Origin: Daucus carota subsp. sativus | Lineage: Eukaryota > Streptophyta > Magnoliopsida > Apiales > Apiaceae | Length of the DNA stretch: 64,000 nucleotides | Direction of reading: 5' to 3' | Assembly: GCF_001625215.2 (NCBI RefSeq) | Contig: NC_030387.2 | Span: 32,325,606 to 32,389,605, forward strand | Shown here: in pieces, positions 1-64,000 of the stretch | Layout of the letters: every line of letters begins with the position of its first letter | How positions within the stretch are numbered: the first letter of the stretch is position 1 | Translations under genes and position numbers: made by a program | The notes under the pieces: model-generated | Told to the model about the DNA's origin: nothing | Database searches by the model: none | The model's input: the letters and a program-made list of their open reading frames with translations, nothing else

Positions 1-801
1 AGCATAGGATGTCTTGGTTCAGCAAATTCATTTTGTGTTTAACATAAAAGTTGATAAAATTCATTTTAAAGAATAAACTTGAATCCCAATTATTTCTAAC
101 TCATGAAGTTTGATTTCACATAAAATATCTCATTTTCAATGAGCCATGTTCAATCTTGCTCCAATCAATATATATATTTGATCAACAACCATAAAAGATA
201 AACAAGTTAGTAAGAACATCATAGATTTTGAAAAAGAAACTTAAATCCTAATTATTTCTAACCCATGGAGTGTAGGCATAATACAACTTAACCATAATCT
301 TTATCATATCATAAATTCGAACACCTGCTCATGCACCAGGGAGGGGCTCCTTCTACAATCACATAGACCTGCAAATATGGGGTTGAGCATTTGAAGGCCA
401 CCTACAAAGATAATTAGCATGTTAAGATCATTATAACAATATAAGATTTGTGGCTATTTCTTATTCACTTTATACATGTAATTCCCTACAGATGTGATAG
501 TGCTTTGTAATTACAGGAGTTTGAAAAAGGTTCCGTTTGACGACATAAGGATTCTAGGATAGACATTTAGTGATTTTACTTTCTCTCATTAGTTCAACAT
601 ACAAAAGATTGTTAAGAACTGATAACACCCGATGACCCTCAAATCGGTGTTAAGAAATGCAAGCAACACTGAGTTGTGTGAAATGCATAACACTGACTAG
701 ATTACACAGAGAAGAAAAGAAAAAGGAGGTACACAAAAGATACAAAAAGAGGTCAAAATGCTTAAGTATAGTCATATACCTGGCAAGGAGAGTTCTTCAA
801 A
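1..801. other. 3' flank of EBS-like copy 1
   Basis: This stretch follows the stop of copy 1 and recurs at 2952-3752, 5903-6699 and about 9590-10213. After the stop, the minus strand carries TTGCCAG followed by GTATATG, a possible donor, and near 382 an ATTTGCAG acceptor-like site. A further 3' exon, coding in an ancestor or now untranslated, could lie here. I see no other gene. Confidence 0.6.
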
Positions 802-2289
802 TCAGGAACACTCATCACAGACATAGCTGCTCAGCTGCCTTGCCCGAGCAGTTGTCATTTTGACGCAAGCTGGATGGTACCTACAAATAGCGTGTACAAC
901 ATCTAAAATGCCTATAAATATATAAGTCCACTTATACCGTAAAATAGACTATGGTAAGGCTCCATCTTGAAACTTTTCTATTAAAAGGAAATTGCAGCTC
1001 TAGCATATGAAATTTGTCTCAAATAACTATTAATAAAAAAGATAATGCATATAAAAACTAACTAAAATTAACATATATAGCAAAATTTAACGGTCATACC
1101 AGTCTTGGCATTCGTCGCACTGTATCATTAGGGTGTCAGGATTGTACGGCATTTCACACTTGCAGAACCTTCAGTTTAGAATATGCAAAAACGTTGTGAA
1201 CCAATTTAACCAAAAATAAGGGATATATTAACCAGGAAGAGTCATAAAATTCTCACACTGCAACACGATCCGTTGTAAATTCTCCAGAGGAAGCTTGGTA
1301 CTCAAAGCGAGAGTAGTAATCCTCAACAGCAACTTCTTCAAGCTCGCAATAAGCCTTAAACGAGTGCACAATACACTTCCCTATAATGGTATTGGCACTT
1401 TGGAAATCATAGTGATCAGAGAGGAACACTTCCTTTTCCCCGTGAAACTGTCTTCTGCCACCAATAGCCTCCTCAGGCCTATAATACCATCTTACTTCGA
1501 CAGTAGTTTCACCTTTGTTGTTAGCTTCTAATTTCTCCACGCGAGCAACATAGGGTGGCTTATTAGGCTCACAAGGTTGCATAAGCACGCAATCCCCAGC
1601 TACATAACATCAAGAATTTCATCGATATAAGAAACAATACACTTCCTCTCCTCGAGGCCAACATGTATATTGACATACACTTTTCAACGGCAAAAATTTG
1701 ACCTCAATAACTTTACAATGACAAAATTTATGCTTATAAAACAAGAAAGGGTTTTTGGTTTGAAGCTAGTGTGCTCAAATATTAGTACTGTCTTAAAGGA
1801 CAAATAAATAAAATCATACACATCACGTACTCCCTTCAATTAAGAGTTTCACAGAAAAGAGAACTTAATTAATTTGCACTTATATATACCAACAAAAAAT
1901 TTGATAAAAAGAAATCTATGTGTTAAAAATTCTTATTAGAATTTAAAACAAAAAAAAATCATTATGGTAAAGAGGACTTGCTGCCCAAATATAAACTACA
2001 AAGGTGATGTATCATGTATGCATATTGGACTACATCAACACAAACCATGATGAATCAAAAATCAAATTATAGCACACATCGTATCTAATGTTTCGGGGGG
2101 GAGGGGGAGGATGAGCGGAGAGAAAAATGGAGAGAAGGAGAGGGAAAGAGGGATGAGGGTGAGAAAATGAAAGGGAGAGATGGATGAAGGGAGAGGAGGG
2201 GAAATAGAGAGATCACCTTTGATAACTTGGTTGCTTCCTCTAACAGGGTAAGAAATGGAGTTTTGGTTGACATCTTTTGTCTTTGCCAT
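802..2289 (-). CDS. EBS/SHL-like BAH-PHD histone reader, tandem copy 1
   Basis: Four exons read on the minus strand: 2217-2289, 1257-1599, 1100-1168 and 802-880. All junctions are GT-AG and phases match, giving 187 residues. Residues 25-139 form a BAH domain with the aromatic stretch RWYYRPEE, which in EBS helps bind H3K27me3. Residues 140-186 form a complete C4HC3 PHD finger (C141, C143, C156, C159, H164, C167, C183, C186), which in EBS binds H3K4me2/3. Known EBS and SHL proteins (about 230 residues) repress flowering in the nucleus. This one ends one residue after the last zinc ligand, so the usual basic or flexible tail of about 40 residues is missing. Sequence mixes EBS-like (GKCIVHSF) and SHL-like ([12 protein letters not shown]) features, so I do not assign a symbol. 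It is the leftmost of four copies. The domain call is firm; activity is inferred. Confidence 0.9.
2094..2211. repeat. Purine-rich GA tract in intron 1, copy 1
   Basis: The plus strand is almost all G and A (runs such as GGAGAGAAGGAGAGGGAAAG) directly after the exon 1 donor. Matching tracts lie at 5045-5162 (copy 2), 8055-8192 (copy 3) and 11,392-11,512 (copy 4). On the sense strand it is a CT tract. It may influence transcription or form triplex DNA, but this is inference. Confidence 0.8.
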
Positions 2290-3752
2290 TGAAAGTTAAA
2301 CCTTTCTAATCAAAATCACCAAATTTGTTAGGAAACGTTGTTTAAGAGTGAAGAGGTAGTTTAGTATACCGGGGAGAAGTGTGCTCATTCTTGATATAAT
2401 TTATAATTTCTAATCTTACTGGTGTATTCAATTCAAATCTATTAAAAATCTTTTGATTATTGTAATCCAGATGTATTAAATTCGTATTGAAATAATGTTA
2501 TTCTTCGATGCTGATTTTAATTCATCTTCAGGTATTTAATCAAGATTTGCAAAGATGCTTAAAGATATGATGATATTTATAAGATATTATATGAAATCTA
2601 TTAAATTGTTCTCTTGTTCAAGACTCTTTGATTTTTTTGAAATTTATAAAATGATAAATTCTTAGGGTGAGATTTGTTAATTTATTATGTATATTTGGTA
2701 ATCTCTACTCAATATGTAGGATTAAAAACATGAATTATCGAAGATTTTATCTTAAGTTCACTACACGCATAAATTTAAAATTTACTGTTACATATTATGA
2801 TTCATATATCAAAAAAAAGAACGACGCAAAGCTCATATATTAACAAATCTTCATTATTATCGATTTGACATATTGAATATAATTTTAGATACTCAGCTTC
2901 ATAGTCTAAATGAACATTTATATTTAGAAAATTAGTATGGAATTACATTTGAGCATAGGATGTCTTGGTTCAGCAAATTCATTTTGTGTTTAACATAAAA
3001 GTTGATAAAATTCATTTTAAAGAATAAACTTGAATCCCAATTATTTCTAACTCATGAAGTTTGATTTCACATAAAATATCTCATTTTCAATGAGCCATGT
3101 TCAATCTTGCTCCAATCAATATATATATTTGATCAACAACCATAAAAGATAAACAAGTTAGTAAGAACATCATAGATTTTGAAAAAGAAACTTAAATCCT
3201 AATTATTTCTAACCCATGGAGTGTAGGCATAATACAACTTAACCATAATCTTTATCATATCATAAATTCGAACACCTGCTCATGCACCAGGGAGGGGCTC
3301 CTTCTACAATCACATAGACCTGCAAATATGGGGTTGAGCATTTGAAGGCCACCTACAAAGATAATTAGCATGTTAAGATCATTATAACAATATAAGATTT
3401 GTGGCTATTTCTTATTCACTTTATACATGTAATTCCCTACAGATGTGATAGTGCTTTGTAATTACAGGAGTTTGAAAAAGGTTCCGTTTGACGACATAAG
3501 GATTCTAGGATAGACATTTAGTGATTTTACTTTCTCTCATTAGTTCAACATACAAAAGATTGTTAAGAACTGATAACACCCGATGACCCTCAAATCGGTG
3601 TTAAGAAATGCAAGCAACACTGAGTTGTGTGAAATGCATAACACTGACTAGATTACACAGAGAAGAAAAGAAAAAGGAGGTACACAAAAGATACAAAAAG
3701 AGGTCAAAATGCTTAAGTATAGTCATATACCTGGCAAGGAGAGTTCTTCAAA

Positions 3753-5240
3753 TCAGGAACACTCATCACAGACATAGCTGCTCAGCTGCCTTGCCCGAGC
3801 AGTTGTCATTTTGACGCAAGCTGGATGGTACCTACAAATAGCGTGTACAACATCTAAAATGCCTATAAATATATAAGTCCACTTATACCGTAAAATAGAC
3901 TATGGTAAGGCTCCATCTTGAAACTTTTCTATTAAAAAGGAAATTGCAGCTCTAGCATATGAAATTTGTCTCAAATAACTATTAATAAAAAAGATAATGC
4001 ATATAAAAACTAACTAAAATTAACATATATAGCAAAATTTAACGGTCATACCAGTCTTGGCATTCGTCGCACTGTATCATTAGGGTGTCAGGATTGTACG
4101 GCATTTCACACTTGCAGAACCTTCAGTTTAGAATATGCAAAAACGTTGTGAACCAATTTAACCAAAAATAAGGGATATATTAACCAGGAAGAGTCATAAA
4201 ATTCTCACACTGCAACACGATCCGTTGTAAATTCTCCAGAGGAAGCTTGGTACTCAAAGCGAGAGTAGTAATCCTCAACAGCAACTTCTTCAAGCTCGCA
4301 ATAAGCCTTAAACGAGTGCACAATACACTTCCCTATAATGGTATTGGCACTTTGGAAATCATAGTGATCAGAGAGGAACACTTCCTTTTCCCCGTGAAAC
4401 TGTCTTCTGCCACCAATAGCCTCCTCAGGCCTATAATACCATCTTACTTCGACAGTAGTTTCACCTTTGTTGTTAGCTTCTAATTTCTCCACGCGAGCAA
4501 CATAGGGTGGCTTATTAGGCTCACAAGGTTGCATAAGCACGCAATCCCCAGCTACATAACATCAAGAATTTCATCGATATAAGAAACAATACACTTCCTC
4601 TCCTCGAGGCCAACATGTATATTGACATACACTTTTCAACGGCAAAAATTTGACCTCAATAACTTTACAATGACAAAATTTATGCTTATAAAACAAGAAA
4701 GGGTTTTTGGTTTGAAGCTAGTGTGCTCAAATATTAGTACTGTCTTAAAGGACAAATAAATAAAATCATACACATCACGTACTCCCTTCAATTAAGAGTT
4801 TCACAGAAAAGAGAACTTAATTAATTTGCACTTATATATACCAACAAAAAATTTGATAAAAAGAAATCTATGTGTTAAAAATTCTTATTAGAATTTAAAA
4901 CAAAAAAAATCATTATGGTAAAGAGGACTTGCTGCCCAAATATAAACTACAAAGGTGATGTATCATGTATGCATATTGGACTACATCAACACAAACCATG
5001 ATGAATCAAAAATCAAATTATAGCACACATCGTATCTAATGTTTCGGGGGGGAGGGGGAGGATGAGCGGAGAGAAAAATGGAGAGAAGGAGAGGGAAAGA
5101 GGGATGAGGGTGAGAAAATGAAAGGGAGAGATGGATGAAGGGAGAGGAGGGGAAATAGAGAGATCACCTTTGATAACTTGGTTGCTTCCTCTAACAGGGT
5201 AAGAAATGGAGTTTTGGTTGACATCTTTTGTCTTTGCCAT
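3753..5240 (-). CDS. EBS/SHL-like BAH-PHD histone reader, tandem copy 2
   Basis: Exons are 5168-5240, 4209-4551, 4052-4120 and 3753-3831. The predicted 187-residue protein is identical to copy 1. Over the whole 2,951-bp unit I see only homopolymer-length differences from copy 1: one extra A near 3937 and one fewer A near 4902. This means either a very recent duplication, ongoing gene conversion, or an assembly artefact. The upstream spacer before copy 3 is short (5241-5902) and lacks the roughly 600-bp promoter-side block found upstream of copies 3 and 4, so copies 1 and 2 may be expressed differently. It has the same complete BAH and PHD domains and the same abrupt end after the PHD finger as copy 1. 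Confidence 0.88.
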
Positions 5241-6699
5241 TGAAAGTTAAACCTTTCTAATCAAAATCACCAAATTTGTTAGGAAACGTTGTTTAAGAGT
5301 GAAGAGGTAGTTTAGTATACCGGGGAGAAGTGTGCTCATTCTTGATATAATTTATAATTTCTAATCTTACTGGTGTATTCAATTCAAATCTATTAAAAAT
5401 CTTTTGATTATTGTAATCCAGATGTATTAAATTCGTATTGAAATAATGTTATTCTTCGATGCTGATTTTAATTCATCTTCAGGTATTTAATCAAGATTTG
5501 CAAAGATGCTTAAAGATATGATGATATTTATAAGATATTATATGAAATCTATTAAATTGTTCTCTTGTTCAAGACTCTTTGATTTTTTTGAAATTTATAA
5601 AATGATAAATTCTTAGGGTGAGATTTGTTAATTTATTATGTATATTTGGTAATCTCTACTCAATATGTAGGATTAAAAACATGAATTATCGAAGATTTTA
5701 TCTTAAGTTCACTACACGCATAAATTTAAAATTTACTGTTACATATTATGATTCATATATCAAAAAAAAGAACGACGCAAAGCTCATATATTAACAAATC
5801 TTCATTATTATCGATTTGACATATTGAATATAATTTTAGATACTCAGCTTCATAGTCTAAATGAACATTTATATTTAGAAAATTAGTATGGAATTACATT
5901 TGAGCATAGGATGTCTTGGTTCAGCAAATTCATTTTGTGTTTAACATAAAAGTTGATAAAATTCATTTTAAAGAATAAACTTGAATCCCAATTATTTCTA
6001 ACTCATGAAGTTTGATTTCACATAAAATATCTCATTTTCAATGAGCCATGTTCAATCTTGCTCCAATCAATATATATATTTGATCAACAACCATAAAAGA
6101 TAAACAAGTTAGTAAGAACATCATAGATTTTGAAAAAGAAACTTAAATCCTAATTATTTCTAACCCATGGAGTGTAGGCATAATACAACTTAACCATAAT
6201 CTTTATCATATCATAAATTTGAACACCTGCTCATGCACCAGGGAGGGGCTCCTTCTACAATCACATAGACCTGCAAATACGGGGTTGAGAATTTGAAAGC
6301 CACCTACAAAGATAATTAGCATCTTAAGATCATGTATAACAATATAAGATTTGTGGCTATTTGTTATTCACTTTATACATGTAATTCCCTACAGATGTGA
6401 TAGTGCTATGTAATTACAGGAGTTTGAAAAAGGTTCCGTTTGAAATAAGGATTCTAGGGTAGACATTTAGTGATTTTACTTTCTCTCATTAGTTTAACAT
6501 ACAAAAGATTGTTAAGAACTGATAACACCCGATGACCCTCAAATCGGTGTTAAGAAATGCAAGCAACACTAAGTTGTGTGAAATGCATAACACTGACTAG
6601 ATTACACAGAGAAGAAAAGAAAAAGGAGGTACACAAAAGATACAAAAAGAGGTCAAAATGCTCAAGTGTAGTCATACCTAGCAAGGAGAGTTCTTCAAA

Positions 6700-8274
6700 T
6701 CAGGCACACTCATCACAGACATAGCTGCTCAGCTGCCTTGCCCGAGCAGTTGTCATTTTGACGCAAGCTGGATGGTACCTACAAATAGCGTGTACAACAT
6801 CTAAAAAAATTCGTATAAATATAAGTCCACTTATCCCCTAAACCAGACAATAGTAAGGCTCCGTCTTGAAATTTTTCTATTAAAAAGGAAATTGCAGCTC
6901 TAGCATATGGACATGGATATATATAATCATTTTTGTCTGCACGCCCATAAAGGATTATTTGATCTCAAACTATTAATAACAAAGAGAATCATATAGAAAC
7001 TAATTAGAATTAACATATATAGCAAAATTTAACGGTCATACCAGTCTTGGCATTCGTCGCATTGTATCATTAGTGTGTCAGGATTGTACGGCATCTCACA
7101 CTTGCAGAACCTTCAATTTAGAATATGCAAAAAAGTTGTGAACCATTTTAACCAAAAATAAGGGACATATTAACCATGAAGAGTCATAGAATGCTCACAC
7201 TGCAACACGATCCGATGTAAATTCTCCAGTGGAGGCTATGTACTCAAAGCGAGAGTAGTAATCCTCAACACCAACTTGGTCAAGCTCGCAATAAGCCTTA
7301 AATGAGTGCACAATACACTTTCCTATAATGGTATCGGCACTTTGGAAATCATAGTGATCAGAGAGGAACACTTCCTTTTCCCGGTGAAACTGTCTTCTGC
7401 CGCCAATAGCCTCCCCGGGCCTGTAATACCATCTTACTTCAACAGTAGTTTCACCTTTGTTGTTAGCTTCTAATTTCTCCACGCGAGCAACATAGGGAGG
7501 CTTATTAGGCTCACAAGGTTGCATAAGCACGCAATCCCCAGCCACACAACATCAAGAATTTCATCCTTATAAGAAACAATACACTTCCTCCTCGAGGCCA
7601 ACACGTATATTCACATACACTTCTTAACGGCAAAAATTTGACCTCAAATAACTTTACAATGACAAAATTTGTGCTTACAAAACAAGAAAGGGTTTTTGGT
7701 TTGAAGTGTGCTCAATTAGTACCGTCTTAAAGGACAAATAAATAAAATCATACACATACAGTACTGTCTTCAAGAGTTTCACAGAAAAGAGAACTTAATT
7801 TGCACTTATACTAACAAATATTTTGATAAAAAGAAATTTATGTGTTAAAATTATAATTTAGAACAAAAAAAAATCATTATGTAAAATAGGACTTGCTCCC
7901 CAAATAAGACCCAGCCCAAAAAATACAAAAATGGCAGGTACAACAACAACAACAAAAAAACCATATAAACTACAAAGGTGATATCATGTATGCAAATTAG
8001 ACTACATCAACACAAACCAAAAATCAAATTATAGCACACATCGTTTCTAATGTTTGGGGGGTGTGGGGGCGGGGATGAAGGGAGAGAAAGGAGAGAGAGG
8101 GATGAGAAGAGAGAAGGAGAGGGAAAGAGGGATGAGGGTGATCATAAAATAAAGGGAAGAGATGGATGAAGGGAGAGAAGGAGGGGAAACAGAGAGATCA
8201 CCCATGATAACTTGGTTGCTTCCTCTAACAGTGTAAGAAATGGAGTTTTGGTTGACATCTTTTGTATTTGCCAT
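6700..8274 (-). CDS. EBS/SHL-like BAH-PHD gene, copy 3, exon 2 acceptor lost
   Basis: Expected exons are 8202-8274, 7199-7541, 7042-7110 and 6700-6778, colinear with the other copies, with open frames and all PHD zinc ligands intact. The protein would begin [11 protein letters not shown] and differ from copies 1 and 2 at scattered sites (for example [11 protein letters not shown] in the BAH domain and Ala instead of Ser as last residue). The acceptor before exon 2 reads GG at 7543-7542, where copies 1, 2 and 4 have AG. Normal splicing into the BAH exon should therefore fail; the nearest upstream AG would add extra sequence. The gene may be a pseudogene, may use a cryptic site, or may make a protein starting inside exon 2. 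The other junctions look normal. Confidence 0.75.
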
Positions 8275-10213
8275 TGAAAGTTAAACCTTTTTGATTAAAA
8301 ACAACAATTTTGTTAGGAAACGTTGTTAAATACTGGGGAGTAGTTTAGCATACGGCGGAGAAGTGTGCTAATTCTTGATATAATTCTTGATATAATTTAT
8401 AATTTCGAATCTTACTCGTGTATTCAATTCAAATTTATTAGAAATCTTTTGATTTGTGTAGTGGTGTATTAAATTCGTATTGAAATAATGTTGTTGTGTA
8501 TTCTTCAAAGTTGATTTTAATTTATCATCACATATTTAATCAAGATTTCAAATTGCTTAAAGATATGATGATATTTTTAAGATATTATATGAAATCTATT
8601 TAATTGTTCTCTTGTTAGAGACTCTTTGATTTCTTTTTTGAATTTATAGGGTTGGTGAGATTTGTTAGTTTATTATGTGTTTTTGGTAATCTCTACTCAA
8701 TACGTAAAATTAAAAATATGAATCATAGAAGATTTTATCTTAATTACTTCACTACAGTGTGCATTATAAATTTAAAATTTACCGTTACAGATTATGATTC
8801 ATATATCCAAAAAAAGTAAATGAGGATACTAAGCTCAGATATTAACAAATCTTCATTATTATCGATTTGACATATTAAATATATCTTAGATACTCAACTT
8901 TATTGTCTAAATGAACATTTTTAGGAAATTAGTATAGAATTACTTCTGAGCATATGATGTCTTGATTTACCAAATTCATTTTGTGTGTTTGCTAATAAAA
9001 ATTGATCAAATTTGTCAATTTGTATCTCATGAAATTTTTTCAAATTTAACTTGTGGAAATTAAAAGTTACTTATCAGCTACTTTAAAGATGTAAGTACAT
9101 ATGCCAGTTTTTTCTAACCTAAAATAATTGCACAATTTGGAGAAAAATGATTGAAGTGGGAAAATATATCCCATTTATTAGATTTTTTTTGCCATTCCTT
9201 AGATTTTAAAATGCTTGAAATTTTACTTCTGTCGAAGACAATGGCATGCTAGAAATTAGCATTTTTCATAACGAGTATCATAAAAAATTGATTAAATACT
9301 TGGATTGGGGATGATTGACTAAATAATCATTTAGTCATATATTATATTATATTATATTGGAACAAATGTTTTGTATTAATGTGAAAAAACGGCCAACTCC
9401 AAATCTTTTTTCTGGTAAAAGATGTTTATAAATACAATATTTTGGCCCCTGACTTTTTATTTTTTTCTAGATTGAAAATATTACTCCTCAAATTCTTATT
9501 TAGTAAATTAATTAGATGCATGCAAGCATCCTATGCTTGTTAGTTAGTGTTTTCTTCTTTCTTTTTTTCAATCGCCATGAAACTTGAATAAACTTGAATT
9601 CTAATTATTTCTAACTCATCAAATTTATTTTCACTTAAAATAACTCATTTTCAATGAGCCATGTTCAATCTTGATCCAATTAATACATATATTTGAACAA
9701 TCATAAAAGATAAATAAATTGGTAAGAATATCATAGATTTTAAAGAAGAAACATGAATCCTAAATATTTCTAACCCATTGATCAATGTAGGCATAATACA
9801 ACTTAACCATAATCTTTATCAGATCATAAATCCAAAACACCTGTTCATGCACCAGGTAGGGGCTCCTACAATCACATAATATGGGGTTGAGCATTTAAAG
9901 GCCACCTACAAAGATAATCAGCATGTTAAGATCATGTATAAGAATCAGATCATGTGATTGTTAAGGATTCTAGGATAGACGTTTAGTGATTTTACTTTCT
10001 CATTAGTGCAACATACAAAAGATTGTTAAGAAATGATAACATCCGATGACCCTCAAATCGGTGTTAAGAAATGCAAGCAACACTAAGTTGTGAGAAATGC
10101 ATAACACTAACTACATCACACAGAGAAGAAAAGAAAAAAGAGGTACACGAAAGATACAAAAAGAGGTAAATATGCTTATGTGTAGTCATACCTAGCAAGG
10201 AGAGTTCTTCAAA

Positions 10214-11590
10214 TCAGGCACACTCATCACAGACATAGCTGCTCAGCTGCCTTGCCCGAGCAGTTGTCATTTTGACGCAAGCTGGATGGTACCTACAAAT
10301 AGCGCGAACAACATCTAAGAAAATGAGTCTTGATCAGAAAATAGTGTGAAAATTTAAAATGTTTCTGGATCCGTCACTGCATACCAGTCTTGGCATTGGT
10401 CGCACTGTATCATTAGTGTGTCAGGATTGTACGGCATCTCACACTTGCAGAACCTTCAGTTTAGAATATGCAAAAAAATTGTGACCAATTTAACCAAAAA
10501 TAAGGGATGTATTAACCAGGAAGAGTCATAGAATGCTCACACTGCAACACGATCCGATGTAAATTCTCCAGTGGAAGTTATGTACTCAAAGCGAGAGTAG
10601 TAATCCTCAACACCAACTTGGTCAAGCTCGCAATAAGCCTTAAATGAGTGCACAATACACTTTCCTATAATGGTATCGGCACTTTGGAAATCATAGTGAT
10701 CAGAGAGGAACACTTCCTTTTCCCCGTGAAACTGTCTTCTGCCGCCAATAGCCTCCTCGGGCCTGTAATACCATCTTACTTCAACAGTAGTTTCACCTTT
10801 GTTGTTAGCTTCTAATTTCTCCACGCGAGCAACATAGGGAGGCTTATTAGGCTCACAAGGTTGCATAAGCACGCAATCCCCAGCTACAAAACATCAAGAA
10901 TTTCATCGATATGAAAAACAATACACTTCCTCCTCGAGGCCAACATGTATATTCACATACACTTTTTAACGGCAAAAATTTGACCTCAAATAACTTTACA
11001 ATGACAAAAATTATGCTTATGAAACAAGAAATAAATTCATGTTTTGAAACGTGGGACAAATAAAAAAAATCATATACATCCGGTACTCTCTTTAATTAAG
11101 AGTTTCATAGAAAAGAGAACTTAATTTGCACTTTTACCAACAAAAATTTTTGATAAAAAGAAATTTATGTGTTAAAAATTCTTATTAGAATTTAAAACCA
11201 AAAAAAAACATTATGGTAAAGAGGACTTGCTGCCCAAATAAGACCCAGACCAAAAAATACAAAAAAGGCAGGTAGAACAAAAAAAAACCACATAAACTCC
11301 AAATGGTGATGTATCATGTAATTGGACTACATCAACACAAACCATGATGAATCAACAATCAATTTATAGCACACATCGTATCTAATGTTTCGGGGGGAGG
11401 GGGAGGATGAAGTCAGAGAAAAATGGAGAGAAGGAGAGGGAAAGAGGGATGAGGGTGAGAAAATGAAGGGGAGAGATGTGGATGAAGGGAGAGGAGGAGG
11501 GGAAATAGAGAGATCACCTTTGATAACTTGGTTGCTTCCTCTAACAGTGTAAGAAATGGAGTTTTGGTTGACATCTTTTGTATTTGCCAT
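10214..11590 (-). CDS. EBS/SHL-like BAH-PHD histone reader, tandem copy 4
   Basis: Exons are 11518-11590, 10541-10883, 10385-10453 and 10214-10292, all with GT-AG borders, giving 187 residues. The protein starts [14 protein letters not shown] and shares the [11 protein letters not shown] variant with copy 3, so copies 3 and 4 form one pair and copies 1 and 2 the other. In the PHD finger the residue between the second pair of cysteines is Gln (CDQC) where the other copies have Glu; no zinc ligand is affected. This copy is nearest the outer end of the array and has the fullest 5' flank (11,591-13,015), including about 155 bp (12,707-12,861) absent from the flank of copy 3. It is the best candidate for the ancestral, normally regulated member. 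Confidence 0.88.
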
Positions 11591-13035
11591 TGAAAGTTAA
11601 ACCTTTCTAATAAAAAACACCAATTTTGTGAGGAAACGTTGTTAAAGACCGAGTAGTTTAGTATACTGGGGAGAAAAGTGTGCTAATTCTTGATATAATT
11701 TATAATTTCGAATCTTACTAGTGTATTCAATTCAAATCTATTAAAAATCTTTTGATTTGTGTAATCCAAGTGTATTAAATTCGCATTGAAATAAAGTTGT
11801 TGGGTATTCTTCAATGTTGATTTTAATTTATCATTACGTATTTAATCAAGATTTCAAATTGCTTAAAGATATGATGATATTTTTAAGATATTATATGACA
11901 TCTATTTAATTGTTCTCTTGCTAGAGACTCTTTGATTTCTTTTTTGAATTTATAGGGTTGGTGATATTTGTTAGTTTATTATGTGTTTTTGGTAATCTCT
12001 ACTCAATACGTAAAATTAAAAACATGAATGATAGAAGATTTTATCTTAATTACTTCACTACACTGTGCATTATAAAATTAAAATTTACCGTTATAGATTA
12101 TGATTCATATATCCAAAAAGAATAAATGAGGATACTAAGCTCAGATATTAACAAATCTTCATTTTATTCATTTGACATATTAAATATAATCTTAAATACT
12201 CAACTTTATTGTCTAAATGAACATTTTTAGGAAATTAGTATAGAATTACTTCTGAGCATATGATGTCTTGATTTACCAAATTCATTTTGTGTGTTTGATA
12301 ATAAAAATTGATCAAATTTGTCAATTTGTATCTCATGAAATTTTCTCAAATTTAACTTGTGGAAATTAAAGGTCACTTATCACCTACTTTAAAGATGTAA
12401 GTACATATGCTAGTTTTTTCTAACCTAAAATAATTGCACAATTTGGAGAAAAATGATTGGAGTGGGATTAGATTTTAAATGCTTGAAATTTTACATCTGT
12501 ACATGGAAGACAATGACATGCTAGAAATTAGCATTTTTCATAACGAGTATCATAAAAAATTGATTAAATACTTGGATTGGGGATGATTGACTAAATAATC
12601 TTTTAGTCATATATTATATTATATTATATTATATTAGAACAAATGTTTTGTATTAGTGTGAAAAAAAAAAAGGGAACTCCAAATCTCTTTTCTGGTACAA
12701 GATGTACTGCCTTGCTTCTCCCCGGCTAATTGTGCCTTTTGTATTACATTTGTTTTGTCATTTACAGCAAAAAAATTGTTGTGACATAGTGATGAAACAA
12801 GTGACCGCAGATAATATCATTTGATCTGAGTTTGTATTTCTTTTTTGCTCTTCTAATATTTTATAAATACAATATTTTGGCCTCTGACTTTTTATTTTTT
12901 TCTAGATTGAAAATATTACTCCTCAAATTCTTATTTAGTTAATTAATTAGATGCATGCAAGCATCCTATGCTTGTTAGTATTTTCTTCTTTCTTTTTTCA
13001 ATCGCCAAAAAAGTAAAATTTTAATAATATTAATT

Positions 13036-13308
13036 GGGTTAATTATCAACTCATAACTCAAGTCGACAAATGTTATCAACTTCATCAATAATCTCCACGG
13101 GTCTCAAGTGCCTCATTAAACTTCCTTAATGGTATCAAACTCATCACTTTCGTGAAAAAAAAGTAACAGAAGTATGCGGTGGGGTTTGACATGTAGCCGG
13201 GGCCACATAATTTGAAGTCTATATTTTTTTAACGGTAATGATGAGTTTGATACCTCGAGTTTAATCAGTACTATTTGTCGACATAGTGATGAGTTTGATA
13301 ATTAACCC
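13036..13308. mobile_element. Fold-back MITE, Mutator-like repeat at ends
   Basis: The ends are inverted copies, GGGTTAATTATCAA on the left and GATAATTAACCC on the right. An inner inverted pair, GGTATCAAACTCATCA and its complement, makes the element nearly self-complementary. The 10-bp AATATTAATT flanks it on both sides (13026-13035 and 13309-13318) as a target duplication, close to the 9-11 bp of Mutator-type elements. No coding capacity. Confidence 0.75.
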
Positions 13309-13489
13309 AATATTAATTATATGGGATGAATGTGTATTTTTTTCATCTTTGAAAAGTAAAAATTAAATAATATTTGTTATGTGAGATGAATGTGAGTGAT
13401 ATATCTATTATATAAAATACATTATTTGAAATTATTATATTTATAATTAAATTCATAACAGGTTCAATATTTACATTATTTAACACACA

Positions 13490-13498
13490 CACACACAC

Positions 13499-13563
<65 letters not shown>
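13490..13563. repeat. (CA)n-(TA)n microsatellite
   Basis: A short ACACAC run is followed by about 60 bp of TA dinucleotides, lying downstream of the KNOX gene stop. It is a compound microsatellite and probably length-variable. Confidence 0.95.
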
Positions 13564-13568
<5 letters not shown>

Positions 13569-13698
13569 TTGCCGCTAATAAGTATTATTTGAACATTAAT
13601 AATATACTTTCAATCTGGCAAAAAAAAAAAAATAATATACTTTCAAGAATATATGTGACTTAAGTTCTGCGGTCAATATTCTGCCCATGCTAAAACAT

Positions 13699-16035
13699 TC
13701 AGAGGAATGGAGAAGATATATCCATCTGAATAGGATTTGCAGCAACATTGTTCATATAATAATGATGAGGATGTGCAGCATTCATAACCATAAATTGCAT
13801 GTCCTCTAATGGCCTCCAATGTCGTTTTCTTTGATTTATGAACCAGTTGTTTATTTGCTTCTGATCCAAACCAGTTGCTTGTCCCAGGGCTAGCTTCTGT
13901 GACTCCTGTTGATAAACAAGGACAATAGAAAATAGAGTTGAACTCGCCAATATATATATGCACCATTCACAGAATCAAGAGGTTTATGCTGTTTGAATAT
14001 AGAATCAATTGCATTTGAAAAAATCAAAATTAATTGACAGTCATATTATAAATTCATGCTTGAGGAAAATTACGATGATATTAATTCAAATTCTTTAAAG
14101 TTACCGATGGATATGGCCATTTGTAATTTCTGGTCCACCATTGCAACAGCTGTTGTCGAGCTTCGTTAGGCAACTTCCCTTTCTTTCTTTTCTTCGTAAA
14201 CTCCTGCTTAAGATTTTCAAGATATCCACCACTGTACTTGCGTAGAAGCTGACTCTTTAACTCCTCATCCTCTGCTTGAGGGTCTGCGAGATTATTATGC
14301 ATGCCATTGTCCTCAACAGATGCTGAGACATAGCAACAAATATATTATAAAAGCTATTCAGTAAATAAACACTAATTTTGTATATCTATCAGCAGGTAAT
14401 TTGAAAGTCAAGTAGATAATCAGGCGGTAATTCTGAGAAAAATCAATGAAATTAATAATATGCAAGTATCAAAAAAATGTGGTCAAGTATGCAGGCGCAT
14501 AAAAAGCACATTAGTACTTGCATACCCCTCAAATACCTGCAAATTCTAATTCTGCACGACACAAGGTCAGAATCCCTCCATACATATATCAGCAAATCCA
14601 ATAAAGAGAAATTTAGATCTGATAAAAAAAATAAGGTATTTTGTCTTATTCAGTTAAGGGATGGTAATTAATCTTCTATACATATACATGTAATATTAAC
14701 CTCATTTGTATGGCTTGAGCAATCGGTGGACGACCATGTTCATATATACTTGCATATGCATATTTTGCTAATTCAGAATTTTCACACAAAATTAAAGTGT
14801 TAGAACGGAAGAATTTTATATCAGGGTATGATTTAATATTAAGGTCCGGCTACTGACAAACTTATTTAGTTTGGTACACAGACATTTGAAGACAATGATA
14901 TGAAATTTAAATTTAAAAATAAATCAGAAATGTTTGCCATCACTTCATTTTACTTCAAACTTATATCATAGTTGAAATCTTCTACATTAAAAAAGAATGG
15001 TTCATAATCTTCATACTTATTCTCTTCTCAATCTTGTCATAAGATATCGCTTTTTTTCCCAGATACCTTGGCTCACAACTCCATTTTTTTTATTTCGTTC
15101 ATCTGATTTTTATTTTCCTCACAATATTAGTAACATTATAACCTACTAAGGAAAAACTAGAAGTTGTAATCTACGAATTAAGAGTCAAATACTATAATCT
15201 CTAGATCAAAGGATATCACCATCTCAAGAACTCAAATCTATCATAATATGATGCGGATGTGTGTCTAATTATGATTTTTGTTTGGATAAAGGTATTTTTC
15301 ATTTAAAAAATAAATTTCAATAAGAATATAGTAAAACAAAGATGAAGAACAATTAAATACCAGAAAAGATATATGTATGTACATATTTACCAGAATCTGA
15401 GGAGGAAAGTGCTTGGAATTGAGACTCGATTCTGGACAAGGAAAGCACAGCTTCTGTGAAGGTCTTACAGAGTTCTTGCTCATACTTTGTCAGCATCTCA
15501 CAATATGCTTCCATGAATTGATCCAACGCCGGATCATCCCCAATCGGTGCCTTTCCACCACCCATTGCCACTAGTGATGCATTAATTTCCTCCAGCCGCG
15601 CCACAACTTCCGGTGGTGCTCCTATCTATATATATATATATATATTATGTCACATAAGCATTTATAAAAACACTAGCTAGCTAATTTACTAAAAGACTAA
15701 ATTTCATGAAAAATATCATTTTTTTTTACCTTTTGGCAGCTGATATAAGCTGCGACGAGACGGTTGTAATGGGGATGAGACATGATCTTTGTTTTCACCA
15801 ACGTCGAAGAAGAAGAGCTGTTGCTGATTCCTCCATCAGTACTGCTGTTGTTTATGTCCATCAAGTAGCCACTAGGGTTTCTAACTGTTTCATTTTTGCT
15901 AGGGTTATTATGATCAGCTTGTAAGAGCATCAATGAAGAATTATGTACTTGGTTTGGGTACTGATTATCACTAAATTGTTCTAAAAGCGTGTCCATCAAG
16001 CCTGAAGTGCTTCCCTGACCGACCCCACCATCCAT
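13699..16035 (-). CDS. STM: Class I KNOX homeobox protein, STM-like
   Basis: Four exons (15730-16035, 15391-15625, 14105-14322, 13699-13905) with GT-AG borders give 321 residues. KNOX1 lies at about 80-118 ([13 protein letters not shown]), KNOX2 at about 130-180 ([20 protein letters not shown]), ELK at 199-222, and a TALE homeodomain at about 223-285 with the three-residue PYP loop (250-252) and [13 protein letters not shown]-type proteins are nuclear factors that keep shoot meristem cells undifferentiated. The tail [19 protein letters not shown] followed by NPIQMD closely resembles the C terminus of Arabidopsis STM and separates it from KNAT1/2/6. Exon 2 uses the first of two adjacent TAG acceptors; the second would break the frame. 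Odd points: an extra Gly in ELK (KYSGGYL), and changes at usually invariant homeodomain sites ([19 protein letters not shown]). It may be a diverged second STM copy. Confidence 0.92.
14323..15390 (-). other. Intron 2 of the STM-like gene
   Basis: The 1.07-kb intron separates the KNOX2 exon from the ELK-homeodomain exon, a usual place for a long intron in class I KNOX genes. It is AT-rich; I see no transposon ends and no coding segment in it. Confidence 0.7.
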
Positions 16036-17638
16036 TTCTCCCTCCTAGACTTGTTATTGCACAGAGAGAAAAATCAAGATGTAGTAAACACTAGAGACTC
16101 TTCTCATATATCAAATCAATTGAGGAAGAGGGATTGTTTTTGGGGCACGAAATCTACAATTCTTTACGCTGTGCTGTACTTATCTTTATCTGTCCACTCA
16201 TTTATCATCTCAGGTCTACTCTCAACCTTCTCCAGGTATGAAAATATGAATTACAATCTCTCTCTTTTATCTTTTTTCTTCTCTTCTTGTACTTGTTACA
16301 GCTGGTATTTGTTTATTTTCCCTTTCATTGTTGAATAACTTTGCCTTTTTCAACTGAACACGAATTTAATACTTTAGATTATGATGTCGGGCCAGAAAAT
16401 TATCAATCATATCAAGATTTAAGGTGACGTATGGCTCACTTAAAAGAAGTACTTATTACTTAGAAGTGAAAAGAAGCACTTATGAAAGTTGTTAATAATA
16501 ATAAAATATTATAAATCATCTTCTCAAAGATCCTATATATACATTAATATAAAATCAAATTTCAAAAAAAAAAGGAGGTTACTAAAAAAGTCAGGATTTT
16601 TGGCCAGAAGTTGGTTAATTAAGAAAAAGCAATGGCCAGACACGCGGTTAAATCTATATGTTTGACATATTCAGTCCTTAATGCTAAATATGATATTTTT
16701 ATATAAATTCTTCATTACAAAATTTTATAAAAAGCTTAGAGTTATTTTACTCATTGTTGAATTTTAAATCGATATCATATAACTTGTCATCAACTAAATT
16801 TACTCTCAAACAATTTTTGCCATTATATATAAGCCCTATAAGAACTTCCTACATGGTTTTAGCAGGGAATTGAACTTCCAACATGGTTTTAGTGCTGAAT
16901 TTTTTGGATGATGATCAGTTACCACTTACCATCATCCTACTGCATATCAGCAAAAGAAAAGGGATGTATAATTGGCTTAAATAATGCTAGAGTTAATTTT
17001 TTTTTCGTTTATATCTTTCTCTGAATCTTGTACAGAAGTAAATAAATGTTTCTATATATTGCCCCTTTTTTTACTCTGGAAGTACCACAACTCCATTTAG
17101 CAATATTACATCATGCTGCAAAAGGTTTATCATTCACTTTTGCAAAAGGTTTATGCAAAATATGTATCAAGCCATGCACGTAAAGTAAACTTACTAAGTA
17201 AAGGACATTTTAGCCAATTTGATTGTATTTTTACTGAATTACAAAATGTTTAAATAGGTTGTTTTTGTGTAGATCCATGTCTTCTACATATTTCCAAACC
17301 TGTAAATTTTTTGATTCGCCTCTTTCTGTTTAAAGTTTGAGTAACTGATGTTAACTGATGTTAGTCTTTGCTAATCTGAAAATTAAAAAATTATAATTAA
17401 AATAAAATCTAGTTGAGTTGTACTGTTATTGCAGTTGGAGTTTATAAACAAACTGGGATTTCTTATGTCATCATAAAATTACTTCAATTAATTAATCTTG
17501 AGGAAAGGTTAATTCGAAGATTCTTGAATTATCATTCAATTATTTGATTTAAACCAATAATGCTTCAATATAAACCTAAACCCCCCAATTCTTTTCAAGA
17601 ACCATGTTCCTCAATTCAGTATTCAAATATTTAATTCT
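16036..17638. other. Upstream region of the STM-like gene
   Basis: These 1.6 kb lie 5' of the STM-like start. Near 16,420-16,500 is a short AAGTACTTATTACTTAGAAG segment resembling the interior of the GTTTGGC-type MITEs elsewhere in the window. I cannot point to a defined promoter element or a coding region. Confidence 0.5.
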
Positions 17639-19603
17639 CACTACAAGAAGAAACACTTAAAACATATATAATCGATACTAGAGTCGACTAAAACATATAT
17701 AGTCGATACCAGCAGTCGACTAGCGGTACTGTATTATAAACATACATACATACATATATATATATGGCTGTATTTTAGAGACTGTTTTTCTCTTGAGCGC
17801 AATCCTATATATATATATCATAGAAAAAAAATTATTATGACCGATAATCATCCGACTGTCATCATTACAGAAAAAGCGATTATTTTTCAATCGTCAAAAA
17901 CTGGTCAAAAAAGATTAATTTTGATTGAATAAAGTCAAAATTATTTATTTTTGACCGGCCAATCAGTATTGGTCGAAGTTATACACTACTAATTTCACAC
18001 CCCCCAATTTTCGACCGTAAACAGTCGTAGCTTGCAATATGATAATTTTGGCCGAAAATATTTTGGAACATATAATTTCGACTAGCAAAAAATATAGTCA
18101 AAACTAAATATTTTTTCAATCGACATGCTCTATTTTCAATATAGATTGGTCGTATTTTTCGAATTCAACTATTTGACGGTGTCTTCAACATGGTTTGGTC
18201 ACGTTTTTTGAATTCAACTATTTGACGGTTTTTAGATTTGACAATTAATAATTAAAAATAAATCACGATCAAAAATTTAGATCGAAATTAGCGTTTTTCT
18301 TATAATCCATGTGTTCAAAAAAGTTCGTCAAATATTAGGTCCTGGTCATCTCCAAAACTAAAATCTGTAAATCACTCTGCATGACCAAGTTTATTTCTCC
18401 ACACCCAAGTAGCAAGTGGGGTTTGCATGATATTCGACTGATGTAACCTGATTGTCCATTTGATCAACAAGTTTGCAGCAAATAGGAAGACTTGCTTTTT
18501 AACCTATCGTCCACATTTACACATAAGAAACGCACCATTTACTCCCATCAATTTAGGCACTAACATGCATTCCCTTGACATGACTCGTTTCAAAATGTTT
18601 TGTTCAAAATTTACTGGCCACAAATTATTTTCGTCATCGGATCGATGTTATTTAATTTAGTAAAGAAAACGTGAATTCTTCACAAAGAGCCTGTTCATTT
18701 ATGTGAGTGAAATTTAGTTATGTATATCATATAGGAGTATTTGGTTCTAAATTTGCATGCTATATTCCCAAGGAATTGAGTAAACTTGGCTGCAGAAACA
18801 ACATGAAACATTCACGGACTAATTTCTTTATCTAAATGTTGTCTTTTTATTGGTCTAGGACTGAGTTGCCAGATGCTGAAATGTGAAATGTGAACAGCTT
18901 TTGTGTAAACTGATTTATATAAGCTTTCAAGTTTGGGCCGCCGATTCCTCGAAAAAAATTAGGGTCGGAATCTAAATACCATTAAAAATGCATTTTTATT
19001 CCAGTTTTATATTCATGTTCTTTGAATTTATATTCCAGTTTTTAGTAACTTAAATCGGCTTTCAAGTTTGGGCCGCCAATTCCTCCAAAAAAATTAGGAC
19101 CGGCAACTAAATACCATTAAAAATGCATTCTTATTCCAGTTTTTATATTCACCTTCTTTGAATTTACATTCCAGTTTGTAGTAACTTATTCGGCAGTTAG
19201 GTTTTTTTTGGTTCGGCTGAATTCGACCAAAAACGGTCGAATTTACATTTTTGACCAAAAACAGTTGAAAAAATAGACCATAAACAGTCAAAAAGATTAA
19301 TTCGACTGAAATCGGTGAAATAATAAATTCGACCAAAATTGGTCGAAGATATGATTTCGACCAGCAACGCCCGTAAAAGGTTTTAAATTCGAAAGTGCGG
19401 CGAATTTCCCGCCACGAATTATTTTCGATCGGAGTTTATTTTCGACTAAACATGCACGGGAATGCGTAGTCGAATTTATACCGTCGAAATTAAGTTTGTT
19501 TTCGACCGGTTGCGGTCGCTGTTAATTTTTCGACTGGATTTATTTTCGATCAAAAACGATCTAAAATAGCTTCCGGTCGAAAATAGCCACTTTTCTTGTA
19601 GTG
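17639..19603. mobile_element. CACTA-type (En/Spm) non-autonomous element
   Basis: The left end is CACTACAAGAAG and the right end TTTTCTTGTAGTG, the standard termini of plant CACTA transposons. The interior, especially 19,200-19,590, is packed with short inverted motifs of the TTCGACCAAAAACGGTCGA type, typical of subterminal transposase-binding repeats. It is 1,965 bp long with no transposase frame. The 3-bp flanks (TCT left, CAT right) do not match, so the two ends may come from different insertions or the flanks have changed. It ends right at the broken 5' side of the NRAMP pseudogene. Confidence 0.75.
18924..19188. repeat. Tandem duplication of ~135 bp inside the CACTA element
   Basis: Two adjacent copies start GCTTTCAAGTTTGGGCCGCC and run through AAATACCATTAAAAATGCAT to a TATTCCAGTTT segment. 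They differ at several bases, so the duplication is not very recent. Confidence 0.8.
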
Positions 19604-19609
19604 CATCTC

Positions 19610-20083
19610 ACCTTGTACTAATTACAAGAAACTGTGCTTGTCAGGTTCTATAATGTATGAAAATGACCTGTCTTATGTTATCTGAAACAGTTTCTTGAGC
19701 ACTATGGTGCACGAAAACTAGAAGCAGTTTTTGCTGTTGTTATCTCAACCATGGCATTATCATTTGCCTGGATGTTTGCTGATACATAGCCAAATGGAAA
19801 TGACTAACTAGTAGGCCTGACACTTGATTAGTTGATAATGTTGTGTACACTTGTTAGCTATTGGTGTAAATGTTGAAAACAACGTTTCTTTCAGGTCTTT
19901 TAGTTTCAAAACTCGGTTAAGAAAAGCTATTAAGCATGTTGTTGGAATTGTTAACAATGTATTTCTGTTGTACTGCAATCAGAACCATGAAAGGCTATGT
20001 CCAAGAGGCTCTCTTAGTTACTACACAATTGAATCCTCCATTGTTGTATCTGTGACCTTTGTAATCAATTTATGGATGGGCTA
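19610..20083 (+). pseudogene. NRAMP pseudogene fragment (exons 2-3)
   Basis: The segment aligns with intron 1 end, exon 2 and the start of exon 3 of the intact NRAMP gene at 21,476. The exon-2-like part (from 19691) encodes [18 protein letters not shown] and FAWMFADT, then an in-frame TAG. The exon-3-like part (from 19895) keeps KAIKHVVGIVNN and an [11 protein letters not shown] segment in shifted frames, and has lost the stretch covering the second metal-site motif. Exon 1 and everything after about one third of exon 3 are gone. The left edge abuts the CACTA element, the right edge another repeat. It is clearly dead. Confidence 0.88.
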
Positions 20084-20085
20084 AA

Positions 20086-20345
20086 TGGCGTTTTGGTCAC
20101 TCAACGTCGTACTCAAAAAACTATCACTCAAGTCACTTAATTTATAAAACTATTCAATATAATCCTTAAACACGTTAAAATTTTTACGGTCGTTAAATCC
20201 CGTTGACTACAGATGGCCCTCCTTCAAATGTTAACACATATGCTGCCACATCAGATAATTAACCCATTTAATAATAAAACCACTGACCTGATGAACCGGA
20301 CCCAATAAACCCCGACCCAATAATTCATTTTATTATTACAAGACT
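20086..20345. mobile_element. Repeat with GGGCTAAATGGCGTTTTGGTC end
   Basis: This stretch starts with a sequence typical of a plant MITE terminus, followed by TCACTCAAC and a Pro-rich-looking GACCCAATAAACCCCGACCC part. I do not find the inverted partner nearby, so it is probably a truncated element that interrupted the NRAMP pseudogene. Family not assigned. Confidence 0.4.
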
Positions 20346-20797
20346 TGTACCACACCTTAAAAATATGTCGCTTTTTTCTTCTTTTTTTTGAAATCCTATT
20401 TCAGTTAACAATTAAATTCTATATTAAAAAAAATCTATTGTAGCTCCGTGTTCCCCAGGAATTTGTCTGGCTAATCATGCAGATTTGTTGTTTTGCTAAA
20501 TATACTGCAACTATGCACAAGTGGGGATCAAAGTTGAAAGCGATATTAATATCCTACAATAAGTTTAAACAAGACAGCTTCTGCGCAGCTTCCCCTGTAT
20601 GGGACTTCTGTTCCCCTATATTCTGTCTTTGTCTCCCTTTGTTAATCTTTATCTGCATTTATACTTTCACTGCAAACTATAGTATTCTTGAGTAACACGC
20701 ATTGCATTTTGCTCGCAATTAATATATGCATCTTTAAAATATGATTAGAATTTTATCAGCTAAAATATCCAAATAAGAATTTGGTATTTGTTAATAA

Positions 20798-20888
20798 GGC
20801 GAGGATAATATCAACGAAGGTGTGGTGATAAGTGAAGTGAGCAACCAAGCGAGCTTACTCACCCGGCCTTAATTGTATAGAGGTAACT
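20798..20888 (-). pseudogene. PUX4 exon 4 fragment
   Basis: About 90 bp match the UBX exon of the intact PUX4-like gene at 25,300-25,390, including the shared run GAAGTGAGCAACCAAGCGAG and the flanking TTAATTGTAT(A/C)GAGGTA. It is on the same strand relative to the NRAMP fragment as the intact PUX4-like gene is to the intact NRAMP gene. No longer coding. Confidence 0.8.
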
Positions 20889-21475
20889 AATTATCTGCTA
20901 CTAGAAATTTTCATTGATTTGATTGCTATACAAAGGCGGCTAAACTTGAGTTGCAGCCTTGCATGCAATGTTGCTGGACTTCAAAAATTTTAAGTGTTCT
21001 GCAGAGACTGATATTATTTGAAATTTTTTGATCGAATTCTTCTGATATTATTTTAATGGATGCACTATTTGCAAATAGTAAGATTCTTCTGTTTACACTG
21101 TAAAGTCTGAATTTATTAACATGAAAATTGCTCGACGATTAGCACTGATACAACTACTATAAAAATAGAGCAGTTGGACTTATGTGCCTTGTTTTAGCTT
21201 GTAACTAACTGTGGTGAGTATGCTTGTTATTTCGTGCAAATTGTCATCGTTTGGCATTTCAGTGCTGTTTTTGAAATCTGTTATTTGTTGTCAATTCTCT
21301 CTGTTCTGAGTTCATATTTTGGCAGTTCAGAACTTACTTGAATGCAGAGCGAAAAACAGTGAAGGAAATACTCCAGGATCTTCAGAAGTTCCGAGGCCAT
21401 GATATAATGGAGCAAGGGAACTAGGATGAGGTATCAGATTCTAAAATAACAAAGTAAGAAGAAAAAACTGTTCCT
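20889..21475. promoter_or_regulatory. 5' flank / probable 5' UTR of NRAMP gene
   Basis: At 21,325 TTTTGGCAG looks like a splice acceptor, so an intron in the 5' UTR is possible. A six-codon upstream frame ATGCAGAGCGAAAAACAG with stop lies near 21,343, before the main start at 21,476. I see no further gene. Confidence 0.45.
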
Positions 21476-23486
21476 ATGGGTTCTCCTCCTCATGCAAAAA
21501 ATCAAAACAACCGGCTGCTAAATTTTGTATCTGCACAATCAACTAATAATGACTATTTCGACGATGATTATCTCTCCTTGGACACTGGATCTTCTCATAC
21601 TGTCATTGATGGTGATGACAATATAAGACCTCCTTTCTCATGGAAGAAGCTGTGGCAATTCACGGGCCCGGGTTTTCTAATGAGCATTTCATTTCTTGAT
21701 CCTGGAAATTTGGAGGGAGATTTACAAGCAGGTGCAATTGCAGGGTACTCATTGTTATGGTTGTTGTTATGGGCTATGGTGATGGGATTGTTGATTCAGC
21801 TTTTATCGGCCAGGATTGGGGTGGTCACGGGGAAGCACATGGCTGAGATATGTAGAGATGAGTATCCGAGATGGGCTAGCTTCTTGTTATGGTGCATGGC
21901 CGAGTTGGCTTTGATTAGTGCTGATATCCAAGAGGTTATTGGGAGTGCTATTGCTATTAATATTCTTAGTAATGGTGTAGTTCCTCTCTGGGCTGGTGTT
22001 ATTATTACAGCTTCTGACTGGTAAGTAATTTTACAAGGGTCTATCTGGCGTGGATACACACTAGCAACTACTTTTTACTTAGATGGAGGTTTTTGATTGG
22101 CGGAGGTTTTTGATTGGCGGAGATTTTTGTGCATGCAGAGGGCCATTATTATTAATGAGATGTGAACCAATAAAAATCCACCACCTAACTAAAAAGTGGT
22201 TGTTAGCGTGTGCTCTGGGTACACACCAGAAAATCCGATTATTATACAATACAAACTCTTGGTAAATTTTATTGTTTATTATCTCAGTTGTGTTTATACT
22301 GTTATGTTTTCTGGAACAGTTTCTTGTTTCTGTTTCTTGAGAACTATGGAGTGCGGAAACTAGAAGCTGTCTTTGCTGTTCTTATTGCAACTATGGCCTT
22401 ATCGTTTGCTTGGATGTTTGCTGATACAAAACCCGATGCAAAGCAACTACTAATTGGTCCGAACTTGATCAATTGAAAATCTTGGGCTTACTTCAAGACT
22501 GTTGCTGTAAATTAAAAAACTCCTTTTGTTTCAGGTCTTTTGGTTCCAAAACTCAGACGAAAAACAATCCAGCAAGCTGTTGGAGTTGTTGGCTGCGTGA
22601 TAACGCCTCACAATGTATTCTTGTACTCTGCTCTAGTGCAATCAAGAAAAGTAGATCCAACCAAGAAAGGCCGTGTCCAAGAGGCTCTCTATTACTACAC
22701 AATTGAATCATCCATCGCGGTTTTTGTGACCTTTATGATCAATTTATGTGTAACAACTGTATTTGCTAAAGGATTCTATAATACCAAGGAAGCCAATAGT
22801 TTGGGGCTACTGAATGCAGGGCAGTATCTTCAAGAGAGGTATGGTGGAGGCTTATTCCCAATCCTCTATATATGGGGAATCGGCTTATTGGCTGCGGGCC
22901 AAAGTAGCACCTTAACTGGAACATACGCAGGACAGTTTATAATGGGAGGTTTTCTTGATCTGCGTATGAAAAAATGGCTAAGATCTTTAATAACCAGAAG
23001 CTGTGCTATCGTTCCAACTATTATTGTCGCTGTTGTTTATAATAGGTCTGATGCCTCGCTTGATAATCTGAACGAATGGCTTAACGTCCTTCAAGGTATG
23101 CAAATTCCTTTCGCCCTCATCCCACTTCTTGTACTTGTAGCTGATGAGCAGCTCATGGGAGTTTTCAGAATTGGACCGCATTATGCAGTAAGTTCATTTC
23201 TCACATTTCTGCACGAGGCCTATTAGTACGCGATGTTATGGTACTAGTGATTAATGCAAATATTTTACTGGTTTTTTTAATGCAGGGGATTATGTGGATC
23301 GTGGCAGCCCTGGTAACCGCGATTAATGGATATGTTCTGGTAGATTTTTTTTCCTCAGAGGTCAAGGGGCTGGTGTTTGGATCTTTGGTTTGCAGTGTGA
23401 TTGTTGCTTATGCTGCATTTATATTGTATTTGATTTCTTATGGAAATGCATGGTTCAGCAGATTTGGCTTCAAGAGATTAGTTTAG
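21476..23486 (+). CDS. NRAMP divalent metal transporter (NRAMP2/3/4 group)
   Basis: Exons 21476-22020, 22320-22456, 22535-23187 and 23286-23486 join in phase to 511 residues, the length of Arabidopsis NRAMP3 (509). Plant members of this group move Fe, Mn and other divalent metals with protons, mostly across the tonoplast. The hydrophilic N terminus (1-60) is followed by about 11-12 membrane helices. The first metal-site motif LDPGN is at 75-78 and intact, as is [10 protein letters not shown]. The second motif, normally MPHN in helix 6, reads TPHN here (T251). The ATG-to-ACG change removes the sulfur ligand that tunes metal choice. The donor of exon 2 is weak (G/GTCCGA) but phase and homology support it. 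A dead partial copy lies 1.4 kb upstream. Family identity is sure; substrate is open. Confidence 0.95.
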
Positions 23487-25157
23487 GATGCTCTATGAAC
23501 CAACATACACTTTTGGAGTTTTGGTTGCATGAATCACACTACTGATTGTGATGGATTTGTCATTGATATTATTTAATATATATGTCGCTCCATATTCTTT
23601 TTTCAATTGCTATAACAAGAAGGGTTTTGGTCCTGACAACTGATTGTCAGGAGGCTTTATCAAACACACAGCTTCATTACCATCAGATCTGTATTTAAAG
23701 GGTCTGAATTGAAACTTTTTTTTTTTAAGTATCCGCTATAATTTTCCGCGGATAGGAAAAGTTCCTATCCGCGGAAAATTATAGCAGATACTTAAAAAGA
23801 AAAAGTTTTAATCTGGACGCTTGAAATATAGATCCAACGCCTCTGGAAGTGTGTCAAATAAACTGTCCCCGACAACCAGGACCCTAACAAGAAATAACAA
23901 AGAATCAGTAGGCGTGTATCACGTTTGTGAACTAAAAAGAGAGTTTTAAATAAGTAGGTGGCAAAGATGAGATTAATGGAGAGAGGTCTTGCTTGGAGCA
24001 ACTCCAACATGTTTTCAGCATTCTCTAGATATATACAAGGAGAATGGAAAAAAATATTATGATTTTCATATAGTTACACAAAAATATGATTATTGTTTTT
24101 CAATTAATGATCAAAAATACCATTTTGTTACATATTTTGAGAATGAATAACTCAATTTATTCGTATTTAGTGTCTATAATATTTTACTAGGATAACTGAT
24201 AATGAGGTGGTGGTCCTGATTATCAATGATATTGTTTAATAAATGGTGGCATACTGGTATATGTATAGATGAAGACGTGGTGTTATCAATTTTACGATAA
24301 CAAAAAAAAAATGGAAGTTTAAGAAAGTTACATATTTTGACGATGCAAAAAAATTTATATTCTCTAAGTCGCACTTCTTTTCTCTTATATGACTATGACT
24401 TTTTGTGATCATTTTGTAAACTCGATACTATATTGTTTGATGTATAATAATATAGATTAGTGTGTTTAACAACTATACACTGTAATAATTTAGTGCAAAT
24501 GTAATCTAAACTCAAGCTTTGGCTATTTTACTAACAGCTTAACTTGACAAACCAACTGCTCACTCTAAATGCATTCTCTTTTTATAGATGTTTATTTCTA
24601 TTAATTTAATTGTAATTTTTTTTTTTTTGACAAAATTGTAATTAATATTAATGTATAGTTATTAGGTCATTTATTTGGTGTGAAGTGAGTGTGCTATTGG
24701 ATAATTAACCCATTTCATAATTCTAATCTCAGATTGAAATTCAATAAATTTGTTGATCGAAGACATGAAAAGACATTGGTTTAGTCCCATCACAAAACTA
24801 CATATCCAGTCCATACTCCGTCTACATTCACCACTGAAGTACTATAAAATTCTCTAAGTTATGTCACAATAAATGTGTTGGTATGCACTGAACTGACTAT
24901 ATGAATAAGAAAATCGTGTCATCACAAAATACCAATTACATCACAAAGAAGTCATCTATGTTTTATATATAGCATTTAGATCAAGAATACTAAACCAACC
25001 ATATCTCAGGACAACACACTTTAATGTCGAAGTGTTATGTGCTTTACACCAAATCATAACTGGGGTAAGAAGATTTGGTTCGTAAACAGTAACTTAAGGA
25101 AACTCTTGAGTTGATATGGTAACATTTAACAGTATAGTCTGAACCTTACAAGCTCAA
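23487..25157. other. Spacer between converging NRAMP and PUX4-like genes
   Basis: It contains the 3' flank of NRAMP, the hairpin MITE at 23,632-23,884, and then about 1.2 kb of AT-rich DNA in which I see no gene. Confidence 0.7.
23632..23884. mobile_element. Hairpin MITE, Mutator-like, 9-bp target duplication
   Basis: The termini GGGTTTTGGTCCTGACAAC and GACAACCAGGACCC are inverted repeats, and the centre is a near-perfect hairpin built on GTATCCGCTATAATTTTCCG and its complement. TAACAAGAA flanks both sides (23623-23631 and 23885-23893), a 9-bp duplication as made by Mutator-like transposases. It shares termini and the GTATCCGC hairpin with the element at 45,534. Confidence 0.88.
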
Positions 25158-28100
25158 TCAAGATTTCTGGATGATAACAGAATTCGCAAGGCCTGCCTGC
25201 TCAATTGTCTGTCCATGATCGGTGAGTTGTTTAGGAGGGAATCCGACTGTCTGCAACTGATAAGTTCTGGAACCCCCCGGCCTAGAGGCATCAATGAAGG
25301 CACGAATATCACCAACCGTGTGGTGATTATTGAAGTGAGCAACCAAGCGAGTTCCATCAGCCAATCTCAATTGTATCGAGGTAGAGGGCAATGATTGGTC
25401 AACGACCAGGCCCATGGAAGGTGTAGGTGCAGCATTATTAGAAGTGGCATTACTTGGCTCAGGTTCTCCAGATGAAGAACTGGTGCCACCAAGTGTCCGC
25501 CCCACACCCTGAAATGCAACCTTACGCGCTTTCGGTTCCTGTATGAATACAATGCAACCCGCGAGCAATGTCATTTGTCAATCAGTCCATAGATTGTTCG
25601 AGGGGGAAAGTAATTAAATAATATAAATCCACCCTCTTGCTTCTATGTTTCCTACTTTATACATTAATTAACCCAAATATAGCTGGAACAAATTGCAAAA
25701 ACAAAACTCAATAAATAACAATAATCACGAGAGTCAAATATAGAGGTCAGGACTCACAGGGCAGTTCTCATCCCGCTTAATTAGGTTGCAATGGACAAGA
25801 GTCTTTGAATGTTCAGGCTCAAGCTCTTTTGGACACTCGGACCTTCTAATGCTCTGCAGCTCAACAACAAATAAACCAATGAAAACTTGACATTATTCAG
25901 TACTAAAAGTTGCAATACTTAGAAAGTCAGAATTACAGTAATGTTAAGATGATATGTACTAATCGTATGTATGATAGGTCAAGCTCCTGATGCAAATGCG
26001 TGCTACAAACCCAGTCCAAATTATGCAATAAATTAAGATAGAGGCTTGTAGATACAAGTTATTGATCCGTGTCTAATAAGAAAGGTAACCATATTAGTCT
26101 CTCTCAGAGAAAATCTTTTGCTAAACTACCACCAACATAATAATCAAATAAACTCAAATCTAAGTAGGCCCAAACAAATTTCGACTTTTAAACTACTCAA
26201 CATTAGCCAGCTAAAACAAAAGATAGTCAAAACCGGAAACTAGTGGCAAAAACGAGAATTTGAACATGATGGCTGCCTACCACTTGCACGGTTGCACCCA
26301 CTTAAAATTTATTATTTTAATTTACAAGTGAATTGCATCAGTTCTCAAGAAAACTGCATTAGTTCTTTACATATAATTTGCATCAGTTCTATTATATGAA
26401 ATTAAAGCATCACTAATCACTTGTTCCCTATGTTGATTGCACTTAGGGGAGTCGTGGAAGAGCTCCAGAGTCCAGACCAGGAATTTTTATGATAATTGGT
26501 GACACAAGTCAAATAATGTTTTCATTAAAGAGTTATACTGAATAATATAGCATTGATGAATCAAACATAATCCCCAGATTAAAGTATTAAACATGGGGAA
26601 ACTCTACCTCTTTCTTCCCCACTTTGTTCTTTATGCTCTCCTCTTCTTCAAATTATAAAGATCCAAGACACATGTGGCCTTTTTATTGGTCAAAAGTACC
26701 CAAAATTACATTGAAAAATCCAACACAGAAGAAGTGTCTGTGCATTGTATAAAAGTCCAACACGGTAAGCATGGCTGGAGCCAAAAGTGCTAGTAATATA
26801 GCCAAGTGAACTCAGCCGCATTTGCCCATAATTCAATATACCCAATTAACTTATTAAGTAATATGGGGAATGGAAACCAAAACTGAGTATTAATTGCGTT
26901 AGAAACTGTATGGTCACCTTCTAGGGAGGGAAACACTTAATTATATTCAGAGACGCAGTTCAGGTGTTCAGCTTCCTAACAAATACTGCACTTTCTACAC
27001 ACCTTTAAGCACTTTGAGAAATTGGCCCTTGTAGTACCTAAATTATGTGCTGCCACCAGTTGTAGTGATATAATAGAAAGAAACTACAAGTATACACATA
27101 ACAATGAAACTACTAGCTATACCGCTGCAACTTTGTAAAAACATTGACAGATATACTAAAAAGAATTGGCAAACATTCACTTAGTATTAGCTAGTTTCAA
27201 TCCCCTAAACAAATATCTGTAGGTGATATCTTAGCACTAAAGTATTAAGTTATGTTGCAGGTTTAAAGGATAAAACAACATAAAGAAACAAATCCAAATA
27301 ACTAGTAAATGCTAAACTTAAATGAAATTGGAACTTGATGCGAAAGTTAGAATTTGATTTACACAATTTGGCTGCATCTGAAGATTGAAGTTACCTCCAG
27401 GAAAGGTGCATTCTCAGGATCATCCAACCTCCTCAAAGGGCCATCATTAACACTGAATCCATTTCTCCAAAACACAATATTGTGCACAACAGTCTCAGGC
27501 TGCTGAGGAGTGGGAGCAGACGGGACTACATCCCCAGAGAGCACTCTTCCAGTTCCAGTGAAGCTTGTTGAGCTTGATGATGGACGAGGAACTTCCAAGG
27601 GCCCTTCAACAGCACCAAGCTGCCTAGCTCGATTGAATATTGCATCAACATCATTACCCTTGTTTGGATCTTGCACAAGCATTCCACTGCAAGTACCAAT
27701 CTACGTCAGAAAAATGATATGCATTGTGCACGTCATTACCAAACCACACTACCTCAGAAACTTTCTCTGCATGAAAAAATAAAGATAGACCAGAACCCAA
27801 TCTGGGGCCGTTTGGCTTACCTTAAAAAAAGTTACTTATTGCTTATAAGTAAGAAGTAACTTATAAGCGAATAGTAACTTCTAATTTATTAGTTTGGATT
27901 AATTTATTGGTAATTTATAACTTACTAGGTACAAGAAATAGTAAGATAAAATATTACAACTTATCTTTTGAAGTGATCAATTGATCATATACATTTTTAT
28001 TAATTCAAATGAAAAATAATCAAAACAAGTCAGTGAAAAAAGTCGAAATTTTCAACTTCCCATATTCCAACTTACAAATCAGAAGTTAACATATAAGTTT

Positions 28101-30143
28101 ATTACACAAATGGTAAAATAAGCTGATTCTATCTTATAAGTCAGAAGTGACTTGTCATATACTTAGCCAAACAGGCCCAAAGAGACAAAGATAAAGTAGA
28201 ATTTAAGTAGCCTCAGTAGTGACATATGTCAGCCATCAAATTATATACTGCAGGCGAAGCTTCAAAAACTTGATGTGATCATTCACTTATTTTAGCATCT
28301 AAATCATCTTTTACGAGTATAATCATAATTCAGTCATCTAAAGTCTAAAACATAAATGTGTGTGCTTGAAAAAAATTTAGCCTTTTAAAGTTCCTAGCGT
28401 TTACAATTGAAGTTAATTATTCCACAAAAGCAGTCCTCTGAAACAATTGCTTACAAAAATAAGCAAGCAGCAAAGCAGTGCAATATTCGACTAGACCACA
28501 CATTACAATTTAAAGTTGCACATTAAACTCTTGGGTAGATTTAGATCAGCTTCAGAAGGGCATAAAATATATATATCATTTACAAATTCCGAATGAGAAC
28601 ATGTACGTTCTTGTGCAAATTTAGATCAGCTTCACAAAGATACAAAGTCTCTGAGAAGCAGAAAGAATGTGAACATGTTTGCATTTGGGCAAGATGTGAA
28701 GAAATATCTCACTCACCACTATTTATAAGGAAGATTAAAGGATTGGAAGCAGGGAAAATTTTGTAAAAGGATTTAAAAGAGAAGATATTGAAACCTGTCT
28801 CTACGGGAATTGGTAAACACGCATAAAAATAGTCCAATATATTAAAAGACACATTGCTTCATAATATTCAAGATCTAATTAGTACTGAGTTTACAAGAGC
28901 TTACATAGAAATCACGTGACTCAGAAGACAAGTGAGTTCCTATCCAAAAGAAAATTACTACTTTCCAATATAAATATACTACTTAAATTACCAGACCTAA
29001 ATAGAACTCCAAAAAACACCATAGTGGTCACGGTTAATATTAAGTATTAACCTTAAATAACGTAGGGATGTATATTTGGTCTGTTAACCATTGTCCTCAT
29101 CATAGCATGTCTTTAATTTTCTCTTTTTTAGGTACGGTACCTAGTCATATTACCAGAAGTTTCTATTAAGTTGCACATCCGAAACTTAAATTCTCACATA
29201 TACCACACAATATAATAAACTTAATTATCAACAATCATTTTTTCCACCACGACCTCCAACTCCGAACAAGGGAGAAAGAACCCCAAACAAAGTTTCAACT
29301 ACGAACTCCAAATCTTCGAATTAATATAAACAGCAACCTGCCATAATTGCAACACACTACGCTGCGTATATATCTAATTACTAGCAAATAAACAACTGAA
29401 ACAATGAACTTTAATTACGACAAAAGCATATAGGTTTAACTAGTAAAGCAAATCATATCCTTCAAAGAGTTCAACCGATATAGCTAAATACAAGCTCCAA
29501 TGACATTCTCACTCATCTCGATAAATAAACACAACCTAAGCATAATTACATAAACAAGTCCCAACTCCCAAACTACAAACATAAAAACCTAAAATTATGA
29601 TCACAACAATTACAAGTCAATTATGGATTCAAATAAGCTCCACAATAACAAAATTAGACGATACAGGTTCAACTAGTAAAGCAAATAATCAGTATTATGA
29701 AATCCTTCAAAGAGTTCAACCGATATAGCTAAATACAAGCTCCGACAACATTCTCACTCGTCTCGATAAATAAACACAGTCAAAGCATAGTTACACAAAC
29801 AAGTCCCAAACTACAAACACCTAAACCTAATCCTAATCAATCCTAATCAAAACAATTACTAGTCAATTACCGATTCAATTAAGCTCCACAATAACAAAAC
29901 TAGACGATAAAGCACACAATTTCAGATATAAAAACGCGATAATTCGATTAATTAAATAAAGCAAGAGATATGATAAAATAAGATGGAATTGCGAAAAAAG
30001 AACCTCTTTTCGCCACCAGTGTAATACTCCTGGGGAGCGTCGGAGTCGCTGTCGGAATCGGGTCCGGAGGGGCGGTTCAAATCGGAGAGGGTCCGGATGC
30101 CACCGGGTCGACTGGACGAGGGTTTTGATGGCTTCTTTGACAT
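25158..30143 (-). CDS. PUX4: SEP/UBX-domain CDC48 adaptor, PUX4-like
   Basis: Exons 30004-30143, 27395-27686, 25758-25853 and 25158-25538 give 302 residues, matching Arabidopsis PUX4 (303). The start [11 protein letters not shown] is followed by the conserved [11 protein letters not shown] and a Ser-Asp run, then [19 protein letters not shown] domain spans about 105-175 ([37 protein letters not shown]). After a Ser/Asn/Pro linker comes the C-terminal UBX domain (228-302), with FPPKQL in the loop that contacts CDC48 and the usual ending [16 protein letters not shown] proteins bind the CDC48/p97 ATPase in the cytosol and nucleus and link it to ubiquitinated or autophagic cargo. Intron 1 is 2.3 kb and holds a MITE. 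A 90-bp copy of the UBX exon lies at 20.8 kb. Confidence 0.95.
25854..27394 (-). other. Intron 2 of the PUX4-like gene
   Basis: About 1.5 kb of AT-rich intron. No clear transposon ends or coding segments are visible. Confidence 0.6.
27804..28178. mobile_element. MITE with GGGCCGTTTGGC termini (PUX4 intron 1)
   Basis: The left end is GGGGCCGTTTGGCTTACCTT, the right end TAGCCAAACAGGCCC. The interior repeats the CTTATAAGT and AGAAGTAACTTATAAG words found in several other elements of this window. No exact target duplication is seen, so hAT versus Harbinger origin is undecided. Confidence 0.75.
28179..30003 (-). other. Rest of PUX4-like intron 1
   Basis: This AT-rich intron has an internal duplication: TTCAACCGATATAGCTAAAT with flanking TACAAGCTCC occurs near 29,470 and again near 29,716, followed both times by TTCTCACTC and TCGATAAATAAACACA. 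Nothing coding is seen. Confidence 0.65.
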
Positions 30144-30264
30144 TGTCGTTGCTTTAGCTCAGAAACAAAGGAAGCAACGAATATTATTGTGGTATGAAAA
30201 TATGAAATGTGTAAATCAAGTTATAGTGGGGGATGAGCGAATATTGGATATATTTGTTTTTCAT

Positions 30265-30473
30265 ATAAAATTTAGGGCTTTTTTTATTTATAACCACGTT
30301 TTCAATCTTATTTCCAAAAATACTATCTTATCCAATCTTATTTTCAAAAATACTAACTTCTCTAAAATATTTTCAAAAATACTGTGGTTGCATATGCAAC
30401 CATATATGCAACTACAAATCCTGATTTCAAGTTCCAGATTTCAAATGTCATTTTCGACCTCATCGTTGGAATC

Positions 30474-30547
<74 letters not shown>

Positions 30548-31218
30548 TGCATATGAGGTTGTATTCAGTTGATTCTATTATAATCTAATGGCCCCGCAGG
30601 GGCACACATACATCAGTTGCAACTTACAGTTTCCGTTGCATATGAGGTTGCATGCAACCTCATATGCAACTAAATGCAACTGAAAACTGTAAGTTACAAA
30701 TGATGTATGGGTGCCCCTGGCGGGGCCATTAGATTGCAATAGAATCAACTGAATGCAATCTCATATGCAACTAAATGCAACCTCATATGCAACTAAATGC
30801 AACTGAGTAAGTTACAACCGATGTATGGTGTGCCCCTGGCGGGGCCATTAGATTACAATAGAATCAACTGAATGCAACCATATGCAACTGAATACAACCA
30901 TATGCAACTATAAATCCTGATTTCAAATTTCAGTTTTCAAATATCATTTTCGACCTCATCTTTGGAATCGATATATATATATATATCGATTCCAAAGATG
31001 AGGTCGAAAATGACATTTGAAATCTGGAACTTGAAATTAGGAATTCAGTTGCATATATGGTTACAACCATCGTATTTTTGGAAAATATTTTCAAAAAGAT
31101 AGTATATTTGAAAGATTTTAGATAAGATAGTATTTTTGAAAATAAGATTGGAGAAGGTAGTATTTTTGAAAATAAGATTGAAAAAACAGTATACAAAGTA
31201 ATTCCCCTAAAATTTATA
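30265..31218. repeat. Nested palindromes with long TA core
   Basis: The outer arms (about 30,265-30,475 and 30,985-31,218) are inverted copies with TTTCAAAAATACT words and AAATGTCATTTTCGACCTCA. Inside lie a (TA)n run at 30,475-30,545, a second palindrome centred near 30,650 (arms with TCTAATGGCCCCGC and GCGGGGCCATTAGA), short CATATGCAAC(T/C) direct repeats, and a small palindrome at 30,955-31,015 around ATCGATATATATATATCGAT. It looks like a fold-back element grown by repeated inversion. No coding capacity. Confidence 0.85.
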
Positions 31219-32352
31219 TTTTGCATTTTTGTCTATATTTTTATGTATAATTATGATTTATTATACTAGTTTTATTTAACCTTGTTTTGAAGATATGTTG
31301 ATCTTAAAATATCATGTAGCAAAAATTTTGAGTAATTAATAAATATATTTTTATTATTTATATTAATTCGCTATTTTTATCTGAGATGTTAAATAAGTTT
31401 AATCAACTGAGTCTGTAAAAATATTTCTTAATTAATAAATTTAGTGATATATTTTATAAATATACTTCTTAAAACATATATTATTAAAAGATATTATTCA
31501 AATATTAATTGGTCAAAATTTTATTATTCTGATTTTAGAAAATATAAAACATAGCTATTTATCCATTTGTTTCACGAAAATATATTGTATTGTTTGGGCA
31601 TCAATACTTGGACTTTTTTCGATAAAAAACCGATTTATACTCTCTTTTTTCATCTGTTGTTTGTGTAAAAAGTCACAAGAATTTATAAAAAATTATGCTA
31701 ACTTTTGTTTGAGGATTTCTACTTCTTTCCCAAATAATTTAATCACTTATAAGTATTAATTTAATACTCATTTCTAGTCAACTTTTTTACTTTAAACCCG
31801 AAGCACTTTTTTATAATTACCCAAATGATTCCGTCATATACCCTTACAGGTATTTTTGGGACGGATCGAGCCCCAATTCCCAAATCGGCAAATTCTATAT
31901 AAAAATTTCCTCCATCAGGTCGATCCCGACCCGTTCTGTCCGGAATCGGACCGGATTTCAGGACAGCCATCCCTGCTGTTGGGTGTCTGAGCAGGTCAAG
32001 TTTCATATATAGCACGTTATTCAGTAAAGAAAGTTGCATATATTTCTGTAGAACTCCTAATGCAAGTGCAAATGATAAGGGCCTGTGTCTGACCGACTTT
32101 TTAACGTGCAAAGCACACCACACATTCGTAAGTCATTTTATGCATTTGAGACTTTTGAGTTCATATTATAATGCATTGGACTTGTTCTGAATGATGCAGA
32201 ATAGAGTTTTGCAGAGTGTGCATAAAAAGTAATGGATATTAAAAGTCTAATAACTAGGAAGAAATTATTCTTTAGGAAATATCTCAAATCACTGTTTACT
32301 AGAGTTGAATAACATTGCAATTTTCCCACAACAAAAAAAAACAGAAACAAAA
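31219..32352. other. Spacer between PUX4-like and PFP-beta genes
   Basis: AT-rich. Near 31,850-31,980 is a GC-richer patch (CGATCCCGACCCGTTCTGTC) that looks like a common plant repeat. The frame across it carries no recognised domain. I see no gene. Confidence 0.55.
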
Positions 32353-38222
<5,870 letters not shown>

Positions 38223-38633
38223 CTAGATCTTGGGAAATTAGTTGAGAGAGTTGGATGGGTTTGTTGTGTTGGGGGGTGAGAGTGGAAGACTCGAGTGTGA
38301 AATATATGGGGTGATTGTGTGATTATTGTATTCATGTGAGGGTAGTTTTGGGAGATGGGAGGAAATTTATATTGGAGTTATCGCAATAGTATGACAAAAT
38401 AAATTTTTTTGAATTTGGTGTTAATATCTCTAAAATAATTAAAAAAAGTTAAAAATATTGAAGAAAATGATTATTAATTTTTATTCCCACTCATTTTTTA
38501 CATTTTTTTTACCGCTCAACAAGTATTTTCGGATTATAATTAAATATATTTTCATAATTTCTTTCTTAAATTTAAATTTAAAATTATTTATAAACTATAT
38601 ACTTAGAATGCATGCCGAGACAACCGAGTTAAA

Positions 38634-38860
38634 GGGGTTGTTTGGGAACCGGAAGCAATTTTTGCTTATGACTTCTGATTTTATTGACCCATTTGTGTAA
38701 AGAAGTAAAAGCACTTTTAAGAAGTTGACAATGCTAGCTTCCCTATCATAACTTCCACTTTTTTTCCAAAAACTTTACTAACTTATTTATTTCTCACTTT
38801 TACTCCATTTCTTTACTTTAAGTATGAAATCACTTTTTTTAAATCGGGCCAAACAGCTCC
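38634..38860. mobile_element. MITE with GGGGTTGTTTGG termini
   Basis: The left end GGGGTTGTTTGGGAACC is matched by the right end GGGCCAAACAGCTCC, with ACTTCTGATT and AGAAGTAAAAGCACTT inside. It is the same broad type as 27,804 and 57,414. No clear target duplication. Confidence 0.7.
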
Positions 38861-39599
38861 ATATTCTACTCCGATCTAAGAAACCCCATGACACGTGGAA
38901 AAAAAAAACTAAAAGCATGTGACAAAGTGTGGTACCCAAAATACCCCCGATCCACCAACAAATATAAGAGAGGATTAATGATGCGGGGTAGCCGGGTAGG
39001 TGAAAGAGAATATGCCATTTTAGTTATGGATAGACAGGCCCATGAAAAGATTTTGTGAATATTTCAAAGTCTTGTGGACTTGTTTACTGTTTGTTTGTCA
39101 TTACAGATCTGAAAGCAAAAGTTGTCTTTCACTCGGGCCTGCAATTTTCTAAGTCACCGCATGAACGGAAAAAGAGTCTCACTTCGTCGAGTGTATTGGT
39201 GCAAAAAAATTCCTAATACTTAGTCATGATATTCTGGTTTCTTTATGTTACTTTCATACATTTGGGTGTCCTATTTAGGATAATTTATAATATTTTTTTA
39301 AAAAAACCTTCCCGGAAATAGTTTCATAATATTTTTTTCCCCAAATAAAAATTTGACGTTTAAACTTTTATTGAAAAAGTAAAAAAAAATCATAAAATTA
39401 TACTTTAGAGCAGTCTGACAATGCGTGCAAACAGTGACGTAAACAACATGTTGGAACAGAGGTGTAAATGTATGGCCTGAAGAATAATCACTATCTTATA
39501 TTAAATATAAAAAAATATATAACCAATTGAAAAACATCGGTCAAAATGTAAAAAAATATAATCTATAAAAAAATCAGAACGAAGAAGGCATTACAAGTA

Positions 39600-39870
39600 A
39601 AGGTGGCTAAACGAGCGGTTTCGAACCGCTCGTTCAGAACCGTCCCGCCAAAAAATTCGGCCCGGACGGCTCATTATAATTTATGAAGCAAATACGAATC
39701 CTGATATCAAAAACCGGAACCGGTCCACAAAATTAACGAGTCGATAAGAATGCGAACGACCCGCGGTTCGAACGAACGAACGGAACAAACCGCGAAGTCA
39801 ACGAGTTGTTCAACGGTTCAACGAGCCGAACGAACGAATTGGCGAATAAGCCCGGACCGGCAAATCCCCA
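39600..39870. repeat. GC-rich CGAACGAACG repeat patch
   Basis: A stretch far richer in GC than its surroundings, with GAACGAACGAACGG, ACGAGCGGTTTCGAACCGCTC (an inverted repeat) and many ACGAGT/AACGAG words. Such sequence is common in dispersed plant repeats. Class unknown. Confidence 0.6.
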
Positions 39871-40439
39871 CGCGTTGAATCCTCGATTAATGAATGAATT
39901 AGATAATTAGTTTTGTAATTTTAAAATTTGTCTAGTGTAGTTTTATTTTTTCATGTGTCAATGCGGTTTGTTCCGTTTTTTAATATTTACAACATTTACA
40001 ACCTATAGCTCCCTTGATGAGGGGATGTTGTGAGTGGTCGTGGAACAGGCATTGATAATTACAACAAATGAGCAGATGGAAAAACTTCTTTGATATCTCA
40101 AATTCTGGGATTTCTTTACAGTATACCACTACATTTTTAAGCTGTACCAGGTAAAAACTATAGATCAGTTATCCAAACCATCAGAAATGTAGCAAAACAA
40201 TCAATCTATCTATCTTGCTATAATTTTGAGGTAACACTTTCACGACCAATTTTTGATAGCTAAATGTCATTTCAGTAGTTCTGTAGCAGCATGAAAACAT
40301 TATTACTGGACAATACTTCTCTAGATGCCTTTAAGCCAGAATAATAATGCAGGAACATAAGCACAGTGATTACCGTGATGCCCTTTTGGAATATGTATGT
40401 CACTCATGATTGGAAAGCAAAGAGCACATTACATTAGAT

Positions 40440-42062
40440 CTACTGAGTCTTCTTTTCCTTGCTTTTAGGGAATGGAATCTTGCTCAAAATCATATCATCT
40501 AATTTCCTGTATTGTGCTTGAAAAACACTGTGTGCTGTACTCAGCTTATCATCAATTTGATCTTGGCGCTTCTCGTACAGCACTGGAACTGATAGACAAA
40601 CAAGAATTCCTGAAGCATCATACAGGCAAAAACAAAATAAGTCAGAAACTCTACGGAAAGTATTGCGGAGTATTGTAGGAGACAACAGAAGAAGGGCTCA
40701 CCAACATAGATCAGAGTAAGAAAGTCAAAAAGACCACCAATGACAGAGATTAGCCACAAGCTAGAGACAACCTGATCAACCAACCCACAGCTTGTTGATG
40801 AGTTACCAATATACTAGCACAAATTGAGAAATAATGTATCTTTATGTAGGTTTTAACGAGATTACACACCTGAAGAAGAACTTTTAAGTCTCCTCCAATA
40901 GCTATATCACGTGCAATTGACAAAGCACGATTACCCCAATCACACATTACTTCCGCAACCGCTAAAAAGGTTTCGTCAGAAACATCCAGATCAGGAAGAG
41001 GAGGCAAAGGCCTAAATTCCATATTTAAAATGTTACAAATCAACTTTAAAAAAATCACATAAAATCGAGAACAGTCTTTCCCCTGGATTGAGGCATTTAA
41101 GCATCAACATATCAAAGCACACACACATATTTCATTAAAAACCTTTACATATAAAACTTTATGATCATGAGATTAGATTAATAATGTATACACAAAAGCA
41201 GAAAATGATATCTCAATGACATCAGAATAGCGTCACTCAATAATACACACCAATTCTATCAGATGTGGCACAGGAAACATAAATCCTACAGAATTTACTC
41301 ACCTGTTGAGAATGGATGCAGATTTAGCCCAGAAGAAAAGTATAGTAACAAGAAGCAACAGCACATTGGCGATAAATTGTAAGAGATTATATCCCGCTAT
41401 CTTAAAAAGTATCCAAAAAACGGTGGAAGACACAAGCACAATAAGCGATCCAATCCAATTCTTCCACAACAACACATCAGCAACTGCAACCGATCTTAAT
41501 ATCATCAGTCAAAACAAAAAAAAAAGTGTAAATAAAATTAAACGAACCAATAGTATAAAACAATTGTTTCCAATCACATTCTAAAATTAGCCATCGAAAC
41601 AAGTAACTCATCTCACAAAAAAGTAAATTACACAAAACCGAATCAGCATATCATCAAAAAGCATAATGTAAGTTATTAACATTCATCTTTACATCTTTAC
41701 ATGTGTACAAAGACATTGAATACGTCAAATACACATCAACAACCACAAAAACACTGGAAATGCAAATTATAAGAATCAAAAACATAATACAATTGAGTAC
41801 GATCGAATGCTCAATAAAGCAAGAAACAGAACAAAAAGAGTCGATCTCAGGGAAGCACTACAATTTAGAAAAAACAGAATCGAGTCAAATGCATCCAAGC
41901 ACAATTAAGAAATATACACACATAATACACACAAATGCGATTTAATAAATCGATGCGATGTACAATGTAGAATAAAATTGCAAAGAGAGAGAGAGAGAGA
42001 GAGAGAGAACCTGCGTCGCCACCGAGAGCAAGATGAATAGAAGATCGAGGAGAATCTCCCAT
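40440..42062 (-). CDS. Reticulon-like protein B (RTNLB)
   Basis: Exons 42011-42062, 41303-41483, 40870-41011, 40702-40771 and 40440-40609 give 204 residues. A short N terminus ([15 protein letters not shown]) leads into the reticulon homology domain: [16 protein letters not shown], then two long hydrophobic hairpins (about 27-73 and 125-160) separated by a soluble loop with [11 protein letters not shown], and a conserved C-terminal part [13 protein letters not shown]. Reticulons insert as wedges in the ER membrane and shape tubules and plasmodesmata. The domain nearly fills the protein, as in short plant RTNLBs. The last residues are KSKEKKTQ, lysine-rich but not a strict KKXX signal. Subfamily number not assigned. 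Confidence 0.93.
41978..42008. repeat. (GA)n microsatellite next to reticulon exon 1
   Basis: About 15 GA units (CT on the sense strand) lie in intron 1, starting just 3' of the exon 1 donor. Confidence 0.95.
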
Positions 42063-43398
42063 GGCGTGAGGAACTCTAGGGTTTTATTTTGTCTTGTGGA
42101 TTAAAATTAGATTCAATCAAACAAAAAACACACACAACACACACAGATTGCGATGAGAGGCTTTTCCTCTTTTTGTGAAAAAGGGTATCAAATCAGGCAA
42201 CGTGCTCGCAACTGGAAAAATATAAAAAGATAAATGAGTTTTATTTTTTCAAAATGACAGACGATTTCGGATCAAGATAAAATAATTTAAAATTATATAA
42301 AACTGAAAATTAATTTTATTAGAAACGAAATTCTAATTTCGGATCATTTCGGGTCACACTTAAAATTAATTTTAAGCTAGGTCATTAATTAGAATTAATT
42401 TAATATCATTTATATATAATTATTAATTATATATAATTATTTTAATTATACATATATAATTATTATATATATTTATGTATTTATACAAATTAATTTAAAA
42501 TATTATAACATTGTTAAAATAAATGTATTTTAAAAATCTAAATTATGAATTGGGATCAACTTGAAATTAAAAATTAAGAAAGTTCATAATCATTGAAAAT
42601 AGTAATTATGTATAACAAAGCTTTCTGGACTGCCAAACTTTCTTATAAATGTTCTTGGATGTCCAGAAAAATCTAAAATTTCAGAATTGCTGCTTTGCGA
42701 TTCATTAAATATCATGTTGAAAATAGCTCAAAATTTATTTTTTTTACACGACCGCTGAGTGAATGGCAAGTTTCTTTGAAATATTTCTTCAACCATAACT
42801 TCTATTGTTGAATCTACTAGTTTGGTCTCAATAAATATTTATTTGCGGGATAGTATTTAGAATTTTCCTATTTTTAGTTATGATAATGTTATAGAGGTTA
42901 GTCGCCTTGTAGTTGGTGTTTATGTTTATAGACGAGTTGTATTAGAAAGGATAATTCGAAACCTAATCAAGTAAAAATTTCACCGATCTGGAATACTTTC
43001 AGAGCTTCAAACTCCTTTATAACCTGGGAACTAATGATTTGGCATAAATTATAGGGGTGCCCGGAGTTTTTAAGTTGTTACAAAAAAATGGTTAAATTTC
43101 AAAAATTACAAATATGTTGTCGGATTTTACCTCCGTTTTTTAGTTACAGGTTATTAACAAAAGACAGAATTATCTTTCGAGATGAATGTTAATACATGAT
43201 GTGTTCTTTGTAGTGCTGATTTGGAGTCTAATTCTATATTTTAATATAAAATCTCTCCTTACCATATCCTATATTTTAATATAAAATCTTATACTCGCTC
43301 TCTTTCTCTATCTACTTTATATTGTGTTTTAATAATGAAAGATAATATTTAATATAAAAATATTAAACATATGTTAAAAATTAGACATATTACTGCCT
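42063..43398. other. AT-rich spacer
   Basis: The first 150 bp are the 5' flank of the reticulon gene. The rest, including TA-rich DNA at 42,390-42,500, shows no gene or recognisable element. Confidence 0.6.
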
Positions 43399-43730
43399 TA
43401 ACTTAGATAAATGAAGCTAAAGAAATGAAACGAGTGATGGTTGAAACAGATTCACTCACTGTGGTGCATGCATTAGGTAAAGGAATTGAGTATCAGCAGG
43501 AGGTTGGCAATGTTCTGAACTCGTGTCGTACTATTTTACAGGAAAGTAGTGATATTGGTGTTCAACATATTCACAGACAAGCTAATAGGTTAGCTCACAC
43601 TCTAGCTAAGTTACCATGTTTGTCTGAAGTGTTAATATGTATTATTCTCCTCCACCTGATGTGTTGGAGATGATCCGAACTGATTGTATGAGTTGATTTC
43701 TAATAGAAATTCTAGTTTCAAAAAAAAAAG
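43399..43730 (+). mobile_element. LINE fragment: RNase H domain and poly(A)
   Basis: The frame 43,425-43,676 reads MKRVMVETDSLTVVHAL, then HIHRQANRLAHTLAKL, the core of the RVT_3-type RNase H domain found at the 3' end of plant non-LTR retrotransposons. It ends at TGA and is followed by a short A run (43,721-43,729). Only about 80 residues remain, so it is a 5'-truncated LINE copy. A host RNase H-like gene fragment is a less likely alternative. Confidence 0.7.
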
Positions 43731-44147
43731 TCAGCACATCATATTTATCTTTGTTGCTCCAACTACTTGCTCGCTCTTGGGGTTAAAACAAATAGCATGG
43801 TCCAATATCCTTCTATACGAATTGAGAGTGAGGATACTCCGCAATCCACCCAATCGAGTACAAACAGGCCCAATAATGGCGATGTCTGATGGACTTAAAA
43901 TTTGAGCTTCTTCACTTCTAAATAAAAAACCCTTACCAATCTGTTTGTACTGAAATTTATAAATCCACTCCCGACTTATTATGAGAAACTAAAAGTTCTA
44001 AAATTTTTAAAAATTTTAATTTTACAAATGTATAAAAAATTATTTTAAACAATTTTACACTCATAATTAATAAATGCTCCATTTAAATGGAATTGAACAG
44101 TGTCAATATTTCTGATTTACCAACACTATACACAGCTGAGGCCTGAG

Positions 44148-44510
44148 AGCATCTCTAATGGGGTTGGTTATAATTGTTTGCTAAATTGGACATGCAAGAC
44201 ATTATGTAAAATTTGTTGAACTTGTAAGACATTGCACTTCAATAATATTGGCTAAATTGGTTGATTATAATTTAAATAGTATGTTATTAATATTTTAGAT
44301 TGTTAAAATAGAATATATCAGTTCAATATGGTAATAGATTATATGCAATCTTCCTACATATTTCTTATAGATCTGTAGAAGTTTGACAAATATAGTCATT
44401 CATAGAAGGTTAACTAAAATTATAGAGAACAACTAAATATGATTGGAGCGAGAGTTTTTTGAGAAATTGACCGACTCACGTTTTAGAGGATCTTTATGGT
44501 TGGAGATGCT
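44148..44510. mobile_element. MITE with AGCATCTC termini
   Basis: The left end AGCATCTCTAATGGGGTTGG is inverted at the right end as ATGGTTGGAGATGCT. The interior is AT-rich without coding potential. A shorter relative lies at 52,776-52,869. Confidence 0.7.
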
Positions 44511-45011
44511 ATAGGTACCGGTCTCCCCACATATTCTATTCGATTCTACTGCCCTACCCCGTCATAAATTCAACATTTCACGGGTTTGCATAATATCACC
44601 TAAAGGCTCAATTATAAGTTGGTGGAAAATTATTCACTTTTGAATAACAGTCAATGTCTAAATGACGCCAAACCGCTTTCTACATATAGTTATCAAAATC
44701 AGTCCACATCTTTGGTATCATTACTTAATCCAATTCTTTTATTATCTTAGTAGCAAAGTTTCTTCATCTAATCATGATTTTGTGATATGAACCAACGGGG
44801 ATAAGGATCGATTTGGGCAATGAAAAAAGATTAGGCTAAACTCATGATAAATTGCGATTCAACTACCTTTCTTGTGAATTTTGTAACTAATAAAACAAGG
44901 CATGTGGCGGGCATGTCAAACGTGGTCTTCACACACTTGTTTTGTTTCAAGTTTCAAGTACCCAAGCGGCCAAGTCTCTCTGGAATTAACGATGGAGCAC
45001 ACATTTGTTTG

Positions 45012-45248
45012 AGTGAGTTTAAAATAAATGCTTCTTAATTAAAATAAAAAAGAGGAGTAGAAGTTAGAAGCAAGTTAAGACTTATAAATGATTAAAGTGT
45101 TTGATAAAAAACAGAAGTCCTGAAACAAAAACTAGTATTCCTAATTTTTTATAATTGTTTTTTGATTTTTTACATAAGCGATACAAATAAGTGCTTCTAA
45201 CTTATAAACCCAGAAGCCCGGCTTTCACGTCTAAAAGAAACAACCCCA
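45012..45248. mobile_element. Degenerate MITE related to the GTTTGGC group
   Basis: The interior words AAATGCTTCTTAATTAAAAT, GACTTATAAATGATTAAAGTG and ACTTATAAACCCAGAAGC match the element at 57,414 closely. The termini are poorly preserved, so limits are approximate. Confidence 0.55.
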
Positions 45249-45533
45249 ACATATGAAGTGGTCCATTCGGAACGTCACTTGTCCCAAATAGAGGTCCATT
45301 ATACACATTTTTATTTAAATATTGTTTGGTATTGTTGTTATACATAAATCTAGAACATTCTCTTGGTCACTAACTTTTAGCTTAAAAGTTATTTTTAGAA
45401 AAAATAAAACCTCTCATATCTTACAATAATATGTTTTTCAGCTTTTTGTGTAATCATCATAGATTTCTTTATAAAATCTTTTCAAAATATTATAATTTTA
45501 TATTATAAATCAAAATATACAAAGGGTCCTGTT

Positions 45534-45859
45534 TTCCAGCAACCGCGTGTTAAACAACGTGTTAAACAAGGGTTATCTAACACACTGTACGGGGCCGTTG
45601 GATTTATATTTCAAGAGCTCAGATCCAATTTTGGGTTTTTAATATATCCGTGGTTATTTTCCGCGGAAGGGAAAACTCCCTATCCGCGGTTATTTACCGC
45701 GGAAGGGAGTTTTCCCTGTCCGCGATTTTTTATAGCGGATACATTAAAATATCAGATTGGATCTGGGCCTTTGAAATATAGATCTAACGGCCCCGTACAA
45801 TATGTTAGATAACCCTTATATAACACGATATAACACGCGGTTGTCAAGGAACAAGACCC
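45534..45859. mobile_element. Hairpin MITE, Mutator-like, 9-bp target duplication
   Basis: The ends GGGTCCTGTTTTCC and GGAACAAGACCC are inverted, and homology continues inward through CAACCGCGTGTTA, AGGGTTATCTAACA and GTACGGGGCCGTT. The core holds two hairpins with TTTCCGCGGA. ATATACAAA flanks both ends (45525-45533, 45860-45868). Same family as 23,632-23,884. Confidence 0.9.
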
Positions 45860-45868
45860 ATATACAAA

Positions 45869-48250
45869 TACCAAAAAATTGACAATACTTTATAATATAA
45901 TTACAAAATTGATATTTTATATTTCAAAACATATATTTTTCAGTTTGATTTAATAGGATTGAGTTCACAAAAAATATAATAATGGAAGCAAAAAAAAGAA
46001 GGAAAAAGAGTTACCCCGTGCTACTAAAAAGTGCACTTAACTTTCTAGTGTTGAATATTACATTAAATATTTATTCTGTTTAATTAACCATTAAATTAAA
46101 ACCTTTTTTTTTTTTGGGTTCAAATAAAAGTAACGTGTCGCACTGTCGCATACGTACACATTCCTCCCATCCCATACACGGACGTGTACACAACTTGCAT
46201 TATTTGAGCGCTGAGAACGACAACACAAATGAAAGATAATGGGCAAAAAATCCAAAGAGAGTGTGTTAAATACAGATATATAATTTAAAACTAGATCCTA
46301 AATCCGACAAATTGACATGCATTGCATCGTTCAAATTAGGTATATATATGTTTGTTCTAGCGCCATCTATTTTTAGTTTTTGTTTTTAGCTTCATGATTT
46401 ACATTGGGAAACATATGGGAAGAGAATTATTGAAGTGTAATAATTATGTATAAAGAGGGCGCTAATGATGCAATTCAAATCAATTCTTAAATAAAAATTA
46501 AAATTAGCACAATTAAATAATATTTACTTTATAAAATAATGATTTGTTTTATAAAATTTTGACGAAAATTTTCGGAAATTAGTGAAAACCTCTAGACCTG
46601 TTTTTTTATCGATTGTGATGGTGACTGTGACGGAGATGGTGGAGGTGGAGATTTGGACAGAGAAGGAGTCGGAGACTTGGAGGTGGTGGTGGAAATGACA
46701 ACTCAGATTTTCGGACATATAAAACTGTTGCAATTCATTATTTCATAGAGATTTTGGATATGACGAAGGTGATGGTGGTGGAGGAGGTTTTCTATTTTGA
46801 TTTTTAAAATTATATATGTAACAATTAATTATAAAAATTATATTAGTTATATATGTATGTATGTTAAATGTTAGTTTCATTCAACAGAATCAAAATATTT
46901 TAAATGATTTAGGTTCAAAAGTTCAATTTAATTCTCTATATTCTCTTTTTTTATATTAATTTTGGCTCGATTTTAATTTTTCAATCACCCAACACCCAAC
47001 TTATAACGACATCATGATAAAAATGAAAAAGTAACACACACTACGGGAAAATAATCCATGACCCTTGACTCAAAATATAATCATAATTTTTTCTGCTTGA
47101 CAAAACATTTGATTATTTTTCGTCGGCACGCCTACTATTTTTCCAAAGTAATGGGGACATGAAATAGTGAATAGTTTGACTAGATACTCATAGTTTAGCT
47201 ACCACAAACCGCAAGTTGGGTGAGTATAATATCCAATCAAATCTTAACACTCAAAATTACAAAGTTACATCATTGCCTAACACTTTAACATTAAGGTTTC
47301 TTTTGGCTAATTTACTATTAAATTGCAACTGATAGCAGAAAATCTATACAGTTGAAGGAAGATTAGCTTGATAATGATGTTTGGCTAATTTAAAATCTAG
47401 GGTCAATTAGTTACTGTTTCTTGAAAAAGTTGATGCATAGCCTAAAGTTTAGGTTTGCTTTTAGATGGTTAATTTCACTACATTATAAAGTTTGGCATAT
47501 GGTGTGTACAATTTCGGTGCAAATCGAAAAGAGACTAATTCTGCTTGGCATATGGTGTATATATTTCCGGTGCAAATTAAAGGGAGACTAATTCAGGTTG
47601 AAATCGAGATTAAGATAAAAAAATTGATAAGATTTTTTATATTAAGAAGTGTTTTGTTACTAAAAATAATTATATTTTTTAATATAAATCTTGTCTAATT
47701 TCAAATAATCACTAGAAATTTATTTTAAAATTCGTTCTATACTAGCTTGAATTTCTAGTTTCGGCATAAATAATTAATTTCATAAAAGGCAAGTGTGATG
47801 AGTGAATCAACAACTTGTTTGATCTATGTCAAATCTTTCGGTATCCAAACAAATGCAAAGTGAAGAAAAGAAAAAGCAGGAGCAACTCTAGCAGTAAAGT
47901 TTGGTCAAGACCCAAGTAAAGCTAATTTACAAAAGATGAGCAGCAGCCACCCTGCACTATAAACCAGGTCCTACACCTTCACCAGCTCCATTCGCACAAC
48001 TTTCCATTCGTCATAAATAGATGATGACTAATTTATTTCTCTTTGATTTTAATAACTAAATATATATTATCATCTTTTATATATTCTTTTCAATATTTTT
48101 ATATTATCTCTTTTACTAATAGATTTTGAATTTAATATTATAATAATTATAGAAAATATAAATAGAAATTATTGTCAGAATTTTCATTTAATATAAAGCA
48201 CTCATTTCTTAGAAATTGAATTATATTATATCTATTCTATATTTAGAAAA
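45869..48250. other. AT-rich spacer
   Basis: Apart from a GGTGGA-type triplet stretch near 46,615-46,790 and a 60-bp direct duplication near 47,490-47,595 (TTGGCATATGGTGT), I see nothing that looks like a gene or a defined element. Confidence 0.6.
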
Positions 48251-48446
48251 TGTTAGAATATAATACTGTTAAGCCCTCCTCCTAACAGCTAAGAGGTTTT
48301 AGGAAAATTGATGGCTTAATGGGCATTCGTGATCCTCTTTTGATGATCCATAAATAGACTTTCGAGTCAGGAGAAATGTTAGAATATGATCCTGCTAAAC
48401 ACTCCTCCAAACAACTTTGAGGTTTTAAGAGAATCGATCACTTAAC
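48251..48446. mobile_element. TRIM-like LTR element remnant
   Basis: Two direct repeats of about 70 bp, both beginning TGTTAGAATAT, lie at 48,251-48,321 and 48,377-48,446 with about 55 bp between. The layout is that of a terminal-repeat retrotransposon in miniature. The repeats differ at many sites, so it is old and broken. Confidence 0.5.
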
Positions 48447-48802
48447 ATGAAAGCTCACAGTAAGAAATAAAGAGATCGTGTTTTGTGTGTGTAGGGACAC
48501 GTACGTAGAGGATGGTTGATAAGAGAGAACCAAAATAGAAGGGGGCCAGGAGGATGTGATCACATACATGCTACACGAGTCCTGTTTTTAATTCTCCCCT
48601 GGATCTTCCGGATAACTCTGTACAATTATTTTACATTTTCATAGGACCCTCGTCAAAATTATAGTGGTCCTGTTTGATTGTAGCTTCTTTTCTCTACTTA
48701 TAATAATATCAGTTTAATCGTACCAAACCATCTATACAGAGAAGTTATAAGTCACTTTTGTGCAAGTTTTATCATTTTTCTAAGACCCTTGTTTAACTTA
48801 TA

Positions 48803-49037
48803 CTCCCTCTGTCCCATTTTAACTGATGTTTGACTTTTTGACACGTATATTGAGATGCAAAAAACCTATATCTACACTTAATAAAAAAATTCAATTTTTA
48901 TATCAAATTAAAGTTTAGGTTCTAAATTTTTATTTGGTATAAATTTTATAAAAAATGATAATGTTTAGATATGATTTTTTTAACATCTTAAAATACGTGT
49001 AAAAAAGTCAAAAGCAGTTAAAATGGGACGGAGGGAG
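48803..49037. mobile_element. Stowaway MITE (Tc1/mariner)
   Basis: Perfect hallmarks: CTCCCTCTGTCCCATTTTAA at the left, inverted at the right as TTAAAATGGGACGGAGGGAG, with TA on both sides. Length 235 bp. It lies about 650 bp upstream of the ACC oxidase TATA box. Confidence 0.93.
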
Positions 49038-49578
49038 TAAGTAGTTAGTGAGTCCAATGTGATACGTAGTCTAAATAATATTTTATTATTTAATTTTTTT
49101 GAATATAACATGTCAGGCCATACTGTTATGACTTGTGCCTGTTAGGTGATCACTGTACCATAATTCTACCTAATATTGAGACAAGTTACAAAAATATAAC
49201 TACAATTATAAGATTAAAAATTGTGTGCATGGACATGCAGGTTTTTTTGATAAGAAGGAATAAATTCATCAATTAAAATTCATAAGGCATCTAAAAAAAA
49301 TCAAAATTGGACAGACCCGTAGAATATCACTGTTGAATTCTTCCTTTTCAAGAGACATCTAAGCGATTTGAAGATTATTTGAATATATACTGCTGTTTCC
49401 ATATGATTATTTTTCACCTGACTGTTCTGAACAATCAACGATAGATGCGATCCCATAATAATCTTCAAATCTAAATCAAACCCATGAAAATCATGTGAAA
49501 ATCATGTCGTCTTATAACCTCGGTCATGAAGAACATCAAAACACACCAAAACAAAACAAACCAACTCAAATAAATTAG

Positions 49579-51223
<1,645 letters not shown>

Positions 51224-51931
51224 GAGTACCACAAGCACAAATGTCTACTATGTCACAAGTGTAATCTTGAATAACACCCTGTTTTATAATCACATGATGT
51301 CTCTGCAGAGACTTATCACTTTGGTGATTCAATGATATGTTTTTTGACAAATTAATTTTTGAACTCTTGATCATAACATGAAACTAGCTATATATAACAA
51401 TGGAGTAACTATAAAGAGTCAAGCACAACAGAAAGCAAAAAATGTTCTGCATACAGTTTAGAGAAAACGATATTAGTTTTATAAAATCAAATTGCAAAAG
51501 TAAGAATAAGTTACTAAAACGTAGGTTTTTCAACTTCTCATATTCTGGCTTATAAGTCGGAAGCTGACTTATAAGCCCAGAAGCTTGAAAAAAAAGCTCG
51601 TTCCAAACAAGCCTAAGTAAACACATTCTCCAAACCTTAACTGAGTCCGGCCTATACTATTTCTGTAACAGGCCTAAGATTTTTTGGGTGTATTTTAGTT
51701 GATAAATTGCAATTGCTAGATTTGATGATGTACAACACTTGGAAATATATTAGCTCACACATAGCATTGGACTATTGAGCATCGAAGGAAAACGATTACA
51801 TACAAGTACAGCTGGTATTAAGCTATATACATGAATAGATTGATGGAGAATACAAATTCAATGCTGAGGCATATGAGAAAGAAAACATGCTAATACGAGG
51901 GAGATAGCGATTCCTCTTGATATTGCAGTAG
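51224..51931. other. Spacer between converging ACO and P450 genes
   Basis: Contains a short MITE-like piece at 51,520-51,612 (CAACTTCTCATATTCTGGCT, then CTTATAAGTCGGAAG). No gene seen. Confidence 0.6.
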
Positions 51932-54900
51932 CTAGATAAGTTTACGCAGAAGAAGTTTCATTCCATGCTGAGGCATGAGGAGGAAAGCATGCTTTGGAGC
52001 ATGCACATACGAGGGAGATAGCTCGAAGCTGAAGCGTTGCAGGAGAGTTGCTATAACGAATTTATCAGTAACCATTGCCATACTCTGTCCAATACATTTT
52101 CGAGGACCTCCAGCAAAAGCAAAGTAAACAGATTGCATCTTTGAGTTGAACACACCTTCAGCAAATCTTTCGGGCTTAAATTGTTTCACATCTTCTCCCC
52201 AAATATCAGGGTCGTGGTTCAGTAAAGTTATTGGTATGGTCAATTGGATCCAGGCCGGTAGAACCATGTCTCCTAACTTTGTATCTTTGGAGATGGCTCG
52301 GTGAATCATACTAGTTGGTGGATACAATCTCATTACTTCATACAGAATCATTGTTATCTGAAACAATCAAACTTTCATGTCATCATCTTTCGGATATTAT
52401 TTCATCAATATTAAAAATAATTATCTCCATATTCGTTTGAAATGTTAATCATATACTCTCCCTGTCCCACCCAAATGTTTAAGGTCTAAGTAAAGTATGA
52501 GTAGAAAAGTAAGAAAAAGTAAAGATAATGGTGAGACCGGTTCATATTTTATGTATACAGCAAGTACAGAGGGGAAATATATGGAGAATAGTTGACTTTT
52601 ATATTATAAAATTTTACTATATTTGGTAAGTTTTGAAATATAAAAAATCGAATAAGACATCTGTCGCATCTCAAAACTGAAAGCGTAAAGAGATGGATGG
52701 GACGGAAGAAGTACTAATCTTGAACCGTACTCTAGCTCAAGTTGTTGGAAACTTGACAAATTCACATAGTGTATAAGAACATCTCCAACGAGATTGACTA
52801 AAATAATTGAAAAATGTATTGTGTTTCGATGAGATTTAGCTAAGGATTTTGTATGGTTGGAGATGCTCTGAGTATTTAGATTTGTTTTAAGTATTAGAGT
52901 ATGGGGAAGAAAGACTCACAATTTTGAGTTGGTTTAGTCCCTCAACGTTGGGCTTCTGATCTCCGAAAACCTGCAAAACCTCCTCTCTAGCTCGCTCTTG
53001 CCATTCCGGATGCTTGCTGAGAACATAGAGCAGCCATGTCAAAGAGCGTGCTGTAGTTTCAGTCCCAATGAAGTGAAAACTTCTACACTCATCAACCACA
53101 TCGTCAAGACTAAATCCACTTGTTTCATCGTGAAAAGCTTCCATCATTAGTCCCAACATATCACCTTCACTACGAGCCCCGATTTTTGTTTCTTCAAGTC
53201 TCTTAGTCACCATTTTCCTCACTAAACCTTCAACTTCTTTATGCAATGCTTTCATAGTGTTCAGATCTTTAGTTGGCAGATTCCTGCATCCATTTCACCC
53301 AATTAAAGTCTTAGCCACAAGCTTCTGTTTTCCAATAGTGTTTTAAGAAAAAAAAAGGCAGGCAGCCAACTTCTGAGTTTATAAGTCCGACACAACTTAT
53401 TTGTACTGTCTGTATGACAAATTAATAAGTCAATTTCGGACTCATAAGTCAGGAAGTTGAGAATTTAGTAACTTATTTTAATTTTGAAATTAAAATTTAC
53501 AAAAATATACATGTTCACTTTAAAGAATAATTTGTTATTATATTAATAATTTTTACTCAAGTTGTACAGCCAAAAATTTTATCCAAACCCATAAAATGAA
53601 AATTTCTTCTTGCTTATAATTTAATAATACTTATTTTAAGTTACGCCAAACAACCTCTCACTTGCAGAGTTAACTTATTATCGGAAAAAGGTACCTGTGA
53701 TTGTTTCAGAAAAAATGTTTGGAACACAAGGAACACCATTTTGGTTTGTAAGATTGAAAGTAGAGGAATTCATATAATTACCACCATCCGGGGAAGAACA
53801 TGAGCTTGGCTACTTTGGCTGCTTGTTCGTTAACCTTAAGCCGAAGTTGATGAATCCTTCTTATGTCTTCGCTCGTCTCGCCTACAGCAAGTGTTTTGCA
53901 CATTACCTCATAGGTTAAAGCTTCCAAGTCTGGCCATATATCAACCTCGCCAGATTCCTTTGAAGCCAGGGACTTGTTCCATTTGTCTATCATTTCCAAA
54001 CTGCTGTTCACGATTGATGGCACCATGTTCTTTCCATGTCAACAAAAGAAAACAAGATCTAAAATCAATATTGATTGTCGTGTGCAATATGTGTGCATGT
54101 GCACGGGAGGGAGGGGCTTATTATTGGGGCTTATTACACAACATGAAAAATATACGACGTTTGGCTAAGATTAAGTGGCTGTGTTAAAAAAACTTGAGTT
54201 TTCCAGTTTCTACTTCCGACTTCTTCTAGTCTAAAAGAAATACTTTTTAAACCAAATAGACCCGAATAAGTTTAACCCGACTTCTCTTATAAATAAGTCG
54301 AGAAGTGGTGTGTCCAAACACCCAGCAAACTATAATAAAAAAATATGGAATGAAAAAGTTTGTCAAAATATTATGGGCTTCTTCAAGAATATTTAAGTTA
54401 CAAATTTATTTGCTTTTAAAAATAATTGTGCAACCATATATGTAACCTTGTTCGTCACTCCAGTAACGTGAAAATCAACTGTTTTCAGCCTTATTTGCAA
54501 CCTCGACCATATTTTTGAAAATAAGTTTGGATATATGGATATGTTTGTAATATTTCCCAAATTCTAATCATGTAATATATTAAAATTTGTTAAAATTTAG
54601 TCCATTTAATCATATATAGAATGTCAAAAGTGCACTATACTAATATGAAAGGGAGTATAAATACTAACTTTTGATGTTATACATTTGTTTTTGAAATCTT
54701 TTATTTGAAAATATATTTTTATTCCGAGAAAGATTCTTTTGGTGTGAGCAAAGTGTACATTTATTTTAGATGAATAGACAAAAAGACTTAAATATATAGA
54801 AGTATCTTGGTTCCGGCCGGCGGCCATGCAAGTGTCTAAAACATGGTACAAACCAGTTACCTTCATCTTCTCAATGTGAAAAGCAGGGTTGATGATCTTC

Positions 54901-55802
54901 TTATGTTTAATCCATGTGTTTCCCTCAATGGTGAAGAGTCCCCCCACAAGCACATGAGCCATATGATCTGCCTTTGGCTTTTGAAATTCGTTTGGTCTTG
55001 ACAGAATGTCCTTTACTAGTAGCGGGTCCATTATGTTCAGTCTAGGTTTTGTGCCAATCCAGATGAAAAATTGTTTCCCTACACATGCAAACATGAGGAT
55101 TCAGATCTAAATTTAATACGATCCTGGTAAGCCTTCTCCAAAATCTTGGAGCTAGAAATGATCAGAGCGAGAGGTTGTTGAAATATAGTAATAAAATATA
55201 TTTGTGAACTTTCTCCAACACCTTATAAAATCTTAAGATTTTAGATGGACTGATTCTCAACATGCGATAAGAACTCTCATTTAAATATGTTTAAGCATAT
55301 AACGAAAGATATTAGAGGCTGTTTGAAAACATGCATATCATTTCAAATGACAGGATTTGAGTTGTCATTTCAAATTCTCAGATTTATATACTAATATTCG
55401 AATGTGTGTGGATTTCAAATGAAATCCAAATCCAAATTCTCAAACAGGTTATTTCATTAAATCCAGGATTTCAAATGAAATCCAAGTTACCAAACAGGCC
55501 ATTAGGGTTTGTGCATTCATACCATACTTCTGGACCAAGTGGTGGTGATACGGCAAAACACGGGCCGGTATATCATCTGAGAGTTGTTCCAAAGGCTTGG
55601 AAACGGCTTCTACTCTCATCCTCTCCATCTCTTTGGCGTCACCATAAAAAAACCGATACGGATTCCCCCTAAACCCTAGCTCCCTCACTCGTTTCTCCAC
55701 TTTCTTTGGCCTAATCCAAAATCTGTTTACAACTTTCATCATGTAGCTCAACATAAGAACTGCAATCAACGAGATCACAGCATAAGCGATATTCGCATCC
55801 AT
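51932..55802 (-). CDS. Cytochrome P450, clan 72
   Basis: Exons 55523-55802, 54861-55078, 53782-54029, 52920-53283 and 51932-52357 give 511 residues. An N-terminal membrane anchor (about 5-22) is followed by a basic segment with RPKKVEKRVRELGFRGNPY, typical of clan 72. Further landmarks are the I-helix FIGTETT (320-326), the K-helix ExxR (E377-R380), PERF (433-436) and the haem loop FAGGPRKCIG (451-460) with Cys458 as haem ligand. All are intact. P450s of this clan oxidise terpenoids, hormones and fatty acids on the ER. The sequence resembles CYP72/CYP721-type enzymes but I cannot fix the subfamily or substrate. Five exons with these phases fit CYP72A-type genes. Introns carry several MITEs. 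Confidence 0.93.
52456..52711. mobile_element. Degenerate Stowaway MITE in P450 intron 4
   Basis: The ends CTCTCCCTGTCCCA and TGGGACGGAAGAAG are imperfect inverted repeats of the Stowaway type, with TA on both sides (52454-52455, 52712-52713). Older than the one at 48,803. Confidence 0.8.
52776..52869. mobile_element. Short MITE in P450 intron 4
   Basis: AGAACATCTCCAACGAGATT is inverted at the other end as GGTTGGAGATGCTCT. It is 94 bp long and related by its ends to the element at 44,148. Confidence 0.65.
53343..53665. mobile_element. MITE-like insertion in P450 intron 3
   Basis: The words TAAGTCCGACACAACTTAT, CGGACTCATAAGTCAGGAAG and ACGCCAAACAACCTCT mark a member of the GTTTGGC group. The right end is recognisable; the left end is not clear. 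Confidence 0.5.
54168..54330. mobile_element. MITE-like insertion in P450 intron 2
   Basis: CTTCCGACTTCTTCTAGTCT, ACTTCTCTTATAAATAAGTC and GGTGTGTCCAAACACCCAGC match the GTTTGGC-type group. Limits are approximate. Confidence 0.5.
55177..55262 (+). mobile_element. Possible solo LTR of a TRIM in P450 intron 1
   Basis: An 86-bp segment runs TGTTGAAATATAG to CTCAACA and is followed by a degraded primer-site-like TGCGATAAGAACTC. It resembles the repeats of the TRIM at 50,257 read in the other direction. Old and incomplete. Confidence 0.4.
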
Positions 55803-56200
55803 TTCTCACTTCAAGCTTCTGCGAATACATCGAAAGTGAGACAAGGTTTTATAGAAGCGATTTTAGCCGGCAGGAGATGATACCAAAATGCCTTGAACGA
55901 TGTCAATCCTTGTGATAGTAATTGTACGCTAAACAACTGGTAGGTGACGAACCAAAAAACAAAATGCTAGGTAGCTACATTGTATTTTATGGATAAATTA
56001 AATAAATAAAGTATAAATTCACCAATCCTAGATAGAGTATTAGCGTCCGGCCGGAAATAATATCTGTCAGTCCTTAGGATGACAAGTTTATGCTGTGTTT
56101 TTTCAACTGTATATAGGTGCTGGTTCCACGTATCCTTTAATCAGCATTTTTCTGACTGTTGGATGAATATCCGACGCTCAGTATTATAACATTTTTTAAA

Positions 56201-56551
56201 TACGTTCAGTGTTAAAAAACGCTGGACAAGGTCTCGTCCAACGGTTAAAGGTCATTTTCTATGTTCAGCAGTTTAAAAATGCTGGACATATTAAACTTTT
56301 GTTATAATTTTGCCTATTGGATATATAACCGGTCCTGGCATACGACTGTCACGGACCAGGACTCATCTTTCCATATACGTTCAGCGTTAAAAAAACGCTG
56401 GACGGGGTCTCGTCCAACAGTTAAAGATCATTTTTTGTGTTCAGCACTTTAAAAATACTGGATATATTAAACTTTTGTTATAATCATGTCTATCGGATAT
56501 ATAACTGGTCCTGGCATACGACTGTCACGGACCAGGACCCATCTTTCCACA
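56201..56551. repeat. 175-bp tandem repeat, two copies
   Basis: Copies start at 56,201 and 56,376 with TACGTTCAG(T/C)GTTAAAAAA. Each contains two CAGC...GCTGGAC stem-like inverted pairs and the segment CCTGGCATACGACTGTCACG. They differ at about one base in ten. Confidence 0.9.
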
Positions 56552-56971
56552 AGAAAAGATTAGACAAAAGGTATATATGTGTCGGTTATCCACTGCACAG
56601 ACGTAAAATACTTGAAAGTTCGATAAATTTATTTGTAGTTTCTTTCGTTTTCAGGTCTGATTACGTATTAATATATACAACTAAGCAAAAACGAAGTTGG
56701 GATAAATATATTTGAAATTGACATGGACTGCTGAAACGCATATTTGGAGTGTATTTGGCCTGGTGTAAAAGTCAAAGTGTTTGGACTTATCGGCTATCGC
56801 TTATCGTTTTGGTAGAATGCCCTAGTGCTGTAAAATACTTTAAAGTTCGAGATTTTGGAGTTTGCGTATAAGTACAAAGTTATCGGTTCATAATTCTTTT
56901 CCGAAGAGCCCATCTCTCGTTTCTTCCGTCACAGACGAGTTAGGAGTAATACCTCCAGGGGTGACCATGAT

Positions 56972-57281
56972 CAGGGCGTTCCATAGCTTTTGAGGGCCCT
57001 GGGGCGAAAAAAGAAAATGGGCCCTAATTTTTTTACTTCACTAAATTTGATAAAATATGAGCTTGCACTAATGCAAACTCAAATTTTAGTCAACTTCGTA
57101 AGAAAATAACTATAAAACAAAAAATTGTACTGGATGTAAAAAAATAAGATTAAACAAATGTTTGATGACATTTATCTGTTAGTGCATGATTGATAGTACA
57201 TAAATTATACAAATTTTGGGCCCCTAAACTTTTTGGGCCCTCGGTGGTCGCCCTGGTTGCCCTCCCTCTGGGCCGGGCCTA
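56972..57281. mobile_element. hAT-like non-autonomous element
   Basis: The 8-bp ACCATGAT flanks both sides (56964-56971, 57282-57289), as expected for hAT. The ends CAGGGCGTTCC and GGGCCGGGCCTA are short imperfect inverted repeats, and inside each end lies a GGGCCC-rich part. No transposase frame. Confidence 0.75.
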
Positions 57282-57413
57282 ACCATGATCAGTAGATTTT
57301 GTTGGGTAATATGAACTGCAGAACAATGGTAGAGCAGTCATATAGTTTGACATGAAAAAGTAGATAATCAATTATCAAAATAAACACGAAGATCGTAGAT
57401 AATGGGGCGTTTG

Positions 57414-57634
57414 AGTAAATTTAAAATATTTGCTTCTTGCTTAAATTAAAAAAGTGAAGACGTAAGTTAGAACTGATAAATGATTAAAGTGTTTTGGAAA
57501 GAAGGAGAAGCCATGAAAAAAAAACAAAACTAGTATTCTCAATTTGTTATAAGTACTTGGTGACTTTTTACACAAACGATGCTAAGTGCTTTCACCTTAT
57601 AAAGTCGGGTTTTAAGCCCTGGCCAAACACCCCC
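57414..57634. mobile_element. MITE with GGGGCGTTTG termini
   Basis: GGGGCGTTTGAGTAAATTTA at the left is answered by GGCCAAACACCCCC at the right; the interior has AGTTAGAACTGATAAATGAT and AAGCCCTGG. Close relative of 45,012. Confidence 0.7.
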
Positions 57635-58910
57635 AATATAACGAAAATGCCGTAATTAGTGAGAGAGAAGAAATATTTAGCCATCATCGTCGCTTTAACA
57701 AACATATAAAAAAAATAGCTGGGTCGCCAAGCCTAGAAAGGCTTCATTGTTGCCTCATTTACGTTGGTCACAACATTATATCATCGATTAACCATTGTCC
57801 TTTGATGCTATTTTTATCACAATATTATATCATCGATTAACCACCTGTCGTATGCAATGATACTTAAATGATACTTGTGTTCGATGTGTTTTACAGCCGC
57901 CTTATAAGCTCGTGATTCTTTACTACTGCAACAAAATCAATGTCACGCCAAAATAAATTGTGATTTACATGGTAAATTAGGAATTACATCCAGATCCAAG
58001 AGAAAGTTCCGGAACCATATAGTCTCTTTGGCTGCCTCAAGGCTGTCACATACTCGACTTTCATGATAGAGTCTGTGATGCACTTCTACTTCACACCCCT
58101 CTACATCATGGATCATGGCTCATGGCTCCAACTCTCAAAGTAAAAGCACACCCAAGGTGAACTTCCTCACATTCTTATCCATATGGAACTCAAAATTGAT
58201 ATATTAACTAAGAAATAAATCTGAGACATTTTAAAGAACATATATACAGTGCATTCCAATACTCATGACCTGGGTTTGAGTGATATTTACTGACCATGCT
58301 TACGGCAAAACAAATATTCCAATACTCATAATCTGGATTTGATTGATATATACTTTCCACGCCTACGGCAAACCAGTTACGCCTACCGCAAACCAGAGAT
58401 CAGGCCTCTCAAAATTTACCTTTCTACTAGTTCAAAATTCTAGAAACATTAATTTTACAAACCTTCCTCAACTAGCACAATATATATATGCTAAATTAGG
58501 GACCAAAACTTACCGTCTTTACCTCGATAAAAAATAATCTAAATTATTGATTTATAACTCGATATAAAGTAATATAAATTATTGATTTTAACTAACATTG
58601 TGACCAAAACTTACCCTCTTTACAATTATCTTTGTGACTATACACATGCTACGATTTTCAGCTGGTTATCTCATGATGTAGGACTTGCAACAAGATTGCT
58701 AAACAACAGCCTTAGAGGATTGCCAAATTATCTGTTGGAGTAGTTGCTGTTTTCCTTTATCTGTGTCCAGTTCGTCTAGGCAGAGTTGAATGATTCAGAT
58801 GAAATTGGATATGAAGTGCCCTCTGTATTATCATTATCAACTGCTACTGGCTGGTAAGCTTCTAAGGATTGAGCATTTATTTAATGGTTGTTAGCGACTG
58901 GCTCCATTTG

Positions 58911-61900
58911 TCAACTTCCATTATCGTTCGCTGCTGCCACTTCTGTATCGTACAGACTATCAAGTGCCAATCTGTCTAGACCGACAGCCTGCATGACACA
59001 AACACGCATAATGGGATCGGGTGCAATGCTGCAGGACTACAGGAGATATGTATGAAGTACGAAGGAATGAAAGCATATGTATAATGAAACTAATAGTATG
59101 TGTACAATTTCAGGGATGGAGCCAGGATATGAGGATAAATTCTATGATCAAATTGAATTTATATCCATAATTTTATAACCACGCCATGAAATCCATCAAA
59201 AAACTTTAAATCGGACATTAAAACATTTTTTGGCAAACAAAGTCAAAACCTGTGTTTCTATTATGCTGTATTTTTCATCTCCAACAAATTTGCAGGTTTC
59301 TATCATTTAGCTTGTAAATCCATAAAATTTATTTTATTTAGTATTAAAAGATATCTAAATTTTCAGACTGTTAACTTTAAAACTAGTTTCAAAGCCAAGA
59401 TATATGCGTACTGGTAATTGACCATTAGTATTCTAAAACCAGCAGAAATGATGTGGACACTGGCATCACTTCTGGTTTCTGATAGTTGAAGTACTGTGCA
59501 ATGTATAAATTTTATCGAACAGTTTAGATTGACTACATTTTCGTTACTCTATGGTGAATGGTCAGATGGTTTGTGAAACCTAGAATTTCCCTGTAAGATT
59601 TTTTACATAATAAGTCCTTAAAAGCTATATTTTAGATTGTTTCCATTTGCAAATTAATTATGGTTCTTGAACCTAGAATTTCCCTGTGTGTTTCCATAAA
59701 ATTTAGTAAGTCCTTAGAAAGCTCTGTTTATGATTGTTTCCATTTGCAAATTACTTAAGTTCTTCTTACACGAGGATTATTTGTCAAGTACTTAGGGTAT
59801 TCAACAAACACAAGGGGAAAATGATGCATTCTTATGTGGGAAGAAACAACACAATTTAAATATACAGTGGTCATGCAAAACTAACCATTTCACTACCATC
59901 GACTGAAATCCCACTAGTGCTAGGTGTTGCAACTAGTTGTCGCTTCCAGCTGGGAGAGTTAGATGGACTGGGAAATGTAAACAAACTTGGCTGATAGTCT
60001 GCAGAATGTATAAGCTAGAAAGATTAGATTAATATATAAGTAAAGTGAAAATTGTTGATTTTTAAGAAAAAACTAACCTGTGTCTGGATTTTTGGGCGAG
60101 AGAGCACTTCCATCATATATTTGTGATGAGTCTTGAGTAAAATCATCCAGGTCCTGATATAACAAACATCTGCTTCATTGGAGCATAAAGAAATCACCGT
60201 GTGAGAAAGAATAAAATCTCAAAGCAAACCTTACCACAAGATTAGGCTTGTGAACAGTTGGGAAAGTAAATGTGGAATCAGAGCCGAGTTCAGTAGCATC
60301 CACATCATCACTTCCGCAAAGATGATAAAAAGACCAAGGCAGAGGAGTTCGGAAGTCAGGTGTTGAAGAAGCACTGTATCTGTCAGGTGTACTCGGTTCA
60401 TCACTATGATGAAAAGACTGAGCCAAAGGTGTTTGGAAATCAGGCTCTGAAGAAGCACTGTTTCTGGAAGGTGTACTTGTTTCATCACTACGATGAAAAG
60501 AGAAACGGAAAGGTGTTCGGAGATCAGGTGTTGAAGAAGAACTATTTAAGGAAGGTGTACTACTTCCATCGTTATTCTGATAGAACAAACACAAAAAAAA
60601 GACCCAAGCTAGGTGGTAAGGAAATAGGTTTCTCTGTGATAGAGAATCAGTGTACATTTTTACTGAAGAAAATTCTTTCACCTAAGGATTAATATAAAAT
60701 TACCAAGTGAAAAGTTGAAACACCCTTAATGATATTGATCTCTAATAATTCAGTTGGTTTGATCAATCAGTAGAGGTTAGCAGGTCATCCAGTAGCATGA
60801 AATTCATGTAAGCACAAGACTCCTTACTTTTTGCGGGAAAAAAAGACATATTCCACATTTTCTGGTGTCTTACATTAATATAAAGATTTAAGGAGCATCT
60901 GATATGCTTTTAGGTCATTTAAAGAACATTAGTGCTTACCCATTTTTTAGAAAGCACTGGAGATTGTGGGGCCTCCTTCACATATTCTATCATAGCATTC
61001 ACAAAAGAAGCAGGAGCCTGCAGTTGGACAACATGATTAACTTAGGCAATCCATCACTATATTTAAAGAATGTGAGAAAGAATGCATTTAACTTAAAACG
61101 AAGGAAAACATAGGATCCGAGAAACACATTAAAAGCTTACATCGTCAATTTTAATGTACATCTGCCCGGATCCAAATTCAAGCCCTTGGCAGACCTCAAA
61201 GAACTCAGATAAATTCTTTGCCTGCAGTAACACGAAACATTCAGGTGTGCAAGTGCGTTTAATTAGCAGAGAAGTAAGAGCGAATGACATACCACACTCC
61301 ACATATGAGAAAATGATCATAGTGATGATCCAAAAACATGGAAGGACTAACACGCGTAGACAACAGGAAGAAAATAAGTCACCTGAGCAGTTGCTTTCCG
61401 ATATATCTCAAGTGATCTAATAGCGTCTTGGCGTCGCATCTTAAAAAACTGTCACAGGATGAAAATTAATGAAATTAGTTTAGATGGATAAGACATTTGA
61501 TATCTTTTTGAACAAATACGTTAAACTTATACACTTACTTTTTCCAACAGTTTGAAATTTCCCACAGATATTGCTTCGTATATATGCACACTTTCTGCAG
61601 CAACCTGAATCAAAAAGTCAAAAATCGTAGTGCACTAATCCGGAAAAAAAAAAGTAAGACTCTACTGGTATACATAAACAACTCACAATCGAGAGGGCAT
61701 ACTGGATCAATGATTTATATCTAGTCACTTTATCTGGCTGCAGAAGTAGCATAGGATTAGAAACTATTCGAAATGAAAACAAGGCATAAAAAAAAAATAG
61801 AATGTAAATTATGAAACTAGACTTTAATAAGATAAATGAATACATTACCTGGCAATCAAGAAGACGAAACAGAAGCTCCTGTAGTGCAGGTAACTGCACG

Positions 61901-63743
61901 AGCAGTTCTGGAATCCCAAGCGTTTTTGTTCTCTGTAAAAAATGGATACATAAATAATATTGGTAATGAGAAAAAGACAAAAAGAACTCCTGTTCACAAT
62001 ACTATTCTAAATTGGCCTGTGCCTGTGGAGATAATGGAGGAAGTAAGATTTTTTCATGTGTGTGCGCGCATGTGGATGTGGAAATGTCGATGTAGCAACG
62101 AGTAGTTCAATAGACTGCTTTCAGCAAACATTAGATTGGCAAACAAGCATTAAAATAGAAATAAGTTGGGTTGTGTTCTTGCTGACAAAGAAGTGCATAC
62201 TGATGTATATGTAGTCTCATTTCGAAGTAAACCCTTATATCTTGCTTACCAGTCTGCTAATTCTCCAAAATAAAATTAGAATGAACATTATATAAAAATG
62301 ATTACCGAATCATCTTTGACAACATCATAATTCAATATTCTGAAGCTTTCCAGGCGCTCTTCAAGGTATAAAGCATAATGCCGAACCCAACTAGAATAAT
62401 ACCATGCTAGACACCAGAAATCATCAATGTCAGACTCTACATATCAGAAAGATCAGCTAACCAGAAGAAACTTGAATAAGACGTACCATCAGGGGTTGAT
62501 TCATCAGTGAAACGTGACATGTTTAACACAAGAACTCTGCTCTGGCTATAGCTAACCAGCTCTTGATGAATTGGAGGAACCATCTCTCTCAATGCACGAT
62601 GTATAATAATTAAAGTTTTCAGTGCGACCTAATTTAGTAACAAAGGAAGTATTTCTTAGTAAAACCGATTTTGCGCGGGGATTATCTACCATGACATGAC
62701 CACTGTCAATCAGAGCATTAAGATATAAAATACGTCAATACTGAGAAATTTAAATATGGCAAAGAAGAATGATAGTTTGATAAATTGGATGATTTGGAAA
62801 AGTCTAAGTAGTAAGTTAAGCTGCAAAGATTTAGACATAAAATGAAAATGCACAAAAATGAGTGAAATCTACTAATTGGCTTTATAACCGAATAGTACTG
62901 GCTATTCCTTTTGATATATTACTATTTTCGAAATCAGCATGTAAAAAGGTGTTATTATATAAAAAAGTCCTGTTTAATCTTTAATATAACAAGATTTTAT
63001 GATCAGATCATAGGAGATGGAAAATTAAATGAAATACATACTGTAAAGTGAAGTTTAAAATATAGAAGTAGTAATAATGTGCTTATGAACATACAGTCCA
63101 AGTACTTGTTCTGGCAAGACGCCTGGCAAGAGAATGCATACAATATGCAAAACCTGACTTTGGTCTCGAAAGAGCTTCAAAAATGGCTGCAAGAGGAAGA
63201 AAAAATCGCATACATCCGGAATAAGAACAGAAACTTGATAAAGTTGTATAACTTGCTCATAATGTTCTTGAGACCTGAAACTAAAGTGTCTACAAAAGTT
63301 ATGCCCAGGTAAAGATTCTCATAAAAGTACTCATAATGTTAGAAAATATACAACTAGTTCATGAGTTCATTTAATTCCTGCCAAAATCAAGTTATATTAT
63401 ACATTAGAGCTGTTGTTTTCTTGTAGCGAATTGGTTAATATGAAGCGCTAAAGCAATAAATTCTTTAACTCACTTCGTACATGTTTTTCCTTGGGCGGTA
63501 CTTCAAAATGGTTTGTTGCCTTGACAACTGCAATGTCTAGTTCCTGTAGACAAATCGCGAAGGTGAGAACTGTCAAGCACAATGGAGTATTTATATGGGC
63601 ATGGCACACACGCCTATCATTTAGAAGAACAGACCTACCTTGTTTTCACTATTGACTTTTGCTAGTCCAACTTTTGTGGAGTCCTTCAGAGCTCCCAAAA
63701 GAGCCTTTCTAAAATGGTGTGAGCCATTGTTACCAGCTTCCAT
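58911..63743 (-). CDS. ANTH-domain clathrin assembly protein (AP180/PICALM type)
   Basis: Fifteen exons join in phase to 514 residues: 63639-63743, 63474-63543, 63095-63186, 62487-62628, 62306-62406, 61849-61932, 61687-61737, 61539-61604, 61383-61448, 61141-61221, 60940-61017, 60235-60576, 60078-60153, 59886-59998, 58911-58988. The ANTH fold (about 10-310) starts [20 protein letters not shown] and carries the inositide-binding cluster K43, H47, K53, K55, H56. Further family marks are [36 protein letters not shown] and YVKEAPQ. Such proteins bind PIP2 and clathrin at the plasma membrane and trans-Golgi. Residues 318-401 form three 28-residue repeats not typical of the family. [11 protein letters not shown] matches the usual W..LVTAPS tail motif. 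I start at [11 protein letters not shown]; an in-frame ATG at 63,830 is less likely. Confidence 0.93.
60310..60561 (-). repeat. Three 84-bp coding repeats in ANTH gene exon 12
   Basis: Units are 60,478-60,561, 60,394-60,477 and 60,310-60,393. Each encodes 28 residues on the pattern STPxxxSxSSxPDxxTPxxx followed by SFxH. The period is exact, with no indels. Confidence 0.93.
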
Positions 63744-64000
63744 GGAATAAAAAAACAGCTTTCCAAAACCTCGGTGCTGGAGAATTAAAAGATCTAGAGC
63801 AAACAAATTAGAAACTAGTAGTCGATCCATATTTTTTTATTTTTTTTGTAAGGTTTACAATAAACCGCATCTGGGATTTCTTTCTTTCAAGAAAGTTTAT
63901 CATCTAACCGAAATTCATGCAAGCATAACTCCGAACGTTTAGACAATAAAGCTTAAATCAATGAGAAAAGAATACCTTCCCTTATATTAATAGGCTTGAA
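63744..64000. other. 5' flank of the ANTH gene
   Basis: The 257 bp to the window edge are upstream of the chosen start. They may include 5' UTR; an AG-containing TTTTTATTTTTTTTGTAAGG stretch lies near 63,833-63,852. No coding exon recognised. Confidence 0.5.

Follow-up and report, generated by a model that had tools for sequence, protein, structure and literature searches.

A tandem array of predicted histone-reader genes in carrot raises the question of whether it represents a functional expansion, neutral duplication or, in part, a product of genome assembly. The window analyzed here is a 64,000-nucleotide stretch of Daucus carota subsp. sativus chromosome C7 (NC_030387.2, positions 32,325,606 to 32,389,605), and it contains the array's right end. 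A sequence-only reading had described four head-to-tail BAH-PHD genes at window positions 1–13015. All four units are present there, each with a BAH exon and two PHD exons and every gene on the minus strand; units 1 and 2, however, encode one protein, and unit 3 has lost a splice acceptor. A 25-base unit marker occurs four times in the window (≤3 mismatches) against 0.00 expected from 100 shuffles. The units are as follows; because the repeat is cyclic, their edges are arbitrary.

1..2951, minus strand: repeat unit 1, young type (placed by the 2951–2952 base spacing)
2952..5902, minus strand: repeat unit 2, young type (spacing and alignment to unit 1)
5903..9580, right edge approximate, minus strand: repeat unit 3, older type (repeat matches)
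9581..13015, left edge approximate, minus strand: repeat unit 4, older type, closing the array on the right (repeat matches)

Differences among young units are mostly 1-base gaps, and units 1 and 2 align over 2952 columns without a mismatch and with just two gaps of 1 base, both in homopolymers. The other two units are related to these but older; in unit 3, the first 300 bases (5903–6202) match units 1 and 2 at 100%, and 7142–7441 matches them at 93%. Comparison of the whole window with 4227 Rfam families gave no structured-RNA match at gathering score.

Gene models and encoded protein

Each unit holds one four-exon model:

802..2289, minus strand: BAH-PHD gene, unit 1; exons 2217-2289, 1257-1599, 1100-1168, 805-880; TGA 802-804 (GT/AG sites, no internal stops, Pfam)
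3753..5240, minus strand: BAH-PHD gene, unit 2; exons 5168-5240, 4209-4551, 4052-4120, 3756-3831; stop 3753-3755
6700..8274, minus strand: BAH-PHD gene, unit 3, damaged; exons 8202-8274, 7199-7541, 7042-7110, 6703-6778; stop 6700-6702
10214..11590, minus strand: BAH-PHD gene, unit 4, intact; exons 11518-11590, 10541-10883, 10385-10453, 10217-10292; stop 10214-10216

A single 187-aa protein is encoded by units 1 and 2; that of unit 4 is also 187 aa long. The predicted domain homology was found in the spliced proteins, with scores above cut-off for BAH (77.5 bits in unit 1 and hence unit 2, 77.8 in unit 4; cut-off 30.8) and for PHD (38.0 and 38.3 bits, respectively; cut-off 24); in unit 1 the BAH domain is N-terminal and the PHD finger follows it. 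At the exon-2 acceptor of unit 3, TGG replaces TAG and the AG is lost, so this unit is probably spliced unlike the others. Across C7 and C9, where a second version of the array lies (below), 25/27 unit starts yield complete four-exon models, and 15 of the 27 encode the identical 187-aa protein (7 on C7, 8 on C9). Frameshifts or stops affect 7/27 models, some of which may stem from consensus errors. Two simple origins can be set aside for these genes, designated type A: retrocopying, because all 25 complete models carry three introns, and pure pseudogenes, at least for the models (15 young, 2 older) in which the frame is intact and GT/AG sites are in place.

Relationship to EBS and SHL

The array protein is related to two known plant readers but falls outside both in the tree. 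When 166 residues spanning BAH and PHD of unit 1 are used as query, the best PDB match is the flowering repressor EBS of Arabidopsis (EARLY BOLTING IN SHORT DAYS; E 2.8e-79), and an SHL (SHORT LIFE) structure also matches (E 8.6e-75). In the tree, type A stands in a clade of its own (99/100) and groups neither with Arabidopsis EBS nor with SHL: AtEBS joins the three EBS-type carrot genes (C4 and C6; 82/78), PtSHL joins a single carrot gene at C9 0.518 Mb (98/99), and the group of EBS plus SHL without type A has support of 82/84, which was not starred. Separate EBS and SHL genes elsewhere in the genome were what the sequence-only reading had proposed as the check, and with these EBS-type and SHL-type genes present, the array genes are extra members. 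Its premise that both are single genes in most plants is partly right: PMC6599366 describes one SHL in most species but multiple EBS copies, e.g., in poplar, cotton and moss. Chromosomes C1, C7 and C9 carry further carrot BAH-PHD clusters, and the assembly holds about 70 copies of five types plus EBS and SHL, a figure that counts in damaged members and the array's possible duplicate on C9.

Type A retains the tested contact residues of both domains. Positions of the cage and contact residues were taken from the SHL description in PMC6013494 and transferred by alignment, and for the His/Asp pair described as reading H3P30 (PMC13068663) we assigned the alignment columns ourselves. The BAH aromatic cage (EBS Y49, W70, Y72) and the His/Asp pair are kept in 5/5 type A rows, and the PHD cage (EBS positions 148, 155 and 170) reads F, Y, W in all four type A rows that include exon 3. 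Phe thus takes the place of EBS Tyr148; in SHL, the first PHD cage residue is written F141 (PMC6013494). Some reader residues are lost in the one type C unit and the two type D rows examined.

The type A protein ends with its PHD finger. A TGA directly follows the last PHD codon in 15/15 pattern matches on C7 and 11/11 on C9, and because of this we class the array protein as EBS-like rather than EBS: it lacks the C-terminal region of EBS proper, which reportedly autoinhibits H3K4me3 binding. The "EBS/SHL-like" label of the sequence-only reading thus stands as far as kinship goes, for a protein that is tailless and, in the tree, neither EBS nor SHL. Carrot EBS1, EBS2 and SHL have reading frames that continue beyond the PHD. 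A search for the final exons encoding the tails of carrot EBS did not find them. The third EBS-type gene, on C6, has a short tail and stops no more than 9 codons from where type A does (splicing not modelled). At 187 aa, the array protein lies below the 199–336 aa given for the EBS/SHL family in PMC6599366, a range that is not a strict definition.

Compared with known systems, the array protein shares with Arabidopsis EBS the order BAH then PHD and the tested contact residues, Phe for Tyr148 excepted. Unlike EBS, it ends at the equivalent of EBS residue 195 (the longest matched EBS chain has 234), falls outside the EBS group and is encoded in a tandem array. SHL of Arabidopsis and poplar is likewise BAH-PHD with the same contact residues, whereas the array protein lies outside the pair of PtSHL and the C9 0.518 Mb gene, ends at the PHD and is tandemly repeated. 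Closer to home, carrot type B genes (C1, 32.217–32.250 and 32.726–32.746 Mb) have a BAH exon 55–71% identical to that of type A, and 5/6 stop ≤9 codons after the PHD (splicing not modelled). In contrast to the array, type B genes are not near-identical repeats; the His/Asp pair (EBS positions 95 and 97) is missing from 4/6, two of which have also lost a PHD cage residue.

Extent of the array and its assembly

The array extends beyond the window, as had been suspected from its truncation at the left edge: about 37 kb more lies to the left on C7, where the assembled array has 17 BAH matches and a 100-base N gap. A second version on C9 has 11 units and another N gap at its left edge, and it looks like the C7 locus assembled twice. 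On balance we lean toward a copy number inflated by assembly, in which one C7 locus (perhaps 10 young and 4 older units) is represented as two overlapping C7 pieces and one C9 piece. Besides the positions of the N gaps, both C7 pieces match the same 6.7 kb of C9, the single long unit comes third on both chromosomes when counted from the same end, and a 26.2 kb C7–C9 alignment spans it. Within roughly 4.7 kb of diverged sequence, C9 is the side with the loss in 31/33 gaps, and 25/33 gaps fall in homopolymers (a count without a control for homopolymer content), and the 15 raw mismatches resolve into 8 in one shifted block, 4 at the very end and 3 others. Against this, at C9:43084412 no Ns separate the array from its neighboring sequence, which does not align to the fetched C7 stretch over more than 300 bp; that adjoining sequence has a 98% copy at C9:43123369, and C9 43.16–43.21 Mb holds its own relatives of the C7 neighborhood. 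Four units also lie within the window alone. An inflated count is compatible with the other readings of the array.

Dosage, drift or interference

We give a near-even chance to the array being an expanded, tailless and uninhibited EBS-like dual reader at high dose. As predicted from its domains, the protein would work as a dual reader, with BAH for H3K27me3 and PHD for H3K4me2/3. Its PHD finger may always be open, since the tail with the reported autoinhibitory role is absent. Unequal exchange would have grown and homogenized the array, many copies would supply a high dose, and the product could supplement EBS/SHL or compete with them at targets of Polycomb regulation, flowering genes among them. 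EBS and SHL are described as coupling H3K4me3 with H3K27me3 reading at flowering genes (PMC13361950).

Tests for selection bear on the competing view, somewhat doubtful but a serious contender, that a redundant EBS-like gene was amplified neutrally in a region prone to unequal crossing-over, its copy number drifting with no effect that matters. Among the four distinct coding sequences, dN/dS is 0.14–0.56 and below 1 in 6/6 pairs, which have sequences in common, carry 8 to 28 changes each and include acceptor-damaged unit 3. These values are consistent with retained protein function among the diverged units and argue against pure drift, as does the retention in type A of every tested reader residue, compared with the losses in types C and D. 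The 15 young coding sequences comprise 2 alleles one site apart and so carry no selection signal of their own; near-identity such as that of units 1 and 2, which differ only by their two 1-base gaps, is equally expected from unequal crossing-over. Selection for dosage or a new role remains a suggestion. Drift is also favored by the broken acceptor of unit 3 and by duplication and decay in other family clusters, including partial copies at C9 14.28–14.94 Mb. Short tails are found in relatives outside the array as well, which makes shortness of the tail no sure sign of a special role.

The retained BAH and PHD and the missing tail would also suit a dominant-negative competitor, which would occupy histone marks or the EMF1 partner without passing repression on and so weaken EBS/SHL; we think this unlikely, and no result here separates it from a positively acting reader. 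Less likely still is a lineage-specific carrot radiation of Polycomb-linked BAH-PHD readers, in which type A was fixed as a naturally tailless dual reader free of inhibition and was amplified, while types C and D lost one or both reader pockets.

No earlier report of a tandem EBS-like array was found by title or abstract start, in a search that left most subscription literature outside, and "EBS" and "early bolting" do not occur in the main text of the carrot DH1 v3 paper. Domestication of carrot is described as having involved selection on flowering time (PMC10581907). Even if amplification was neutral, a chromatin regulator has changed in copy number here, a kind of change that assembly gaps and duplicate contigs can distort. 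If the radiation occurred, it would point to copy-number control of chromatin memory, for example in the biennial flowering habit, or to genetic conflict over Polycomb silencing. An uninhibited reader at high dose, encoded by an array of tailless versions in a crop, would offer a natural test both of the role of the autoinhibitory tail and of whether reader dosage sets flowering time.

Extent and state of the array

The sequence-only reading had described a tandem array of BAH-PHD genes running off the left edge of the window, and this array is real and larger than described. The window occupies C7:32325606-32389605. A Bet v 1-type exon, tested from one of seven retrieved stretches of this genome, has the carrot allergen Dau c 1 as its closer match (PDB 2wql, E 1.1e-55, 92/94 residues), and celery Api g 1 ranks behind it (E 2.6e-48). 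A six-frame search of the genome (441,086,747 bases, 11 contigs) returned at least 96 Pfam BAH matches, counted per exon, and 17 of these lie within C7:32288922-32336489, the array whose genes, together with a C9 version, we call type A. Among the 20 of 35 direct-repeat families listed for the window, start-to-start distances are 2951-2952, followed by 2949-3047 and finally 3303-3613. Within the window the array genes are on the minus strand, with exons of 73, 343, 69 and 76 nt followed by a stop. Units 1 and 2 have no mismatches and two 1-base homopolymer gaps across 2952 columns. Unit 3 is identical to both over its initial 300 bases and diverges beyond, which makes it look like a junction from young sequence (near-identical units) to older sequence (diverged units). 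GT donors and AG acceptors are present in units 1, 2 and 4; the exon-2 acceptor of unit 3 is TGG. Since the nearest upstream AG would, as we read the sequence, bring in a stop codon, unit 3 with its lost acceptor is probably non-functional. In array genes (window 2096-2210), as in carrot EBS1 (an EBS-type gene, C4 49.3837 Mb), intron 1 opens with a long pyrimidine-rich (GA/CT) tract.

Neighbours of the array in the window
13673-15990: homeobox gene adjoining the right end of the array, which we take to be KNOX-type, with a 15-residue stretch
21458-23226: two long ORFs, presumably resembling parts of an NRAMP-type metal transporter
51932-55100, minus strand: ORFs with a FAGGPRKCIGQ stretch, presumably resembling a cytochrome P450 gene

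Exon-1 sites on C7 (16) and C9 (11) served as starts for 27 scripted gene models. One identical 187-residue protein came from 15 of them (eight on C9 and seven on C7, of which two lie in the window), and its 15 coding sequences fall into two alleles with one differing site. Older forms with intact frames account for 3/27 models, including unit 3 with its lost acceptor; frameshifts or stops occur in 7/27, and 2/27 were left incomplete by the search patterns. Leaving aside the long unit and the spacing that spans the gap, C7 units follow one another at 2936 to 2951, and some C7 frameshifts may therefore be consensus errors. A run of 100 Ns interrupts the C7 array (C7:32305847-32305946), and another adjoins the left edge of the C9 array (C9:43049363-43049462). 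In each array one unit is enlarged by ~230 bp in intron 1 (C7:32322424-32325605 and C9:43055925-43059094).

Relation of the C9 version to C7

The two arrays look like duplicate assemblies of a single locus, the C9 one being less polished. C9:43049463-43075639 matches C7:32332099-32305947 at 99.34% across 26.2 kb, with 130 gap openings and 23 mismatches; for C9:43068947-43084412 against C7:32305846-32290364 the identity is 99.63%, with 46 gap openings and 8 mismatches. A diverged stretch of ~4.7 kb has 33 gaps; C9 lacks the bases in 31 (a single base in 30), and 25/33 fall within homopolymers, a ratio uncontrolled for homopolymer content. Among the 15 raw mismatches there, 8 belong to a single shifted block, 4 are at the extreme end and 3 are left. 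Duplicate assembly is favored both by these C9-side losses, mostly in homopolymers and accompanied by few residual mismatches, and by the position of the long unit, third in order from the same end in each array (C7 3181 bp; C9 3169 bp). However, the C9 array passes without Ns into sequence that lacks any alignment of >300 bp to the C7 region retrieved for comparison. A 98% copy of the sequence beyond its end lies at C9:43123369, and C9 43.16-43.21 Mb carries separate relatives of the C7 neighbourhood.

Relatives of the array genes

Type A totals 28 copies (17 + 11). The assembly holds about 70 BAH-PHD copies, damaged ones included and most type C and D copies counted without individual reading, or about 59 without C9 type A; the total is smaller still if the two C7 array pieces overlap.

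Other BAH-PHD groups in the carrot genome
Type B, C1 32.217-32.250 and 32.726-32.746 Mb: six genes
Type C, C1 32.775-32.818 Mb: 13 BAH matches at ~3.6 kb spacing, one unit read (C1:32776500-32780500)
Type D, C7 32.01-32.195 Mb (13, one in two pieces), C9 43.16-43.21 Mb (4) and C2 (1): a 3-kb stretch present in 18 near-full-length copies
Type E, C4 3.43 Mb: one gene
EBS-type, C4 49.38, C6 29.498 and C6 29.510 Mb: three genes
SHL-type, C9 0.518 Mb: one gene

Among the near-full-length type D copies, 15/18 have a BAH match, two of these with an internal stop, and partial copies lie at C9 14.28-14.94 Mb. The 3-kb repeats occur on both strands with 92-100% identity to the reference type D copy, one C9 copy reaching 100%.

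The sequence-only reading had proposed looking for separate EBS and SHL genes elsewhere, and that check located EBS-type genes on C4 and C6 and an SHL-type gene on C9. In a tree of 21 rows, midpoint-rooted for drawing only, type A forms its own clade (99/100), PtSHL joins the C9 SHL-type gene (98/99), AtEBS joins the carrot C4 and C6 genes (82/78, not starred), and the group of EBS and SHL excludes type A (82/84, not starred). The array genes, which had been called EBS/SHL-like, are EBS-like BAH-PHD genes that in this tree are not orthologues of EBS or SHL. Placement of types C, D and E is unsure because C and E have long branches and D joins E.

Histone-contact residues were taken from PMC6013494 and PMC13068663 and transferred by alignment (EBS numbering). 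M39, Y49, W70, Y72, D94, H95 and D97 are kept in 5/5 type A rows, and the 4/4 that include exon 3 have F148, Y155, P157, M161, Q163 and W170. Elsewhere, position 39 is Leu in carrot EBS1 and EBS2, H95 and D97 are absent from 4/6 type B rows, the sole type C row has lost Y49, M161, Q163 and W170 (residues from both reader pockets), and two type D rows have lost D94, M161, Q163 and W170 in a stretch of uncertain alignment.

Missing tail and reading of the array

TGA directly follows the last PHD codon of type A in 15/15 pattern matches on C7 and 11/11 on C9; reading continues beyond this point in carrot EBS1, EBS2 and SHL. A search with basic peptides for the terminal exons of the carrot EBS tails identified none. 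In EBS this tail is reported to restrain H3K4me3 binding by autoinhibition, and from its absence we infer an open PHD finger in the array protein. Splicing not being modelled, type B stops within nine codons of the type A stop point in 5/6 genes, and the exon 4 assigned to a third EBS-type gene (C6 29.498 Mb) has its stop one codon further on; these short tails speak against treating type A as special.

Nei-Gojobori estimates of dN/dS from four distinct coding sequences were 0.31, 0.35 and 0.48 for young versus older units and 0.14, 0.17 and 0.56 among older units, in non-independent pairs of 8 to 28 changes each that include damaged unit 3. These values favor function retained during divergence and do not demonstrate selection on copy number. 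We found no earlier report of the carrot array in the literature searched, whose coverage leaves out most subscription journals.

Mechanism and benefit are matters of interpretation. Neutral tandem amplification of the array, though we think it somewhat improbable, is slightly strengthened by the short tails in other carrot relatives of type A, and our best explanation is slightly weakened because of them. That explanation, for which we see the case as nearly evenly poised, is that the array may supply a working, uninhibited, tailless dual reader at high dose.
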